Below, piece by piece: positions 1 through 64,000 of a stretch of DNA of 64,000 nt. The DNA comes from Rhodospirillaceae bacterium. Lineage in GTDB: Bacteria > Pseudomonadota > Alphaproteobacteria > CACIAM-22H2. The position numbers and the translations under genes were made by a program. The DNA lies in contig JALHMR010000008.1 of NCBI GenBank assembly GCA_022843945.1, forward strand, positions 62,001 through 126,000, written 5' to 3'. Position 1 is the stretch's first letter, and each line of letters opens with the position of its first letter. The notes below the pieces were generated by a model. That model was not told where the DNA came from. It did not search any database and saw only the letters and a program-made list of their open reading frames with translations.

Positions 1-559
1 AGAGATAGGTCTGCGCGCCCTCCTTTATGTCGAGGGCCTGCTCGTTGTTCGTCCAGCGCCGGATCATGTCTCGGCCCTGGATATAGGCCGTGTCCCCCTC
101 GATGAGCTGGATCGCGCAGAGCTGTCCGTTGGGCGAAAGGCCGGTCGGGTCGACCTCGAAGATGAAATCGATCGAGCCGACGATGGCCGGTGTCCCTTTG
201 ATGCGCTCCAGCTTGAGGGGCTCGGGATCGACCTCCGGCATCATCAGCGTCGGGGCGAGGATCGTGACGATCCAGCAATACTCCTCCTTCAACCACGCGC
301 CGCCGCCCAGCAGCCAGATGACGCTTGCCTCGACGATTTCCTGGCCGCCGCGCCGCGCCACGAACGTGACCTGCAGGGTGCTGCCGGTCTGGAGGTCCAG
401 CCATTCGCCACGGTGGATGTCGCCGCGGAAGCCGCCGCACGGGCAGGTGCCGCCGGAAAACTGCCAGGTGATGCCGGTGGGGATTCGACCTTGCGTGTTC
501 CCGATCTCCAGGACGATGGGGACACCCACCTCCGCCGTGAACTGGACGTATTGCGGCAT
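1..559 (-). CDS. Unidentified protein, C-terminus beyond window edge
   Basis: A minus-strand reading frame stays open from an ATG at 559 to the left edge, giving at least 186 residues, so the C-terminus is missing. It begins MPQYVQFTAEV and is rich in beta-forming residues (alternating V, I, T, with many Gly and Trp), with a Cys-x-Cys pair around residue 36 in TCPCGG. There is no signal peptide and no transmembrane segment in the visible part. Codon use is GC-rich at third positions like the neighbours. I do not recognise the family. A soluble beta-sandwich is the most that composition suggests. Nothing else in the first 700 bases fits better. Confidence 0.6.
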   Translation of the reverse strand, partial: MPQYVQFTAEVGVPIVLEIGNTQGRIPTGITWQFSGGTCPCGGFRGDIHRGEWLDLQTGSTLQVTFVARRGGQEIVEASVIWLLGGGAWLKEEYCWIVTILAPTLMMPEVDPEPLKLERIKGTPAIVGSIDFIFEVDPTGLSPNGQLCAIQLIEGDTAYIQGRDMIRRWTNNEQALDIKEGAQTYL

Positions 560-659
560 GTCGCCCCCGGAAACGAGGAGGGACGGCAAAAACGCGCCGC
601 GGCGCGCCTTGCCGGACGATGCTAAGACGCGCGGCGGGCCGCTTTGTGAAGCGGGGCGG

Positions 660-738
660 GGATATCAGGAGCGCTCTCGCGCAATCGCGGACGATTGCGC
701 TGCCGCGCCATACGCGCAGCCGCAAAGCGGCTGCGCTG
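660..738. repeat. Double-hairpin intergenic repeat, copy 1
   Basis: Two adjacent stem-loops: CGCAATCG/CGATTGCG around 682-703, and GCGCAGCCGC/GCGGCTGCGC around 714-737. It lies just downstream of the inverse autotransporter gene that ends at 740 and resembles the segment at 3046-3117, with matched changes in the first stem. Together with 560-659 it fills the gap between the two genes. Confidence 0.6.
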
Positions 739-739
739 G

Positions 740-2989
740 CTAAGGACAGCTCGTGATCGTGCCGGTGAAGCTGATCGTGCCGGTGTTGCCGCCGCCGTTG
801 GTGCAGATTCCGGCGTTGGCCGTGTTGCCGGTCGAGCCGGCATTGATCGTGGCGTTGGTGAGATTGGCGGCGCTGTTGGTACCGCCGCCGCTCGCGCTCA
901 GCGTGTTGCTGCTCACGGTTGCTGTCGCGTTGTTGACACGCACACCGTCGCTGCTGACCGTGAGCGCGCCGCCGCCGGTGTTCGTGCCGTTGCCCGTGGC
1001 GCTCACGGTGTTGCCGCTGAAGGTCGTCGTGCCGCCGGTGGCGTCGAGGCCCCGGGCGATGACCGTGGTGGCGCCGCTGGTGTCGCTCGAGCCGGTGGCC
1101 GAGAGGGTGAAGCCGTTGCTCGACCCGGTCACCGTCGAGGCGCCCTGCACGAAGAGGCCGCGCGCCGTGGCCTGGACCGTGTCGGCGGCGCCGCCCCCGG
1201 TCCGGGTGGCCGAGGCGGTGGCGGTGAAGGTATTGCCGGTGGCGGTGACGGTGGCGATGTTGGCGCTGATGGCGTTGACGGTGACGCCCATCGCGTTGGC
1301 CGTCGCCGTCGCCGAGCCCGACAGCGTGCCGCTGTTGCCGGTCAGCGTGGCGGTCGAGTTGGCGACGCTGATTCCCGTCGTGGTCGTGCCCGTGCCGCTG
1401 GAGCTGATGTTGATGGTGTTGCCGCTGACCGTCGTATTGGTCGCATTGGTGAGGATGGTGACGCCGGTCATGCTGCTGGCGCTCGTGGCGCTCATGGTGA
1501 TGGTATTGCCGGAAATGGTGGCGCTGGAGCCGGCGCCGTTGACCTGGATGCCCAGGCCGACGCTGGTGGTGTTGCTGGTGGTGATCCGGTTGCCGCTGAT
1601 GGTGACGTTGGTCGAGCCGCCGGTGACGTCGATGCCGTGCGCCGTGCTGCCGCCGGAGGCCGTGGCGTTGATCACGTTGTCGATGATCCGCACGTTGCTG
1701 ACGCCGCTGACCTCGACGCCCTGGGCGTTGTTGCCGCTGCCGTCCGTGTTGCTGATGGTCATGCCCTGGAGCGTGCTGTTGTTGGCCATGACGATGCTGT
1801 AGTTGGCGCCAGAGACATTGGCGGTGATGCTGGCGCCGGTCGAGGTGGTCAGCACGGCGGTGCGGCCGGAGGGGCTGCGCACCGTAACCGAGCCGTTGCC
1901 CATTACGGTCTGGCCGGCGGCCAGGGTGACGATGCCGCCGGCGCCGGCGGTGGTGGTGAAGGCGCCGGAGAGGATCACGGTCGAGTTGGCGCCGGCGTTG
2001 GTGATCGCGGTCGGCAGATTGGCGCCGGTGGTCGTGGCGGTGCTGAGCACGGAAAGCGTGCCGCCGCTGGCGGTCTGGGTCGCCGTCTCCGGCGCGCCGA
2101 AGGCGCCGGAGCGCGAGACCACGTCGATGTCGCGGATCACCGGATCGGTCATGCGCCGCTCCAGCGGCGTCAGGCTGGCGACCTTGCGGCCCTCGCCGAA
2201 GACCTGGAGCGGGATACGTAAGCGCGCCGTGACGAAGCCGGTCTTGCCGCGCACGTCGTCCTGGAACTCGCCGCCCCAGGTCAGGCGCGAGCCCTCCCAC
2301 AGCCAGGGAATCTCGTCGAAGGTCAGCTCGGTGCGCAGGCGCGGGCCCTGCACCGGGGCCACCTGGTCGGCATAGAAGCGGTAGGCGCCGGCGAACAAGC
2401 GCCACTGGGTATTTTCCTCTGCCCGGTACACCGGCACGCGATAGCCTATTTCGCCGTCGAAGCCGGTGAGCGAGCGCTCCTCGCCGCCACGGAAGACCAC
2501 CGTGGTACCTTCGAGGCTGGCGGTGTTGAGGCTGTCGACCTGGTGGCTGCGCCGTCCTTCGGGGATGTAGTAGTTGGCGCGCAGGTCCCAATCGGTGGAC
2601 AGCACCTCGGCGCCCAAGGTCACCTGGTTGAAATAGGAGCCGTAGGTCGCCTTGCGCCGGTCGAAAAAGCCGTAGGCGCCCAGGTTGAACCCCGCATCGA
2701 ACATGTGGCGCACGCCGGCGCCGAAATTGCCTTCGGTGCTGGTGCTGTCGTCCATCCTCGCCTTGATGTTGGCGAAGAGCATCGACTTGCCGTCCTGCAG
2801 CAGAGGCACGAACAGATCGCCCTCGCCCAGGTTGCGCTGGTTGCCGATCTTGCCTTCGAGATCGAGATGCGCGCCCCATTTCGGGGGCTGAGAAGGAGAG
2901 GAGGGCGTGGTTTGAGCAGCAGCGCCGAAAGCGAGGAAAAAGGCCGTCACCCCGGCGAAAGCCGGGGTCCATCGCGCCGCTCGAGACAT
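740..2989 (-). CDS. Inverse autotransporter (intimin-type barrel) with beta-helix passenger, paralog 1
   Basis: A 749-residue outer-membrane adhesin-like protein. Residues 1-26 form a signal peptide ending GAAAQ. About residues 37-265 match the inverse autotransporter beta-domain (for example VRHMFDAGFNLGAYGFFD, YIPEGRR, FRGGEERSL), and a linker carries ERRMTDPVIRDIDVV near 277-291. The remainder is a passenger of repeated SGNT/TISGN strands typical of a right-handed parallel beta-helix, ending ITSCP. In this family the barrel inserts in the outer membrane and the C-terminal passenger is exposed. The ATG at 2989 gives a clean signal peptide; an ATG at 3127 is also in frame and overlaps the preceding gene's stop. 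The first codons lie inside a dispersed palindrome. Ligand unknown. Confidence 0.85.
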   Translation of the reverse strand: MSRAARWTPAFAGVTAFFLAFGAAAQTTPSSPSQPPKWGAHLDLEGKIGNQRNLGEGDLFVPLLQDGKSMLFANIKARMDDSTSTEGNFGAGVRHMFDAGFNLGAYGFFDRRKATYGSYFNQVTLGAEVLSTDWDLRANYYIPEGRRSHQVDSLNTASLEGTTVVFRGGEERSLTGFDGEIGYRVPVYRAEENTQWRLFAGAYRFYADQVAPVQGPRLRTELTFDEIPWLWEGSRLTWGGEFQDDVRGKTGFVTARLRIPLQVFGEGRKVASLTPLERRMTDPVIRDIDVVSRSGAFGAPETATQTASGGTLSVLSTATTTGANLPTAITNAGANSTVILSGAFTTTAGAGGIVTLAAGQTVMGNGSVTVRSPSGRTAVLTTSTGASITANVSGANYSIVMANNSTLQGMTISNTDGSGNNAQGVEVSGVSNVRIIDNVINATASGGSTAHGIDVTGGSTNVTISGNRITTSNTTSVGLGIQVNGAGSSATISGNTITMSATSASSMTGVTILTNATNTTVSGNTINISSSGTGTTTTGISVANSTATLTGNSGTLSGSATATANAMGVTVNAISANIATVTATGNTFTATASATRTGGGAADTVQATARGLFVQGASTVTGSSNGFTLSATGSSDTSGATTVIARGLDATGGTTTFSGNTVSATGNGTNTGGGALTVSSDGVRVNNATATVSSNTLSASGGGTNSAANLTNATINAGSTGNTANAGICTNGGGNTGTISFTGTITSCP

Positions 2990-3033
2990 GGACCCCGGAT
3001 CGCGCCGCGAAGACGCGGCTTGTCCGGGGTGAC
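2946..3033. repeat. Dispersed palindromic repeat (TPAFAGVT family) overlapping a gene start
   Basis: The element runs from GTCACCCCGG to CCGGGGTGAC, with inner arms CCCGGCGAAAGCCGGG and TGGACCCC/GGGGTCCA. It contains the start codon and N-terminal codons of the inverse autotransporter gene on the minus strand. Related copies are at 4736-4854, 5082-5150, 11984-12053 and 39760-39831. Confidence 0.8.
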
Positions 3034-3045
3034 AGGAAGGAAGAG

Positions 3046-3117
3046 GCGCTCTCGCACAACCGCAGACGGTTGTGCTGCCGCGCTTTCCGCGCAGCCGCAA
3101 GGCGTCTGCGCTAGGCG
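3046..3117. repeat. Double-hairpin intergenic repeat, copy 2
   Basis: It has the same layout as 660-738: CACAACCG/CGGTTGTG followed by GCGCAGCCGC with an imperfect partner. It sits directly after the stop of the upstream autotransporter gene, so both copies occupy the same position relative to a paralog. Confidence 0.55.
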
Positions 3118-4893
3118 CTACGGACATGTCGTCCCGTTGGTGAAGGCGATCGAGCCGCTGGCGGGTGCTACGCCTGAGCAGATGGCGGTACCGCTGCGCA
3201 CGTTGTCGATCGATCCGGCATTGATGGTGACGGCGGCGGTGAAATTCACGAGATTGGCCGTTCCGTTGCCTTTTGAGCCGCTCATCGTGTTGCCGGTGAC
3301 GGTGTAGTCCGACCCGACATTGTCCAGGCCCAAAGTGGTCACGACGCCGGAGGTGCTGCCGCCGGTCGCCGTCAGGGTATTGCCGCTGATCAGGGTATTC
3401 GCGTTGGCGCCGCCGGAGCGCAGGGCGATCGCCCCGCCGGTGCCGCTCACCGTGGCGGTGAAGGTGCTGTTGAGGATTTTGATGCCGCCGGCGGCGCCGG
3501 CCATGATGCCGGCGAGGGCGTTGCTGGCGCCGCTGGCGGTGGCGTTGACCGTCAGGCCGATGACCGTGGCGTTGGAGTTCATCTGCAGCACCGTGGCGGC
3601 GGCGCTGCCGTTGATCGTGGCCGTGGTGTTGGTGTTGAGGGTGGCGACGCGGCCGGAGGGGCTGCGCACGGTCAGGCTGCCGGCGCCGACCAGGGTCTGG
3701 CCCGCGGTCATGTTGACCTGGACGGTGCCGGCCTCGAAGGTGCCCGACAGGATGACCGTGCTGTTGGCGCCGGCGGCGGTCACCTCGGAGCCCAGGTTGG
3801 CGCCGCTGGTGGTGCCGCTGGTTATCACCTTGAGGGTGCTGCCGCTCGCCGTCTGGGTCGCGGTTTCCTGCGCGCCGAAGGCGCCGGCCTGGGCGACCAC
3901 GTCGATGTCGCGCACCACCGGATCGGTCATGCGCCGTTCCATCGGCGTCAGGCTGGCCACTTGGCGGCCCGCGCCGAAAACCTGCAGCGGGATCCGCAGC
4001 CGCGCCGAAAGAAAGGCTTGGTTGCCGCGCGGCTGGTCGTTCTGCATCTCGCCGCCGATCGTCAGGCGCGAGCCGTCCCACAGGCCGGGAACCTCGTCGA
4101 CGGTGAATTCGACCCGTCCGCGCGGGCCCTGCACGGCACTGATCAGGTCGCTGTCGGAGGTGAAGCGGTAGCCGCCGGCGAAGAGTCGGAGCTGGCGGTC
4201 GGCGGTGGCCTCGAAGACCGGAACGCGGTAGCCGATTTCGGCATCGAAGCCGCCGAGGGAGCGTTCCTCGCCGCCGCGGAAGTAGACCTGGGTGCCGGTG
4301 ATATACGCCTCGTTGAGGCTATCGACCTGGTGGCTGCGCCGGCCTTCCGGGATATAGGCGTTGGCGCGGAAATCCCAGTTCAGCGACAGCGCCTCGACGC
4401 CCACCGTGATCTGGTTGAAGTAGTTGGCATGCTCGGTTCGGCGCCGGTCGAAGAAGCCGTAGGTGCCGAGGTTCCAGCCCGACTCCAGCATGTGCCGCAC
4501 GCCGAGGCCGTAATTGCCTTCCGAGCTGGCGCTGTCATCCATCCGCGCCTTGACGTTGCCGAACAGCAGCGTCGTGCCGTTCTGCAGCAGCGGCACGAAC
4601 AGGTCGCCCTCGCCCAGGGCGCGGGTGGTGCCGAGCTTGCCTTCAAGATCGAGATGCGCGCCCCATTTGGGCGGCTGAAGCGCGGGAGACGGCGTGGTCT
4701 GGGCGAGCGCGGGCGCTGCCGCCAATAAGCACAATGTCACCCCCGCGAAAGCGGGGGTCCATCGTGCCGCTTGAGATCGCGCCAACCGAGGACGGTTGCG
4801 CGGGATGGACCCCGGATCGCGCCACGCGACGACGCGCGGCTTGTCCAGGATGACAGAACAAGGTGAAAGGCGGTCACCTACAAGTGTACGCAT
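3118..4893 (-). CDS. Inverse autotransporter with beta-helix passenger, paralog 2
   Basis: Paralog of the gene that follows it on the same strand, 591 residues from the ATG at 4893. After the cleavage region ALAQ/TTPSP, the barrel again begins KWGAHLDLEGK and contains VRHMLESGWNLGTYGFFDRR and FRGGEERSL. The linker ERRMTDPVVRDIDVV is conserved and a shorter beta-helix passenger ends GTTCP. The start is uncertain. ATG 4893 has a G-rich run upstream but puts about 48 repeat-encoded residues before the hydrophobic core. An in-frame TTG at 4785 would give a 29-residue signal peptide but lacks a ribosome site. An ATG at 4971 is also open. Tandem duplication is likely. Confidence 0.8.
   Translation of the reverse strand: MRTLVGDRLSPCSVILDKPRVVAWRDPGSIPRNRPRLARSQAARWTPAFAGVTLCLLAAAPALAQTTPSPALQPPKWGAHLDLEGKLGTTRALGEGDLFVPLLQNGTTLLFGNVKARMDDSASSEGNYGLGVRHMLESGWNLGTYGFFDRRRTEHANYFNQITVGVEALSLNWDFRANAYIPEGRRSHQVDSLNEAYITGTQVYFRGGEERSLGGFDAEIGYRVPVFEATADRQLRLFAGGYRFTSDSDLISAVQGPRGRVEFTVDEVPGLWDGSRLTIGGEMQNDQPRGNQAFLSARLRIPLQVFGAGRQVASLTPMERRMTDPVVRDIDVVAQAGAFGAQETATQTASGSTLKVITSGTTSGANLGSEVTAAGANSTVILSGTFEAGTVQVNMTAGQTLVGAGSLTVRSPSGRVATLNTNTTATINGSAAATVLQMNSNATVIGLTVNATASGASNALAGIMAGAAGGIKILNSTFTATVSGTGGAIALRSGGANANTLISGNTLTATGGSTSGVVTTLGLDNVGSDYTVTGNTMSGSKGNGTANLVNFTAAVTINAGSIDNVRSGTAICSGVAPASGSIAFTNGTTCP
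4736..4854. repeat. Dispersed palindromic repeat with nested hairpin
   Basis: A longer relative of 2946-3033. The outer arms are the same, but an extra stem CCAACCG/CGGTTGCG is inserted near 4783-4799. It encodes the N-terminal region of the upstream autotransporter paralog in the minus frame (RWTPAFAGVT). Confidence 0.75.
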
Positions 4894-5182
4894 ATCCCCC
4901 GACCCGCGACGCCCCTGTATCCCTTGCTCATTAACACATTGGTTTACGTGTGCAAGGGGAGCGCGCCTCACCCGGATGCCCCGACTCGCGCGATTCCGGG
5001 CGCGGTGTGGCGGACGGGAGACTCGTCCCGGGGCCGTGCGCTATAGAGGTTGCGCGCCCGGCCGGGCGACAAGAAACAGTCGTCACCCCCGCGCAAGCGG
5101 GGGTCCAGTCTTTTTTGAAGAGTCTGGATGCCCGCTTTCGCGGGCATGACGGATAGCGCAAAGGAAACGCCAGGACCGCTCG
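4894..5182. promoter_or_regulatory. Divergent intergenic region, probable promoters
   Basis: This stretch separates the minus-strand autotransporter operon from plus-strand ETF-QO. It holds an inverted repeat CCCTTGC/GCAAGGG at 4921-4958 enclosing a locally AT-richer segment, which is the best place for a minus-strand promoter (a TTGCAC-like -35 is visible on that strand). The palindromic repeat 5082-5150 follows. No credible gene is seen. Confidence 0.35.
5082..5150. repeat. Dispersed palindromic repeat (69 bp)
   Basis: It consists of a first stem CCCCCGCGCAAGCGGGGG, a central CCAGTCTT...AAGAGTCTGG pairing, and a second stem GCCCGCTTTCGCGGGC. It lies 32 bases upstream of the ETF-QO start. 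Its closest relatives are 11984-12053 and 39760-39831. Confidence 0.8.
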
Positions 5183-6850
5183 ATGACCGACTCCCCCGTA
5201 AGAGAACGCATGGACTACGACGTGGTCATCGTCGGCGCCGGGCCGTCGGGCCTGTCGGCGGCGATCCGGCTCAAGCAGCTCGCCGCGGAGCAGGGGCACG
5301 AGGTCTCGGTCTGCGTGCTGGAGAAGGGGTCGGAGGTCGGCGCGCATATCCTCTCGGGCGCGGTGATCGATCCCATCGCGATAAACGAGCTGATCCCCGA
5401 CTGGAAGGAGAAGGGCGCGCCCCTGACCACGCCGGTCACCGACGACCGCTTCCTGGTGCTCACCGCCGGCGGGTCTTTGCGCATCCCCAACCTGCTGCTG
5501 CCGCCGCTGATGAACAATCACGGCAACTACATCGTCTCCCTGGGCAATGTCTGCCGCTGGCTGGGGCAACAGGCCGAGGCGCTGGGGGTCGAGATCTATC
5601 CCGGCTTCGCCGCCGCCGAGACCCTGATCGAGGACGGCAAGGTGGTTGGTGTCGCCACCGGCGACATGGGCATCGGGAAAAAGGGTGAGAAGAAGGGCAC
5701 CTTCGCGCCCGGCATGGAACTGCGCGGCAAGTACACCTTCTTCGCCGAGGGCGCGCGCGGCAGCCTGACCAAGTCCCTGTTCAAGGTCTTCAACCTGCGG
5801 GCGGGCGCCGATCCGCAGAAATTCGGCCTCGGCCTCAAGGAGCTCTGGCAGGTGACGCCGGAGCAGCATCACCCCGGCCGCGTCGTCCACTCCATGGGCT
5901 GGCCGCTCGATTCGAAGACCGGCGGCGGCTCCTTCCTCTATCACCTGGCCGAGGACCGGCAGGTGGCGGTGGGCTTCGTCGTTCATCTCGATTACCAGAA
6001 CCCGCACCTCGCACCCTTCGAGGAATTCCAGCGCTTCAAGACCCATCCGGCGATCCGGCCGACCTTCGAGGGCGGCAAGCGCCTGTCCTATGGCGCGCGG
6101 GCGATCAACGAGGGCGGCCTGCAGTCGATCCCGGCTTTGGTCTTCCCCGGCGGAGCGCTGATCGGCTGCGCCGCGGGCTTCGTCAACCTGCCGCGCATCA
6201 AGGGCACGCACAACGCGATGAAGACCGGCATGCTGGCGGCGGAGGCCGCCTTCGCGGCGCTCAAGGGCGGCTCGGCCGGCGGCGAGATGCTCAGCGCCTA
6301 TCCGGAGGCGTTCAAGCAGTCGTGGGCGTGGCGCGACCTGCACAAGGTGCGCAACGTCAAGCCGGCGTTGAAGCGCGGCATGTGGCTGGGCACGGCCCTG
6401 GGCGGCGTCCATATGTGGCTGAACGACCTGGGCCTCGGCTGGCTGGTTCCCGGAACCACGCGCCACGCCAAGGCCGACCACGAGACGCTGATGCTCGCCA
6501 AGGACGCGCCGAAGATCGCGTACCCGAAGCCCGACGGCGTGGTCAGCTTCGACCGGCTGTCGAGCGTCTTCCTCTCCAACACCAACCACGAGGAGGACCA
6601 GCCGGTCCACCTCAGGCTGCGCGATCCCGCACTACCGATCCGCGACAACCTGCCGGCCTTCGACGAGCCGGCGCAGCGCTACTGCCCGGCCGGCGTCTAC
6701 GAAGTGGTGAACGAGGCCGCCGGCCCCCGTTTCCAGATCAACGCCCAGAACTGCGTGCACTGCAAGACCTGCGACATCAAGGACCCGGCGCAGAACATCG
6801 ACTGGGCCGTGCCCGAAGGCGGCGGCGGCCCGAACTATCCGAATATGTGA
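5183..6850 (+). CDS. etfD: Electron transfer flavoprotein-ubiquinone oxidoreductase
   Basis: A membrane-associated flavoprotein that passes electrons from electron-transfer flavoprotein (fed by acyl-CoA and amino-acid dehydrogenases) to ubiquinone. The 555-residue length is the family norm. The N-terminal FAD-binding fold shows VVIVGAGPSGLSAAIRL near residue 14. The ubiquinone/FAD core includes GHRS-type regions such as VHSMGWPLD. The C-terminus carries the 4Fe-4S cluster ligands in QNCVHCKTCDIKDP and a second Cys earlier (RYCPAGVYE). It ends in the family's usual GPNYPNM. Transcribed alone here; no ETF subunits are nearby. Start ATG 5183 is chosen; an internal ATG at 5210 is possible. Confidence 0.95.
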   Translation: MTDSPVRERMDYDVVIVGAGPSGLSAAIRLKQLAAEQGHEVSVCVLEKGSEVGAHILSGAVIDPIAINELIPDWKEKGAPLTTPVTDDRFLVLTAGGSLRIPNLLLPPLMNNHGNYIVSLGNVCRWLGQQAEALGVEIYPGFAAAETLIEDGKVVGVATGDMGIGKKGEKKGTFAPGMELRGKYTFFAEGARGSLTKSLFKVFNLRAGADPQKFGLGLKELWQVTPEQHHPGRVVHSMGWPLDSKTGGGSFLYHLAEDRQVAVGFVVHLDYQNPHLAPFEEFQRFKTHPAIRPTFEGGKRLSYGARAINEGGLQSIPALVFPGGALIGCAAGFVNLPRIKGTHNAMKTGMLAAEAAFAALKGGSAGGEMLSAYPEAFKQSWAWRDLHKVRNVKPALKRGMWLGTALGGVHMWLNDLGLGWLVPGTTRHAKADHETLMLAKDAPKIAYPKPDGVVSFDRLSSVFLSNTNHEEDQPVHLRLRDPALPIRDNLPAFDEPAQRYCPAGVYEVVNEAAGPRFQINAQNCVHCKTCDIKDPAQNIDWAVPEGGGGPNYPNM

Positions 6851-6895
6851 GGGTGGTCGCGATTAACCACTGGCTCATGTGGTTTGGGGGGCTTC

Positions 6896-7690
6896 ATGGG
6901 CAAGTATGATCGGCTAACCACGTACCTGCTTCGTCGGCCCGACAAGATTTGGCATGCCACCTTCGAAGAGATTGAATCTGTATTACGTAGTCGTTTGCCT
7001 CCGAGTGCGCGCCTATACAAACTTTGGTGGTGGAACGGCGGCCAAGGGCGTCAGTCTTACGGATGGCGAAATGCAGGGTGGCGAGCGGAAGGCGTCGACC
7101 TGAAAAGTGAAGAAGTGACGTTTCGCAAAATTGGCGAACGCGTAAAGGCTGATGCGCCTCTCCTTATTGAACACGGAGGGCCGGTGGGGCCAGCTGTGCC
7201 AGAAGCACCGGTGGGCCAGACAACAGTAGCGGAACTACGGATCGAACAAGACCACGAGCAGCTTTTGGCCTTGGCCAAATCGCTTGCTCAAATCGCCAAA
7301 TTTGAAATCGATCGGATCGGTAGGGAGCGCCCGAACGATCCAGAAACTATTGCCAGTATTGAAAAGCAGCGAGACCTTCTGCTGCTGTTCGCGGTCGGTT
7401 TCGATAAAATCGCGGCCGCCTTAGAGGCTCTTGCAACAGGCCGGCCCACAAAGCCGATGCTCAATTTGGCGACTCGTGCTGTTAAGAGTGTTGGGGAGCA
7501 GATCAACAAGTGGTGGCAAGAGAATGGAAGTGAAGCTGTAGATTGGGGTGCGAGACTTCCGGTCTTTGCTGCGGGTGTCGCGGCGCTTGGTTGGGCAGGC
7601 GCAAATATGACGGTTGCCACAACGGCAGTGGCCGCGATCGTTGGCGGCAGCAAAGTAGTGGCGGTCCTGAAGAAGGGAAAGAGAAGGTAG
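6896..7690 (+). CDS. DUF7662-like N-terminus with C-terminal membrane hairpin
   Basis: 264 residues. Residues 1-82 (GKYDRLTTYL, TFEEIESVL, LPPSAR, WWWNGGQGRQSYGWRNAGWR, VTFRKIG) resemble the DUF7662 domain often found in restriction-like and accessory proteins. A charged helical middle follows. The last 44 residues hold two short hydrophobic segments (VFAAGVAALGWAGA, TAVAAIVGG) and end KKGKRR, as in a membrane hairpin. The start is the ATG at 6896, preceded by GGGGGG at -11 to -5; a TTG 12 bases earlier is less likely. Third-position GC is visibly lower than in neighbours, suggesting transfer. A membrane-acting defence effector is inference only. Confidence 0.65.
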   Translation: MGKYDRLTTYLLRRPDKIWHATFEEIESVLRSRLPPSARLYKLWWWNGGQGRQSYGWRNAGWRAEGVDLKSEEVTFRKIGERVKADAPLLIEHGGPVGPAVPEAPVGQTTVAELRIEQDHEQLLALAKSLAQIAKFEIDRIGRERPNDPETIASIEKQRDLLLLFAVGFDKIAAALEALATGRPTKPMLNLATRAVKSVGEQINKWWQENGSEAVDWGARLPVFAAGVAALGWAGANMTVATTAVAAIVGGSKVVAVLKKGKRR

Positions 7691-7736
7691 CGCCCGCCCT
7701 TTTTCACGCCCGCAGATTTTGGGGACTCACTCCGCC

Positions 7737-8366
7737 ATGACAGTCGCTAACACAAGGGCCGTAAAAGTGGAGCTCGCTGAGGCGGCGCGCCTTGCTGATC
7801 TCTACGGCGTCTCCCTGGACCTTCGCGCCGCAGCTTCATTTTGTCTGCGAGCCATTACCTTTGATGATGAACGCCGAGACTACTCGGACGTGGTTGAAGG
7901 GCTGGTCGCGGCGGCCGTCGTTCGTTACTTCCGTTGTTTCGCTGGCGGCCCGCGTCTGGGCCTGCTTAGGGACGACCTCAAGCATCTAGATGGCAAAGAC
8001 TTGGCGGCGCACGACTATCTGAAGGCGCTTCGGGATAAATTCGTTGCGCACTCTGTTAATCCCTTTGAAGAAACTTTCGTGACGGTGACCGCTCGCGAAT
8101 CAGATGGCGTCCTTTTCCCTATAGAATCTGTTCATCCGGGGCAGAGCCGGGTCATTCTTTCGTCTAACGAAGCCAGGGCGCTCGCTCACCTCATTTCAAA
8201 CGTTTTAAGGCTGGTTGACGAGCGCATCGATGCTGAAGAAAAGCGCCTATTAAAGACAATCCAGGCACTACCGCTGGAAACGATTCACGCAGGCGATCTG
8301 CATACTCCTCGCGTGCTCAAGGATGAGGATGTCTTTAAGACACGGCCACAAACACGACGGCAGTAG
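7737..8366 (+). CDS. HEPN-like hypothetical protein
   Basis: A 209-residue, mostly alpha-helical protein with no signal peptide. The segment LRDKFVAHSVNP contains R99-x5-H105, which fits the Rx4-6H motif of HEPN RNase-type proteins and the 'KFVAH' context seen in AbiU2-like and related families. The helix before it (ALAAHDYLKALRD) and the C-terminal helices (ALAHLISNVLRLVDERIDAEEKR) also fit a helical bundle. It follows the DUF7662-like gene by 46 bases on the same strand and shares its atypical base use. The ATG at 7737 is preferred; TTG 7719 is an alternative. HEPN assignment is by motif only; the same motif occurs in non-nuclease members. Confidence 0.55.
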   Translation: MTVANTRAVKVELAEAARLADLYGVSLDLRAAASFCLRAITFDDERRDYSDVVEGLVAAAVVRYFRCFAGGPRLGLLRDDLKHLDGKDLAAHDYLKALRDKFVAHSVNPFEETFVTVTARESDGVLFPIESVHPGQSRVILSSNEARALAHLISNVLRLVDERIDAEEKRLLKTIQALPLETIHAGDLHTPRVLKDEDVFKTRPQTRRQ

Positions 8367-8392
8367 TTCGGGCTGTAGCCCACGTTTGTGAC

Positions 8393-8430
8393 GGAGCGCC
8401 TCACGCTAATTCCTCAGATTAGCTTCCGAC
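8393..8430 (+). repeat. Direct repeat, left of the toxin-antitoxin pair
   Basis: A 38-base copy matching 9163-9200 at 32 of 38 positions without gaps. It contains a small stem GCTAAT/ATTAGC. The two copies bracket the parE/phd-type pair. Confidence 0.65.
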
Positions 8431-8488
8431 GCGCGCCGCGAGCTTCGAGGAAATTAGGGCCAGAGTAAATAAGCGGCGGCGCTGCGCC

Positions 8489-8824
8489 TCACCGCAGCAG
8501 CCGGCGCTGCAGCAGGCTTTGCATGTCGCGGCGGCCATCGAGCACGCAATGGATGAAAACGCGCTGCGCCAGGATACGATAGATGATGCGATACGGCGCG
8601 ACATGGGTCTCGCGGAACTCGCTTACGCCGAGCGCCCGCAACTCCTTCGGGATATTGCCGCGTTCCGGCAGCTGGGCGAGGCTGGCGCCGGCGTCCTCCA
8701 GGTTGCGGAGAACCGCATCGGCACGGGCGACCGACTCCTGGCCGGCAATGGTGCGGTAGATGTCCTGGAGGTCTGCCTTGGCGCCCTCGGTCAAGAGGAC
8801 GCTGTGCCGCCTCCCGCGGCTCAC
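8489..8824 (-). CDS. ParE/RelE-superfamily toxin
   Basis: 111 residues, the usual size for ParE toxins. The fold signature is present: N-terminal helices (LTEGAKADLQDIYRTIA), then the strand pair VAPYRIIYRI and VFIHCVLDG, and the C-terminal RRDMQSLLQRRLLR helix. ParE members poison DNA gyrase, while RelE members cleave mRNA. The RDMQSLLQRRL tail is more ParE-like, but target cannot be settled from sequence. The start codon ATG overlaps the antitoxin stop by four bases, so the two are translationally coupled with antitoxin first. Confidence 0.85.
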   Translation of the reverse strand: MSRGRRHSVLLTEGAKADLQDIYRTIAGQESVARADAVLRNLEDAGASLAQLPERGNIPKELRALGVSEFRETHVAPYRIIYRILAQRVFIHCVLDGRRDMQSLLQRRLLR

Positions 8825-9093
8825 GCCTTAACGCGACGCCGAATGTCGGCGAAGGCAGCGCGGAGCGGCTGAACCTTGCCGCTCTCGACCTCACGCGCGC
8901 CGAGCGCCAGGATCTTGAGCAGCGCCAGCGTCTCCTGGGTCTGCTCGTAGCTGGCGATGTCCTGCAGCACGGCCTTGGCTTCGCCGTTCACCGTCACGAA
9001 GACCGGGCCGGGATCCTCGGCCAGCCCGCGCAGCACCTCCGGCGCCTTGGCCTTGAGATAGCTGATCGATTTCACTTTATTGGAGAGCTTCAT
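8821..9093 (-). CDS. Phd/YefM-family antitoxin
   Basis: 90 residues, upstream partner of the ParE-like toxin. The N-terminal Phd/YefM DNA-binding region is visible as the SISYLKAKAPEVLRGL helices followed by the strand PVFVTVNGEAKAVLQDIASYE. The C-terminal half (ETLALLKILALGAREVESGK) is the helix that normally wraps the toxin. Antitoxins of this type repress their own operon by binding a palindrome near the promoter; a perfect 14-bp palindrome lies 13 bases upstream of the ATG at 9093. No strong ribosome site is visible. Confidence 0.88.
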   Translation of the reverse strand: MKLSNKVKSISYLKAKAPEVLRGLAEDPGPVFVTVNGEAKAVLQDIASYEQTQETLALLKILALGAREVESGKVQPLRAAFADIRRRVKA

Positions 9094-9106
9094 GGGACTG
9101 AATTTA

Positions 9107-9120
9107 GACCGAATTCGGTC
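9107..9120. promoter_or_regulatory. Palindromic operator candidate for the toxin-antitoxin operon
   Basis: GACCGAATTCGGTC is a perfect 14-bp inverted repeat between the antitoxin start and the upstream direct repeat. Its placement fits autorepression by the Phd/YefM-type antitoxin. Binding is inferred. Confidence 0.5.
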
Positions 9121-9162
9121 CGATTAAAAGAGTGCTCTTTTCCGGTGCCTTACGCTTTCTCC

Positions 9163-9200
9163 GGAGTGCCTCACGCTAATCCTTCGGATTAGCTGCCGGC
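9163..9200 (+). repeat. Direct repeat, right of the toxin-antitoxin pair
   Basis: Second copy of 8393-8430, here with a perfect stem GCTAATCC/GGATTAGC and a TTC loop. A partial third echo (GTGCCTTACGCTTTCTCCGG) precedes it at 9144-9163. Confidence 0.65.
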
Positions 9201-9227
9201 ACTTGGCGCCAACGCTTCGCGTTGCGC

Positions 9228-9647
9228 TCAAGCCGGCTGCCGTTTCCGATACAGCTTCGCGTGCTCCGGCGTGTACTCGGCCAGCGGCCCGGCCTTGATG
9301 TCGCCCGGTGAGATGAGCGCGGGATCCTTGAGATAGACCTGCGCCCCGCGATGCGCGCCCTCGCCGGGGATGGTCACGGCGATCGTGCGGCGGCGATAGC
9401 CGTCGGGCTCGGCGATGCGCTCCAGCCGGTCCATGCCGGCGAGTGTCTCCTCATCGACCTCGTAGAGCTCGCCGGTGACGTGCAGGCCTTCGCCCGGCCG
9501 GTCGAGGAGCCAGGGCGAGCGGCGCTCGCCCACCAGGTAGAGCGGCCAGAGCTGGTGCGTCACCGCGCGCCCCACGCGCCGCCCGCGATTGATCGCCTGG
9601 TTCGGGAACCCCTGTTTCAGGGTGCCGTAGACGAAGACGAGGGTCAT
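9228..9647 (-). CDS. Gamma-glutamylcyclotransferase/AIG2-like protein
   Basis: 139 residues with the family hallmark FVYGTLKQG at residues 4-12, which binds the gamma-glutamyl group. The loop GELYEVDEETLAGMDRLE supplies the conserved acidic region (catalytic Glu near the DxLE stretch). Such enzymes release 5-oxoproline from gamma-glutamyl amines or peptides, but bacterial YtfP/AIG2 members often have no proven substrate. The start is the ATG at 9647; a TTG directly before it extends the frame by one codon. It is a single gene; the 206 bases upstream to 9856 contain no other gene. Confidence 0.8.
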   Translation of the reverse strand: MTLVFVYGTLKQGFPNQAINRGRRVGRAVTHQLWPLYLVGERRSPWLLDRPGEGLHVTGELYEVDEETLAGMDRLERIAEPDGYRRRTIAVTIPGEGAHRGAQVYLKDPALISPGDIKAGPLAEYTPEHAKLYRKRQPA

Positions 9648-9827
9648 CAAGCCAGAATCTTGGCTTGGGCGGGGATCACGGTCCAGCGTCTTTTGGGCGG
9701 GGGGGTGCCTGGCGCCCCTTCGCCCCGGAGCGCCTGTCGCGGGCCTGGCGCGCCGGGGTTAGGCTTCCGTTCAGCCCTCTTGTCTAAAACCTCCGGGCGC
9801 CTAGATTCTGGCCGCCTGAACACCGAA

Positions 9828-9839
9828 ACTTCCGGAAGT
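9828..9839. promoter_or_regulatory. Palindrome upstream of PYP-domain gene
   Basis: ACTTCCGGAAGT, a perfect 12-bp inverted repeat 17 bases before the start codon and immediately before the ribosome site AGGAAA. It could be an operator; no regulator is identified. Confidence 0.3.
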
Positions 9840-9856
9840 CTTTAGGAAAACTGTCG

Positions 9857-10729
9857 ATGCCCAGCGCCCCGCCCGCGAAGACGCCGCCCGCACCCGGTCC
9901 TGGCGAGGCCGCCATCGGCGCCTTGCGCCTGTTCGGGCTGGAGGGCCGTATCGATCTCGGCGCGCAGGTGACCTCCATCCTGGAGGCGGCCCTGGCCGAC
10001 GAGCGCGAGAAGCTCGATTCCTTCGTGCAGATCGACGCGGCGAACTACCTTCTCTACCTCCGCAACCCGGTTGAAGAAGAGGCGCAGTTCGACGCCAACC
10101 TCCTGTCCGAGGATTTGCGCCAGAAGCTCGACGCGGCGCTGACGATCGGCCCCGATCTCCGGGTGCGCACCGTGGTCCTCACCCTTCCGCTGCACACCCT
10201 GACGGCGGCGATCGGCACGCCGGCGACCCTGCTCGGCCTGATCGAGCGGAGCTGGGCGGAAAAGAAGAAGCGCGAGCGCCAGGCGACCGAGGCGCTGCGC
10301 GCGGCCGCCCCCGTGGCGGCCGGGGGCGGAGGGGCGAACCTCTCCGACATCACCTACGGCCGCGACGACATCGACAACGCGCTGGCCGGGCTGACCCCGG
10401 CGGAGCTCGACACGCTGCCCTTCGGGGTCATCAAAATCACTCGCCAGGGCACGATCCTGCAATTCAACAAGAAGGAAGGCCAGCTCACCAACCTCGTGCC
10501 CGGCGATATCATCGGTCGCAATTTCTTCCGTGACATCGCGCCCTGCACCAACCGGCGCGAGTTCCTCGGCCAGTTCGTCGCCGGCGCCAAAAGCGGCAAG
10601 CTCGACGTGAAGTTCAATTACCTGTTTGATTTCCGCATGAAGCCGCGCCGCGTCACGGTGCATCTCAAGAAGTCGTACCATGACGAGCATTACTGGATTC
10701 TGATCGACATGGCCGGAGATTCGGGGTGA
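9857..10729 (+). CDS. Photoactive-yellow-protein-type PAS domain protein with N-terminal unknown domain
   Basis: 290 residues. Residues about 165-287 align without gaps to photoactive yellow protein in the core: Cys230 in DIAPCT equals the chromophore-binding Cys69. Glu207 equals Glu46, Thr211 equals Thr50, Tyr255 equals Tyr94 and Met261 equals Met100, all at identical spacing. Tyr42 is Phe203 and Arg52 is Leu213. Residues 1-160 form a helical domain I do not recognise, ending in a KKKRERQ-rich linker. PYP senses blue light through p-coumaric acid; genes to make that chromophore are not in the window, so photoactivity is inferred. ATG 9857 follows AGGAAA by ten bases. Monocistronic. Confidence 0.8.
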   Translation: MPSAPPAKTPPAPGPGEAAIGALRLFGLEGRIDLGAQVTSILEAALADEREKLDSFVQIDAANYLLYLRNPVEEEAQFDANLLSEDLRQKLDAALTIGPDLRVRTVVLTLPLHTLTAAIGTPATLLGLIERSWAEKKKRERQATEALRAAAPVAAGGGGANLSDITYGRDDIDNALAGLTPAELDTLPFGVIKITRQGTILQFNKKEGQLTNLVPGDIIGRNFFRDIAPCTNRREFLGQFVAGAKSGKLDVKFNYLFDFRMKPRRVTVHLKKSYHDEHYWILIDMAGDSG

Positions 10730-11080
10730 GGACCGCGTTCGCCCCTCTGGACAAAACGTCTAGGGCTCCCTATATGCAGCGGAGCCGGTGGTCTGGCCAG
10801 CGGCCCGCTCTTTCTCCTGGTGAATAACCGTTCTGAGCCGCCCCGTCGGCGCCGTGGCGGCGCCTGACTTCGGCGTCTTCGTGCCTCATTGTCGCCTTGT
10901 CAGTTACACGAAAACGCTAACCCCTGAACTTTCCAGAGAAAACGCCTGCCTTGTTTGTCTTTAATTGGGCGGCCGATTTCTCCACAGCCTAACGCCTTGA
11001 TCGGCCGGAGGGTGCGATGTGAGACACCTGTATCATCTGTATCATATCTGTACCGTATCGCGGCCAGTCCGCCTCAATCG
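10730..11080. other. Convergent intergenic region without a gene
   Basis: 351 bases between the PYP-domain gene and the convergent BASS transporter. Visible are a GC-rich stem GGCGCC/GGCGCC near 10848-10863 and an AT-richer patch near 10910-10970. A tandem repeat CTGTATCAT x2 plus a partial third unit lies at 11028-11054. No open frame with convincing codon use is present. Confidence 0.5.
11028..11054 (+). repeat. Short tandem repeat, CTGTATCAT units
   Basis: Two exact 9-base units (11028-11036, 11037-11045), then AT and CTGTACC. It is located 27 bases past the stop codon of the minus-strand transporter. Function unknown. Confidence 0.6.
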
Positions 11081-11956
11081 TCATGGTTTCGCCGCCAGCC
11101 TCGCTCGTTTGAGTACGAAGAACATGAAGACGCCGGCCGTGCCGAACATGACCAGGCTGTAGATGCCGCCCGGCACCATCATGGTCGTGCTGCCGAGCAG
11201 GGTCACGGAGACGAAGATCGCCAGGGTGCCGTTCTGCAGCCCGCATTCGATGACGATGGCGGTGCGCTGGCGCTCGTTGAGGCCGGTGGCGCCGGCCAGG
11301 ATCCAGGCCCCGGCCATGACCGAGAGGTTGAGGATCAGCATCGCCAGCCCCGACTGGGCGAAGTAGCCGGCGATATTGGCGCGCTCGCTGTAGACCGCGC
11401 CGACTATGATCAGCACGAAGAGCACCGAGGCGACGTGGCGCGCCGGGGTTTCGAGCTTCAGGGCCAGCGCCGGCTGGAAGTGGCGCATGGCCATGCCGGT
11501 CATTACCGGAATATTGGTGACCATGAAGACGCCGACGATGGTCCCGGCGACCGAGATCGTCGGTGCGGCGTCGGTCGCCATGAAATGCTGGATGGCGACG
11601 CTGACGATCACCGGCATGGTGAAGACGCTGACCACGCTGATCACCGCGGTCAGCGACACCGCCAGCGCCGTGTCGCCCTTGGCCAGGTGGGTGAGCAGGT
11701 TGGAGGTGGCGCCGCTCGGGCAGGCGGCGAGGATGACGACGCCGACCTTGAGCGCCGGGTCCATCGGCCACAAGGCCGCCACCAGCCAGCCCAGGGCCGG
11801 CAGCATGACCATCTGGCCGAAGGCGCCGATGACGAAGGCCTTGGGCGCGGTGACCACGCGCTTGAAATCGTCGACCACCAGCGCCAGGCCCAGCGACAGC
11901 ATGATGAAGGCCAGCGACAGCGGCAGAAAGAGCTGCGTGACGACGTTCCCGCTCAT
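11081..11956 (-). CDS. BASS-family (bile acid:sodium symporter-like) transporter
   Basis: 291 residues with about nine to ten hydrophobic segments. Family signatures are the crossover region AACPSGATSNLLTHLAKGD at about residues 77-95 and ECGLQNGTLAIFVS near 237-250, both in the sodium-binding core of ASBT-type proteins. Members import organic anions such as bile acids, pantoate or keto acids with Na+. The substrate here cannot be read from sequence. The start ATG at 11956 is immediately downstream of a palindromic repeat. Its neighbour on the same strand is an EamA transporter 106 bases upstream; the intervening repeat makes co-transcription uncertain. Confidence 0.88.
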   Translation of the reverse strand: MSGNVVTQLFLPLSLAFIMLSLGLALVVDDFKRVVTAPKAFVIGAFGQMVMLPALGWLVAALWPMDPALKVGVVILAACPSGATSNLLTHLAKGDTALAVSLTAVISVVSVFTMPVIVSVAIQHFMATDAAPTISVAGTIVGVFMVTNIPVMTGMAMRHFQPALALKLETPARHVASVLFVLIIVGAVYSERANIAGYFAQSGLAMLILNLSVMAGAWILAGATGLNERQRTAIVIECGLQNGTLAIFVSVTLLGSTTMMVPGGIYSLVMFGTAGVFMFFVLKRARLAAKP

Positions 11957-11983
11957 GATCCCCCCGAATGCCCGGAACTCAAT

Positions 11984-12053
11984 GTCACCCCCGCGAAAGC
12001 GGGGGTCCAGTCTTTTCCGGAGAAGACTGGATGCCCGCTTTCGCGGGCATGAC
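11984..12053. repeat. Dispersed palindromic repeat (70 bp)
   Basis: Close copy of 5082-5150: CCCCCGCGAAAGCGGGGG stem, CCAGTCTTtTCCGGAgAAGACTGG stem and GCCCGCTTTCGCGGGC stem. It sits between the EamA and BASS transporter genes. Confidence 0.85.
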
Positions 12054-12062
12054 GATCGTGCT

Positions 12063-12962
12063 TTACGGAGCGCGCGGGCCGCGCTCGCGCGTCTCTCTCC
12101 AGCCGATAAACAGCCCGGAGCTGATGATCAGCGCCGCCCCCAGCCAGGTGTAGGCGTCCGGCAGGTCGCCGAACAGCAGATAGCCGACCGTCACCGCGCC
12201 GACGATCTGCCAATAGGTGAAGGGCGAGACCACGCTGGCGGTGGCGTAGGTCATGGCGCGCGCCACGCAGTAATGGCCCAGGCCGCCGAGTATGCCGAGG
12301 CTGGCGAGCAGCAGGACGTGGACGAGCGAGTGGGGCGTCGTCCAGAAGAACGGCACCACGGCGGTCATCACCAGCGTGCCGACCAGCGCCGAGTAAACCA
12401 CCGAGGTCTCCGGCCGGTCGTGCCCGGCGACATGGCGCGTCAGGAGCTGGTAGGTCCCGTAACAGAAGGCGCTGGCGACCATGAACAGCGAGGCCCACTG
12501 GAAGACCTCGCTGCCCGGGCGGATGACCACCAGCACGCCGAGGAAGCCGACCGCCACGGCAGCCAGCCGGACGAGGCTGAGCCTCTCGCCGAGGAACGGC
12601 ACGGCGAGCAGGGCGACGATGAAGGGCGAGGCGAAGCTGATCGACGAGGCCTCGGCCAGCGGCATGTACTTGACGCCGGTGAAGAAGCAGGTGGTCGAGG
12701 CGAGCAGGACCAGCGAGCGGGCGATCTGGTGGCGGGGCCGTACCGTGCGCGCCAGCCGCCACCAGCCGTGGCGCGGCCCGAACAGCAGCATGACGAAGAC
12801 CAGATGCGAGGCGGTACGCGCCCAGATGATCTGCTCGGTCGGGTAATGGGCGCTCAGCACCTTGACCAGGCCGTTCATCACCGGGAACAGCGAGGCGGCC
12901 AGGCACATGAACAGGATGCCGAGCAGCGGCCGCTGCGCCACGCCGGTCACGAGGTTTGACAT
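12063..12962 (-). CDS. EamA-family (DMT superfamily) transporter
   Basis: 299 residues forming ten predicted transmembrane helices in two EamA repeats: about residues 10-145 (LGILFMCLAASLFPVMNGLVK, EASSISFASPFIVALLAVPFLGERL) and 155-290. The PFLGERLS motif at the end of the fourth helix is typical. DMT transporters usually export metabolites such as amino acids or S-adenosylmethionine-type compounds; the substrate is not predictable. The start ATG at 12962 follows a weak ribosome site. The opposite-strand amine oxidase starts 194 bases away, so the gap carries divergent promoters and a hairpin repeat. Confidence 0.88.
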   Translation of the reverse strand: MSNLVTGVAQRPLLGILFMCLAASLFPVMNGLVKVLSAHYPTEQIIWARTASHLVFVMLLFGPRHGWWRLARTVRPRHQIARSLVLLASTTCFFTGVKYMPLAEASSISFASPFIVALLAVPFLGERLSLVRLAAVAVGFLGVLVVIRPGSEVFQWASLFMVASAFCYGTYQLLTRHVAGHDRPETSVVYSALVGTLVMTAVVPFFWTTPHSLVHVLLLASLGILGGLGHYCVARAMTYATASVVSPFTYWQIVGAVTVGYLLFGDLPDAYTWLGAALIISSGLFIGWRETRERGPRAP

Positions 12963-13028
12963 TTATGTTTCTGCGCGGGCGGCTCGATGTTTCGGAGTGT
13001 CGTTATAACGCATCGCGCCGCCCGACGC

Positions 13029-13100
13029 CCCCTCACCCTGACCCTCTCCCCATCTTGCGCCCCTGCCGCCGTCTTCGGGGGAGAGGGTTAGGGTGAGGGG
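13029..13100. repeat. Inverted repeat CCCTCACCCT...AGGGTGAGGG
   Basis: A long hairpin in the divergent gap with arms CCCCTCACCCT and AGGGTGAGGGG and inner CCTCTCCCC/GGGGGAGAGG. The same repeat family recurs at 17745-17775, 20424-20500, 23693-23762, 24933-24961 and 47335-47475. Confidence 0.7.
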
Positions 13101-13155
13101 GGCTCCTCCCCATATATAAGGACAGAGCCACGAGCGAGTCGCTGCCAGTCCCGCC

Positions 13156-14442
13156 ATGACCTCTTCTTCTCCCCCCGACGTCCTGATCCTCGGCGCCGGC
13201 GCCTCCGGCCTGATGGCGGCGCGCACCCTGGCGCAGGGCGGGCGGCGCGTGACCCTCCTCGAGGCGAAGCCGCGCTGCGGCGGGCGCATCTTCCCGCTTT
13301 CCGTGGCCGAGTTCGGCTACAAGGCCGAGGCGGGGGCGGAGTACATCCACGGGGCCGCGCCGGTGACCCGCGGGCTGCTCGACGAGGCCGGGCTGTCGGC
13401 GGTGACCGTCTCGGGCCGGCGCTGGAGCCTGCGGAACGGCGCCTGGGTGCCGCGCGAGGCGGCGCCGCACGAGGACCGTTTCCTGGCGGCGATGAAGGCG
13501 CTGCAAACCGATCTGCCCGTGGGCGAATTCGTGGCGAAGCATTTCGCCGGGCCTGAGTACGAGGCGCTGCGCCAGCTGGTCGCCCGCGAGACCGAGGGCT
13601 ACAACGCCGCCGACCTCGACCGCTTCAGCACCTTCGCGCTGCGCGACCAGTGGCTCGATCCCCATGCCGAGCGGCAGGAGCGGGTGGTCGAGGGCTATGG
13701 CGCGCTGGTCGATTTCCTCGCGGGCCGCTGCCGCGAGGCCGGTGTGGCGATTCACCTCGACACAGCAGTGACGGGGATCGAGGTCGAGGGCGAGCGGGTC
13801 GTCGCGCGCTGCCACGGCGGCGCCGTCTTCGCCGCCCGGGCCGCGATCCTCACCGCGCCGCTGCCGGTGCTGCGCCGCCTCACGCTGCCCGCTGACCTGC
13901 GCGAGCGCGTGGCGGCGGCCGACGCCGCCACCGGCTTCGGCGACGTGGTGAAATTCCACCTGCGCTTTCGCGAGGCCTGGTGGCTCCGCGAGCCTGGCGG
14001 CCGGTTCGCCGACCTGGGATTCCTGCTCGGCGCCGAGACCGCGGTGCCGGTCTGGTGGACGCAGTATCCGGCCCTGCACCCGGTGCTCACCGGCTGGTGC
14101 TCGGGGCCGAAGCTGGCGGGCGTCGCGGCGCTGCCGCCGGAGGAAAGGATCGGGATCGGGCTCGCCTCGGTGGCCGAAATTTTCCGCCGGCCGGTGGCGG
14201 CGCTGAGGCAGGAGCTGGTCGCCGCGCGCGCCACGCATTGGGGCGAGGATCCGTTCGCCCGCGGCGCCTACTCCTATCCGACGCTGGAGACGCAAGGGGC
14301 ACTGGCCGCACTCCGCAAGACGGCCAGCGGCGCGGTGCACCTGTGCGGCGAGGCGCTCTATGTCGATGGCGAGACGGGGACGGTCGAGGCGGCGCTGGCC
14401 AGCGGCCTGGCGACGGCGCGCGCCCTGCTCGCCGGACGATAG
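13156..14442 (+). CDS. FAD-dependent amine oxidase family protein
   Basis: 428 residues with a strong dinucleotide-binding N-terminus (LILGAGASGLMAARTLAQGG, then the ribose-binding E in LLEAKPRCGGR). The C-terminal FAD-binding motif GEALYVDGETGTVEAALASG closes the flavin site. The GGRIFP box and the length fit the flavin monoamine oxidase/phytoene-desaturase superfamily, which oxidises amines with O2 to imines and H2O2. A signal peptide is absent, so it acts in the cytoplasm. ATG 13156 opens a short N-terminal tail (TSSSPPD). Substrate unknown. It stands alone, with a kinase gene convergent downstream. Confidence 0.85.
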   Translation: MTSSSPPDVLILGAGASGLMAARTLAQGGRRVTLLEAKPRCGGRIFPLSVAEFGYKAEAGAEYIHGAAPVTRGLLDEAGLSAVTVSGRRWSLRNGAWVPREAAPHEDRFLAAMKALQTDLPVGEFVAKHFAGPEYEALRQLVARETEGYNAADLDRFSTFALRDQWLDPHAERQERVVEGYGALVDFLAGRCREAGVAIHLDTAVTGIEVEGERVVARCHGGAVFAARAAILTAPLPVLRRLTLPADLRERVAAADAATGFGDVVKFHLRFREAWWLREPGGRFADLGFLLGAETAVPVWWTQYPALHPVLTGWCSGPKLAGVAALPPEERIGIGLASVAEIFRRPVAALRQELVAARATHWGEDPFARGAYSYPTLETQGALAALRKTASGAVHLCGEALYVDGETGTVEAALASGLATARALLAGR

Positions 14443-14448
14443 GCCTCA

Positions 14449-14525
14449 TCCTGAGGAGCCCACGATCGACGTAAAGAACACCCTTCGAGGCTCGCTACGC
14501 TCGCACCTCAGGGTGAGGTTTTGAT
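14449..14525. repeat. Intergenic repeat CCTCATCCTGAGG family, copy 1
   Basis: An inverted repeat with outer arms CCTCATCCTGAGG-like and CCTCAGGGTGAGG, and inner CTTCGAGGCTCGCTACGCTCGCACC. It fills the space between the amine oxidase and the convergent histidine kinase. A relative lies at 40483-40585. Confidence 0.65.
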
Positions 14526-14543
14526 CGTAAGCGTCTCGAAGGA

Positions 14544-16436
<1,893 letters not shown>

Positions 16437-16551
16437 TACGGTGCGGCACTCAGCAAATACAAGGCGGAGCCCCCCGAGCTCGCGAGGCTCACTGACTACC
16501 TCGAAATGATGAATAATCATTAAACCTGAGCCCCTGACGCAGGGAGACCCG

Positions 16552-17094
16552 ATGTCCGATTCCACCGCCGCACCCATCCCCCCGGACATGGCCGGCCTGC
16601 ATCCCGAGATTCCGCTCGACGGAACCCGGTCGCCGGACGAGTTCATTGTCTCGGCCATGCTCTGGGTGCCTCCCTCCCCGGGGCCCACCTCCTCGCAGGA
16701 TAAGGGGCGCTACCTCCTGCAGCTGCGCGACGACAAGCCGGGGCTGCCCTTGCGCGATCACTGGGCCTTCTTCGGCGGCCATGTCGATCCCGGCGAAAGC
16801 GGGGAAGCGGCCCTGGTGCGCGAGCTCGACGAAGAGCTCGGCTATCGCGTCCACGCCTTCCGCTGGTATTTCGAGAGCATCGCCGTTCTGCCACGGCGCA
16901 AGGCGCGGGTGGTGCGCAAGGTCTTCTACCTGGTGCCGATCACCGCGGCCGATATGGGCGCCATGGTCCAGGGCGAAGGCGCTGATATGCGCCTGTTCAC
17001 GTTGCCCGAGCTGCTGGCCCTGCCGCGCGTCGCCCCGCACGACCTGGCGGTAGTCATGACCCACGCCCGCGAGCACCTGATTTATGTAGAATAA
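16552..17094 (+). CDS. NUDIX hydrolase
   Basis: 180 residues with a complete NUDIX box: GGHVDPGESGEAALVRELDEELGY, matching Gx5Ex7REUxEExGU with the metal-binding glutamates intact. The N-terminal PEIPLDGTRSPDEF and the run LLQLRDDKPGLPLRDHWAFF resemble nucleotide-sugar/NDP-type NUDIX proteins. These hydrolyse nucleoside diphosphates linked to another group; the substrate is unknown. It is divergent from the histidine kinase and followed after 28 bases by the LysE-type exporter on the same strand, probably as an operon. Confidence 0.9.
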   Translation: MSDSTAAPIPPDMAGLHPEIPLDGTRSPDEFIVSAMLWVPPSPGPTSSQDKGRYLLQLRDDKPGLPLRDHWAFFGGHVDPGESGEAALVRELDEELGYRVHAFRWYFESIAVLPRRKARVVRKVFYLVPITAADMGAMVQGEGADMRLFTLPELLALPRVAPHDLAVVMTHAREHLIYVE

Positions 17095-17122
17095 GCCGCC
17101 GCATTCGAAGGAGCGGAACCCG

Positions 17123-17734
17123 ATGAGCCTCGAATTCCTGATCACCTCGTTCATCGTCGTCGTCTCGCCGGGAACCGGCGTGCTCTACACCCTGGCCGCC
17201 GGCCTGTCGCGCGGCAGCCGCGCCAGCATCGTGGCGGCGTTCGGCTGCACGCTCGGCATCGTGCCGCACATGGCCGCGGCCATCCTCGGCCTCGCCGCCC
17301 TGTTGCATACCAGTGCGCTCGCCTTCCAGCTCTTCAAGTATCTCGGCGTCGCCTATCTGCTCTACATGGCCTGGAGCACGCTGCGCGAGGGCGGGGCGCT
17401 GCGCGTGGAGAAGGACATCGACGCCCGCTCGGCCGCCCAGGTGACCGCGCATGCCATCCTGATCAACATCCTCAATCCCAAGCTGTCGATCTTCTTCCTC
17501 GCCTTCCTGCCGCAGTTCATCAGCACCGAGGAGGCGGCCCCGCTTGCCGCCATGCTCGGCCTGAGCGGCGTGTTCATGCTCATGACCTTCGTGGTCTTCG
17601 TCGGCTATGGCCTGTTCGCCGCCGCCATCCGCGAGCATGTGATCTCGCGGCCCCTGGTCCTCACCTGGATGCGCCGGGCCTTCGCCGGCGCCTTCGCCGC
17701 CCTGGGTGCCAGGCTGGCCTTCTCGGAGCGCTGA
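17123..17734 (+). CDS. LysE/RhtB-family amino-acid exporter
   Basis: 203 residues and about six transmembrane helices. The family signature VVVSPGTGVLYTLAAGLSRGSRAS is at residues 12-35, followed by GCTLGIVPH and the loop LKYLGVAYLLYMAW region; NILNPKLSIFFLAFLPQF is the conserved central motif. LysE/RhtB proteins export amino acids or homoserine lactones by proton exchange. AAGGAGCGG lies ten bases upstream of the ATG at 17123. The substrate cannot be assigned. Confidence 0.92.
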   Translation: MSLEFLITSFIVVVSPGTGVLYTLAAGLSRGSRASIVAAFGCTLGIVPHMAAAILGLAALLHTSALAFQLFKYLGVAYLLYMAWSTLREGGALRVEKDIDARSAAQVTAHAILINILNPKLSIFFLAFLPQFISTEEAAPLAAMLGLSGVFMLMTFVVFVGYGLFAAAIREHVISRPLVLTWMRRAFAGAFAALGARLAFSER

Positions 17735-17744
17735 GAAAAAGAAT

Positions 17745-17775
17745 CCCCTCGCCCCCGTTCTTCGGGGGAGAGGGG
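17745..17775. terminator. Bidirectional hairpin between convergent genes
   Basis: CCCCTCGCCCCC/GGGGGAGAGGGG stem with a short GTTCTTC loop, 11 bases after the LysE stop and 7 bases after the pirin stop on the other strand. AAAAAG on the 5' side gives a U-tract for minus-strand transcripts. It belongs to the CCCTCACCC repeat family. Confidence 0.6.
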
Positions 17776-17781
17776 CAAGAG

Positions 17782-18654
17782 CTAAGACGCGGGCTCGGCT
17801 TCCGGCATCCGGCCGAAGCGGCCGGCGTTGAAGTCGATCATCGCCTGCTGGATCTCCCGCTTCGTGTTCATCACGAACGGGCCGTAGCCGACGACGGGTT
17901 CGCCGATCGGCTCGCCGGTGAGCACCAGCACCTTGGCCTCCGCCTCCGCGGCGATTGCGGCCGAGGTGCCGTCGCGCTCCAGTAGGACGATCTCACCTTC
18001 ACCGGCGCTCGTGCCATTGATCGTGGCCTTGCCGGCGACGACCACGAAGGCCGCGGTGTGGCCTTCAGGCAACTCGAACGTCGCTTTGCCCGTGACCCGC
18101 ACGTCCCAGACATTGACCGGGGTGAAGGTATGCGCCGGCCCGCGCTCCTCGCCGAAGCGTCCGGCGATCACCCGCACCTCGCCAGCGCCGCCGGGCAGCG
18201 TCACGGCGGGGATGTCGGCGGTCGTGATCGACTGGTAGCCGGGCACGACCATCTTGTCCTTGGCCGGCAGGTTGACCCAGAGCTGGATCATGCGGAACGG
18301 ACCGCCGCGGCGGCCGAACTCCGGCGCATGGAACTCCTCGTGCAGGATGCCGCTGCCGGCGGTCATCCACTGCACGTCGCCGGGGCCTATCGTTCCACCT
18401 TTACCCGTCGAATCGCGATGCGCCACGGCGCCCTCATAGACGATGGTTACCGTCTCGAAACCGCGATGCGGATGCTCACCCACGCCACGCTGCTCCTGGG
18501 TCGGCTCGAAGGTCGCCGGGCCGGCGAAATCGAGCAGCAGGAACGGGTCGAGCTGGCGGCTGTGGTCGCTGTAGTTGAACAGCGAGCGCACGGGAAAGCC
18601 GTCGCCGACCCAGTGCTGGCGCGGGTTGGACAGGACAGTCTGGACCTTCTTCAT
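17782..18654 (-). CDS. Pirin family protein
   Basis: 290 residues, the usual size for bicupin pirins. The N-terminal cupin has DPFLLLDF and the metal-site region HPHRGFETVTIVYEGAVAHRDS with two His and a later His/Glu (GSGILHEEF). The C-terminal cupin spans about 160-275. Bacterial pirins are Fe(II)-binding proteins, some with quercetin dioxygenase activity and some regulatory. GGAGA precedes the ATG at 18654 by seven bases. The longer frame upstream lacks coding character. Confidence 0.92.
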   Translation of the reverse strand: MKKVQTVLSNPRQHWVGDGFPVRSLFNYSDHSRQLDPFLLLDFAGPATFEPTQEQRGVGEHPHRGFETVTIVYEGAVAHRDSTGKGGTIGPGDVQWMTAGSGILHEEFHAPEFGRRGGPFRMIQLWVNLPAKDKMVVPGYQSITTADIPAVTLPGGAGEVRVIAGRFGEERGPAHTFTPVNVWDVRVTGKATFELPEGHTAAFVVVAGKATINGTSAGEGEIVLLERDGTSAAIAAEAEAKVLVLTGEPIGEPVVGYGPFVMNTKREIQQAMIDFNAGRFGRMPEAEPAS

Positions 18655-18982
18655 GGCAGATCTCCGGTAAGGCCCACAACGTAAGCATTGGCTGCCGCGC
18701 CGCCAACCCGCGCCCGGTGCATGGCTGTGCCCCGGGCCTGACGGCCTCCTGGCGCTTGACCCCGCGCCGGGCTCATACCCACGCAAAAGCTTTCATGCCT
18801 CGGAGCGGCAGGATTGCGGCTGCTTCGGTGTAAGTCCCCCCAGTGCCTGGCATGAAGCCGGGCACTGCAGGGGTCGGAATGCTGATCGGGGTCGCTCGCG
18901 CGGAATCGCGCGCCGGGCCCGGCTGCCCGCCTTTGATCAAAAGACGACGCTCAGCAGGGATCAGCCGCCCGAAGGGAATCTT
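18655..18982. promoter_or_regulatory. Divergent intergenic region with a strong stem-loop
   Basis: 328 bases between pirin and the methyltransferase, holding promoters for both. The main visible element is the hairpin at 18841-18867 with an 11-bp stem. No riboswitch class could be recognised, and no small ORF has a convincing ribosome site. Confidence 0.4.
18841..18867 (+). other. 11-bp stem-loop in methyltransferase leader
   Basis: CAGTGCCTGGC, loop ATGAA, GCCGGGCACTG: eleven pairs with one T-G wobble. No T-run follows, so it is not a standard terminator. It lies 116 bases before the methyltransferase start. Confidence 0.5.
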
Positions 18983-19825
18983 ATGGTCACGTCAGCCACC
19001 GCAAACGAGAACCGCCCGGCCGACGCCGTCGATCTGGCGGCCCTCAAGACCCGCCAGCAGGGTGCCTGGTCGTCGGGCGACTATGCCGTTGTCGGCACGA
19101 CCTTGCAGATCGTCGGCGAGCAGTTGTGCGAGGTGCTCGACCTGCGCGCCGGCGAGACGGTGCTCGACGTCGCCGCCGGCAACGGCAATGCGAGCCTCGC
19201 CGCCGCGCGCCGCTGGTGCAACGTCATCTCGACCGACTACGTCCCGGCTCTGCTCGAGCGCGGGCGCGCCCGCGCCGCCGCCGACGGGCTGTCCATCGAG
19301 TTCCGCGAGGCCGACGCCGAATCCCTGCCGTTTGCCGACGCGGCGTTCGACGCGGTGGTTTCGACATTCGGGGTGATGTTCACGCCCGACCAGGAGGCCG
19401 CCGCGGCCGAGATGCTGCGCGTTTGCAAGCCGGGCGGCCTGATCGGCATGGCCAACTGGACCCCCGAGGGCTTCATCGGCCAGGTCTTCAAGACCATGGC
19501 CCGGCACCTGCCGCCGCCGGCCGGCGCGAAGTCGCCGGCCCTGTGGGGCACGCCGGGGCGGCTGGCCGAGCTGTTCCCGCCGCCGGCATCCATCAAGTTC
19601 ATCCCGCGCAGCTTTGTCTTTCGCTATTGCTCGCCCGACCACTTCCTCCAGGTCTTCCGCACGTATTACGGGCCGGTGCTCAAGGCGTTTGCCGCCCTCC
19701 CGCCGCTCAACCAGGTGGCGCTCGAGCGTGATCTCCAGGAGCTCATCGAGCGCTTCAACCGCTCGGGCGACAAAACCATGGTCGTGCCCAGCGAATACCT
19801 CGAAGTCGTCATCACCCGTCATTGA
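18983..19825 (+). CDS. Class I SAM-dependent methyltransferase
   Basis: 280 residues. Motif I is VLDVAAGNGNASLAAA (about residues 56-71), followed by the acidic end of strand 2 in VISTDYVPALLERGRARA, motif II region EADAESLPFADAAFDAVVSTFGVMF, and post-II RVCKPGG. It resembles ubiquinone/menaquinone-biosynthesis-type Methyltransf_11/25 proteins, but the acceptor is unknown. GAAGGGA lies five bases upstream of the ATG. It heads a plus-strand run with the DUF3455 lipoprotein 11 bases behind it. Confidence 0.88.
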   Translation: MVTSATANENRPADAVDLAALKTRQQGAWSSGDYAVVGTTLQIVGEQLCEVLDLRAGETVLDVAAGNGNASLAAARRWCNVISTDYVPALLERGRARAAADGLSIEFREADAESLPFADAAFDAVVSTFGVMFTPDQEAAAAEMLRVCKPGGLIGMANWTPEGFIGQVFKTMARHLPPPAGAKSPALWGTPGRLAELFPPPASIKFIPRSFVFRYCSPDHFLQVFRTYYGPVLKAFAALPPLNQVALERDLQELIERFNRSGDKTMVVPSEYLEVVITRH

Positions 19826-19836
19826 GGAGAAAGCCC

Positions 19837-20412
19837 ATGAAGATCATCGTTCCGCTGGCCGCGCTCGCGGCCCTGCTCGTCGGCTGTGCCGGCTCGCAGC
19901 CGGTTGCCACGGTCGCCGTGCCCGAGCCGCTCAAGCCGCCGGCTGGCGAGGTGCTCGCCCTGGTCGTGCCCGCGAAGGGCGTGCAGATCTACGAATGCCG
20001 CGCCGCCAAGGACAAGCCCGGCGTCTTCGAATGGGGCTTCGTCGCCCCCGAGGCCGAGCTCTTCGACACGCGCGGCAGCAAGATCGGCAAGCACTACGGC
20101 GGCCCGAGCTGGGAAGCCGCCGACGGCAGCAAGCTCACCGGTGCGCTCAAGGGCCGCGCCGATGCCCCGCGCTCGGGCGACATCCCGTGGCTGCTGATCG
20201 GCACGACGGCCTCGGGCCCGCAAGGCTCGTTCAGCAAGGTGAGCTTCATCCAGCGCGTCAACACGGTCGGCGGCGTCGCCCCCACCGCCGCCTGCGGCCA
20301 GGCCAATTCCGGCGCCACCGCGCGTATCCCCTACACGGCGGACTACTACTTCCTGGGCGAGGCCAAGGCGACAGGCGCGGTCACGACCGCCCCGAGCGAG
20401 AGAAAGTACTGA
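19837..20412 (+). CDS. DUF3455 lipoprotein
   Basis: 191 residues. The N-terminal signal has a lipobox LLVGC (Cys at 17), so the mature protein is likely anchored to a membrane facing the periplasm. The body matches DUF3455 (GVQIYECRAAK, WGFVAPEAELFD, GPSWEAADGS, VSFIQRVNTVGG, ADYYFL). The family's role is unknown. The start ATG 19837 has GAGGAGAAA six bases upstream that overlaps the methyltransferase stop region, implying coupling. A longer frame from TTG 19822 is not supported. Confidence 0.85.
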   Translation: MKIIVPLAALAALLVGCAGSQPVATVAVPEPLKPPAGEVLALVVPAKGVQIYECRAAKDKPGVFEWGFVAPEAELFDTRGSKIGKHYGGPSWEAADGSKLTGALKGRADAPRSGDIPWLLIGTTASGPQGSFSKVSFIQRVNTVGGVAPTAACGQANSGATARIPYTADYYFLGEAKATGAVTTAPSERKY

Positions 20413-20423
20413 GCTTCCCGCGT

Positions 20424-20500
20424 CCTCTCCCTAGAGGCCTTCTCTGCCGCCCGGCCGAGAAGGTCTCGGCCCTCTCTCCTTCCCCCGAGGGAGAGAGGGA
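20424..20500. terminator. Hairpin repeat between DUF3455 and peroxidase genes
   Basis: CCTCTCCCT...AGGGAGAGAGG arms with an inner GGCCGAGAAGG/CCTTCTCTGCC-like stem, followed by ATCTTTTCG. It may attenuate transcription between the two genes. It is a member of the CCCTCACCC/GGGAGAGGG repeat family. Confidence 0.45.
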
Positions 20501-20525
20501 TCTTTTCGAGCGAAAGAACGGCGAT

Positions 20526-21629
20526 ATGGAAATGATCCGCAGAGACGCAGCATTCAGTGCCGGTACCTGGTTCAAGACCGCGCCGGCGGTCGCGCTGACG
20601 GTCCTCCTGTTCACCGGCGGCCTCGGCATCGCCCTGGTCTGCGCCCAGACGCCGCCCCAGCCGAAACCGTGGAAGACGCTCGCCGAGTACAAGAAGGACT
20701 ACGGGCGCCCGGCCTCCGTGCCCTACCTCGCCGACAATCCCTATTCGCCGGAGAAGGCGCGCCTGGGCGAGATGCTGTTCTTCGATCCGCGGCTGTCCGG
20801 CTCGAACGCCATCTCCTGCGCCAGCTGCCACCTCCCGGGCATCGCCTGGAGCGATGGCGTGCCCAAGAGCTTCGGGCACGCCGGAACAGTCCATGTCCGC
20901 AATTCGCCCACACTTCTGAACCTGGCCTGGACCGAGCAGACGGCCTGGGACGGGCGAACCATCGAGCTCGAAGGGCACGTGAAGGGGCCGATCGCCAACC
21001 CCCGGGTGATGAACCAGCCGCACGACCAGCTCATCACCGAGCTGTCGGCGATCGGCGGCTACCGCACGCTGTTCAAGGCCGCTTTCCCCAGCGACGGCAT
21101 CACCATCGACAACGTCGTCAAGGCCATCGCCGTCTTCGAGCGCGGCCTGGTGTCGGGCGAAGCGCCCTTCGACCGCTGGATCGCCGGCAACGAGCGGGCG
21201 ATCTCCGAACCGGCGAAGCGCGGCTTCCTCCTGTTCAACACCAAGGCGAACTGCGCCGCCTGTCACTCCGGCTGGAGCTTTACCGACAGCAGCTTCTACG
21301 ACATCGGCCTGGCCGATGCCGACGAAGGGCGGATCAAGATCCTCAACCTGCCGAGCATGAGCCACGCCTTCAAGACGCCGACCCTGCGCGAGATCGGGCG
21401 CACCGCTCCCTACATGCATGACGGGTCGATTCCCGATCTGACCAGGGTCGTCGAGCACTACAACCGCGGCGGCGACGTCAAGCGCGAGAGCCTTTCCACG
21501 GATGTGCGTCCGCTCAATCTCAGCAAGGCGGAGATCGCCGACATCGTCGAGTTCATGCTCACGCTCAGCGCGCCGGCGAAGCCCTATCCCGTGCCGGTCC
21601 TGCCGATGATCGACCACGCGGCGCGCTGA
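20526..21629 (+). CDS. Diheme cytochrome c peroxidase/MauG-family protein 1
   Basis: 367 residues with an N-terminal signal/anchor helix (VALTVLLFTGGLGIALVCAQ). Two haem c sites are visible: CASCH near residue 99 and CAACH near residue 243, in two similar halves, as in bacterial cytochrome c peroxidase and MauG. Context motifs include LGEMLFFDPRLSG, RNSPTLLNLAW and TAPYMHDGS with its conserved distal Met/His area. Periplasmic; reduces H2O2 or oxidises a protein partner. ATG 20526 is used; the frame is open far upstream but that part overlaps the methyltransferase and DUF3455 genes. The cupredoxin gene follows after 29 bases. Confidence 0.9.
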   Translation: MEMIRRDAAFSAGTWFKTAPAVALTVLLFTGGLGIALVCAQTPPQPKPWKTLAEYKKDYGRPASVPYLADNPYSPEKARLGEMLFFDPRLSGSNAISCASCHLPGIAWSDGVPKSFGHAGTVHVRNSPTLLNLAWTEQTAWDGRTIELEGHVKGPIANPRVMNQPHDQLITELSAIGGYRTLFKAAFPSDGITIDNVVKAIAVFERGLVSGEAPFDRWIAGNERAISEPAKRGFLLFNTKANCAACHSGWSFTDSSFYDIGLADADEGRIKILNLPSMSHAFKTPTLREIGRTAPYMHDGSIPDLTRVVEHYNRGGDVKRESLSTDVRPLNLSKAEIADIVEFMLTLSAPAKPYPVPVLPMIDHAAR

Positions 21630-21658
21630 TCACCTGCCGACAACCCGAGGGAAACCCG

Positions 21659-21979
21659 ATGCATCGTTACGTTCTGCCTGTCCTTGTCGCCGCCGTCGCC
21701 GCCGTGAGCACCTACGCGCTCGCCGCGAGCAGCACCGTCGTCCAGTCCGACAAGAAGTTCTCGACCACCGAGATGACTATCTCGAAGGGCGACGTGGTCG
21801 TCTTCAAGAACGACGATCCGTTCACGCACAACGTCTACTCCCAGTCGCCGGGAATCGCCTTCGAGCTGAAGGTGCAGAAGCCCGGTGAATCGAGCGATAT
21901 CAAGTTCGACCGGGAGGGTACGGGCGAGGTGCGCTGCGCCATCCACCCGCAGATGAAGATGAAGCTGACGGTCAAGTAG
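21659..21979 (+). CDS. Cupredoxin (plastocyanin/amicyanin-like)
   Basis: 106 residues: signal peptide to about residue 22 (ALAASS), then an 84-residue blue-copper fold. Type 1 copper ligands are placed as expected: His57 in FTHNVY, then Cys93, His96 and Met99 in RCAIHPQM. Such proteins shuttle single electrons in the periplasm. Next to a diheme peroxidase it is a plausible electron donor, as amicyanin or azurin-type partners are for MauG/CCP enzymes. CGAGGGAAACC precedes the ATG. Confidence 0.9.
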
Positions 21980-22013
21980 CCGCTTCTCTCTTCCGCCCTG
22001 TACGGCAGCCGCC

Positions 22014-23684
22014 ATGCGCATCCGGGGCAAGATCCTCGTCGGGCTTGCCGTCGTCATCGTCCTGACGATGGCGATGGGAGGATACGCGGTCATCGGGCTG
22101 CGGCAGGCGGCCGCACTGACCGAGCGGCTTTATGACGGGCCGCTGATGGCCAGTGACTTCGCCGGTTCGGCGATGACCAATTACACGCGGCTCGATCTCG
22201 CCGTCGTGCGCGCGCTGGCGCGGATCGGCGCCGGCCTGGAGCCCAACGGCGCCGACATCAAGAAACACGAGGAAGCCATCCTCGACGACCTGGCGATCGT
22301 CGAGGAGCGCGCCGGCGACCCGGAAAGCCTGGCGCGGGTCGAAGCCGTGCGCGAGGCCCTGGGCCAGTGGGTCGGGTTACGCGACCGGCTGTTCGCCGGG
22401 ACGGCCGACGACAGTCTCGCGGCGGCGATGGCCGGTTTGCTGCGCTCGCTCGAAGCCAAGCTGACGATCCTCAACGAGGCCGCCAAGGAGCAGGGCTACA
22501 ACTTCCGCCAGGAGGCCGGGCGCATCGTCGAGACCGTCGTGCTCGCGCTCTCCGCCGTGGCGTTCTTCACCGTGGTTGTCGCGACCATCGTCGGGCTCAT
22601 GCTCGCCCGCAACATCGGCTGGCCGATCAGCGCGATGACCGCGGCCATGAGCCGGCTCGCCGCCGGCGACCTTGCCGTCGACGTTCCCGGCAGCGGGCGG
22701 GCCGACGAGATCGGGGACATGGCCGCTGCCGTCTCGTTCTTCCGCGAGAACGCGATCGAGAACGAGCGGCTGCGAGCCGAGACCGCGAAGCTGACCGCCG
22801 AATCCGAGGCGCGCCGCCAGCGCCGGACGGCCGAAATGGCCGAGACGGTCCGCGACACCGCCGTTGCGGTCGATTCGATCGCCGCGGCGACCGGCAGCGT
22901 CGATGACGCGGCGCAGGGCATGGCGAAGCTTGCCGGCGACGTGCTGGCGGAAAGCCGGGCCGTCGCCGCCGCCTCCGAGCAGGCGCTGATCAACGCGCAG
23001 ACCGTTTCCTCGGCGGCCGAGGAGCTGTCGGCCTCGATCCGCGAGATCTCGACCCAGGTCGTGCGCGCCTCCGGGGTCACCCGGCACGCCGTGTCCAGCG
23101 GCGAGAACGCGCAGGCGACGATCCGCTCGCTCGCCGATCTCGTGGCGCGGATCTCGGAGGTCAGCAAGCTCATCGGCGAGATCGCGGGCCGCACGCACCT
23201 GCTGGCGCTCAACGCCACGATCGAAGCGGCACGCGCCGGCGACGCCGGCCGCGGCTTTGCCGTCGTCGCCTCCGAGGTGAAGGACCTGGCGAGCCAGACC
23301 AGCCGCTCGACCGAGGACATCGACCGGCAGGTGGGCGAGGTCCTCGCCGCGACCCAGGACGCCGTGGCCGCGGTCGCCGAGATCGGCGAGCGCATACGCG
23401 AGGTCGACGGCGTGGCGAGCTCCATCGCGGCGGCGATGGAGCAGCAGGCCTCCGCCACGCAGGAGATCGCCCGCAACGTCGCGCAGACAGCGGAGGCTTC
23501 GCGCCAGGTCTCCTCGAAGATCCAGTTCGTCAGCCGCGAGATCAACGCGGTGAGCACAAGCTCGGCCGAAGTGCGTGTCTCGATCGCCACGGTGACGCAG
23601 GACATCGCGGGTCTGCGCCGCATCTCCGAGCGGCTGCTCAGCACCTCGGATGGCGGCGCCGAGCGCCAGGGTGATGCTCCCTGA
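22014..23684 (+). CDS. Methyl-accepting chemotaxis protein
   Basis: 556 residues. Transmembrane helix 1 is near residues 9-30 and helix 2 near 180-203. They flank a helical periplasmic sensor of the four-helix-bundle type. A HAMP domain follows ([21 protein letters not shown]), then a long coiled-coil signalling domain with the hairpin tip around [38 protein letters not shown]. The chemoreceptor relays ligand state to CheA. It begins 34 bases after the cupredoxin stop, so redox-linked sensing is plausible but unproven. A C-terminal CheR tether pentapeptide is not obvious. Confidence 0.93.
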
Positions 23685-23692
23685 TGGATGAC

Positions 23693-23762
23693 TCTCTCGC
23701 CCCGTTTTCGGGGAAGAGGGCAGGGTGAGGGGACGATCCGGTGTTCACGATCCCCTCACCCT
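23693..23762. terminator. Hairpin repeat after chemoreceptor gene
   Basis: AGGGTGAGGGGA/TCCCCTCACCCT arms around 23721-23762 preceded by CTCTCGCCCCGTTTTCGGGGAAGAG. It probably ends the upstream transcript. A further perfect stem CTGTGCG/CGCACAG lies at 23770-23787. Confidence 0.55.
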
Positions 23763-23915
23763 GCAGCGCGTCTGTGCGTTTACGCACAGCACCCGGCTTT
23801 TCTTTCTTCGCGCAATAGCCTGCCCAGAGCCGTCGCCCGGGGAATAAGCCGGGGTCACGCGCACTACAAGGACATCTCGTCCACCACCTCACGCGACGGA
23901 ACATGGAGGTATGCC

Positions 23916-24920
23916 ATGAACAAGCTGATCAGACCGGCGGCGGCACTGGCCGCGGTATTCTTCTGCGCAACGGCGGCCATGGCGGATGAGGCGCTGCGGC
24001 GCGACGCCGCCTCGCTCTTCGGCCGGCTCGAGCCGGTGTCGCCAGTGGTCCTCGCCTCGCCCGAGGTCGAGCTTGGCCGGGCGCTGTTCTGGGACGAGCG
24101 CCTGTCGCTCGACGGCAAGACCTCCTGCGGCAGCTGCCATTTCGCCCGTGACTGGGGCGCCGACCGCATGAAGTTCTCGCTCGACGCGCGCGGCGAGTTC
24201 ACCTCCCGTCACTCGCCGACGGTGTTCAACACCATGGGCCAGTCGACCCTGCGCTGGCTGGGCGACCGCCGGGACGGCGCCCACCAGGCCGAGGGCTCCC
24301 TGACCGGCTCGCTCGGCTTCTCCTCGAAGCAGGCGGCGGTCGCGGCGCTGTCCCGGCTCCATTACGCGGACCTCTTCCGCGCCGCCTATCCGAACCAGGC
24401 CGAGCCGCTCACTACCGAGAACTACGGCAAGGCGGTGGCCGCCTACGAGGCGACCCTGGTGACCCCGGCCCCCTTCGACCGTTTCCTCGCTGGCGACGAC
24501 AGCGCGCTCGACGCCCGGCAGAAAGAGGGCTTGCGGCTTTTCGTCAGCACCGGTTGCGGCACCTGCCATGCCGGCCCCTTGCTCGGCGGCGATCTGTTCC
24601 AGCGCTTCGGCGTGACCCGGGAGTACTGGCAGGCGACCAAGTCCGAGCGCATCGATGTCGGTCGCTTCGCCGTGACCAAGAAGGAAGAGGACAAGTACGT
24701 CTTCCGCGTGCCGATGCTGCGCAACGTGGCCAAGACCGCCCCTTATTTCCACGACGGCTCGGTCGAGCGGCTGGACGAGGCGGTGCGCATCATGGCCGAC
24801 CTGCAGTTCGGGCGTACGCTCGACGAAGCCGAGACCGCGGCCATCGTCAGCTTCCTCGACTCGCTGACCGGCGAAGTGCCGGCGCACTACACGCGGCCGA
24901 GGAAGCTGCCGGCGGAGTGA
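23916..24920 (+). CDS. Diheme cytochrome c peroxidase/MauG-family protein 2
   Basis: 334 residues with a Sec signal peptide ending AAMADE. Haem c motifs CGSCH (near residue 71) and CGTCH (near 212) occupy two halves; LGRALFWDERLS, RHSPTVFNTMG, LRNVAKTAPYFHDGS are family landmarks. It differs clearly from the peroxidase at 20526, so it is not a recent duplicate. TGGAGGT lies six bases before the ATG at 23916, giving one of the strongest ribosome sites in the window. Its separation from the chemoreceptor by hairpins suggests its own promoter in 23790-23900. Confidence 0.9.
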   Translation: MNKLIRPAAALAAVFFCATAAMADEALRRDAASLFGRLEPVSPVVLASPEVELGRALFWDERLSLDGKTSCGSCHFARDWGADRMKFSLDARGEFTSRHSPTVFNTMGQSTLRWLGDRRDGAHQAEGSLTGSLGFSSKQAAVAALSRLHYADLFRAAYPNQAEPLTTENYGKAVAAYEATLVTPAPFDRFLAGDDSALDARQKEGLRLFVSTGCGTCHAGPLLGGDLFQRFGVTREYWQATKSERIDVGRFAVTKKEEDKYVFRVPMLRNVAKTAPYFHDGSVERLDEAVRIMADLQFGRTLDEAETAAIVSFLDSLTGEVPAHYTRPRKLPAE

Positions 24921-24932
24921 GACTCAAGAAAT

Positions 24933-24961
24933 CCCCTCACCCCCGCTCTCGGGGGGAGGGG
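24933..24961. terminator. Bidirectional hairpin between convergent genes
   Basis: CCCCTCACCCCC/GGGGGGAGGGG stem 12 bases after the peroxidase stop and 8 bases past the convergent CMD-family stop. Same repeat family as 17745-17775 and in the same kind of position. Confidence 0.6.
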
Positions 24962-24969
24962 ACGAAGAG

Positions 24970-25377
24970 CTACTTCTTGGCGGGCACCTTGCCCATCTCC
25001 TTGAGCACCTCGTTGGCCGCCTTGAAGGCGTCGAGGCCGGCGGGGATGCCGCAATAGACCGTGGCGTGCAGCAGCGTCTCCATGATCTCGTCCACCGAGA
25101 CGCCGTTGTTGATGGCCCCCTTGGTGTGCAGCTTGATCTCGGGCGAGCGGTTGAGCGCCGTGAGCATGGCGAGGTTGAGCAGGCTGCGCGTCTTCTTGTC
25201 GAGGCCGGGCCGCGTCCAGGCATAGCCCCAGCACCATTCGGTGGTGATGCGCTGGAAGGCCATGGTGAAGTCGTTGGCGTTGGCGAGCGAGCTGTCGACG
25301 TAGTCGGCGCCGAGCACGGCCTTGCGCACCTTGAGGCCGTTGTCGAACAGGGCTTGGGTTTCCTTGGCAGCGGTCAT
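24970..25377 (-). CDS. Carboxymuconolactone decarboxylase family protein
   Basis: 135 residues, all-helical. The CMD core is present (LDKKTRSLLNLAMLTALNRSPEIKLHTKGAINNGVSVDEI, then LLHATVYCGIPAG), including the conserved His in HTKGA. It resembles PcaC-type decarboxylases of protocatechuate breakdown, but no other pca genes are near. Many CMD-family members are instead alkylhydroperoxidase-like. The Cys-x-x-Cys of AhpD is absent. Start ATG 25377 has GAGGAAAAC upstream. Confidence 0.85.
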   Translation of the reverse strand: MTAAKETQALFDNGLKVRKAVLGADYVDSSLANANDFTMAFQRITTEWCWGYAWTRPGLDKKTRSLLNLAMLTALNRSPEIKLHTKGAINNGVSVDEIMETLLHATVYCGIPAGLDAFKAANEVLKEMGKVPAKK

Positions 25378-25477
25378 GTTTTCCTCCGGCTGGGTTGTTC
25401 GTGACGGCGATCACTGGCGGACGCCGCGATCGAGCAAAGTATGCCATCATGGCGACGATTGGCGAGGGGAGGCGGGG

Positions 25478-25870
25478 ATGCGGCGACGTCTGGCGCTGAC
25501 TGGCATCGTATCCGTTCTGGTTCTTGTCTTCTCCGGCGCGCAGGCCCAGGACGCGCCCCGCGACGTCGCGGGGCGCTGGACCGGTCAGTGCCACAACTGC
25601 CCGGTCCGTAGCTTCATCCTGGTGCTGCGCCAGGACGACGAGCAGCTCGCCGGCATGCTCCAGGCCATCGGCCGCAGCGGGCTGGGCGAAAAAGAGATGC
25701 CTCTGGTGACGGGAAAGATCAGCGGCCGCTCGGTCGGCTTCCGGGTCATCGGTGCCGACGGCATGGCGCTCGACAGCACGCTGACCCTGAGCCGTGACGG
25801 CCAGACCATGGAAGGCCAGGGCCGCCATCGCGCGACCTTCGGCCTGTCGTTCAGCCGCGCCGGCTCCTGA
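25478..25870 (+). CDS. Small secreted hypothetical protein
   Basis: 130 residues with a signal peptide ending GAQAQ. The mature part begins DVAGRWTGQCHNCPVRSFILVL with a Cys-x-x-Cys pair and continues as alternating strands, suggesting a small beta-barrel of lipocalin-like form. Function unknown. GGGGAGGCGGGG precedes the ATG at 25478. The next gene starts five bases after its stop, so the two are co-transcribed. Confidence 0.75.
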   Translation: MRRRLALTGIVSVLVLVFSGAQAQDAPRDVAGRWTGQCHNCPVRSFILVLRQDDEQLAGMLQAIGRSGLGEKEMPLVTGKISGRSVGFRVIGADGMALDSTLTLSRDGQTMEGQGRHRATFGLSFSRAGS

Positions 25871-25874
25871 CACG

Positions 25875-27119
25875 ATGAGGCGGCTGGTCGTTGTCCTTGC
25901 GGTGCTGGCGGCCGGATGGCTGCCGGCGCAGGCCGCCGAGCCGACCGGTAAGACCCTTCCGGGTCTCGGGCCTTTCGACCAGGCGATGCAGGCGCTGCTG
26001 GAGAAATGGGACGTGCCCGGCGGCGCGCTCGCCGTGGCGCGCGACGGGCGGCTGGTGCTGGCCCGCGGCTACGGCTACGCCAACCGCGAGCGCCGGGAGC
26101 CGGCGCAGCCGACCAGCCTGTTCCGGCTCGGCAGCCTCAACAAGATGCTCACCGCGGTCGCCGTGCTGCAGCTGCGCGATGCCGGGCGCCTCAATCTCGA
26201 CGACAAGGCGCTGCCGATCCTCGGCGATCTCGGCCCTCGCCCCGACCGCATCAAGGACCCGCGCGTCCACGACATCACCATCCGCCACCTGCTGCAGCAT
26301 AGCGGCGGCTTCGACCGCGAGCGCTCCGGCGATCCGCTGTTCCCGCCGCGCGCCGTGCAGGCGGCGATGCGTCAGGGCGGCGCGATGCCGCCGACCTGCG
26401 AGGCCATCCTGCGCGATACGCTGGAGAGCGCGCTCGATTTTGCCCCGGGCACCAAATTCGCCTACTCGAACCTCGGCTACTGCGTCCTCGGCCGGATCAT
26501 CGAGCGGGTCTCGGGCCAGGACTACAACGCGTTCATCCGCGCCCGCATCCTCGACCCCGCCGGCGCCGCTGGTTTGCGCCCCGGGCGGACGCTCACCGCC
26601 TTCCCGGGCGAGGTCACCTATTACACCTATGCGCAGGAGCCGACCGTGGAGGCGGTTCCGGGTCTCGGCCTGCGTGGCAAGGTGACGCCACCCTATGGCG
26701 GCTTTCCGTTCGAGGCCTTCGATGCGCTGGGCCAGTACATCGGGGCTCCGGTCGACTACCTGCGCTTCATGCTGGCCATCGACGGGACCCGCGGGCCGAC
26801 GCTGCTGAGCCGTGACAGCCTGCGCGAGATGCGCCGCCGCCCGGACATTCCCGGCGAGCAGGGCAAGGCGAGTTTCTACGGCCTCGGCACGCTGGTGCGG
26901 CCGGTGACCGGCGGCGAGAACTGGTTCCACGCCGGCAGCCAGTCGGGCATGAAGGCGCTGGCCGTGCGCTATGCCGGCGGCAATGCCTGGGTCGTCGCCT
27001 TCAATTCGCGTCCCCGGGACCGCGACGGTTTCGCGGGCGATGTCGACCGCTCGCTGATCCAGGCGGCGCAGCGCGTGGGCAAGGGCTGGCCCGGCGGCGA
27101 TCTGTGGAGCGAATTCTAG
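25875..27119 (+). CDS. Secreted beta-lactamase-family serine hydrolase
   Basis: 414 residues with a signal peptide ending AQAAEP. The class C/penicillin-binding motifs are in order: SLNK (nucleophile Ser in FRLGSLNKML, near residue 92), YSN (FAYSNLGYC) and a HAGS box (WFHAGSQSG) in place of KTG. This architecture fits esterases, D-aminopeptidases and 'beta-lactamase-related' hydrolases more than true resistance enzymes. Periplasmic. It ends in a CTAG whose two strands supply stop codons for this gene and the convergent one. Confidence 0.88.
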   Translation: MRRLVVVLAVLAAGWLPAQAAEPTGKTLPGLGPFDQAMQALLEKWDVPGGALAVARDGRLVLARGYGYANRERREPAQPTSLFRLGSLNKMLTAVAVLQLRDAGRLNLDDKALPILGDLGPRPDRIKDPRVHDITIRHLLQHSGGFDRERSGDPLFPPRAVQAAMRQGGAMPPTCEAILRDTLESALDFAPGTKFAYSNLGYCVLGRIIERVSGQDYNAFIRARILDPAGAAGLRPGRTLTAFPGEVTYYTYAQEPTVEAVPGLGLRGKVTPPYGGFPFEAFDALGQYIGAPVDYLRFMLAIDGTRGPTLLSRDSLREMRRRPDIPGEQGKASFYGLGTLVRPVTGGENWFHAGSQSGMKALAVRYAGGNAWVVAFNSRPRDRDGFAGDVDRSLIQAAQRVGKGWPGGDLWSEF

Positions 27120-28183
27120 GGTGAGATCGATGGCGCTCGGACCGTTTCGGCCAGGGCCAGTGGCCGCGTCGCCATCTCCTCCAACCGGGCCCGGTAGCGC
27201 GCCCGGATCGTCGCGGCCGGCTCGTTGATCCAGTCGGCGCCATCCGGCGCGCGGCCGGCGACCAGCGCCGCCACCGTCGCCTGGTTGACCTCGTCCATGT
27301 AATGGCCGCCGTCGTAGGTGGTCGTCGTGTTCATCGTCGCCGCCGAGGGGATGCTGAAATCGAGGAAGACGTCGAAGGCCTTCGAGATCCGCTCCAGGGC
27401 GCCGAGATAGGCCTCGAGATGGCCGCGCCGGTCGAGCTGCTGGATGTGCCAGGCGACGATCGGCGGCGTGAAGCCGATCGCCCGGGCCTCGGGGAACATC
27501 TGGCGCAGGACGATGAAGCGTTCCGCCAGCTCGGCATGAAATGGCGGCACCACTTTCGGCGCGACCGGCGGCCGGTAGCGCCGCCGCGGAATGATATGCA
27601 TGTTGAAATCCGCGTCATAGAACAGGCGGCTCGGGAAGTCCTGGCGCAGCGTTCGCAGCGAGAATTCCAGCGTGTCCAGGGACAGGTAGGACTTGAAAAC
27701 GGAAGGCGGCTCACTGCCGGTACGGATGAAGGGTGGCACGTTCGGCGGCGCGTCCTCCTCGAAGTCGAACTTGTCGACATTGATGACGACCAGGGCCGGC
27801 CGGACACCGCGATCGCGCAGGTATCTCGCGTAGTGGATGAACTCCTCCACCCGGCCGTGCGAGAAGGCCATGTTGAAGCAGCGGAAGCCGGCGAAACGAT
27901 CGGCCGGAAGCAGCGCCGTATGGGAGCTGCCCAGGAAGATGCAATCATAGTCCTGCTGGCGCGGCAGGAAGCGCACGACCTTCGAGAGCCTCTCGTTGAA
28001 CGCGTAGTTGATGCCCGTGATGACGTTGCCTCTGAAATACCAGAGCGGGTCGACCAAAGCGTTGACCAGGAAGCAGGCGGCGCAGATCACGGCGATGGTT
28101 CCCGCCAGCACCGCAAAATAGGAGAAGGCGAGGCGCCTCCTCGCGCTGCTGCCTTGCCGGGGTCTGGCGATGATGTTCTGCAT
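27116..28183 (-). CDS. SGNH-like/AlgX-type acyltransferase partner, membrane anchored
   Basis: 355 residues. A single transmembrane helix at about 23-45 anchors a periplasmic domain. Candidate catalytic elements are GSSH at 85-88 (nucleophile Ser86 or Ser87 after a hydrophobic strand CIFL) and D291-x-x-H294 in YDGGHYMDEVN, the order found in SGNH hydrolases and in AlgJ/AlgX/DltD-like proteins. These take acyl groups delivered by MBOAT proteins and pass them to polysaccharides. The gene begins four bases after the MBOAT stop, which strongly supports a pair. Polymer substrate not identifiable. Confidence 0.7.
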   Translation of the reverse strand: MQNIIARPRQGSSARRRLAFSYFAVLAGTIAVICAACFLVNALVDPLWYFRGNVITGINYAFNERLSKVVRFLPRQQDYDCIFLGSSHTALLPADRFAGFRCFNMAFSHGRVEEFIHYARYLRDRGVRPALVVINVDKFDFEEDAPPNVPPFIRTGSEPPSVFKSYLSLDTLEFSLRTLRQDFPSRLFYDADFNMHIIPRRRYRPPVAPKVVPPFHAELAERFIVLRQMFPEARAIGFTPPIVAWHIQQLDRRGHLEAYLGALERISKAFDVFLDFSIPSAATMNTTTTYDGGHYMDEVNQATVAALVAGRAPDGADWINEPAATIRARYRARLEEMATRPLALAETVRAPSISP

Positions 28184-28186
28184 GGC

Positions 28187-29752
28187 TCAGAAATCGAAGT
28201 AGAGGAACTCGCTGACCCGCGTCAGGCTGAGGCCGGCGATGGCCGCCATCACGCCCACGAGGACGGCGCTCGCCGCGCGCGGACGCCAGCGCAGCCGAGT
28301 CTGGCCGAGCAACCCTTCGAGCAACGGCGGCCAGCGCTCGGCGTATTTCCGGTCGTGGTCGAAGGCGGGGCGGAACCAGGCCATGAACTGCTGGGTGTTG
28401 GGTACGAACCAGAGGATGGCGATGAAGCCGATGGCCCAGGCCAGGAACTCCCAGTCGGCGCTCGCCAGGGGCCGGCCCTCGAAGCGCACCCCCAGACGCT
28501 GCAGGGCAATGCCGAGGACGCCGAGCTGATCCGCGGCGCTGCGCGGCAGATTGACCATGCCGGCATACATCGCCAGCGTGACCTCCATGGTCGGCGCCCG
28601 GAACGGCACGAAGGCGATGATCACGGCGGCGAAGGTGACGAGCCGCGAGATGCTGCGCGACCACCAGGTGTTGATCGGCGCCACGAAGTGTCGCCAGGCA
28701 TGGTTGATCACCAGATAGACGCCGTGCAGAAATCCCCAGAGCACGAAGTTCCACGAGGCGCCGTGCCACAGGCCGCCGATGGTCATGGTCAGCATCAGGT
28801 TGATGTAGCGGCGGACCGCGCCGCGCCGGCTGCCGCCCAGCGGGATGTAGAGGTAGTCGCGCAGGAAGCGCGACAGGGTCATGTGCCAGCGCCGCCAGAA
28901 ATCGATGATCCCCGTGGCCTGATAGGGTGAGTCGAAGTTCAGCGGAAGCTTGATGCCGAACATCCGCGCGGCGCCGATCGCCATGTCGGAGTAGCCCGAG
29001 AAATCGAAGTAGAGCTGCAGCGAATAGGCGCCGGCACCGGTCCAGGCCTCGACGAAGGACAGGGGCTCGCCGGTGGCCGCGGCGCCGAACGTCGCCGCCA
29101 CGGTCGGCGCCAGCCGGTCGGCGATCACCACTTTCTTGAAGAGGCCGATGAGGAATATCGACAGCCCGATCGTCAGGTTTTCCAGGCGCGGCGCGAAGGC
29201 ATGCGGCGTGTGGGTCTGGGAGAAGATCTCGCGATGGTGAACGATCGGCCCGGCGATCAGCTGGGGGAAGAACATGACGAAGAAGCAGAATTCGAGAAAG
29301 TCGTGCTTTTCCACCTCGCCCCGGCTGGCATCGACGAGGTAGGCGATCTTCTGGAAGGTGAAGAACGAGATGCCCAGCGGCAGGACGATGTGCTGGTACG
29401 GGATGCTCTCGCCCAGCGCCACGTTGACCGTGGCGATGGCGAAGTCCGTGTACTTGAAGTAGGCCAGCACTGACAGGCAGAACACGATGCCGCCCACGAG
29501 GTAGGCCTTCGTCCGCACATGATCCTGCGCCTTGCGGGCGGCCGAGATCCGGCGGGCGATCCAGAAAGTCACCATGGCCACAGCGGCAAGCAGCGGCACG
29601 TAAAGCGGATTCCACCAGCCGTAGAACACGACCGAGGCAAGCACCAGCATGCCGAGGACAGGCCGCGCGCCGGCGATCCGCCGCAGCACGATCGCCAGGG
29701 CGAGGGTTATCGGCAGGAAGACGAAGAGGAAAAGGGGATCGTTGAACAGCAC
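28187..29752 (-). CDS. MBOAT family O-acyltransferase
   Basis: 521 residues from a GTG at 29752, giving the usual MLFN start. About ten to eleven membrane helices are seen. Signature regions are YFDFSGYSDMAIG, IIDFWRRWHMTLSRFLRDYLYIPLGGSR and the catalytic-His region TIGGLWHGASWNFVLWG. The family (AlgI, DltB, PatA) moves acyl groups across the membrane for O-acetylation of cell-surface polymers. The AAGGGGG ribosome site sits eight bases before the GTG; an ATG at 29776 lies upstream of that site and has none of its own. Paired with the SGNH-type gene behind it. Confidence 0.92.
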   Translation of the reverse strand: MLFNDPLFLFVFLPITLALAIVLRRIAGARPVLGMLVLASVVFYGWWNPLYVPLLAAVAMVTFWIARRISAARKAQDHVRTKAYLVGGIVFCLSVLAYFKYTDFAIATVNVALGESIPYQHIVLPLGISFFTFQKIAYLVDASRGEVEKHDFLEFCFFVMFFPQLIAGPIVHHREIFSQTHTPHAFAPRLENLTIGLSIFLIGLFKKVVIADRLAPTVAATFGAAATGEPLSFVEAWTGAGAYSLQLYFDFSGYSDMAIGAARMFGIKLPLNFDSPYQATGIIDFWRRWHMTLSRFLRDYLYIPLGGSRRGAVRRYINLMLTMTIGGLWHGASWNFVLWGFLHGVYLVINHAWRHFVAPINTWWSRSISRLVTFAAVIIAFVPFRAPTMEVTLAMYAGMVNLPRSAADQLGVLGIALQRLGVRFEGRPLASADWEFLAWAIGFIAILWFVPNTQQFMAWFRPAFDHDRKYAERWPPLLEGLLGQTRLRWRPRAASAVLVGVMAAIAGLSLTRVSEFLYFDF

Positions 29753-29942
29753 GCGGACCGCCCCCTTTGTCGGCATCAAGTGTCGCACTATGCCATCCCG
29801 CCGCCCGGGCCGCCACTTGGCCGGGGAATATTCGGAGATTTTCCTGAAGTGAATAGACGCTGACCCGGAAACGGAACGGCGTCGCTTGCGACCCGGCACC
29901 GCCCTCTCGTAGTGTGGGTTCACACCGCCCGCGGAGTGCCTC

Positions 29943-30368
29943 ATGCAGCCGCAGATGTCCTGCATCGCGCTCGGCGTTGCCGAGTTGGCGCGCTCGCGCC
30001 GCTTTTACGGCGAGGGTTTCGGCTGGAAGCCTGTCTTCGAGAATAACGAGATCATCTTCTATCAGCTGAACGGTTTCGTGCTCGGCACCTGGCTGACCAC
30101 CGCCCTGGAAAGCGACATGCAGCGGCCCGGCCTGGCGCGGCCCGGCGCCTTTGCGCTGGCGCACAACGTTGCGACCCGCAATGACGTGCAGCCCGTGCTC
30201 GATCGCCTCGTGCTCTACGGCGGGCGGCTGCTGCGCAACGCCGCCGCGCCGCCGCATGGCGGGTTCCGCGGCTATGTCGCCGATCCCGACGACCACGCCT
30301 GGGAGATCGCCTGGAATCCTTCCTGGCCGATCAGCCCGGAGGGCCACGTGACATTCGGGCCGCCCTGA
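29943..30368 (+). CDS. VOC (glyoxalase-fold) family protein
   Basis: 141 residues: CIALGVAELARSRRFYGEGFGWKP is the classic first beta-alpha-beta unit, and GYVADPDDHAWEIAWNPSWP carries the C-terminal metal-site Glu of the second. The first-site His is not obvious, so enzyme activity is uncertain. VOC proteins include lyases, dioxygenases and antibiotic-binding proteins. It is divergent from the MBOAT operon with a 190-base gap holding both promoters. Confidence 0.85.
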   Translation: MQPQMSCIALGVAELARSRRFYGEGFGWKPVFENNEIIFYQLNGFVLGTWLTTALESDMQRPGLARPGAFALAHNVATRNDVQPVLDRLVLYGGRLLRNAAAPPHGGFRGYVADPDDHAWEIAWNPSWPISPEGHVTFGPP

Positions 30369-30493
30369 CCCCCGGGCGGCGTACCATGAATAAATCTCAT
30401 GGGGTTGGCAAAAAACTCATTGGTGAGCGAGAGATAATCGACGCACGCTACCCATTAGTCCTATTCATCGTAGAACGACACGGGTCGCGCTCG

Positions 30494-30508
30494 CGATACG
30501 GAGTATCG
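30494..30508. promoter_or_regulatory. Inverted repeat at the translation start of the hydrolase-LuxR gene
   Basis: CGATAC-GGA-GTATCG, a perfect 6-bp inverted repeat ending five bases before the ATG at 30513. The spot would normally hold the ribosome site. It may be an operator for the encoded LuxR-type domain or an RNA hairpin limiting translation. Confidence 0.35.
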
Positions 30509-30512
30509 AAGC

Positions 30513-31598
30513 ATGACAGGCGTGCGGCAACGGGTCCGTTATTGTGCGTCTGCCGCCGATGGCGTTCGGATCGGCTACGCCCAGCGGGGCAATGGCGCGG
30601 CCATCGTCAAGTCGGGCAATTCGCTCAGCCATCTCGACTTCGAGAAGGACAGCTCGGTCTGGCGGCATTACGCGACCGCGCTGATGCGCGATTACAGCTA
30701 CGTCAACTACGATCCGCGGGGATGCGGCCTGTCGGACCGCCATCCCGACGACATGTCCTTCGCGGCCTCGCTCAGCGATCTTGAGGCCGTTGTCGACGCG
30801 GCGAACCTCCAGCAGTTCTCGCTCCTGGCCTTGTGCGGCGGCTCCGCCGTGGCGCTGGCCTACGCCGCGAAGCATCCGGATCGCGTCACGCATCTCGTGA
30901 TTCATGGCGGTTACGCGCTCGGGCCGATGCGTCGGCCCGGAGCGTCGCATGTCCGCGAGGTCTACGAGAGCATCGCCACACTCGTCGAGTTCGGCTGGGA
31001 GGCGACCAGCCCGGCGATCCGGCAGATGATTGCCCTGCAATTTCTTCCCGATGCGACGCCCGAGCACTATCGGGCGTTTCATGAATTCGCCAAGGCATCC
31101 CTGTCTTCGGACTCCTTTGCCCAGCGCTTCCGCGTGCTCTACGACCTCGATGTCGCCCCGTTCGCCAGGCGGATTGCCTGCCCGACGCTGGTTACGCATT
31201 CGACGCACGATCCCTGGGTCCCCATCGAGGAGGGCCAGTATCTCGCCAGCCTGATTCCGCAGGCCCAGTTCGTACCGATCCGCAGCCAGAACCACCTGTT
31301 GCTGGAGCATGAGCCGGGCTGGCGCCATTGGCTCGACGAGGTCCGCTCGTTCATTCCGGCGAACGCGGCGAGCTCACCGGTGTTCAATGAGCTGACTCCG
31401 CGCGAGCGCGAGCTCGTCAACCTGATGGCGCGGGGCTTGAGCAACATCGAGATCGCCGCCACGCTTGAGCTCAGCACCAAGACGGTCAAGAACTACATCA
31501 ACAGCGTCTTTGCCAAGCTCGATGTGGTCAGCCGCGCTCAGCTCATCGTGCGCGCCCGCGACGCCGGCTTCGGCAGCCCCCACGCCCTGGCGAGCTAG
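30513..31598 (+). CDS. Alpha/beta hydrolase fused to LuxR-type DNA-binding domain
   Basis: 361 residues. Residues 1-285 form an alpha/beta-hydrolase fold (NYDPRGCGLSDR, nucleophile elbow ALCGGSAVALAYA, acid loop THDPWVPIEEGQ, His in RSQNHLLLEH). Residues about 290-355 are a LuxR/GerE helix-turn-helix (LTPRERELVNLMARGLSNIEIAATL, STKTVKNYINSVFAKL). The elbow residue is Cys108 where Ser is usual. Known relatives are regulators in which the hydrolase domain is thought to bind or process a small ligand. Preceded by an unusually AT-rich 144-base leader that holds the inverted repeat at 30494-30508. Confidence 0.9.
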   Translation: MTGVRQRVRYCASAADGVRIGYAQRGNGAAIVKSGNSLSHLDFEKDSSVWRHYATALMRDYSYVNYDPRGCGLSDRHPDDMSFAASLSDLEAVVDAANLQQFSLLALCGGSAVALAYAAKHPDRVTHLVIHGGYALGPMRRPGASHVREVYESIATLVEFGWEATSPAIRQMIALQFLPDATPEHYRAFHEFAKASLSSDSFAQRFRVLYDLDVAPFARRIACPTLVTHSTHDPWVPIEEGQYLASLIPQAQFVPIRSQNHLLLEHEPGWRHWLDEVRSFIPANAASSPVFNELTPRERELVNLMARGLSNIEIAATLELSTKTVKNYINSVFAKLDVVSRAQLIVRARDAGFGSPHALAS

Positions 31599-31714
31599 CC
31601 CCTCGAATCCCGCCGCGGGCCTGGCGTAGCCGGGCCATCGCCACGGCGCTGCAGCGGGCTGTTCGGTGCCTGGCTACGCCGGGGGGCCCGTGGGCCCGCT
31701 TTCCGCCCGGAACT

Positions 31715-31786
31715 GCCGGGACTAAAGGCACGATAGGGGCCCCCATGCCCGAGACGCCGGCGCCGTCGCGCCTTAGTAGTCCCGGC
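31715..31786 (+). other. Long-range stem-loop abutting a start codon
   Basis: GCCGGGACTAAAGG (31715-31728) can pair with CCTTAGTAGTCCCGGC (31771-31786), enclosing 42 bases with further GC-rich pairing. The right arm ends one base before the ATG at 31788, so the initiation site would be masked. No ribosome site is visible there. Confidence 0.4.
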
Positions 31787-31787
31787 C

Positions 31788-32648
31788 ATGGCCACCCACG
31801 ACACAGTCTCAGGCGTCCCTGATCAGGGCCTCGTCATCGCCCTGCATTGCTCCGGCGCCGATGCCGGGCAGTGGCGGGCGCTGGGCGAGGCACTCGGCTC
31901 CGGCTTCGAGCTGCTGGCGCCCGAGCATTATGGCTGCGACAAAACCGGCCCGTGGCACGGCCAGCACCCCTTCACCCTGGCGGACGAGGCCGAACGCACC
32001 CTCGCGTTGATTGATGCCGAAGACCGGCCGGTCCACCTCGTCGGCCACTCTTATGGCGGGGGCGTCGCGCTGAAGGCGGCGCTCGCGCGGCCCGGCCGGG
32101 TGCTCAGCCTCAGCCTCTACGAGCCTTCCGCGTTCCATATCCTGCCGGAGATCGGTGAAGCTGGGGTCGAAGCGCTCGCCGAAATTCGGGGTATCGCCCG
32201 GAAGACCGTCGACGGTGTCGCCAGCGGGGACTATCGCAGCGCCGCCGCCGCCTTTGTCGACTATTGGGCCGGATCCGGCGCCTGGGCGGCATTGCGGCCG
32301 CCGGTGCAGCAGGCGCTGACGCGCTGGCTGCCCAAGGCGCCGCTGGATTTCTCGGCGCTGATCGAGGAGCCGACGCCGCTCGCTTCCTATGCCGGGCTGC
32401 GCATGCCGGCCTTCGTGCTGCGCGGCGAGCAGGCGCCGCTTCCCACCCGCCTGATCGCCGACACGCTGTGGGCGGTCCTGCCCTCGGCTGAGCTCGCGGT
32501 GATCGAAGGGGCGGGCCATATGGGCCCGCTGACCCATTCCGGGATCGTCAGCCGCGCCATCGCCCGCCACGTCGCCGCCACCCAATCCAGCTATCGGCAG
32601 GCCGACAAGGCCGGCTGCCGTCCGATCCGCGGCGCCGCCGCGGCCTGA
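31788..32648 (+). CDS. Alpha/beta hydrolase
   Basis: 286 residues, cytoplasmic. Landmarks are the oxyanion region IALHCSGADAGQW, the nucleophile elbow LVGHSYGGGVALKAAL (Ser in GHSYG), and the C-terminal His in EGAGHMGPL; the acid residue lies in the VLRGEQAPLP region but its identity is unclear, with Glu a possibility. This is a generic esterase/lyase fold; substrate unknown. The ATG at 31788 lacks a ribosome site and adjoins a stem-loop. The diiron gene follows by 36 bases on the same strand. Confidence 0.85.
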   Translation: MATHDTVSGVPDQGLVIALHCSGADAGQWRALGEALGSGFELLAPEHYGCDKTGPWHGQHPFTLADEAERTLALIDAEDRPVHLVGHSYGGGVALKAALARPGRVLSLSLYEPSAFHILPEIGEAGVEALAEIRGIARKTVDGVASGDYRSAAAAFVDYWAGSGAWAALRPPVQQALTRWLPKAPLDFSALIEEPTPLASYAGLRMPAFVLRGEQAPLPTRLIADTLWAVLPSAELAVIEGAGHMGPLTHSGIVSRAIARHVAATQSSYRQADKAGCRPIRGAAAA

Positions 32649-32684
32649 GTCAACGCACTCATTCGCTTCGAAAAGGAGACCTCC

Positions 32685-33599
32685 ATGCTTCAGCACGGCT
32701 ACGACTACGCGCCGATCCTCGCGACATCCCAGCGCATCGCCTGGCGCATCGACGACATCATCGGCGGCGAGAAGAAACTCGACTTCACCAAGCCCTTCAT
32801 GCCGGAGAGCCTGGCGCGCGTGGAGCCGCTCAAGTTCCTCGATCGCGACGAGAAGCTGGTGCTCAACCACATCCGGGCCAACGGCTATCTCTACATCTTC
32901 GGCCTGGTCGAGGAGTTCATCCTGCCGTTCGTCATGGACCACGCGCGCAAGAACCTCTCCGGCAACGACGCGCGCGCCCGCGCCATGCTCCAGTTCGCCA
33001 ACGAGGAGGCGAAGCATATCGACCTGTTTCATCGCTTCGCCAGGGAGTTCGAGGAGGGCTTCGGCACGCGCTGCGACGTCATCGGGCCGGCCGAGGAGAT
33101 TGGCAAGGCGGTGCTGGCGCACGATCCGCTCTCGGTCGGCTTGCTGATCCTGCACATCGAGTGGATGACCCAGCGCCACTACATCGACAGCGTCAAGGAC
33201 AACAAGACGCTCTGTCCGCAATTCGCCAGTCTGCTCAAGCACCACTGGATGGAGGAGGCGCAGCACGCCAAGCTCGACACGCTGATGGTCGAAGCCATGG
33301 CGGCGAGCTACAGCCCCGAGGCGATCGGCAAGGCGTTCGAAGGCTACATGTCGCTCGGCGGCCTGTTCGACGGCGGCCTGAAGCAGCAGGTCGAGTTCGA
33401 CATCGCGGCCTTCGTTGCCGCCACCGGCCGCAGGCTCAAGGATGCCGAGCGGGCCGAGATGGCCGCCCAGCAGCACCAGGCGCAGCGCTGGACGTACCTC
33501 GGCTCGGGCATGAGTCACCCGAACTTCCTGGCCAGCGTCGGGGCGCTGTCCACGGAAGCCCGCAAGAAGTTCGAGGAAGTCGCGCCTAGTTTCAGCTGA
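32685..33599 (+). CDS. AurF-like diiron oxygenase
   Basis: 304 residues, helical, no signal. Iron-ligand pattern: Glu in GLVEEFILPF (about 76-77), E108-A-K-H111 in ANEEAKHIDL, Glu/His in HIEWMTQRHY, and H-x3-E-x2-H in KHHWMEEAQH. The last spacing equals that of AurF (His223/Glu227/His230), the p-aminobenzoate N-oxygenase, better than that of ribonucleotide reductase or ferritin. It probably activates O2 for oxidation of an amine or similar group. AAAGGAGACC lies six bases before the ATG. Neighbouring alpha/beta hydrolase may act on the same pathway; this is inference. Confidence 0.75.
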   Translation: MLQHGYDYAPILATSQRIAWRIDDIIGGEKKLDFTKPFMPESLARVEPLKFLDRDEKLVLNHIRANGYLYIFGLVEEFILPFVMDHARKNLSGNDARARAMLQFANEEAKHIDLFHRFAREFEEGFGTRCDVIGPAEEIGKAVLAHDPLSVGLLILHIEWMTQRHYIDSVKDNKTLCPQFASLLKHHWMEEAQHAKLDTLMVEAMAASYSPEAIGKAFEGYMSLGGLFDGGLKQQVEFDIAAFVAATGRRLKDAERAEMAAQQHQAQRWTYLGSGMSHPNFLASVGALSTEARKKFEEVAPSFS

Positions 33600-33670
33600 C
33601 GTGGGCTTCAGCTGATCGGCAGGCAGGGCGGCGCGCCGGCGTGAAGACCCCCGGTGCGCCGTCTCGCCGG

Positions 33671-34192
33671 CTAGGCGTCGGCCGGCGGCAGCGGGTGGTA
33701 GACGGTCAGCGCCGCCATCATGTCGACGGTCACGCCGTCGGCGGCGAGGGGCAGCACGAGATTCTCGAGCGTGTGATACCGCTTGTTGACCCAGAGCTGC
33801 GGCACGCCGCGGCGCCAGCTCGGGATCTTATGTTCGTAGACCGCCCGGTAGCGGTCGAGATAGCCCGGATTTCCGGCGATCGCCGGGTGAGCCTCATCCA
33901 TCCAGCAGCCGGTGACCTCGCCGCCGATGGCCTCCACGGCCTCGGTGCCGACCAGGCGGTAGCGCAGGCGGAACGGCTCGGCCTGGACGTCGAGCAGCCA
34001 GATGCCGGGCAGCAAGGGCGCGATGTCGAGCGGCTCGAGATGCTGGCGGCCGGGCAGGCCGGTGGCCGGGGTGATCGAGCGCCAATAGAGAAAAAGGCGC
34101 GCGATATTCGGGTGCCAGTGCGGCGCGGGCGTCTCGCCCGTCCACAGCGACCCTTGGGGAATCCGACTCGACTTGACCTGATTGCCGTCCAT
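33671..34192 (-). CDS. PAS_5-family protein, copy 1
   Basis: 173 residues. The PAS_5 pattern is clear: FLYWRSIT, GRQHLEPLDIAPLLPGIWLLDVQAEPFRLRYRLVGT, then EVTGCWMDEAHP, RYHTLENLVLPLAADG. It is a single stand-alone PAS-like domain without output module, abundant in Rhodospirillales and Rhizobiales and of unknown ligand. Its nearest relative in the window is 52158-52670, sharing GRQHL-PL, FRLRYRLVGT and LPLAADG motifs. Its stop is 72 bases from the convergent diiron gene. Confidence 0.85.
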   Translation of the reverse strand: MDGNQVKSSRIPQGSLWTGETPAPHWHPNIARLFLYWRSITPATGLPGRQHLEPLDIAPLLPGIWLLDVQAEPFRLRYRLVGTEAVEAIGGEVTGCWMDEAHPAIAGNPGYLDRYRAVYEHKIPSWRRGVPQLWVNKRYHTLENLVLPLAADGVTVDMMAALTVYHPLPPADA

Positions 34193-34235
34193 CGCGAGGC
34201 ACGGTAACCGAGGATTCCTAAGAATCTGCGAATTT

Positions 34236-35408
34236 TCAGACCCGGATCCAGCCGCGCTTGAAGGCGTGATACAGGCCCAGGCCGATGATGAAGGCGATGC
34301 CGATGTTCCACATCGCCAGGCCGGCGGTGACCAGGGTCGAGAAACGCTCGCCCTTGTCGCGGCTGAAATCGCAGGAGCCCAGGGCGAGCTGGGCGCCGGC
34401 CAGGAACAGCACCACGCCCATGACTTCCGGCGGAATGATGCGGAAGATCGTGCTCACCGAGCCGCTGAGGAAGATGGCAAGACCGAGCAGCAGGATGCCT
34501 AGCACGATCAGCGAGCCGCCGGTGCGGGCGCCGAAGGCCACATGGCCGGCCATGCCGCCGGCGCCGTGGCACATGGGAACGCCGCCGACCGAGCCGCTGA
34601 ACAGGTTCATCAGGCCGGTCGAGACCGCGACCTTGCGCTCGCTCACCGGCCGGTCGGCGAACAGCCGGTTGTTCTCCTCGGTGACGGCGATAACCGCGTT
34701 GCCGAGGGTCAGCGGCACCTGGGGCAGGGCCAGGAACAGCGTGCCGATCACCAGGTCCGACCAGGAGATGTCGCCGAGCGTCAGGCTCGGCAGGCGCAGC
34801 TCGATCTGCAGGGCGCCGAGCGCCGTGAGCAGTGCCGGATCGCGCACCAGCGCCACGACTGCCCCGGCCGCCAGCAGCAGGAACATCGCCGGAATGGTCT
34901 TGTTGGTGAGCAGGGCGAGGGTGGCGAAAAGCGCGATGCCGCTCAGCCACCAGCCCTGCGCCATGAGCTTCGCCCCGTCGACCATGAAGCTCAGGCCGAG
35001 GCCGAGGATGATGCCGATGGCGACCGGCCGGCTGACCACCTGGGCCACGCGCTTGGCCGCACCGGTGGCGCCGAGCAGCAGCCAGATCGCGCCAGTCACC
35101 AGCGAGGCGCCGTAGACCGCGCCCGCGGTGATGGTCGCCGTCTGCGCCGCCTGGGTGGTAGCCACCGCGCCGATGGCCTTCATCGGCTGCACGGGAAACG
35201 GCGTCTTGTAGTAGAGGCCGACGGCGATCATCGAGACGCCGAAGCCGAGCAGGATGCCGAAGGGATCGAGGCCCAGCAGGGTGATGTAGGCGACGATGAA
35301 GGGAATGAGCGTGCCGAGGTCGCCGAAGGCGCCGGCCCATTCGGCCCGGTCGAAACGGTTGCCCGCCGCCACGGGGGGCAGGGCCGAGGTGGCGGGCTCG
35401 GGCGCCAT
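34236..35408 (-). CDS. MOT1-type molybdate/sulfate transporter family protein
   Basis: 390 residues with about ten to twelve membrane segments. The two sequence blocks that define MOT1 proteins are FGDLGTLIPFIVAY and PVQPMKAIGAVA in the first half, and PLTLGNAVIAVTEENNRLF with GGVPMCHGAGGMAGH in the second. In plants and algae MOT1 imports molybdate; bacterial members are presumed to do so. The ATG at 35408 is 13 bases behind the stop of a TupA-like oxyanion-binding gene, so both are in one operon. That pairing favours an oxyanion such as molybdate or tungstate. Confidence 0.88.
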   Translation of the reverse strand: MAPEPATSALPPVAAGNRFDRAEWAGAFGDLGTLIPFIVAYITLLGLDPFGILLGFGVSMIAVGLYYKTPFPVQPMKAIGAVATTQAAQTATITAGAVYGASLVTGAIWLLLGATGAAKRVAQVVSRPVAIGIILGLGLSFMVDGAKLMAQGWWLSGIALFATLALLTNKTIPAMFLLLAAGAVVALVRDPALLTALGALQIELRLPSLTLGDISWSDLVIGTLFLALPQVPLTLGNAVIAVTEENNRLFADRPVSERKVAVSTGLMNLFSGSVGGVPMCHGAGGMAGHVAFGARTGGSLIVLGILLLGLAIFLSGSVSTIFRIIPPEVMGVVLFLAGAQLALGSCDFSRDKGERFSTLVTAGLAMWNIGIAFIIGLGLYHAFKRGWIRV

Positions 35409-35421
35409 CGGTCGCGCGCGG

Positions 35422-36321
35422 CTAACGCGCCGGCACCGGTGGCGTGACTTTCTCCACCACCGTGTTCTCGTTGTTGCGGCCCGCGGCCAGGAAGGGTGGC
35501 ACGTCGATGCCGGCATAGCGGAAGGCGAGGATGCGCGCCTGGACCTCGGGCGACAGCAGGTAGTTCTGCAGCGCCTGCGCCCCCTCGGCGTTGATCGTGC
35601 GGGCGGGGAACTTGGCCGGGTTGACGGCGACCGTCAGCATGAAGCGGTGCATCATCGAATCCGTGGGGATCACCATCTGCAGCGGCCGGTTATGGGCCTT
35701 CTGCGATTCGACGATCGCCGTGATGCCCCAGATCGTATAGCCCTTGAGGTCGGCGGCGCGGGCGGCCGCGGCATCGCCCTCGACGCCGATATCCATGTAC
35801 CAGCCCTGGCGGTCGGGCCGCCCGGCTGCGTGCCAGAGCGTCTCCAGCACGTAGCGCGAGTTCGGGTCGCCGTTGACCACGAAGGGCCGCTTGGCGGCGG
35901 CGATGCGGCGGAAGATCTCGATCGAATCGGTCTGCCCTTTGATCCTCGCCGGATCGTCGGGCGGCGCCAGGAACGCCGTCACGTTGGCCATCAGCGTGAC
36001 CGGCCAGAGGCCGAGGCCCTCGGCGACGAAAGCCCCCAGCCCGGCGTGCCGGAAATGGGTCAGCAGCAGGTCCGCCTTACCCTCGCGCGCCTGCTCGTAG
36101 ATGTCGCGGCCCGAATCAATCACCACCTGGTAGCGCCCTTGCGCCCGGAAGGCGGCGAGGAGGTCGTCGATGATGCCGGCATCGGTCTCGGTGCGCACGA
36201 CGAGGAAGCGCACAACGTTCGGCGAGGTTGCCGCGGGCGGCGTTTGCGCCCGGGAGGAGGGGACGGCGTCGCCGGTCGCGATGAGCACGGCGACCAATGC
36301 GGCGAGCACGCTTCTGTTCAT
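35422..36321 (-). CDS. TupA/ModA-like tungstate or molybdate periplasmic binding protein
   Basis: 299 residues with a signal peptide ending SSRAQT. The N-terminal lobe resembles TupA: TETDAGIIDDLLAAFRAQG, DIYEQAREGKADLLLTHF, FVAEGLGLWPVTLMAN; the C-terminal lobe has NGDPNSRYVLETLWHAAG and ILAFRYAGIDVPPFL. TupA proteins present tungstate to an ABC permease (TupBC); here no tupB or tupC is adjacent. Instead a MOT1-family transporter follows, an unusual pairing. The ATG at 36321 has GGGGGAAAAG upstream. The overlapping longer frame is not coding. Confidence 0.8.
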   Translation of the reverse strand: MNRSVLAALVAVLIATGDAVPSSRAQTPPAATSPNVVRFLVVRTETDAGIIDDLLAAFRAQGRYQVVIDSGRDIYEQAREGKADLLLTHFRHAGLGAFVAEGLGLWPVTLMANVTAFLAPPDDPARIKGQTDSIEIFRRIAAAKRPFVVNGDPNSRYVLETLWHAAGRPDRQGWYMDIGVEGDAAAARAADLKGYTIWGITAIVESQKAHNRPLQMVIPTDSMMHRFMLTVAVNPAKFPARTINAEGAQALQNYLLSPEVQARILAFRYAGIDVPPFLAAGRNNENTVVEKVTPPVPAR

Positions 36322-36374
36322 CGCTTTTCCCCCGGTTGTGCGTTGCCGAGTTCTACCGTGGTGGACGGCGCAAG

Positions 36375-37541
36375 TCACGAACCGGGCGCGCCGGCCGGCC
36401 GCGTGCGCAGGGCCAGCAAGGCGATCAGCCCGGCGACGAACAGGGCCGCCGCGACCCCGATGGCGGCGACGCCGAGGATTTCGAGCAGGAAGCCGAAGAC
36501 GAACGGCGCGAAGGCCTGGGTCAGGCGGGCGGGGGCGCCGAGCAGGCCGGTGCGCTCGCCGTAGCCGTAGGGGCCGAAGATCGCCAGCGGCAGAGTGCCG
36601 CGCGAAATGGTCAGCAGGCCGTTGCCGGCGCCGAACAGCAGGGCGAAAGCCACGGCCGCGGACGAGCCGAAGAGAGCCAGGGCGCTGATGCCCAGGAGAT
36701 GCAGCACCAGCGCGATACGCGCCGAGACCAGCGGATGCACCTTGCGCAGCAGGGCGAACTCGGCGAGGCGGGCCGCGACCTGGGCCGGCCCGACCAGCGC
36801 CGCCGCGGCGATGGCTTCGAGCGGAGAGGCGCCGGCGCGCTCGAGCAGCGACGGCAGGTGCGCCGCCATCGCCCCGGCCACGAACCAGCCGGCGGCGAAG
36901 AAGAAGGCGAGCAGGACCATCTCGCGGCGGGGCGTCCAGCCGATCCGCGTCTTCTCGCCGGGTGTCGCGGCCGGCGGCGCCACGATGGCCGGCAGCAGGA
37001 AGCGATTGAGGGGCAGGGCGATGACGAGGTTGAGCGCCGCCCAGACCAGGCAGGTCTCGCGCCAGCCGAAGACCTCGTTGAGCAGGGCGGAGAGCGGCCA
37101 GCCCACCGTCGAGGCGAAGCCGGCGAACAGGGTGATGCCGGTGATGGCGCTGCGCGCCTCGGCGCCGTAGAGCGCGGTGAGCGTCGCGAAGGCCGCGTCG
37201 TAAAGACCGAGCGCCATGCCCACGCCCAGGATCGCCCAGGCCGCGAACAAGGTGATCGGTCCGTTGGACGCGGCCAGCAGGGCAAGGCCGGCGGCGATGA
37301 CCAGGTTGGACACGGCAAGCACGCCGCGCCCGCCATAGCGGTCGATGACCCGGCCGACGGACGGCCCGAGAACCGCCGTGATCAGGAGGGAGGCGGAAAA
37401 GGCGGCGAACACCCAGGAGGCGGAAAGGCCGAGGGACGCGGCGATCGGTTCCGCCAGGATCGCCGGCACGTAGTAGGTCGACGCCCAGGAAAGCGTCTGG
37501 GCGGTGCCCAGGGCCGTGACGACGATGGCGCGGGACGACAT
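36375..37541 (-). CDS. Major facilitator superfamily transporter
   Basis: 388 residues, about twelve membrane helices with a central loop near 185-205 (PPAATPGEKTRIGWTPRRE). MFS motif A-like GRVIDRYGGRGVL occurs after helix 2. The start WASTYYVPAILAEPIAASLGLS resembles oxalate/formate-type or YbfB-like uncharacterised MFS groups. Substrate unknown. The gene lies 53 bases upstream of the TupA-like gene on the same strand and may be the first gene of that operon. ATG 37541 is chosen; a TTG eight codons upstream is less likely. Confidence 0.88.
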   Translation of the reverse strand: MSSRAIVVTALGTAQTLSWASTYYVPAILAEPIAASLGLSASWVFAAFSASLLITAVLGPSVGRVIDRYGGRGVLAVSNLVIAAGLALLAASNGPITLFAAWAILGVGMALGLYDAAFATLTALYGAEARSAITGITLFAGFASTVGWPLSALLNEVFGWRETCLVWAALNLVIALPLNRFLLPAIVAPPAATPGEKTRIGWTPRREMVLLAFFFAAGWFVAGAMAAHLPSLLERAGASPLEAIAAAALVGPAQVAARLAEFALLRKVHPLVSARIALVLHLLGISALALFGSSAAVAFALLFGAGNGLLTISRGTLPLAIFGPYGYGERTGLLGAPARLTQAFAPFVFGFLLEILGVAAIGVAAALFVAGLIALLALRTRPAGAPGS

Positions 37542-37642
37542 GGGACTCGTGGGCGGGTCTGCCAAAGCGGCACGAGCTTAACCAATCGTCGGCGCGCCGA
37601 CGAGGCACTCAGCCGCGTGGCCAAACCGCGTCGATTTGGGCT

Positions 37643-39502
37643 ATGTTTGCCCGGGGGCTTCTGCTAATCGGGCGCGGCTGGAAACCCCGGCCCCCGCCTT
37701 CCCGAAGGACATTCCGTCACGTGCTGCTAAGTGCTTGTTTTCCCACGGAGCGTCCGGCTTCAATACGCCGGACGGGCCGCCGGTTGTTCGGCGCCGGCCC
37801 GATCGTTTTGGCGCTGGCCGCCCTGACACTGATGGGCTGTGCCGGCCAGTCCGACCGGGCCCCGGCCTCGGACTCGCTGAGCTTGGCCGCCACCGAAGCC
37901 GGAAACTTCCTGGCGGCCCGCCAGGCCGAACGGCAGCGTGACTATGGCTCGGCGGCGCGCTTCATTCTCGCGGCCCTCGAGGACAGTCCCGACAATTACG
38001 ACATGCTGGTCCGCGCCCAGACCTTTCTGGTCGCCGACGGCCAGTTCGAGGAGGCGGTGGCGATCGCCCGCCGCACCCTGCGCGTCTCGCCCGGCCATCC
38101 GCAGTCCGTGCTCCTGCAGGCGCTCGCCGATGTCCGGCGCGGTGACTTCACCGGCGCCGAGCGCCAGCTCGACGGTCAGCCGCTCACCGCCATCAACCGC
38201 ATCGTCCTGCCGCTCGTGCAGGCCTGGATCCACGTCGGCCAGAACCGTCCGGCCGCGGCGCTCAATGCGCTGCGCCCGATCCTCGAGGTCAACGGCTTCC
38301 GCCCGCTGTTCGAATATCACTCGGCGCTGATCAACGATTTCGCCGGCCGGCCGGAACTCGCCGAGGAGCACTACAAGCGCTCGCTCGACATCGAAGGCGG
38401 GGCGCCGGCGCGCCTGGTCGAGGCGGCTGGCAGTTATCTCGAGCGCAACGGCAAGCGCGACGAGGCCCGCGCGCTCTACGCCAAGTTCCAGACCGAGAGC
38501 CGCGATTCGGCGATCATCGGCGCCGCCTTGACCCGCGTGGCCAACGGCGCGCCGCCGCCGCCCAGCATCGTGCCGACGGCGACCGCCGGCCTGGCCGAAG
38601 CGCTGTTCAACGTCGCCGGCGCGCTGCGCCAGGAGAACAACCAGCCGACGGCGCTGGTCTACGGCCGGCTGGCCCTGGCCCTGCAGCCCGACATGGCCGT
38701 GGGCGTGCTGCTGGTCGCCGATATTCTCGACAGCTACGGCCGGCGCGAGCAGGCCAACGCCATGTACGCGCGCATCCCGGCCGCCTCGCCGATTGCCTGG
38801 ACGGCGCGCGTGCGCGTGGCCGAGAACCTGCATCTCCTCGGCCGCACGGACGAAGCGATCAAGATGCTGGAAGCGATGGCCGCCGAGCGGCCGGATCGCA
38901 CGGAGGCGCTGCTGGCGCTGGGCCAGGTGCTGCGGATCAAGGAGCGTTTCGCCGACGCCGCCAAGGTCTACGACCGCGCCATCGCCCGCGTGCGCAATCC
39001 CGACGCGCGCGCCTGGTCGCTGTTCTACGCCCGCGGCATCGCGCATGAACGCTCGAAGCAGTGGACCAAGGCCGAGGCCGATTTCCTCAAGGCGCTGGAG
39101 CTGCAGCCCGAGCAGCCGGACGTGATGAACTATCTCGCCTATTCCTGGGTCGACCAGGGCCTGACCCAGCGCTACGTCGAGGCGCGACGCATGCTCGAGC
39201 GCGCCGTCACGCTGCGCCCCAATAGCGGCCATATCATCGACAGCCTCGGCTGGGTGCTCTACCGCACGGGATTCTACCCGGAAGCGGTCGAGGTGCTGGA
39301 GCGCGCGGTGGAGCTGCTGCCGGAAGATCCGGTGCTGCTCGACCATCTCGGCGACGCCTACTGGCAGGTCGGCCGGGTGAACGAGGCGCGCTTCCAGTGG
39401 CAGCGGGCGCTGGCCCACAAGCCGGAGCCCGACGCCAAGGCCGAGATCGAGCGCAAGCTGGTGAGCGGCCTGCAGCGGCGCACCGTGCGGCAGGGAAGTT
39501 GA
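37643..39502 (+). CDS. TPR-repeat lipoprotein
   Basis: 619 residues. After a basic N-terminal tail comes the signal VLALAALTLMGC with Cys near residue 66, a lipobox that predicts lipid anchoring. The rest is a string of TPR helices (AERQRDYGSAARFILAALE, GQFEEAVAIARRTLRVSP, YLAYSWVDQG, HLGDAYWQVGRVNEARFQWQRAL), typical of a scaffold in outer-membrane assembly or secretion. The N-terminus is uncertain: ATG 37643 leaves 47 residues before the signal core, and the in-frame GTG at 37721 gives a normal lipoprotein signal. Its stop overlaps the ispE start. Confidence 0.82.
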   Translation: MFARGLLLIGRGWKPRPPPSRRTFRHVLLSACFPTERPASIRRTGRRLFGAGPIVLALAALTLMGCAGQSDRAPASDSLSLAATEAGNFLAARQAERQRDYGSAARFILAALEDSPDNYDMLVRAQTFLVADGQFEEAVAIARRTLRVSPGHPQSVLLQALADVRRGDFTGAERQLDGQPLTAINRIVLPLVQAWIHVGQNRPAAALNALRPILEVNGFRPLFEYHSALINDFAGRPELAEEHYKRSLDIEGGAPARLVEAAGSYLERNGKRDEARALYAKFQTESRDSAIIGAALTRVANGAPPPPSIVPTATAGLAEALFNVAGALRQENNQPTALVYGRLALALQPDMAVGVLLVADILDSYGRREQANAMYARIPAASPIAWTARVRVAENLHLLGRTDEAIKMLEAMAAERPDRTEALLALGQVLRIKERFADAAKVYDRAIARVRNPDARAWSLFYARGIAHERSKQWTKAEADFLKALELQPEQPDVMNYLAYSWVDQGLTQRYVEARRMLERAVTLRPNSGHIIDSLGWVLYRTGFYPEAVEVLERAVELLPEDPVLLDHLGDAYWQVGRVNEARFQWQRALAHKPEPDAKAEIERKLVSGLQRRTVRQGS

Positions 39503-40473
39503 TCGCCGCAGCCGGCCGCGAGCTCTCCGAGAAGGGGCCCGCCAAGCTCAATCTCTATCTCCACGTCGTCGGCCGCCGGCCGGACGGCTACCACGAGCTC
39601 GACAGCCTGGTGGCGTTCGTCGAGGCGGGCGACGTCCTGCGGGCCGAACCGGCCGATGATCTGGCGCTGACCATCGATGGCCCCTTTGCCGCGGGCCTGT
39701 CTGTCGCCGACGACAACCTGGTGATGAAGGCCGCGCGAGCTCTCGCCCAACACACAGTCGTCACCCCGGCGAGAGCGGGGGTCCAGTCTCCTCCGGAGAC
39801 GAGTCTGGATTCCCGCTTTCGCGGGAATGACGAACGAAAAAGCGGTGCCACCCCCGCGAATCTCCCCGGCGCCCGCCTCACACTCACCAAGAACCTCCCC
39901 GTCGCCTCGGGCATCGGCGGCGGCTCGGCGGATGCGGCGGCGACGCTGCGCCTGTTGCGGCGTCTGTGGCGGCTCGACATGCCGGACGAGGCGCTGGCGG
40001 CGCTGGGGCTGACCCTGGGCGCCGACGTGCCGGTCTGTCTGCGCAGCCGCCCGAGTGTCTTGCGCGGCATCGGCGAGCAGCTGAGCGAGGCACCCGCCCT
40101 GCCGCCGGCCGGCCTCGTGCTGGTCAACCCGCGTGTGCCGCTCTCGACGCCCGAGGTCTTCCGCCGGCGCCGCGGGCCGTTTTCCGCGCCTGTGACTTTC
40201 GCAGCGCCGCGTGACGTCGCCGGGCTGGCGGCAGCGCTGGCGACGGCGCGCAACGATCTCGAAGCGCCGGCAACCGAGCTGGTGCCGGCCATCGGCACGA
40301 TCCTCCAGGCCTTAAGCGCCAGTCCCGGCTGCCGCCTGGCGCGCCTGTCGGGCAGCGGCGCCACCTGCTTCGGGCTTTACGACGACCCCCGGGTTGCCGA
40401 GCAGGCAGGCGCCTGGCTGTCGGCGCGTGACAGCGGCTGGTGGATCCATCCCACGCGCTGGGCCAGCCAATGA
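39499..40473 (+). CDS. ispE: 4-diphosphocytidyl-2-C-methyl-D-erythritol kinase, with in-frame repeat insertion
   Basis: GHMP kinase of the non-mevalonate isoprenoid pathway, which phosphorylates CDP-ME with ATP in the cytoplasm. Substrate-site PAKLNLYLHVVGRRPDGYHEL, ATP-binding PVASGIGGGSADAAATLRLL and the C-terminal LSGSGATCFGLY are intact. It has 324 residues against a usual 280-300. The excess is residues about 88-118, where a 72-bp palindromic repeat (39760-39831) interrupts the segment before ARLTLTKNLP. The frame is kept. The TTG at 39499 overlaps the TPR gene's TGA and has GGGA upstream. No in-frame ATG precedes the conserved region except far upstream inside the TPR gene. Confidence 0.9.
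   Translation: MIAAAGRELSEKGPAKLNLYLHVVGRRPDGYHELDSLVAFVEAGDVLRAEPADDLALTIDGPFAAGLSVADDNLVMKAARALAQHTVVTPARAGVQSPPETSLDSRFRGNDERKSGATPANLPGARLTLTKNLPVASGIGGGSADAAATLRLLRRLWRLDMPDEALAALGLTLGADVPVCLRSRPSVLRGIGEQLSEAPALPPAGLVLVNPRVPLSTPEVFRRRRGPFSAPVTFAAPRDVAGLAAALATARNDLEAPATELVPAIGTILQALSASPGCRLARLSGSGATCFGLYDDPRVAEQAGAWLSARDSGWWIHPTRWASQ
39760..39831. repeat. Dispersed palindromic repeat inside ispE
   Basis: 72 bases, GTCACCCCGGCG... to ...GCGGGAATGAC, same family as 5082-5150 and 11984-12053 with the CCAGTCTC/GAGTCTGG and TCCCGCTTTCGCGGGA stems. A length divisible by three preserves the ispE frame and encodes VTPARAGVQS and SRFRGND. Confidence 0.88.
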
Positions 40474-40482
40474 CCTGTCCTC

Positions 40483-40585
40483 ATGCTTCGAGACGCGCCA
40501 CTTGGAAGTGGCGCTCCTCAGCATGAGGTCTTCTATTTATGACCTCACCCTGAGGTGCGAGCGATAGCGAGCCTCGAAGGGTGGC
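40483..40585. repeat. Intergenic repeat CCTCATCCTGAGG family, copy 2
   Basis: Two stems: CCTCATGCT...AGCATGAGG with inner GCGCCACTT/AAGTGGCGC (40483-40531), then ACCTCACCCTGAGGTGCGAG with CCTCGAAGG. It is related to 14449-14525 and separates ispE from the SDR gene. Confidence 0.65.
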
Positions 40586-40664
40586 ATATTGCCCCGCATC
40601 TCCAAACAATGTTGAATGCGGCCACCTCAACTCAAGCAAGCCTATTAAGCGGGAGAGAACGATC

Positions 40665-41417
40665 ATGAGCGCGCCCACCAAAGTTGCCCTCGTCACCGGC
40701 GCCGGCAGCGGCATCGGCCGCGCCGCGGCCCTGGCCCTGTCCAAGGACGGCTACGCCGTGGTGCTCGCCGGACGGCGCAAGGAGCAGCTGGAGCTGACCG
40801 CCAAGCAGGCGGGCAACGCGCCCACTCTCGTGGTGCCCACCGACGTCAGCGATCCGGCGCAGATCAAGGCGCTGTTCGCCAAGACCAAGGAGGCCTATGG
40901 CCGGCTCGACGTGTTGTTCAACAATGCCGGCATGGGCCTGCCCGCCGTGCCGATGGAAACGTTGACCTACGAGCAGTGGAAGCAGGTGGTCGACGTCAAC
41001 CTCACCGCGCCGTTCCTGTGCACCCAGGAAGCGATCAGGATCATGAAGGACCAGAAGCCGCGCGGCGGGCGGATCATCAACAACGGCTCGATCTCGGCGC
41101 ATGCGCCGCGCCCGCATTCGGTGGCCTACACCTCGACCAAGCACGCCATCACCGGCCTGACCAAGTCGACCTCGCTCGACTGCCGCCAGTACGACATCGC
41201 CTGCGGCCAGATCGATGTCGGTAACGCCGCCACCGAGATGACCGAGCGCATGACCAAGGGCGTGCCGCAGCCCAACGGCACGATGATGGTCGAGCCGCGC
41301 ATGCATGTCGACAATGTGGCCAAGACGATCTCCTACATGGCCAGCCTGCCGCTCGACGCCAACGTGCAGTTCGTCACCGTAATGGCGACGACCATGCCCT
41401 TTGTTGGTCGCGGCTAA
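40665..41417 (+). CDS. Short-chain dehydrogenase/reductase
   Basis: 250 residues of classical SDR type. It has the cofactor motif TGAGSGIG (residues 11-18), the NNAG motif (FNNAGMG), catalytic Ser in NNGSISAH, and YTSTK (Tyr-x-x-x-Lys). AGRRKEQLE after strand 2, with Arg residues, favours NADP(H). Cytoplasmic oxidoreductase, substrate unknown. GGGAGAG lies ten bases before the ATG at 40665. No partner gene indicates a pathway. Confidence 0.9.
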
Positions 41418-41523
41418 GGGTCCGGGGTCGCGGGGGCGCCTTGCCTCCGCTGCCGGACTTGCCCAAGATTGGCGCCAACGAGCCGCGCAGCCGGCCGGTT
41501 AACCACTCTGGGAGAACACGTCC

Positions 41524-42549
41524 ATGAAACTGCCCTCGCTTGCCGCCGCGGCGGTGCTGTCGGTCCTGCTGGCCGGCGCGCCGCGCCCGGCCGCCGCCCA
41601 GCTCGTCCTCTACTGCAGCGTGCTCAACGAATGGTGCACGCTGGCGGTGCAGGAATTCGAGCGCAAGACCGCGATCAAGGTGACGATGACCGCCAAGGGG
41701 TCGGGCGAGACGATCACCCAGATCCGCGCCGAGGCGGCCAATCCGCGCGCCGATATCTGGTGGGGCGGCACGGGCGACCCCCATCTCGCCGCCGCCGAGG
41801 CGGATCTCACCGTCCCCTACCGCTCGCCGATGAACGACCAGCTTCATCCCTGGGCGATCAAGCAGTGGGAGCAGTCCGGGCAGAAGACGGTCGGCATCTA
41901 TGCCGGCGCGCTCGGCTTCACCTACAACACCGAGCTCCTGGCCAAGAAGAAGCTGAGCGAGCCGAAATGCTGGGCCGACCTGGTGAAGCCAGAGTTCCGC
42001 GACGAAGTGCAGATCTCCAACCCGTCCTCCTCGGGCACGGCCTACACCGCGCTGGCGACGCTGATCCAGCTCTGGGGCGAGGACAAGGCGTTCGACTACC
42101 TCAAGCAGCTGCACCGCAACGTCAACCAGTACACCCGTTCCGGCCCGGCCCCGGTGCGCAACGCGGCGCGCGGCGAGACCACCGTGGGCGTCATCTTCCT
42201 GCACGACGCGGTGGCCGAGGCGGCCGCCGGTTTCCCGCTCAAGGCCGTGCCGCCCTGCGAGGGGACCGGCTACGAGATCGGCTCGATGTCGATCATCAAG
42301 GGGGCGCGCAATCTCGACAACGCCAGGAAATGGTACGACTGGTCGTTGAGCGCCGAGGCGCAGAACCTGGCCAAGCAGGCCAAGTCGTTCCAGGTGCCGT
42401 CGAACAAGGCGGCTTCGGCGCCGCCCGGCTCGCCCCGGCTCGAGGACATCAAGCTGATCGACTACGACTTCAAGAAGTACGGCAGCAGCGTCGAGCGCAA
42501 GCGCGTGGTCGAGCGCTGGGAGAAAGAGGTCGGCACCCTGCCGAAGTAG
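41524..42549 (+). CDS. ABC transporter substrate-binding protein (iron/polyamine type)
   Basis: 341 residues with a signal peptide ending AAAQL. The type 2 periplasmic-binding fold is seen in VLYCSVLNEWCTLAVQEFERKT, ADIWWGGTGDPH, TYNTELLAKKKL and NPSSSGTAYTALA, resembling FbpA/AfuA/PhnS-like proteins (COG1840). The ligand, ferric ion or an organophosphonate-type solute, cannot be fixed. The Tyr pair of FbpA is not evident. It is the only plus-strand gene next to a minus-strand ABC importer (44556-48824) that has its own binding protein. CTGGGAGAACACGTCC precedes the ATG. Confidence 0.85.
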   Translation: MKLPSLAAAAVLSVLLAGAPRPAAAQLVLYCSVLNEWCTLAVQEFERKTAIKVTMTAKGSGETITQIRAEAANPRADIWWGGTGDPHLAAAEADLTVPYRSPMNDQLHPWAIKQWEQSGQKTVGIYAGALGFTYNTELLAKKKLSEPKCWADLVKPEFRDEVQISNPSSSGTAYTALATLIQLWGEDKAFDYLKQLHRNVNQYTRSGPAPVRNAARGETTVGVIFLHDAVAEAAAGFPLKAVPPCEGTGYEIGSMSIIKGARNLDNARKWYDWSLSAEAQNLAKQAKSFQVPSNKAASAPPGSPRLEDIKLIDYDFKKYGSSVERKRVVERWEKEVGTLPK

Positions 42550-42633
42550 AGCTGGGGTGACCTAAGCGCCGCCGGCGCGGCGAGCCGGAGATCGCCCCCG
42601 GGCCCGGCGCCCGGGGGCTCTTCAGGGTGCCGC

Positions 42634-44307
42634 CTAGGCGGCCCGGATATCGGCGAGGAACTGGCTGACGTCGGCCCGCAGCCTCTCGCCCTGCTTCGAC
42701 AGCTCGCTCGCCGCACCGAGGACCTGGGTCGACGCCGCGCCTGTCTCGGTGGCGGCCTGGGTGACGCCGGCGATATTCGACGACACCTCGTCTGTGCCCT
42801 TCGAGGCCTGCTGAACGTTGCGCGCGATCTCCTGAGTCGCGGCACCCTGTTCCTCGACGGCCGAGGCGATGGTGGTGGCGATCTCGTTGATCCGGCTGAT
42901 CGTGCCGCTGATGCCTTCGATGGACTTGACCGAATCGCTGGTCGCACTCTGGATCGCCTTGACCTGGGCGGCGATGTCCTCGGTGGCCTTGGCGGTCTGG
43001 GTGGCGAGCGACTTCACCTCGGAGGCGACCACCGCGAAACCCTTGCCGGCTTCGCCCGCACGGGCGGCTTCAATGGTGGCATTGAGCGCCAAGAGGTTGG
43101 TCTGGCCGGCAATGTCGTTGATCAGCTTGACCACGTCACCGATCTTCTGCGCCGCCTCGGCCAGCGCCTGGACCTGCGCATTGGTGCGGCCTGCGTCGCC
43201 GACTGCCTGGCCGGCAATCTTGGCGGATTCGGCGACCTGACGGCTGATCTCGGCGATCGACGAAGATAGCTCCTCGGCGGCCGCGGCGACGGTCTGCACG
43301 TTGGTGGAGGCCTGCTCCGAGGCCGCGGCCACGGTGGTCGACTGCCGGCTGGTCTCCTCCGCGGTCGCCGACATGGACTGTGCGGTGGTCTGCAGCTCGG
43401 TCGAGGCGGAGGCCAGCGTTTCGAGGGCGCCCGAGACCGACTGGTCGAAGCGCTTGAGATAGCCGTCGATCTTGCGCTGACGCTCCTCCTTCTTGGCCTG
43501 CTCGGCCGCCTGCTCGGCCGAAAGCCGGTCGGCCTTGATCATGTTCTCCTTGAAGACCTGGACCGCGCCGGCCATGTCGCCGATCTCGTCGGCGCGTCCC
43601 ACGCCCGGGATATCCGCCTGCTTGTCGCCGCCGGCTAGCCGCATCATTGCGGCGGTCATGCCGGCGATCGGACCCGTGATCCCGCGCAGCGTCACCATGA
43701 CGCCCATGCCGACGACGGCGATGGCGAACAGGATGAGGACGATCTGGGCCCACTTGCTGGTGGCGAAGACGCCCTGGGCCCGGCCGAAGTCCTCGGCCGC
43801 CACGCGCAGCTGCAGGTCGACGAGGTCCGAGATCTTGCCGGTCACCGGATCGATGCCGTCGTAGAGCTCCTTGACGACGTAGGTGTCGAGCGCGGCCTGG
43901 TCCTTCGCGGCGATCACGCCGCGCAGCTTGACCACCGACCGGTCGGCGACCGCCATCGTGGTGCGGACCTGTTCCGCCAGGATCTTCTCCTCCGGCGTGA
44001 GATAGGTGGAGGTATAGGCCTTCCACTGCTCCGCGATGCCGGCGGCCGCGGTGTCGATAGCCTTCAGCCCCTCGGGCCAGGCCTGGTTGCCGTTGCGGAC
44101 CTTGTGCGCGGTGTCGACGATGTTCACGGCGTAGAGGTCGGAGATCGTCTTGAGCTGCTTGAGCGGGATGACCCGGTCGTCATGGACGCTGCGCAGGGCG
44201 TCGTTGTTGAGGCCGAGCGCGATCCAGCCGACGGTCGCCGTGGTGGCGATGACCGCGGCCAGGGCAACGAGAACGCCGAGTACTTTTAGCTTGATGGTGA
44301 GCTTCAT
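42634..44307 (-). CDS. Methyl-accepting chemotaxis protein with 4HB-type sensor
   Basis: 557 residues. Transmembrane helix 1 is at about 9-30 ([21 protein letters not shown]) and helix 2 near 190-212. Between them is a four-helix-bundle MCP sensor ([21 protein letters not shown]). HAMP ([20 protein letters not shown]) and the signalling hairpin ([38 protein letters not shown]) follow. It is a second chemoreceptor beside that at 22014 but with a different sensor. Its place between two ABC substrate-binding genes may mean taxis toward the transported solute. AAGAGGAAACC precedes the ATG at 44307. Confidence 0.93.
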
Positions 44308-44555
44308 TGGTTTCCTCTTGCCGGAGATTAACGGCCCGGCGTGTGCCTGTTTCGTGGGCAACTGTGGGCCACGGGTGTAAACCGCCGGTAAAGGAGCTTG
44401 GTTAACGGGACCTTAAGACGCTGCCGCTCCGCCCCGCCCCGCCCCCCTAAGACGTTGTAAGAAATGAATTCCTGCTGCAAGCCGGCGGCGGCCGGCTGCA
44501 CAAAAGTCAATTCTGTAATTCGATATCGCGAGGCAGCGGCGCGGTCGGTGGTGCG
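44308..44555. other. Intergenic region between chemoreceptor and ABC operon
   Basis: It contains a GC-rich stem AGCCGGC/GCCGGCT around 44478-44495 near the end of the ABC operon, a possible terminator. A pyrimidine/purine-biased CCGCCCCGCCCCGCCCCCC run lies at 44427-44447. The chemoreceptor promoter should lie near 44308-44400. No gene is seen. Confidence 0.4.
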
Positions 44556-45620
44556 TCAGGCCGAGAGCCAGAGGATCGCTTGGGCCGGCAGGGTGACGGC
44601 GACCGGCGCACCCGGCGCGTGGAGCCCGTCGCCGTTCTGGAACGGCGCGTCGACGACGATCTCCGCCGTCCCGACCCGCACGGCGTAGCGCACGGTGGCG
44701 CCGAGGAATTCGCGGTGGCTGACCGTGCCGGGCAGGTCGCTGGTCGTGCCGGCCGCCGCGACGCCGGCATGCTGCGGCCGGAAGACGAGCTTCGATCCGG
44801 CCGGCACCGCCGCATCGCCGAGCACCGAGACGCGCGCGCCGGCGGCGATCTCGAACCAGCGCCGGCCGCCCTCGTCGACCAGCCTTCCATCGAGGATGTT
44901 GGCCGTGCCCAGGAAGTTGGCGACGAACAGGTTGGCCGGGCGCTCGTAGAGCTCCATCGGCGTGCCGACCTGCTGCACCACGCCGTCGTTCATCACCGCG
45001 ATGCGGTCGCAGATCGTGTTGGCCTCTTCCTGGTCGTGGGTGACGAAGATGGTGGTCAGGCCGAGGCGCTGCTGCAGGTCGCGCAGCTCGCGCCGCACCT
45101 GGACGCGCATCTTGGCGTCGAGGTTGGAGAGCGGCTCGTCGAGCAGCAGCACCTTGGGCTCGATGGCCACGGTGCGGGCCACGGCGACGCGCTGCTGCTG
45201 GCCGCCGGAGAGCTGCGAAGGCCGGCGCTGGGCGAGATGCGACAGGCCGACCAGCTCGAGCGCCGCCGCCACCTTCTTGTCGATCTCGGCGCGCGGCAGG
45301 CGCCGCTCCTCGAGGCCGAAGGCGACGTTGCGCGCCACGCTCATGTGCGGCCACAGGGCGTAGGACTGGAAAACCATGCCGACATCGCGCTTCCACGGCG
45401 GCAGGCCGGCGACATCCGTGCCGCCGATGCGCACCTCGCCCGAGTCCGCGTGGTTGAAGCCGGCGATCAGGCGCAGGAGCGTGGTCTTGCCGCAGCCCGA
45501 GGGGCCGAGGAAGGCGAAAAACTCGCCGGGCTCGATATCGAGGCTGACGTCCTTGAGCACGTGGTTGGCGCCGTAGGAGACGTTTACGCCCCGGATGTTG
45601 ACCCCGACAGCCTTGCTCAC
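44556..45620 (-). CDS. ABC transporter ATP-binding protein (FbpC/PotA type)
   Basis: 354 residues. Walker A GPSGCGKTT (about 40-48), Q-loop FQSYALWPHM, signature LSGGQQQRVAVART, Walker B VLLLDEPLSN and H-loop FVTHDQEEA are complete. The C-terminal part (about 240-354) is a TOBE-type regulatory domain (VFRPQHAGVAA, REFLGATVRYAV). It powers import by the double permease just upstream. The GTG start overlaps the permease stop (GTGA), and GCGGTGAGC context suggests coupling. Fe3+ or polyamine-type uptake is the likely class. Confidence 0.93.
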   Translation of the reverse strand: MSKAVGVNIRGVNVSYGANHVLKDVSLDIEPGEFFAFLGPSGCGKTTLLRLIAGFNHADSGEVRIGGTDVAGLPPWKRDVGMVFQSYALWPHMSVARNVAFGLEERRLPRAEIDKKVAAALELVGLSHLAQRRPSQLSGGQQQRVAVARTVAIEPKVLLLDEPLSNLDAKMRVQVRRELRDLQQRLGLTTIFVTHDQEEANTICDRIAVMNDGVVQQVGTPMELYERPANLFVANFLGTANILDGRLVDEGGRRWFEIAAGARVSVLGDAAVPAGSKLVFRPQHAGVAAAGTTSDLPGTVSHREFLGATVRYAVRVGTAEIVVDAPFQNGDGLHAPGAPVAVTLPAQAILWLSA

Positions 45621-47329
45621 CGCACCGCTCCCTGCTTTTTCTCGCTGCGCTCGACCAGGCGGTGCGAAGCATAGGCGCAGAGCGCGACGAAGAGCACGGC
45701 GATGACGCCGAGCGCTGCTCCCGGCCCGCGCCCGGCCGCCGACTGCATGAAGACATAGAGTCCGTAGGCGAGCGGCGCGTCGGAGTTCGACTGCACCAGC
45801 ATCAAGGTGGCCGAGAGCTCGACCGCCGCGGTCGAGAAGCTGGTGACGAAGCCGGCGAGGATGCCGCCGGTCATCAGCGGCACGACCACGCGGCGCACGG
45901 TGCGCGCCTTGGTGGCGCCGAGATTCTCCGCCGCTTCCTCGACCGAGACCGAGATCTGCTGCAGGGCGGCGTGGCAGGCGCGCAGGGCGTAGGGCAGGCG
46001 GCGGATGGCCAGCGCGATGACGATCATGATCCACAAGGTGGCGAGCGGCGTGCCGTCGGGCAGGCTGACGCCGTAGAAGGTGCGCAGGTAGCCGATGCCC
46101 AGCACCACGCCGGGGATGGCGAGGGCCGCCATCGCTGTCCAGTCGAGCCACTGCCGACCGATCAGCTTGGTGCGCAGCACGAGATAGGCGATCGCCGTGC
46201 CGACGATCACGTCGATGGTCCCGGCGAGGGCCGCGTAGATCAGCGTGTTCTTGATGTAGAGCGAGCTATCGCCGAAGACCCGCGCGTAATGGGCGAGCGT
46301 GTAGGCGTCGGGCAGGGGGCTGAACGACCACACCGTGGCCAGCGAGAGGATCAGCAGGCCGAGATGCGGCGCCAGCACGAGCAGCAGGATGAGGGTGATC
46401 ACCGCGTAGGCGGCCGCACTTTCCCACGGCTTCAGGGTGCGACGGGAGAGTCCGCCGCCGCCGCGCTGGACGGTGGCGTAGTCCTTGCCCCTGAGCGCCA
46501 GGTTGGAGAGCCAGACCGCGGCGATCGAGCCGGCGATCAGCACCACCGAGATGACGTAGCCCATCGGGTCAGCGATGCCGATCGAGGTGACGCGCAAGTA
46601 TGCTTGAGGAGCAAGAAGATCCTTGGCGTTGAGCAGCAGCGGGGTGGCCAGGTCGTCGAACACTTTCACGAACACCAGCGAAGCCCCGGCCACGTAGCCC
46701 GGCATGGCCAGCGGGAAGACGATGCGCCGGAACAGGCGCATTCCCGAGCAGCCGAGATTCTGCGCCGCTTCCTCCATCGCCCGGTCGATATTGGCGAGGG
46801 CCGCCGAGAGGTTGATCAGGATGAAGGGGAAGTAGTGCAGCGCCTCGACGAAGATCACGCCGTTGAGGCCCTCCATGAACGGGATCTTGAAGCCGAGCCA
46901 GTCGTCGAGCAGCAGGTTGAGCGTGCCGTTGCGCCCGAAAAGCAGGGTCATGGCCACCGCCCCCACGAAGGGCGGCATGATCAGCGGCAGGAAGCCGAGC
47001 GTCTGGATGATGGCCGAGCCGCGGAACTCGAAGCGGCTGGTCAGGTAGGCGAGCGGCAGGGCGATGGCCGAGGCCCACGCTACGGACATAAGAGAAACGT
47101 AGATCGAATTCCAGAACGAGCGCACGAACAGGTCGGTGGCGAAGAAGTCCTGGAAGTTGACCAGGGTGAAGGCGCCGGTGCCTTTCTCGGTGAAGGCGAC
47201 GTAGATCACTGTCGCCACCGGCACGACCAGGAAGACGGCAAGGAACAGGGCGATGGCCAGGGCCAGCCCGATCTGCCCCGGCGTGGCGCCGGCGCTGTAG
47301 CGGCGCAGGGTCAGAGCGATGGCGGTCAA
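45617..47329 (-). CDS. ABC transporter permease, fused double permease (FbpB type)
   Basis: 570 residues built from two six-helix permease halves (about 1-285 and 300-570), as in FbpB/SfuB-like iron permeases. EAA-type loops, which contact the ATPase, are EEAAQNLGCSGMRLFRRIVFPLAMPG in the first half and EEAAENLGATKARTVRRVVVPLMTGG in the second. Inner membrane. It overlaps the ATPase gene by four bases and lies downstream of a binding-protein gene, with a 172-base gap holding a repeat hairpin. Confidence 0.93.
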   Translation of the reverse strand: MTAIALTLRRYSAGATPGQIGLALAIALFLAVFLVVPVATVIYVAFTEKGTGAFTLVNFQDFFATDLFVRSFWNSIYVSLMSVAWASAIALPLAYLTSRFEFRGSAIIQTLGFLPLIMPPFVGAVAMTLLFGRNGTLNLLLDDWLGFKIPFMEGLNGVIFVEALHYFPFILINLSAALANIDRAMEEAAQNLGCSGMRLFRRIVFPLAMPGYVAGASLVFVKVFDDLATPLLLNAKDLLAPQAYLRVTSIGIADPMGYVISVVLIAGSIAAVWLSNLALRGKDYATVQRGGGGLSRRTLKPWESAAAYAVITLILLLVLAPHLGLLILSLATVWSFSPLPDAYTLAHYARVFGDSSLYIKNTLIYAALAGTIDVIVGTAIAYLVLRTKLIGRQWLDWTAMAALAIPGVVLGIGYLRTFYGVSLPDGTPLATLWIMIVIALAIRRLPYALRACHAALQQISVSVEEAAENLGATKARTVRRVVVPLMTGGILAGFVTSFSTAAVELSATLMLVQSNSDAPLAYGLYVFMQSAAGRGPGAALGVIAVLFVALCAYASHRLVERSEKKQGAVR

Positions 47330-47334
47330 TTAAA

Positions 47335-47475
47335 TCCCCTCTCCGCGCGAAGCGGGGAGAGGGAGGGGCCCAACGCGAAGCGTTGGGAGGGTGAGGTGTC
47401 TTGCAGCCGAGGCCCACCTCACCCGCTCGCTCACGCTCGCACCCTCTCCCCCCGAAAACGGGCGGAGAGGGTTAG
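47335..47475. repeat. Long GC-rich inverted-repeat cluster within ABC operon
   Basis: CCCCTCTCCGC/GCGGGGAGAGG (47337-47362), CCCAACGCGAAGCGTTGGG (47369-47387), and GGTGAGG...CCTCACC pairing to 47420, followed by CCCTCTCCCC/GGGCGGAGAGGG. It lies between the binding-protein and permease genes and could lower permease expression or protect the upstream mRNA segment. Confidence 0.65.
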
Positions 47476-47501
47476 TACGCTGTCCCCCCACGCAATGGCC
47501 T

Positions 47502-48824
47502 TCAGCGCGCCAGCCGCGCCGCCTGCTCGGCCTTGCCCTTGGCCTGGGCGTAGCGCTCCTTGCCGAAGGCGGCCCATTGCTGCTCGAGCTCGGCCTGGCG
47601 CGCACCCTTCTCCTTGGCGCCGGTGAAGGCCGCGCGGGCCTGCGCCGCCTGCGCCTCGGCCAGCGGCATGGCGGCGATCAGGTCGCGCGCCTCCTTGACC
47701 AGCGCGCGGGCTTGCGCGTTGTCCTTCTTGGCCAGCGCCGCCTCGGCGTCGTGCACCGCCTTGGTGGCGGCCTTGAGCCCGTCGAGTTGGAAGGAGATGA
47801 GCTGGTCGAACAGCGTGTCGACGACCGCGGTGCGGGTCTCCGACTTGTCGACGTCGAAGAGCATCATCTTCTGGAACTGCGGGTCCTTGAACGGGTTGGG
47901 ATAGCCGGCGGGCGCCTTGGCATAGGTCGCGGTGTTCACGGGCAGGCGGCGGATGCCCGGCTCGAGCAGCACTTCCTGGCCCTTCGGCGAGAGGATGAAC
48001 TCGACGAAGGCCTCGGCCCCGGCGCGGTTGGGGGCGTTGGCGATGATGCCGATATTGGCTGGCACCACGGTGGTCACACTCGGATAGGCGAACTTGACCG
48101 GGAAGTTGGCGGCCTGCGCGGCGAAGGCGAAGAAGTCGATGACGATGCCGACGCCGACCTGGCCGGAGTTCACGGCTTCAGGGACACCGAACGAGCGCTC
48201 GGTGACGTTGCGGAAGTTGCCGGCCATCTCCTTGATCGTGCGCCAGCCCTTGTCCCAGCCCTCGCCCTGCAGGATGGTCTCGATGGTCAGGTGCGTGGTG
48301 CCGGAGCGCGAGGGTGCCGCGATCGACACGTGGTCATGGAAGGCCGGGGCAGCCAGGTCCTGCCATTCCTTGGGATCGGGCAGCTTGTTGGCGCGCGCAT
48401 AGCGCTCGTTCCACATGATGCCGTAGCCCGAGGCGGCGAAGCCGAAATACATGCCGTCGCGGTCGTTGATCGGGTAGGAGCCGACCTTCTCCGGGATGCC
48501 GGTGGCCTTGGGCTTGTAGGCCTGCAGCAGCTTCTTGCCCTTGAGCACCTCGAAGGCGTCGGGCGCCGAGGCCCACATCAGGTCGACCTGGTTGTTGGCG
48601 CGGGTCTCCTCGATGAACTTCACCGCCGCGTTGGTGTTGCGGTTCTGGACCTCCAGCGTCGCGCCGGGATGGGCCGCCTCGAAGGCCTTCTTGAACGGGT
48701 CGGTGACGTCCTTGGCGAAGGAGGTGACGATGGTCACTTTCCCGCTGGGGGCCTGGGCGCCCGCGTCACCGGCGATAAAGGTCAAGGCGATGGCGGCCGC
48801 GGTGGCGGCCCAAAGGCGCAGCAT
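47502..48824 (-). CDS. ABC substrate-binding protein with long C-terminal helical extension
   Basis: 440 residues. A signal peptide ends GDAGAQ. Residues about 28-340 form a type 2 periplasmic-binding fold (VTIVTSFAKDVTDPFKKAFEAAHPG, PSRSGTTHLTIETILQ, SPKGQEVLLEPGIRRLPV), close to FbpA/AfuA or 2-aminoethylphosphonate-type proteins. A helical Ala/Lys/Gln-rich tail of about 90 residues (VHDAEAALAKKDNAQARALVKEARDLI onward) is extra to the family's usual 330-350 residues. It is the first gene of the importer operon; GGAGGAACC lies before the ATG at 48824. Confidence 0.87.
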   Translation of the reverse strand: MLRLWAATAAAIALTFIAGDAGAQAPSGKVTIVTSFAKDVTDPFKKAFEAAHPGATLEVQNRNTNAAVKFIEETRANNQVDLMWASAPDAFEVLKGKKLLQAYKPKATGIPEKVGSYPINDRDGMYFGFAASGYGIMWNERYARANKLPDPKEWQDLAAPAFHDHVSIAAPSRSGTTHLTIETILQGEGWDKGWRTIKEMAGNFRNVTERSFGVPEAVNSGQVGVGIVIDFFAFAAQAANFPVKFAYPSVTTVVPANIGIIANAPNRAGAEAFVEFILSPKGQEVLLEPGIRRLPVNTATYAKAPAGYPNPFKDPQFQKMMLFDVDKSETRTAVVDTLFDQLISFQLDGLKAATKAVHDAEAALAKKDNAQARALVKEARDLIAAMPLAEAQAAQARAAFTGAKEKGARQAELEQQWAAFGKERYAQAKGKAEQAARLAR

Positions 48825-49007
48825 CGGTTCCTCCCGTCTCATTACAAAGTCGTAGGCGCGATGCTTCCGGAAAAGCGCAGCCGCGTCAACCCAATGCGGA
48901 TGGGCGAATGCGGAGGGGCGAATGCCGACGGGCGGCCACGCGCCTTTGACCGGGACCCCGGATGGCCTATCGTTGCGGGGACTCGAGGGGCGGGGGATTC
49001 GCGGCGC

Positions 49008-49550
49008 GTGACCAATCCGGCGGATATTCTGATGGGCGGCCTGGCTCTCCTGGCCGGGCTCGAGGTCCTGCTCCTCACCTTCAGGGGCGCGCTGCTGCGC
49101 GCCGGCGAGCGGCGGCAGCTCGAACGCCAGATCGAGGAGCTCAAGGGCGATCTCCAGGCGGCGCGCGAACGCACCCAGCAACGCGCGCCGGAGCTCGAGG
49201 CGGCCAATGCCCGGTCCGAGGAGGCGCTGGCCGCCCTGCGCAAGGCGAGCACCGAGCTGGCCGAAGCCCAGGTGCCGCGCGACGTCCTGGTCCACAAGCT
49301 CGGCGAGCCACCGAGCCTGGTGTTCCGCGCCAGCCTGATCAAGAATCTGCCCGCCCCGCCCGACGCCAACCAGGTGCTGCTCTGGTCGTACAAGCATCTG
49401 GTCGATGTCTATGCCGCCGACCAGGACGAGGCCGTGCAGCTCGCCTCGCGCAGCTTCGCCGAGCAGGCCGGCTACGTGCTCGGGCCCTTCTATTCCCTCG
49501 GTGCCGAGGCGGCGCCCCGGCCGCCGGACGAGGCGGAGGCGGGGGGCTGA
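49008..49550 (+). CDS. Membrane-anchored coiled-coil hypothetical protein A
   Basis: 180 residues from a GTG at 49008. One N-terminal transmembrane helix (DILMGGLALLAGLEVLLLTF, about 5-25) is followed by a coiled coil from about 30 to 95 (RRQLERQIEELKGDLQAARE). The rest is a compact domain (VPRDVLVHKLGEPPSLVFRASLIK, LVDVYAADQDEAVQLASRSFAEQ) that resembles nothing I can name. The next gene begins two bases after the stop, with the same anchor-plus-coil layout, so the two likely form a complex. A better ribosome site is not visible and the start could lie downstream. Confidence 0.7.
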   Translation: MTNPADILMGGLALLAGLEVLLLTFRGALLRAGERRQLERQIEELKGDLQAARERTQQRAPELEAANARSEEALAALRKASTELAEAQVPRDVLVHKLGEPPSLVFRASLIKNLPAPPDANQVLLWSYKHLVDVYAADQDEAVQLASRSFAEQAGYVLGPFYSLGAEAAPRPPDEAEAGG

Positions 49551-49551
49551 G

Positions 49552-50055
49552 ATGATGGCGCAGGCAGGAGTGGTCTGGCTGGGTCTGGCGCTTGCCGTGG
49601 CCTGGCTCGTCTGGCTGCTGCGGCGGCTGCAGGTCTACTGGGACACAGGGCAGGGACAGGTCATGACCCTGGGCCGGGCGCTGCGCGAGGCCGAGCGCGA
49701 CGTGGCCGACGAGAAGCGCCGCCTCGACAACATGGGCCGCCAGATCAAGGCGGTGCAGGCCCAGGCGGAGAAGTCGCGGCGCGACGCGGAGGACCTGCGC
49801 CAGAAGAAGGCGGCGCTCGGCCCGCCGCCGACCGTCGAGATCCTGGTGGCGGCGGAGTTCCCCTCCTCGGCCAGCGAGGCGCCGTGGGTGGCGAACCTGA
49901 TGCCGCGCTCCAGCATGGCCAAGGGCGGCGTCCAGAAGCCCGTGCTGTTCTGGGCCAGCGACTACCCGGCGGCGGTGATCCGCGCCAAGCGCATCGCCGA
50001 GCAGATGAACCTCGCTGTCAACGACATCCGGAAATTCGCCAAGGCGGAAGGCTAA
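49552..50055 (+). CDS. Membrane-anchored coiled-coil hypothetical protein B
   Basis: 167 residues. A transmembrane helix at about 5-22 (VVWLGLALAVAWLVWLL) precedes a coiled coil (LREAERDVADEKRRLDNMGRQIKAVQAQAEKSRRDAEDLRQKK, about 43-86). A C-terminal domain has PVLFWASDYPAAVIRAKRIAEQMN. The C-terminal half of protein A and this one share the theme of a small beta/alpha unit after a coil. The G-rich GGGGGGCTGAG upstream fits a ribosome site. Function unknown; an envelope scaffold pair is a guess. Confidence 0.72.
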   Translation: MMAQAGVVWLGLALAVAWLVWLLRRLQVYWDTGQGQVMTLGRALREAERDVADEKRRLDNMGRQIKAVQAQAEKSRRDAEDLRQKKAALGPPPTVEILVAAEFPSSASEAPWVANLMPRSSMAKGGVQKPVLFWASDYPAAVIRAKRIAEQMNLAVNDIRKFAKAEG

Positions 50056-50160
50056 CGCGGGCGGCTGCTTCCGGCCGAAGACACGCGGAGTCGCCTTGCC
50101 TGGCGCCGGGGATGCGCCTAGCGTGACGCCTCGGCGCGTGCGGCACGGCGCCGGCCCCGA

Positions 50161-50203
50161 GAGACTAGCGCCACGCAATCAAAGTGCGCGCACGCTCCCG
50201 CCC
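50161..50203 (+). promoter_or_regulatory. Shared leader element, copy 1
   Basis: From GAGACTAG through TCAAAG to GCTCCCGCCC; matches 50611-50654 in these blocks and in order. It lies 22 bases before the start of a small ORF. Probably a common promoter/leader. Confidence 0.4.
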
Positions 50204-50224
50204 TCACGGCCCGCGGAGCCACAG

Positions 50225-50497
50225 ATGTCGACATGGATGTCGTTTTACCAGGATCTTCGGGCTCGCTCCCGCGCCTGGCTGCGCGCGGAAGACCACGTCG
50301 TCGAGCGCCAGCGCCGCATCGCGGCCAGCGACAAGGATCTGGAGCGCCGCCACGAGAGCCTTGCCGCGCTTCCCGAGGAAGACGACCTCGCCGAGCGCAA
50401 GCGCCGCATGGCCACCAGCGACCAGGCCCTGGCGCGCCGCCCCGAGGGCCCGCAGGAGAGCGCCACACCGCGACGCGCGGACGAGCCGGGCGCCTGA
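50225..50497 (+). CDS. Small charged helical hypothetical protein
   Basis: 90 residues, Arg/Glu-rich (RRIAASDKDLERRHESLAALPEEDDLAERKRRMATSDQALARR). Two approximate internal repeats share the pattern ER-RRIAASDKDLERR and ERKRRMATSDQALARR, spaced 33 residues. No signal or membrane segment is seen. Preceded by the leader element at 50161. The family is unknown and coding status rests on the clean ATG, codon use and repeat symmetry. Confidence 0.55.
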   Translation: MSTWMSFYQDLRARSRAWLRAEDHVVERQRRIAASDKDLERRHESLAALPEEDDLAERKRRMATSDQALARRPEGPQESATPRRADEPGA

Positions 50498-50610
50498 AGC
50501 CCCTTAATCTTTGACACCCGGGACCCTGTGCGGTCCGGCTTCGCTTGAAGCCGGGGGCCCTGGTGCCCATGTCTAATGGATCGTCGGCTTGTCTGATCGC
50601 CGCCGCCTGA

Positions 50611-50654
50611 GAGACTAGTCCCGCGCGCTCAAAGCGGGGTCCATGCTCCCGCCC
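50611..50654 (+). promoter_or_regulatory. Shared leader element, copy 2
   Basis: Second copy of the GAGACTAG...TCAAAG...GCTCCCGCCC element, 36 bases before the start of another small ORF at 50691. One base longer than copy 1. Confidence 0.4.
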
Positions 50655-50690
50655 CAATCGGCCGCTACGCCATCGGACAGGGAGCATGTC

Positions 50691-50909
50691 ATGACGCCCT
50701 CCTACACATTCCGCCACCCCACCGACGCCGTGCTCGGCTACGCGCGCGAAACGGTGCGTCTCGCCCCGGCCGGTCTGCAGCGCGCGGCGCGCAGCAGCCG
50801 GCGCCGGCGCGATGTCGAAAGCGCGCAGCCGCGCCCGCCCAGCGTGGCCATGGCACAGGCCGTTCTCGGCCCCGCCCGCTACATGGAACCCATCCGGACC
50901 GTCACCTGA
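50691..50909 (+). CDS. Small basic hypothetical protein
   Basis: 72 residues, rich in Arg and Ala (LAPAGLQRAARSSRRRRDVESAQPRPP). Likely disordered in the middle. GGGAG lies nine bases upstream of the ATG at 50691. The 26 bases between its stop and the next ORF contain that ORF's ribosome site. Not recognised. Confidence 0.5.
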   Translation: MTPSYTFRHPTDAVLGYARETVRLAPAGLQRAARSSRRRRDVESAQPRPPSVAMAQAVLGPARYMEPIRTVT

Positions 50910-50935
50910 TTTTCGTATGAAGTGGAGTCCCCCGC

Positions 50936-51238
50936 ATGCTTCCCCCTAAATTCGGCATCGGCGCGCGCGTCCGCTACTGCAAGCCGGGCAGCGGCCAGCC
51001 CGTGGCGAGCCCCGCGATGACCGGCGAGTTCATCGTCAGCCGCCAGCTGTCGGCGGATCTCGACGGCCACCAGTACTGGATCGAGAGCCGCGCCGACGGG
51101 CAGCGCCGCGTGGCGCGCGAGAGCGAGATCGCGCGGCACCAGTCCGAGCAGAACCAGCTTCGCATCCGGGAGCCCGGGGACGAGGAAAGCCTGTTCGAGG
51201 AACGCCGGATCCGAGAGCCCCATCCCGGGGAGCGCTAG
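50936..51238 (+). CDS. Small hypothetical protein
   Basis: 100 residues. The first half looks like a small beta-barrel (KFGIGARVRYCKPGSGQP, MTGEFIVSRQLSADLDGHQYWIESRADGQRRVARESEI), reminiscent of KOW/SH3-like mini-domains that read 'G-x-x-V-x-Y'. The tail is acidic and repetitive (RIREPGDEE, RIREPHPGE). GTGGAG precedes the ATG. The next ORF starts at the base after the stop. Confidence 0.55.
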   Translation: MLPPKFGIGARVRYCKPGSGQPVASPAMTGEFIVSRQLSADLDGHQYWIESRADGQRRVARESEIARHQSEQNQLRIREPGDEESLFEERRIREPHPGER

Positions 51239-51499
51239 ATGGCCCGGACCCCCCGGCGCCGCTGGCCGGAGACGACGGGCGACGAGACGCAGAAGCCCGC
51301 CATGACCAACCGGCGCGCCGGCCGCTGGGCCTGGGCCCTGTCGGGAGAGGAAGGCCTGACCGCGCTGGTCGCCAACCAGGCGCTGGCCACCGGCCTGCCG
51401 CTCGAGCCCCTCACCGCGCAACGCTACGACCGGATGCTGAGCAAGCAAAAGAAGCTGGAGGAGCGCTTTCCGCAGTTCGCCCCGCCTTCGTATCGCTAG
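51239..51499 (+). CDS. Small hypothetical protein
   Basis: 86 residues, beginning directly after the previous stop (TAGATGG). Basic N-terminus (ARTPRRRWPETTGD), then a helix-rich part (GEEGLTALVANQALATGLPLEPLTAQRYDRMLSKQKKLEERFPQF). Unknown function; translational coupling with the preceding ORF is likely. Confidence 0.5.
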   Translation: MARTPRRRWPETTGDETQKPAMTNRRAGRWAWALSGEEGLTALVANQALATGLPLEPLTAQRYDRMLSKQKKLEERFPQFAPPSYR

Positions 51500-51537
51500 G
51501 GCGTCGTCTCGCCCCGCGTTCGCAACGCAGGTATGTC

Positions 51538-51816
51538 ATGCACACATTATGGGTCCTCATCGGCGTCGTGGGCTTTGCTCTTCAGCCGCTTGGCCTCACC
51601 GCCGGGGAGCTCCGGGACGGGTCCGACAGCGCGCAGACCGTGATCGCCGTCCTGCCGGAGACGGCGGTGCCGGTCGACGCACCCGGCGGCAGCGAAGATG
51701 GCGCGGCGCGGCGTGTCGGTGTGGATCCCAGCCGCAGCCAGGCCCTGGCCCGCGCGCTGCTGCTGGTGATGACGGGCAGCAGCAGCAGCCGGCCGTTTCC
51801 CCTGATCCCGCAATAG
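51538..51816 (+). CDS. Small secreted or membrane hypothetical protein
   Basis: 92 residues. N-terminal hydrophobic helix (LWVLIGVVGFALQPLGLTAGE) fits a signal peptide. The rest is Ala/Ser-rich (VPVDAPGGSEDGAARRVGVD) and ends with LLLVMTGSSSSRPFP. Low complexity makes the coding call uncertain. Confidence 0.4.
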   Translation: MHTLWVLIGVVGFALQPLGLTAGELRDGSDSAQTVIAVLPETAVPVDAPGGSEDGAARRVGVDPSRSQALARALLLVMTGSSSSRPFPLIPQ

Positions 51817-51962
51817 CGCGTCGATTCAGGCGCGACGGCGGGCGCGCCTCCGCCCGCAACAGGGCGCTCCAGCTGCCCCGCTCGGCTATCGCAATATCGT
51901 CCCGCGTGAGGGTCCGTTTCCGGACCTAGTCGCCTGTATGACGGCGCCCGGAAGGGGCAACG

Positions 51963-52136
51963 ATGGAAGACAGCCAGAAAATCCGTTTCTACCGAATGCA
52001 GGCCAGCGAGTTGCGCCGGATGGCGGCTGCCTCGACATCGGCGGAAAGGCAGTCCGAATTCAGCGAGTTGGCCCGCCAGTACGAGATCCTGGCGGCGAGG
52101 CTGGTGCGCCGGTCCGGGCGCGGATCGTCCCGCTGA
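51963..52136 (+). CDS. Very small helical protein
   Basis: 57 residues: begins MEDSQKIRFYRMQASELRRMAAA, with ELARQYEILAARLVRR later. The layout of a 'Y/F-R...A-x-x-x-R...A...LA-x-x-Y-x-x-LA' helical hairpin matches a common family of tiny alphaproteobacterial proteins of unknown function. GAAGGGGCAACG is upstream of the ATG, giving a good ribosome site. Convergent with the PAS_5 gene 21 bases away. Confidence 0.7.
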   Translation: MEDSQKIRFYRMQASELRRMAAASTSAERQSEFSELARQYEILAARLVRRSGRGSSR

Positions 52137-52157
52137 CCTGCGCGCGGCAACCGGCCG

Positions 52158-52670
52158 CTAGATCACTGTCGCGCGGGCGTCGTCCTGGAAGAACACGCTG
52201 ACCACGAACAGGAGATCGACGGTGGCGCCGTCGGCGGCCAGCGGCATCACCAGATTCTCGACGCCGGCCACCGAATCGTTCTCCCAGAGATTGGGCCGGC
52301 CCCAGCGCCAGCTGGGAACGCCGCTGGCCACGATCTCGCGGCAGCGTCCCAGGAACCGGTCGTTCCGGCGGGCGTGCGCCTCATCCACCCACTGCCCGGT
52401 GACCTCGCGGCCCAGCACCTCGATGTAGCGCGTGCCCACGAGACGGTAGCGCAGGCGGAAAGGCTCCGGCTGCACGTCGATCATCGTCACGTGGGGCAGC
52501 AGGTCGACGATCTCCAGCGGATCGAGGTGCTGGCGGCCGGGCAGGGCGGCGGGCGCCGGGTGCAGGCTCCGCCAATAGAGATAGGCGCGCTGCAGCCGCT
52601 GGTGCGCCTTGTACTGCACCAGGTCCACGACGCCGGCGACGGGATGCCGCTGCTCCTGCTCCACAATCAT
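52158..52670 (-). CDS. PAS_5-family protein, copy 2
   Basis: 170 residues, paralog of the gene at 33671. Conserved strings are YLYWRSLHP, GRQHLDPLEIVDLLPHVTMIDVQPEPFRLRYRLVGT, EVTGQWVDEAHA, ENLVMPLAADG. A single PAS-type domain without output. Divergent from gmd, with 217 bases between, which hold promoters; an AT-richer stretch AAAAAGTTAATAAGTC lies directly upstream of this start. Confidence 0.85.
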   Translation of the reverse strand: MIVEQEQRHPVAGVVDLVQYKAHQRLQRAYLYWRSLHPAPAALPGRQHLDPLEIVDLLPHVTMIDVQPEPFRLRYRLVGTRYIEVLGREVTGQWVDEAHARRNDRFLGRCREIVASGVPSWRWGRPNLWENDSVAGVENLVMPLAADGATVDLLFVVSVFFQDDARATVI

Positions 52671-52887
52671 GGGCGGCAGGGTAACCGGCGATTTCTAGCA
52701 AAAAGTTAATAAGTCCGGGGTCGCTTTCTGCGTCATTGAGCCACTAGGTGCTGAAAATTACCGGCACTTCCGTGAACCGGCCGATTCCAGCCGTTGGTCC
52801 GGGAATTCACCCCGGCGGGTCGGCGTTGTCTCGGGGCCTCGGGGGTGCTAAGTCCCTCATCTTTCCCAGCGAATTACGGACCTGTTC

Positions 52888-53955
52888 ATGGCCAAGCCTG
52901 TCGCGCTGATCACCGGGGTCACCGGTCAGGACGGCGCCTATCTCGCCGAACTCCTGCTCAAGAAGGGCTACGTCGTGCACGGGCTGAAGCGGCGCTCGTC
53001 GTCGTTCAACACCGCCCGCGTCGATCACCTCTATGCCGACCCGCATGAGAAGGGCGTGCAGTTCTTCATGCATTACGGCGACATGACGGACGCCACCAAC
53101 CTCATCCGCATCGTCCAGGAGACGCAGCCGACCGAGATCTACAACCTGGCCGCCCAGAGCCACGTGCAGGTCAGCTTCGAGACACCCGAGTACACCGCCA
53201 ATTCGGACGGGCTCGGCACGCTGCGCCTGCTCGAGGCGATGCGCATCCTGAAGCTCGAGAAGACCGTGCGCTTCTACCAGGCCTCGACCTCGGAGCTTTA
53301 CGGCCTGGTGCAGGAGCGGCCGCAGCGCGAGACCACGCCGTTCCGCCCGCGCAGCCCCTATGCCGCGGCCAAGCTCTATGCCTACTGGACCACGGTCGGC
53401 TACCGCGAGGCCTACGGCATGCACGCCTCCAACGGCATCCTGTTCAACCACGAGGGCCCGACCCGCGGCGAGACCTTCGTCACCCGCAAGATCACCCGCG
53501 CCGTGGCGGCGATCGAGGCCGGGCTGCAGGACAAGCTGTTTCTGGGCAACATCGACGCCTCGCGCGACTGGGGCCATGCCCGCGACTATGTCGAGGGCAT
53601 GTGGCTGATGATGCAGCAGAAGGAGCCCGACGATTACGTGCTGGCCACCGGCGAGACGCACACGGTCCGGGAATTCGTGGAACTGGCCTTCGGCCAGATC
53701 GGCCGCACGATCACGTGGCAGGGCAAGGGCGCCGGCGAGAAGGGTGTGGATGCCAAGGGCAAGGTGCTGGTCGAGATCGATCCGCGCTATTTCCGGCCGA
53801 CCGAGGTCGAGTTCCTGCTGGGCGATCCGTCCAAGGCCCATGCCAAACTCGGCTGGAAGCACAAGACCAGCTTTGCCCAGCTGGTGCGCGAGATGGTGGA
53901 CGCCGACCGCAAAGCGGTGCAAAAGGAACATGAGCGCCAAGATCGGCACGGTTGA
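52888..53955 (+). CDS. gmd: GDP-mannose 4,6-dehydratase
   Basis: Converts GDP-D-mannose to GDP-4-keto-6-deoxy-D-mannose in the cytoplasm, the first step to GDP-L-fucose and related sugars. 355 residues, family size. NADP site [16 protein letters not shown] (8-23), [17 protein letters not shown], catalytic Thr/Glu region QASTSELYG, and [10 protein letters not shown] (YxxxK). [17 protein letters not shown] is near the C-terminus. Next gene is GDP-fucose synthase, 40 bases downstream. The ATG is preceded only by a weak GGACCTG. Confidence 0.96.
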
Positions 53956-53963
53956 GCATCGCC

Positions 53964-54003
53964 ATGGCTGAGATTTCTTATGGCTGAGATTCCTTATGGC
54001 TGA
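53964..54003 (+). repeat. Triplicated start region ahead of fcl
   Basis: ATGGCTGAGATTYCTT occurs at 53964 and 53980, and a third ATGGCTGA at 53996 is the fcl start. The 16-base period shifts frame, so the first two copies encode MAEISYG and MAEIPYG, each then stop. The second mini-ORF ends at 54003 inside fcl. Confidence 0.75.
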
Positions 54004-54955
54004 TGGGATCCTCTTTCCGCTGGCCGGCAAGCGGGTGTTCGTCGCCGGCCACAAGGGCATGGTCGGCTCGGCCATCGTGCGTCGCCTCACGCAGGCCAAG
54101 GCCGAAATCCTGACCGCCGACCGCCAGCAGCTCGACCTGACGCGCCAGGCCGCGGTCGAGGACTGGATGCAGAAGAACAGGCCCGACGCGGTGTTCGTCG
54201 CGGCGGCCGAGGTCGGCGGCATCCACGCCAACAATTCGCGCCCCGCCGATTTCCTCTACGACAACCTGGCCATCGAGACCGCGGTCATCCATTCCGCCAA
54301 GATGGTGGGGGTGAAGAAGCTGCAGTTCCTCGGCTCCTCCTGCGTCTATCCGCGCCTGGCGCCGCAGCCGATGAAAGAGGACATGCTGCTGACCGGCGCG
54401 CTCGAGCCGACCAACCAGTGGTACGCCATCGCCAAGATCGCCGGCCTGAAGATGTGCGAGGCCTATCGCAAGCAGCATGGCTGCGACTTCATTTCCGTCA
54501 TGCCCACGAATCTCTACGGGCCGGGCGACAATTTCGATCCGGCCGAGAGCCACGTGCCGGCGGCGATGCTGCTCAAGACGCACAACGCCAAGCTGGCCAA
54601 TGCGCCCAACATCGAAATCTGGGGCACCGGGACCCCGAAGCGCGAGTTCCTCTATGTCGAGGACCTGGCCGATGCCTGCGTCTACCTGATGGAGCGCTAC
54701 TCGGGCGACGAGACGGTCAATGTCGGCACCGGCACCGACATCACCATCCGCGAGCTGGCCGAGACGGTGGCCCGGGTCGTCGGCTTCCGCGGCGGCTTCA
54801 CCTACAACACCTCGAAACCCGACGGCGCGCCGCGCAAGCTCCTCGATGTCAGCCGGCTCCATAAACTCGGCTGGACGGCGAAGACCAGCCTCGAGGACGG
54901 CTTCCGCCGCACCTACGACTGGTTCCTGCAGAACGTCGCCTCTAAAGCTGCCTGA
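53996..54955 (+). CDS. fcl: GDP-L-fucose synthase
   Basis: Epimerase-reductase that turns GDP-4-keto-6-deoxy-mannose into GDP-L-fucose using NADPH. 319 residues. NADP site VFVAGHKGMVGSAIVRRL (14-31), catalytic Ser in LGSSCVYPR, YxxxK as YAIAKIAGLK, and the substrate region MPTNLYGPGDNFDPAESHVPA. It pairs with gmd. No glycosyltransferase or polysaccharide cluster is adjacent, so the destination of fucose is not visible. Preceded by two overlapping mini-ORFs in a tandem repeat. Confidence 0.95.
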   Translation: MADGILFPLAGKRVFVAGHKGMVGSAIVRRLTQAKAEILTADRQQLDLTRQAAVEDWMQKNRPDAVFVAAAEVGGIHANNSRPADFLYDNLAIETAVIHSAKMVGVKKLQFLGSSCVYPRLAPQPMKEDMLLTGALEPTNQWYAIAKIAGLKMCEAYRKQHGCDFISVMPTNLYGPGDNFDPAESHVPAAMLLKTHNAKLANAPNIEIWGTGTPKREFLYVEDLADACVYLMERYSGDETVNVGTGTDITIRELAETVARVVGFRGGFTYNTSKPDGAPRKLLDVSRLHKLGWTAKTSLEDGFRRTYDWFLQNVASKAA

Positions 54956-55025
54956 TTGGGCGGCCTGACGGGCCCGGTTTGACCCGAATCGGCATCCCGT
55001 ATATCTACGGGGCCTCCGGGGCTGT

Positions 55026-55100
55026 TGGGGCGTAGCCAAGTGGTAAGGCAGCGGATTTTGATTCCGCCATTCCTAGGTTCGAATCCTAGCGCCCCAACCA
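55026..55100 (+). tRNA. tRNA-Gln (anticodon UUG)
   Basis: A 75-nt cloverleaf: acceptor stem TGGGGCG/CGCCCCA, anticodon loop TTTTGAT between GCGGA and TCCGC giving anticodon TTG, T-arm CCTAG-GTTCGAAT-CCTAG, and an encoded CCA end. It lies 71 bases after fcl. Confidence 0.95.
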
Positions 55101-55120
55101 ATCAGGCGCCTTAGACGGCC

Positions 55121-55630
55121 ATGGGCGGCATGTCCGCACCTCTGCCCGTCCGCCCGGATCTGAGCGATCCCCGACTCGTCGCCCTTTATGGTTACTGGGA
55201 AGCCAAGCGCGCCGGCCGCACCATGCCGACCCGCGCCGATATCGATCCGCTGGAGATGAAGGCCTGGCTGGGTAACCTGCTGCTGATCGACGTCGGCGGC
55301 GAGGGACGCTTCGTCTATCGCCTCTATGGCACGGGCTTCGTCAACAGCTTCGGGCGCGACATGACCGGGCGCTCGGTCGACGAGCTGCCGCCCGAGCAGC
55401 AGGAGCGGGTGCGCAGCGACTACCAGGCCGTCTGCGCCAGCCATCAGCCGCGCGCCCGCCTCTATACCGCGGCGTTCGAAGTGCCCGATCTCGGCGTGTC
55501 GGCGCGCCAGCAGACCGAGGTCGTGACCTGGGAGCGCCTGGTCCTGCCGCTGAGCGACGGCGATTTGCAGGTGACGATGCTGCTGGTCGGCGCCTATCCG
55601 CTGGCCGACCTCAAGCCTTCTACTGAGTAG
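55121..55630 (+). CDS. PAS_5-family protein, copy 3
   Basis: 169 residues, 20 bases after the tRNA. A more distant member: LYGYWEAKRAGRTMPTRADIDPLEMKAWLGNLLLIDV, FVYRLYGTGFVNSFGRDMTGRSVDELP, TWERLVLPLSDG. The MPTRADIDPLEMKAWLGNLLLIDV block replaces the GRQHLDPL of copies 1 and 2. The C-terminus has no output domain. ATG 55121 or the ATG at 55130 may be used. Confidence 0.83.
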   Translation: MGGMSAPLPVRPDLSDPRLVALYGYWEAKRAGRTMPTRADIDPLEMKAWLGNLLLIDVGGEGRFVYRLYGTGFVNSFGRDMTGRSVDELPPEQQERVRSDYQAVCASHQPRARLYTAAFEVPDLGVSARQQTEVVTWERLVLPLSDGDLQVTMLLVGAYPLADLKPSTE

Positions 55631-55646
55631 GACTGGGAGCGAGTAG

Positions 55647-56003
55647 CTAGCGCCGGGGGGCGCCCTTGGCCGCCTCGTCGAGCAGGTCGAAGATGCGGCG
55701 GAACTTGAGCTGGCTGCCGCGCACGCGGGTGTTCCAGGTCAGGGCCAGCTGGCGCAGCCACTGCACCGCCGACGGGTCATTCGCCTTGGCGGCGAGGGCG
55801 CGCTGGACGTCGATCAGCACGCGCATGCCGTTCTCGGCATTGGCCTTGTGCGTGGGGTCCTTGCGGGCCTCCATGATGATCGGCTGCAGCAGCCGCAGCA
55901 CGACCACCGCCGGGGCGCGTTCATCGAGCGTCGGGCCGGCCGGGGCGGCTTCGCCGCCGGCGTCGGGTGTGCCGGTCGGATCGTCGCTGGTCATTGAATT
56001 CAC
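55647..56003 (-). CDS. Small helical hypothetical protein
   Basis: 118 residues. Acidic, Pro/Gly-rich N-terminus (SDDPTGTPDAGGEAAPAGP), then helices (VVVLRLLQPIIMEARKDPTHKANAENGMRVLIDVQRALAAKANDP, WLRQLALTWNTRVRGSQLKFRRIFDLLDEA). No known family recognised. It may be the last gene of the minus-strand block, 69 bases after the amidotransferase-like gene. Confidence 0.65.
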   Translation of the reverse strand: MNSMTSDDPTGTPDAGGEAAPAGPTLDERAPAVVVLRLLQPIIMEARKDPTHKANAENGMRVLIDVQRALAAKANDPSAVQWLRQLALTWNTRVRGSQLKFRRIFDLLDEAAKGAPRR

Positions 56004-56072
56004 AAGAAGAGCCCCCAGGTTGCGGCGAAACTATAGTCTCGAATACCGCATATTCGCTAATGAAGCCTTGCT

Positions 56073-58169
56073 TTAACGCCCTTCCCGGCGCCAGGCCAGT
56101 ACTAAAGTCGCCAGGGCCACGAGGAACAGGGCCAGGCCCGGCAGGAGCGGCAATTGCAGGATGCCGGCGACCACGTAGTCGCCGTTGGCCCTGAGGCCGA
56201 TCCAGCCCCGCCCGCCCGGCTCCTTGCCGCCGGTATCGCGGTTCGGCCGTACGCGGCGGATGTCCGGCGCCCCGTCGGCCAGCCAGAGGATCTGCCCGCC
56301 CGTCGTGGCGGAGGCGATCCGCAGGGGTTCCTCCGAGGTCCGCACATCGGCCATCTCGACCGGGTTGAGGGCGCCCACCGCGGCGATCGCCACGCGTTCG
56401 CCGTCGGTCAGGTGATAGATGCCGGGATCGCTGACGCGCAGGCTGCCGGTGGCCCGGCCGTCCGCGCCTTCGGTCAGGGCGACCGTCTGGCGATTGCCGT
56501 TGGGGAAGGTGACCTCGACGCCGCGGCCGTCGGGCTCCAGCGTGCGGCGGACGATGTCGATGCGGTCCCCGCGCACCGTGGCGCGCAGGTCGTTCTCCTC
56601 GAGCTCGGGCTCCTTCATCAGCCAGTGGGCGATGCGGCGCAGCAGCTCGGCCTGGGGCCCGCCATTCTCGTAGCCGCGCGCCCACAGCCAGATGTGGTCG
56701 GACATGAACTGCGCCACGCGGCCGTCGCCGACGCGGTCGAGCATGAGCAGCGGCCGGTCGCGGGCCCCCGAGAGCAGGGTGTGGCCGCGGCGCGGCTCGA
56801 TGTCGATATGGCGGAACCAGCGGCCCCAGTTGGGCCCTGCTTCGCCGGTGCTGGGGCCGCCGCCCGGCAGGTCGGCAGTCACCGGATGCCGGCGGCCGAG
56901 CTCGCTGACCTTGGGCTTGAAGCCCTCCTCGAAGGTCTGGCCGGTCGGCACGCCGGGCAGGATCTGCCCGAGCGGCGAGTTGAACAGATTGTTGGTCGTG
57001 CCGATGTTCGGGCCGGTGGCGACCATCAGCGCACCGCCGCCGCGCACGTAGCGCACGATGTTGTCGAGATAGACCTGGGCCAGCACGTCACGCCGCCGGT
57101 AGCGATCGAAGATCACGAGATCGAACTCGTGCAGCTTGACCTCGAACAGCTCGCGGATCGGGAAGGCGATCAGCGAGAGCTCGTTGACGGGCGTGAAGTC
57201 CTGCGCCTCGGGCGGCCGCAGGATGGTGAAATGGATGAGGTCGACCGAGGGGTCGGACTTGAGAAGATTACGCCAAGTCCGCTCGCCCGGATGCGGCTCG
57301 CCGGTGACCAGCAGCACGCGCAGGCGGTCGCGCACGCCATTGACCACGACCACGGCCCGGTTGTTGTCGAGGGTGAGCTCGCGCGGGCCCGGCTCGACCG
57401 CAATCTCGAACACCGTGGTCCCGCCGTGGTCCAGGGTGAAGTCGATCTCGGTCGGCACGTTGACGGGAATACGCACGGTCTGCGGCTCGCCGCCGTCGCG
57501 CCGGATATCGACCCGCGCCAGCTCGCCGCGCTGGCCGCTGCCATCGTCGACCTTGAGCGTCATGGTCTGCGGCTTGCCGACGATGCCGTAGGTCGGGCTG
57601 CGCTCGATCACCAGGCGGCGATCGACCTCGTTGCGGTTGCCGGTGAGCAGGACGTGCACGGGGGCCGGGATGCGCACACCCTGCGCGTCCTTGGGCGCGT
57701 CGTGAACCTGGCCGTCGGTGACCATGACCACGCCAGACAGGCGCGAGCGCGGCACATCGCCCAGCGCGCGCTCAATCGTCTCGAACAGCCGCGTGCCGTC
57801 GCTGCCGCCAATGCCGCCGCTGCCGCCGCCGCGCACCACCCGGACCTCGAGCTCCTTCTGGCTGCCGAGACGCGACTGGAGCTGCTGCACCGCCGCATCG
57901 GTCCGCGCCTTGCGCTCGCCGATCGCCTGGCTGGCGCTTTCGTCGACCACGACCAGCGCCACGTCGGGCAGCGGCCGGCGCTCTTCGACGACGGCCGTTG
58001 GATTGACCAGGGCCAGCAGCAGGCCGAGTACGGCGGCCGTGCGCCAGCCGGCACCCCGGGCGCGGCGCACCCAGAGGAGGACGATCAGCGCCAGCGCGAT
58101 GGAAGCGGCGATCGCCAGCAGGAGCGGCGGGATCAGCGGGGCGGCGGTGAAGGAAAGATCGCCGCTCAT
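56073..58169 (-). CDS. Membrane protein with degenerate VWA and glutamine-amidotransferase-like domain
   Basis: 698 residues. Transmembrane helices lie near 12-35 and 43-58, and a last one near 670-695. An N-terminal VWA-like region has DVALVVVDESASQAIGERKARTD, a weakened MIDAS (DESAS for DxSxS). About 240-520 resembles the class I glutamine amidotransferase-like domain of such operons (YVRGGGALMVATGPNIG) but the catalytic Cys is not evident. The ATG overlaps the preceding gene's stop. In the MoxR/VWA operons these proteins act together at the membrane, possibly as a chaperone-like complex; the substrate is unknown. Confidence 0.78.
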   Translation of the reverse strand: MSGDLSFTAAPLIPPLLLAIAASIALALIVLLWVRRARGAGWRTAAVLGLLLALVNPTAVVEERRPLPDVALVVVDESASQAIGERKARTDAAVQQLQSRLGSQKELEVRVVRGGGSGGIGGSDGTRLFETIERALGDVPRSRLSGVVMVTDGQVHDAPKDAQGVRIPAPVHVLLTGNRNEVDRRLVIERSPTYGIVGKPQTMTLKVDDGSGQRGELARVDIRRDGGEPQTVRIPVNVPTEIDFTLDHGGTTVFEIAVEPGPRELTLDNNRAVVVVNGVRDRLRVLLVTGEPHPGERTWRNLLKSDPSVDLIHFTILRPPEAQDFTPVNELSLIAFPIRELFEVKLHEFDLVIFDRYRRRDVLAQVYLDNIVRYVRGGGALMVATGPNIGTTNNLFNSPLGQILPGVPTGQTFEEGFKPKVSELGRRHPVTADLPGGGPSTGEAGPNWGRWFRHIDIEPRRGHTLLSGARDRPLLMLDRVGDGRVAQFMSDHIWLWARGYENGGPQAELLRRIAHWLMKEPELEENDLRATVRGDRIDIVRRTLEPDGRGVEVTFPNGNRQTVALTEGADGRATGSLRVSDPGIYHLTDGERVAIAAVGALNPVEMADVRTSEEPLRIASATTGGQILWLADGAPDIRRVRPNRDTGGKEPGGRGWIGLRANGDYVVAGILQLPLLPGLALFLVALATLVLAWRREGR

Positions 58170-60904
58170 CGCCGGATCCGATCGAGGATGGCGTCGACAT
58201 GGACCTGGTCGGCCTTGTAGTTGCCGGTCAGCGCGTACATCACGAGATTGACGCCGAAGCGAATGGCGGTTTCGCGTTGGCCCTCGCCGCCGGGCACGGC
58301 GGCGTATTGCGCGCGACCCTGGCTGTCGGTGGCCCAGGCGGCGGCCCAGTCATGGGCGCCGATCACCACCGAGGTGACGCCGTCATTGATCCGGCTGTCG
58401 GCCTGCTCGACCCAGACCGGCTGGCCGGCCCAGCGGCCGGGAAACTCGGCCAGCAGATAGAAGGATTTGGTCAGCACGTGATCCGCCGGGACCGGGGCCA
58501 GCGCCGGCAGGCTGATATTGCGCAGGATGAGCTGCAGGCGCTGCGCCGCCGGGCCGCGACCGCCGCGGTCGCCATCGCGCGTGTCGAACAGGATCATGCC
58601 GCCCTGGCGCAGGAAGTCGTTCACCCGCGCCATGGCGGCGGGTGTGGGCAGGGTGGCGTCGGGCGCCACCGGCCAGTAGATCAGGGGATAGAAGGCCAGC
58701 TCGTCCTGCTCGATGTCGATCTCGGCCGGCTGGCCGGGGTCGATGGCCGTGCGCCGCGAGAGGATGGTGCCCAGGCCGAGCAGTCCGGCGCGCGCGACGT
58801 CGTCGATATCGGGGCGGCCGCTGCGCACGTAGCCCAGCCGCGTTGCCAGGGTCGCCGAGATGGCTGCCCCGTCGTCGCCGGCGGGCTGCTGGGGAGCGCG
58901 CTGCATCTGGGCCATGGCGTCGGTGCCGGCCAGCAGCGCGACCACCAATGCGGCCGGCCCGGCGCGCCGCGCCCAGGAGCCGGCGAGCAGGCCGCGCAGC
59001 ACGAGGCTGATCAGCAGGTCGGCCAGGGCCAGCATGAGGGCGGCGGTGAGCAGGCCGGGCTTGGTGTCGATCTCGCGGCTGGCATGCAGCTCGTGGCGCT
59101 GGATGCCCGCCGGCAGCTCGCCCAGCACGCGCGGCGGCGGCACGCCGGCCGACAGGTTGAGGGCGCGGCGGCCGAACTCGGCGCCGTAGTAGCCGGGCGG
59201 ATGCTTGGGGCCGATGGCCACCTTGGCGAAGTCGCGGCCGGCGATGCCGACCGCGGCGGGGCCGGGCGACTGCAGGCGGCCGAAGCCGTCGAGCGAGGAG
59301 AGCGGCGGCAGGACAGCGTCGCTGGCTTCGCCCGCCACGCCCTGCGACAGGCCGACCAGGCGCTGCAGCATCTCGACGAACAGGCCGGAGATCGGCAGCG
59401 TCGACCATTCCGGCGTCGCCATGGTGTGAACCAGGACCAGCCAGCCGTCACCGCGACGCTCAAAGGTGATCAGCGGCGTGCCGTCGGACAGGCGCGCCCA
59501 GGTCTTGTTGGCGAGGTCGAGGCTCGGCTCGGCCAGGACCTGCCGTGTCACCCGTACGTCGTCGGCCACCGCCAGGCCGGCGAACGGACCGTTCGGATCG
59601 AAGGACTGCAGCCCGACCGGCTGGCCCCAGGACATGGCGCCGCCGAAATTGCGGCCGCCGCCGCGCAACGGCACCGGCACGAAATCATCGCCGCCTTCGG
59701 CGAGGCGGCCGCCGGCGAAGCGCACGACCATGCCGCCCTTCTTCAGCCACTCATCGACCACCGTCTGATCGGCGGCGGCCAGGCGGCCGCTATCGGCGAG
59801 GACCAGGACGGCGAGCTCGCGCTGCAGCAGCTCCTGCGGCGAGCCGAGGCGCACCTCGCTGAACGGCGCCAGGGCGCGCTGCAGATAGTAGATGTCGCCG
59901 AGCAGCGGCTGCTGGCGCTCGAGCGGGCCGCCGGAGACCAGGCCCACGGGGCGCCGGCGCCAGCGTTCGTCGATCAGGATCACCGCGCCGGCCGAGGCTT
60001 CGCTTTCGATCTCCAGCCGCGCCACGCGGTTGCGCAGTTCGGTCGGCAGGTTGATGCGGACCTGCGCGCTGGTCTGGCCCTCGGCCCAGCGCAGCTCCTC
60101 GCGGGCGAGCAGGCGCCCGTCGTCGCCGATCGCCCGGATCGGCACGCTCATCGCGCCAGCGCCCGAGGCGCGCGCCACGGTGGCGGTCATGCCGCCGGCC
60201 TCGGCAGCGGGCGGGAGCAGCAGCCGCGCCAGGCGATCGTCGCTTTCGGCGAACAGATCGACTCCGCCGTAGCGCTGCAGGCGTTCCAGCAGGCCGGCGA
60301 GATGCTCGTCACGCAGCCCGTCCGACAGGTAGACGACATTCGCCGCGCCCGGCAGCGTCAGCGTGTCGAGGCTGGCGCGCGCGGCGGCGCGGTCGACCGG
60401 CCAGGGCTTGGGCTCGAGCGCCCCGACGAGGCTGCGGATCTCGCCCGCCGGCCCCATGCGCGACGGGCGCGGCGGCTCGCCGGTGACCAGGGGAGCCGTG
60501 GAGAGCAGCACCACCGGCTGCCGGTTGCGGTCGGCCCGGTCGATGATGTCGGTCAGCATCGTCTTGCGCGCCGGCCAGTTGCGCGCCGAGCCCCAGCCGT
60601 CGTCGACCACGACCAGGACGGGACCGGTGCTGGCGATCTGGGCGCCGGGATTGAGCAGCGGATGGGCTAAAGCCAGGATAATGAGGGCGGCGATCAGCAG
60701 GCGCAGCAGAAGAAGCCAGAGCGGGGTCTTGGCCGGCGTCTCCTCCTTGGGCTGCAGCTGGAGCAGAAGGCGGATCGCCGGGAACAAGGCGCGGCGCGGC
60801 GCCGGCGGCGTGACGCGCAGCAGCCACCAGAGGATGGGCAGCGCCGCGAGGCCGAACAGCCAGAGCGGCGAGAGGAAGGCGATGCCGGCGAGAGCGCCCA
60901 TCAC
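58166..60904 (-). CDS. BatA/DUF4159 membrane protein
   Basis: 912 residues. The N-terminus is a BatA-type anchor with two helices (SPLWLFGLAALPILWWLLR, WLLLLRLLIAALIILALAHPLL), then a VWA-like region (VLVVVDDGWGSARNWPARK). The C-terminus is DUF4159 (LGYVRSGRPDIDDVARAGL, FYPLIYWPV, NDFLRQGGMILFDT), with further membrane helices around 630-660. Its start overlaps the DUF58 stop (ATGA) and its stop overlaps the next start, so the set is translated as a unit. Common in alphaproteobacteria, function unproven. Confidence 0.85.
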   Translation of the reverse strand: MMGALAGIAFLSPLWLFGLAALPILWWLLRVTPPAPRRALFPAIRLLLQLQPKEETPAKTPLWLLLLRLLIAALIILALAHPLLNPGAQIASTGPVLVVVDDGWGSARNWPARKTMLTDIIDRADRNRQPVVLLSTAPLVTGEPPRPSRMGPAGEIRSLVGALEPKPWPVDRAAARASLDTLTLPGAANVVYLSDGLRDEHLAGLLERLQRYGGVDLFAESDDRLARLLLPPAAEAGGMTATVARASGAGAMSVPIRAIGDDGRLLAREELRWAEGQTSAQVRINLPTELRNRVARLEIESEASAGAVILIDERWRRRPVGLVSGGPLERQQPLLGDIYYLQRALAPFSEVRLGSPQELLQRELAVLVLADSGRLAAADQTVVDEWLKKGGMVVRFAGGRLAEGGDDFVPVPLRGGGRNFGGAMSWGQPVGLQSFDPNGPFAGLAVADDVRVTRQVLAEPSLDLANKTWARLSDGTPLITFERRGDGWLVLVHTMATPEWSTLPISGLFVEMLQRLVGLSQGVAGEASDAVLPPLSSLDGFGRLQSPGPAAVGIAGRDFAKVAIGPKHPPGYYGAEFGRRALNLSAGVPPPRVLGELPAGIQRHELHASREIDTKPGLLTAALMLALADLLISLVLRGLLAGSWARRAGPAALVVALLAGTDAMAQMQRAPQQPAGDDGAAISATLATRLGYVRSGRPDIDDVARAGLLGLGTILSRRTAIDPGQPAEIDIEQDELAFYPLIYWPVAPDATLPTPAAMARVNDFLRQGGMILFDTRDGDRGGRGPAAQRLQLILRNISLPALAPVPADHVLTKSFYLLAEFPGRWAGQPVWVEQADSRINDGVTSVVIGAHDWAAAWATDSQGRAQYAAVPGGEGQRETAIRFGVNLVMYALTGNYKADQVHVDAILDRIRR

Positions 60905-61785
60905 CGGTAACTCGGTTTGGCCAGGGCCTGATACAAGGCCAGGACCGCGGTCTCGGGCGGATGGTCGGTACGGTGCGACAAGAACGTCCAGCCGACTTGG
61001 CGGGCGATGTCGTGCAGCCCGGCCACGTGCGCCGCGTAGATCGAATGGTAGTCGCTGCGCACCGCCTCGACGCGCGGCACCAGCATGTCGCCTTCGGCCT
61101 CGAGGCCTTCGAAGCGGGTGCGACCATTGAAGGGCAGGGTCTCCTCGGCCGGATCGAGGATCTGGACGAGATAGCCTTTGACGTCCTGCGCCGCGATGCG
61201 CCGGACCGCCGTGGCGACCTCGGGCAGCGGCGACAGGAAATCGCCCATCAGCACGACCTGGGCGTGGCGCGGCAGCCGCGCTTCGGGCGGCACGCCGGCT
61301 TCGGATTTCGTCTCGCTCATGACCTGGGCCAGGCGGGTGACGGCGACGCGTCCCGTGGTTGGCCGTCCGCCCTCGCCGAGCAGGGCGATCAGCTCACCGC
61401 CGCGCACCAGCAGGGCCATCAGCGCGATGGTCAGCAGATCGGCGCGCTCGGCCTTTTCGGACAGCTTGGTCGACGAGCGCCAGCGCATCGAGGCCGAGGT
61501 GTCGCGCCACAGCCAGACGCTCTCCGAGGCTTCCCACTCCGTCTCGCGCACGTAGACGAGATCGCTCTTGGCGGTCTGGCGCCAGTCGATCTGGTCGGCG
61601 CCGTCATGCGGCTGGTAGCGGCGGAACTGCCAGAAGGCCTCGCCCTGTCCGACACGCCGGCGGCCGTGGACGCCCTGCGCCACGGTCATGGCGACCCGGT
61701 CCGCGGCGACCAGCAGCGGCGGGAAGCGGCTCGCCAGATGCTCGGCGCGCTGCTTCGTCTGGACGGCAGTGGAGGAGACGGCCAT
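60901..61785 (-). CDS. DUF58 domain protein
   Basis: 294 residues. The DUF58 core is GQGEAFWQFRRYQPHDGADQIDWRQTAKSDLVYVRETE (about 47-84), followed by the VWA-like WLWRDTSASMRW in which the MIDAS DTSAS is intact, unlike the downstream VWA-like proteins. Cytoplasmic partner of MoxR ATPases. It starts 25 bases after the MoxR gene. Stop and start overlap with the DUF4159 gene. Confidence 0.9.
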   Translation of the reverse strand: MAVSSTAVQTKQRAEHLASRFPPLLVAADRVAMTVAQGVHGRRRVGQGEAFWQFRRYQPHDGADQIDWRQTAKSDLVYVRETEWEASESVWLWRDTSASMRWRSSTKLSEKAERADLLTIALMALLVRGGELIALLGEGGRPTTGRVAVTRLAQVMSETKSEAGVPPEARLPRHAQVVLMGDFLSPLPEVATAVRRIAAQDVKGYLVQILDPAEETLPFNGRTRFEGLEAEGDMLVPRVEAVRSDYHSIYAAHVAGLHDIARQVGWTFLSHRTDHPPETAVLALYQALAKPSYR

Positions 61786-61809
61786 GGCGGCCTGGGGCTC
61801 AGCCCGCTC

Positions 61810-62829
61810 TCAGGCCAGCGGCGCGCACAGGCCGTCGATCACCTTGTTCATGGTGACACCGTCGGCCCGCGCCCCGAAATTGAGAGCCATGCGATGGCGC
61901 AGGATCGGCTGCGCCAGGGCAACGACATCGTCCACCGAGGGCGCCAGCCTGCCATCGAGCACGGCGCGCGCGCGGGTGGCCAGCATCAGCGCCTGGCTGG
62001 CGCGCGGGCCGGGGCCCCAGGCCACGTGCTTCTTCACCTCGGCATTGTCGGTCTCGTCGGGACGGCCACTGCGCACCAGCTTGAGGATCGCCTCGACCAC
62101 GCTTTCCCCGACCGGCACGCGGCGGATCAGGGCCTGGGCGGCGATCAGCTCGTCGGCGGTCATCACGGCCTGCGGCTTTTCCTCTTCCGCCCCGGTCGTG
62201 GCGATCAGCATCTTCCGTTCCGAGGCGAGATCGGGATAGGAGACGTCGACCTGCAGCAGGAAGCGGTCGAGCTGCGCTTCGGGCAGCGGATAGGTGCCTT
62301 CCTGCTCCAGCGGGTTCTGGGTGGCCAGCACGTGGAAGGGCGCCGGCAGCGGATGGTAGGCGCCGGCCACCGAGACGCGGCGCTCCTGCATGGCCTGCAG
62401 CAGCGCCGACTGGGTGCGCGGGCTGGCGCGGTTGATTTCGTCGGCCATCAGCAGCTGGGTGAAGACCGGGCCCTTGATGAAGCGGAACGAGCGGCGCCCG
62501 GTCTCGCTTTCCTCCAGCACCTCGGAGCCGAGGATGTCGGCGGGCATCAGGTCGGGCGTGCATTGCAGCCGCTTTTCCTCGAGCCCGAGGACGACGCCGA
62601 GTGTTTCCACCAGCTTCGTCTTGGCGAGGCCGGGCACGCCGATGAGCAGCGCGTGACCCCCACCCAACAGCGTGATAAGACTTTGATCAACCACCTCTGT
62701 CTGGCCGAAGATCACCCGACCGATGCGCTCGCGCACCAGGCTCAGGCGCTGACCGAGAGCTTCGATCTTGGCAATGATGTCGGAAGTCGTGGCGGGCGGA
62801 TTGGCGAATGTCGGCTCGGGAGCGCTCAA
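61810..62829 (-). CDS. MoxR-family AAA+ ATPase
   Basis: About 339 residues. Walker A GVPGLAKTK, Walker B LLMADEINRA, sensor region ATQNPLEQEGTYPLPEAQLDRFL and the arginine-finger stretch are typical of MoxR. It probably helps fold or activate complexes with DUF58/VWA partners encoded behind it. The start is ambiguous: a TTG at 62829 has AGAGAGG six bases upstream and is preferred; a GTG at 62853 lengthens it by eight residues but has no ribosome site. Divergent from DUF1285 within about 40 bases. Confidence 0.93.
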   Translation of the reverse strand: MSAPEPTFANPPATTSDIIAKIEALGQRLSLVRERIGRVIFGQTEVVDQSLITLLGGGHALLIGVPGLAKTKLVETLGVVLGLEEKRLQCTPDLMPADILGSEVLEESETGRRSFRFIKGPVFTQLLMADEINRASPRTQSALLQAMQERRVSVAGAYHPLPAPFHVLATQNPLEQEGTYPLPEAQLDRFLLQVDVSYPDLASERKMLIATTGAEEEKPQAVMTADELIAAQALIRRVPVGESVVEAILKLVRSGRPDETDNAEVKKHVAWGPGPRASQALMLATRARAVLDGRLAPSVDDVVALAQPILRHRMALNFGARADGVTMNKVIDGLCAPLA

Positions 62830-62866
62830 TGCAACCTCTCTCGGCTGAACCACTTAAACATCGGCC

Positions 62867-63505
62867 ATGACCGGCGATTCATCCGATCCGGCCGTCCTGG
62901 CGCGGCGACTTCTTTCCCAACCGCCCCGCTCGGGGACCCCTTCCGAAGGGGGTGCACGATCTGGGCCAGTGCCGGCCTACGATGCCGATTCCTGCGGTGA
63001 CTTCGACATCCGCATCGCGCGCGATGGTACTTGGTTTTATCACGGTACGCCGATCACCCGCAAACCGCTCGTCAAACTCTTCGCCAGCGTGCTGCGGCGC
63101 GATGAACAGGGTGAATATTGGTTGCAGACCCCTGTGGAAAAAGGGCGCATTCGTGTCGATGAGGCCCCTTTCACCGCGGTAGAACTGGCGGTATCGGGCG
63201 AAGGACGAGCGCAGGAATTATCCTTTCGTACCAATCTCGACGAGTGGGTCGTGGCCGGTCCGGAGCATCAAATCCGTGTGACCCCCGACGCCAAGGGCGA
63301 TGGGTGGGCGGCCGGTCCGCGGCCCTATGTCCAGGTGCGCGCGGGACTCGACGCCCTGATCGCGCGCCCGGTCTTCTATCAACTGGTAGAATTGGGCGAA
63401 TCGATGGCGGGAGAGCCGGCCGGGACCTACGGTGTGTGGAGTCGCGGCATGTTTTTCGCCCTCGGGAGTGTCGACGGCAGTTTGCAAGGCGGGACTGGGA
63501 CATGA
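62867..63505 (+). CDS. DUF1285 protein
   Basis: 212 residues. The family core is CGDFDIRIARDGTWFYHGTPITRKPLVKLFASVLRRDEQGEYWLQTPVEKGRIRVDEAPF in outline: a compact beta domain repeated twice. DUF1285 members are of unknown function, though crystal structures show two small beta domains. In alphaproteobacteria the gene often precedes a NUDIX gene and a CCA-adding enzyme, as the first two do here. Its stop overlaps the NUDIX start by four bases. Codon use is less biased than in the flanking genes. Confidence 0.9.
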   Translation: MTGDSSDPAVLARRLLSQPPRSGTPSEGGARSGPVPAYDADSCGDFDIRIARDGTWFYHGTPITRKPLVKLFASVLRRDEQGEYWLQTPVEKGRIRVDEAPFTAVELAVSGEGRAQELSFRTNLDEWVVAGPEHQIRVTPDAKGDGWAAGPRPYVQVRAGLDALIARPVFYQLVELGESMAGEPAGTYGVWSRGMFFALGSVDGSLQGGTGT

Positions 63506-64000
63506 AGGCGTCATCGCTCGAACCCTCGATCGAGCAGATCCGCGGCCGGATCGAGGCGGCGCAGGGCGATGTCGGCTGGCGCGGCTCCGGCCGCCTGAGC
63601 CGGGTGCGCGGCGACCACGATCTCAACCCCGACATCGCGCCCAAGGCCCCGCTCAAGCCCGCCGCGGTGCTCGTCCCACTCGTGCTGCGCCCCCAGGGCA
63701 CGACGGTGCTGCTGACCAAGCGCACGGCCCACCTGACGGCCCATGCCGGGCAGATCAGCTTCCCCGGCGGCATGATTGAGGAATGCGACGTCGATCCGGT
63801 GGCCTGCGCCCTGCGCGAGACCGAGGAGGAGATCGGCCTGCTGCGCGAGCGCGTCGAGGTGATCGGCCGGCTCGACACCTACGTCGTGCGCACCGGCTTC
63901 GAGGTGACGCCGGTGGTCGCCCTGGTGACGCCGCCCTTCGAGATCAAGCGCGACGATTTCGAGGTCGCCGAGGTCTTCGAGGTGCCGCTCTCCTTCATCC
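63502..64000 (+). CDS. NUDIX hydrolase, CoA pyrophosphatase-like (partial, runs off window)
   Basis: At least 166 residues from the ATG at 63502. The motif LLTKRTAHLTAHAGQISFPGG before the NUDIX box is the signature of the NudL/UPF0035 group, which hydrolyses coenzyme A to phosphopantetheine and 3',5'-ADP. The NUDIX box GGMIEECDVDPVACALRETEEEIGL has the needed Glu residues but one insertion in the first spacing. The frame is open at the right edge. ATG overlaps the DUF1285 stop. Confidence 0.88.
   Translation, partial: MKASSLEPSIEQIRGRIEAAQGDVGWRGSGRLSRVRGDHDLNPDIAPKAPLKPAAVLVPLVLRPQGTTVLLTKRTAHLTAHAGQISFPGGMIEECDVDPVACALRETEEEIGLLRERVEVIGRLDTYVVRTGFEVTPVVALVTPPFEIKRDDFEVAEVFEVPLSFI

Follow-up and report, generated by a model that had tools for sequence, protein, structure and literature searches.

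The locus

The window, by which we mean the whole 64,000-nucleotide stretch of DNA from a Rhodospirillaceae bacterium that was analysed, contains a gene in which a photoactive yellow protein (PYP) domain is encoded behind another, N-terminal domain. This gene and its two neighbours are the following.

9857..10729, plus strand: fusion gene, 290 aa, predicted degenerate GGDEF-like domain, signalling helix and PYP domain (open reading frame, domain searches)
9228..9650, minus strand: divergent neighbour of the gamma-glutamyl cyclotransferase (GGACT) family (Pfam PF06094)
11081..11956, minus strand: convergent neighbour of the SBF sodium/bile-acid symporter family (Pfam PF01758)

The fusion gene begins with ATG, 7 nt upstream of which lies a sequence resembling a ribosome-binding site (AGGAAA, 9844-9849). 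Its frame extends over 313 aa from stop to stop, has no internal stops, and the surrounding 166-kb contig is normal and uninterrupted on both sides. An earlier note on this DNA had proposed a PYP domain and an additional N-terminal domain here, and this was borne out: the gene is real, and its C-terminal PYP is a genuine one according to TIGR02373 and PDB matches. The divergent GGACT gene and the convergent SBF gene leave the fusion gene alone, without an operon, and a partner of its product must thus be encoded elsewhere. As far as can be seen, there is no functional link between the GGACT-family neighbour and the fusion gene, and no chromophore genes of the pyp-pCL-TAL operon type adjoin the latter. 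No phytochrome, histidine kinase or GGDEF/EAL output domain was detected by Pfam in the 290-aa protein.

The PYP domain and its predicted chromophore

The C-terminal part of the protein contains the following features.

10346..10705, plus strand: PYP domain, residues 164-283 (TIGR02373, PDB PYP chains, alignment)
10463..10465, plus strand: Phe203, equivalent of Tyr42 (alignment)
10475..10477, plus strand: Glu207, equivalent of Glu46, the hydrogen bond/proton donor position (alignment)
10544..10546, plus strand: Cys230 (TGC codon), equivalent of Cys69 and predicted p-coumaroyl attachment site (alignment)

The TIGR02373 model matched the fusion protein with an E-value of 1.2e-41 and 141.6 bits in hmmscan, just under the cut-off of 143.05 bits, and with 144 bits, above this cut-off, in the genome search; this model has been described as overly strict (PMC9664959). 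PYP chains of the PDB matched residues 164-283 at E 7e-35. Every residue position quoted in the earlier note proved right in the alignment: in Halorhodospira halophila numbering C69 corresponds to C230, E46 to E207, T50 to T211, Y94 to Y255 and M100 to M261, while Y42 is replaced by F203 and R52 by L213 (the H. halophila sequence behind this numbering agrees with the PDB alignments). Four further changes, absent from that note, are D34 to T195, G51 to N212, Y98 to F259 and V66 to I227. Cys230, whose lack in close homologues had been named as a reason for rejecting the photoreceptor assignment, is conserved in them. Judged from these residues, the PYP domain would have everything needed for binding of a p-coumaroyl group via Cys230 and for a PYP-type photocycle.

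The closest PYPs are 41-48% identical to this domain. Among 12 other PYP domains the nearest are single-domain alphaproteobacterial ones (L013, L014 and L003, 42-48% identity), and PYPs of Caballeronia plasmids reach 48%. From its closest relatives the domain differs at Phe42, Leu52, Asn51, Thr34 and Phe98. Phe42 occurs naturally in 8.9% of 984 PYPs and Leu52 is the consensus of the PYP family (PMC12826048), so that neither is remarkable alone. The expectation that the Y42F change tunes absorption is in line with the H. halophila Y42F mutant, described as perturbed or red-shifted (PMC12826048, PMC9664959), and has to be read together with the natural occurrence of Phe42 in about 9% of PYPs. 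One of the genomes sampled (G282) bears two PYPs (L013, L020), one canonical and the other with Ser50, Gln47 and Trp62.

A separate problem is the supply of the chromophore. No lyase of PF00221 (TAL, PAL, HAL) was found in the 96.7%-complete host genome, so the source of p-coumarate is not evident; a congener and most of the family members tested have such a gene. One reading of this is that PYP has no photoreceptor role here: lacking p-coumarate, it could act on the GGDEF-like domain as a PAS sensor in apo form or with another ligand, or else as a module for dimerisation. Phe42 and Asn51, both unlike the closest canonical relatives, would fit such a role, and Methylobacterium PYP paralogues with lost light sensing have been proposed (PMC9664959). 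We consider this explanation rather unlikely, though the strongest of the alternatives, since Cys230, Glu207 and Thr211 are all kept and since PF00221 is likewise absent from 5 of the 12 other PYP-bearing genomes, including G185, which encodes a canonical Tyr42/Glu46/Cys69 PYP and is 99% complete. The search for a tyrosine ammonia-lyase suggested in the earlier note thus came out negative and, given those five genomes, does not refute PYP function. According to PMC12826048, TAL is present in just 5% of pyp operons, and the same paper mentions a proposed uptake of p-coumarate. The 20 matches to the acyl-CoA-ligase (AMP-binding) family in the host genome, none of them near the fusion gene, could include a p-coumaroyl-CoA ligase, although among the ten of these 20 that were scanned NCBIfam singled out none.

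The N-terminal domain

Two features precede the PYP domain, and four paralogues of the first are present in the same genome (G000).

9893..10222, plus strand: predicted degenerate GGDEF-like domain, residues 13-122 (hhalign, HMM built without the query)
10220..10306, plus strand: charged helix, residues 122-150, LIERSWAEKKKRERQATEAL (alignments with relatives)
C32:29416-29727, C32:2569-2874, C19:29432-29758 and C55:285-686: paralogues L051-L054

Pfam gave no family for the N-terminal 158 residues even at E 10. The description of this part as unrecognised therefore stands as far as curated families are concerned; the profile route, on the other hand, leads to a degenerate GGDEF-like domain. A single-sequence search of related genomes returned one kind of match besides PYP: residues 13-148 were aligned by phmmer with proteins of the order PAS-PAS-[GGDEF-like]-[EAL-like] (E 5e-6 to 1.7e-5). 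In two of these (L005 and L008, 645-667 aa), two PAS domains are followed by the part that matches residues 13-148 and then by an EAL-like region, the latter read by eye and by analogy with members that match Pfam EAL. Two weak matches of the single-sequence search (L010, L011) look like wrong-frame or chance open reading frames and were dropped; at another locus (L009) a true member of the GGDEF-like family lies on the strand opposite to the weak first match.

The relatives (L051-L054, L022-L050) carry GGDEF-like domains that are degenerate, mostly under Pfam cut-offs and in most cases with an EAL-like region behind them; among 34 full-length members scanned, 8 match PF00990 (GGDEF) and 7 match EAL. 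In their consensus, AGxLQLIGLxxIKExLGxxWxxxAxRAxxIAExxIxxRLxxxDVxxRxxDxxYLVLFAxLxExEAxxKAxxIAxEIxxxL, the elements are arranged, as read from the sequence, as in a GGDEF domain. Comparison of the family with this genome's own true GGDEF domains gave an hhalign probability of 96, and of the PDB structures that best matched the family profile built without the query, nearly every one was a diguanylate cyclase or FimX (3ezu at the top, E 5e-4). With four sequences in the profile (A1) there was no PDB match; larger profiles gave matches.

The link between the fusion protein and this family was examined with the query left out. An HMM built in this way scored the N-terminus at 25-27 bits, with 7 bits as the best of 2000 shuffles, with the reservation that the relatives had been harvested with a four-row profile in which the query was one row; when the closest subfamily was also omitted, the score was still 27.0 bits. 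In hhalign, the 33-member family without the query matched the N-terminal region with a probability of 94.9, and the negative controls gave 0.9 (unrelated alignment) and 0.3 (PYP part). Direct comparison of the N-terminus with true GGDEF domains gave nothing (probability 0.1), and the assignment is thus transitive, through the intermediate family. Single-sequence AlphaFold produced a model too poor to judge the fold (pLDDT 43.6 for the whole protein and 39.6 for residues 12-150).

One might argue that the N-terminal domain is lineage-specific and unrelated to GGDEF, its resemblance to the family being due to chance or convergence. The failure of the direct comparison, an identity to family members of only 14-32% and a gap of about 7 residues, relative to the relatives, after the conserved LG in the core helix region speak for such an explanation. 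It is nevertheless improbable in our opinion, because the query-free profile is significant against shuffles, the similarity is colinear over approximately 135 residues, including the downstream helix, and the negative controls are clean. The N-terminal 150 or so residues, which are homologous to the family, thus appear to be a divergent, catalytically dead GGDEF-like domain with a signalling helix.

At the position of the GGDEF signature the aligned protein has D-A-A-N-Y (DAANY), and the GG(D/E)EF active-site motif is absent. On known chemistry, a domain of such sequence cannot be a diguanylate cyclase. The position of the RxxD motif of the I-site is occupied by EKLD, with an arginine one place too far upstream, so RxxD is missing as well, and binding of c-di-GMP at an I-site is probably not a property of this domain.

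With the four-sequence profile, the GGDEF-like domain was detected in 71 of the 385 class genomes sampled and in four further copies in the same genome; counting good class genomes, the family is present in 65 of 315. This large alphaproteobacterial family looks uncharacterised. The domain is shared by GGDEF-like/EAL-like proteins with two PAS domains (L005, L022, L024) and by others without PAS (L028, L035, L050 and more). The charged helix of the fusion protein is common to the PAS-bearing group, where it aligns with an IERxLxxERxR helix that leads into the EAL-like domain. The GGDEF-like/EAL-like proteins continue into an EAL-like domain and carry no PYP, whereas in the fusion protein PYP stands in that place.

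Distribution of the fusion

A match covering both parts of the protein was found in none of 60 genomes of relatives, 385 of the class, 398 of the phylum and 22 other family members. Contig scans of genomes, performed with the whole protein and with its PYP part, revealed no relative. In a plasmid collection PYP domains are present, for example on the Niveispirillum plasmid NZ_CP025613.1, without the fusion, and a phage collection gave no match. One candidate (L014), in which the match reached upstream of PYP (query residues 80-284), was rejected, as the match crosses two stops and L014 is an ordinary single-domain PYP.

Since the fusion occurs in one genome only, conservation cannot vouch for its function, and the gene might be seen as the product of a chance event, perhaps without function, in which PYP was recently joined to a truncated degenerate GGDEF-EAL gene, or as an assembly artefact; this is highly improbable in view of the intact frame of 290 codons with its RBS-like start and unbroken flanks, the conserved PYP pocket, and an identity of at most 48% to any other PYP found, which, together with that pocket, points to long divergence under constraint.

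Relation to known proteins and possible function

The domain architecture described here is well supported. With single-domain PYPs (H. halophila and relatives; TIGR02373) the C-terminal domain shares length, fold signature, Cys69, Glu46, Thr50, Tyr94 and Met100, and it is approximately 42% identical to the H. halophila protein. It differs from them by Phe42, Leu52, Asn51 and Thr34, by its fusion behind another domain, and by the lack of an adjoining TAL or CoA ligase gene. Published fusions of PYP include those with phytochrome-histidine kinase, phytochrome-GGDEF/EAL, histidine kinase, V4R, REC and MCP (PMC12826048, PMC9664959). A C-terminal position of PYP, as in our case, is known from MCP-PYP, PAS-PAS-HK-PYP and REC-PYP, the last of which is also devoid of catalytic output (PMC12826048). 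MCP-PYP proteins were present among the loci found (L004, L017), and a PAS-histidine kinase with a C-terminal PYP (L021:1492-3297, minus strand, in G367) represents the PAS-HK-PYP type known from the literature.

It had been suggested that a PYP protein without a kinase or cyclase output would be a new kind of light-sensor architecture. The pairing of domains is new; PYP proteins without obvious catalytic output, REC-PYP and PYP-V4R, have already been described (PMC12826048), and the fusion is a PYP multidomain protein with a new pairing, not a new kind of sensor. Its partner, a degenerate GGDEF-like domain, is absent from those named in the text of PMC12826048. That survey relied on curated domain models; because such models are blind to the N-terminal domain found here, its unlisted multidomain cases may hold similar proteins.

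Ppd of Thermochromatium tepidum (PYP-phytochrome-GGDEF-EAL) and Ppr (PYP-phytochrome-histidine kinase) also join PYP to signalling domains, and Ppd, like our protein, is tied to GGDEF/EAL. In both, however, PYP is N-terminal and accompanied by a phytochrome and by an output domain that is intact; our protein has none of these features. GGDEF-type domains without the catalytic motif are likewise found in CdgI and CsrD of Escherichia coli, FimX and LapD. The known degenerate GGDEF(-EAL) proteins of this kind work through binding of c-di-GMP or of other proteins as partners. The fusion protein differs from them in lacking the RxxD I-site, in carrying PYP instead of the EAL-like part, and in a sequence too distant for direct recognition.

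With even confidence for and against, we propose as the product of this gene a soluble signalling protein of two domains, without enzymatic activity, in which PYP would be the light input and the output would be a protein-protein contact, not catalysis; a light-responsive, non-catalytic adaptor in c-di-GMP signalling is the reading with the best support. PYP occupies the EAL-like position behind the GGDEF-like domain and the charged helix. Its conversion by blue light, provided that the chromophore is bound, would probably alter this helix and the surface with which the GGDEF-like domain pairs, and contacts with active GGDEF/EAL proteins of the genome or with the degenerate paralogues might be switched in this way. 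A more specific and tentative proposal, to which we give less credence, is that of a non-catalytic blue-light adaptor which steers c-di-GMP enzymes by direct contact, PYP having replaced an EAL-like domain that once followed the dead GGDEF-like domain and its signalling helix. The host genome holds active c-di-GMP enzymes elsewhere (6 GGDEF and 3 EAL over cut-off). Specific contacts of degenerate GGDEF domains with other GGDEF/EAL proteins were demonstrated for E. coli in a two-hybrid interactome (PMC5635695).

The signal output of PYP is the main open question on this model photoreceptor, and in a soluble fusion of this small size, with PYP at the EAL-like place, output via an interaction surface of the GGDEF type could be put to the test in compact form. 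Should the adaptor proposal be true, it would be the first case known to us of a PYP linked to c-di-GMP signalling with neither phytochrome nor catalytic domain in its own polypeptide. A domain without a Pfam match is at the same time tied to a widespread alphaproteobacterial family.

Other genes of the window

Two MCP chemoreceptor genes (22014-23684, plus strand; 42634-44361, minus strand) lie less than 35 kb from the PYP fusion, with no sign of linkage. Two adjoining genes at 740-4971 (minus strand) encode inverse-autotransporter beta-domains (PF11924) with repetitive Ser/Thr/Asn-rich C-terminal parts. A DUF7662 domain forms the N-terminus of the protein encoded at 6884-7690 (plus strand), whose C-terminal part has no domain assignment, next to the gene of a likewise unassigned 215-aa protein (7719-8366), and a ParE-type toxin and a Phd/YefM-type antitoxin are encoded at 8489-9093 (minus strand) with an overlap of a few bases. 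At 30513-31598 (plus strand) a LuxR-type DNA-binding domain is fused to an alpha/beta-hydrolase.
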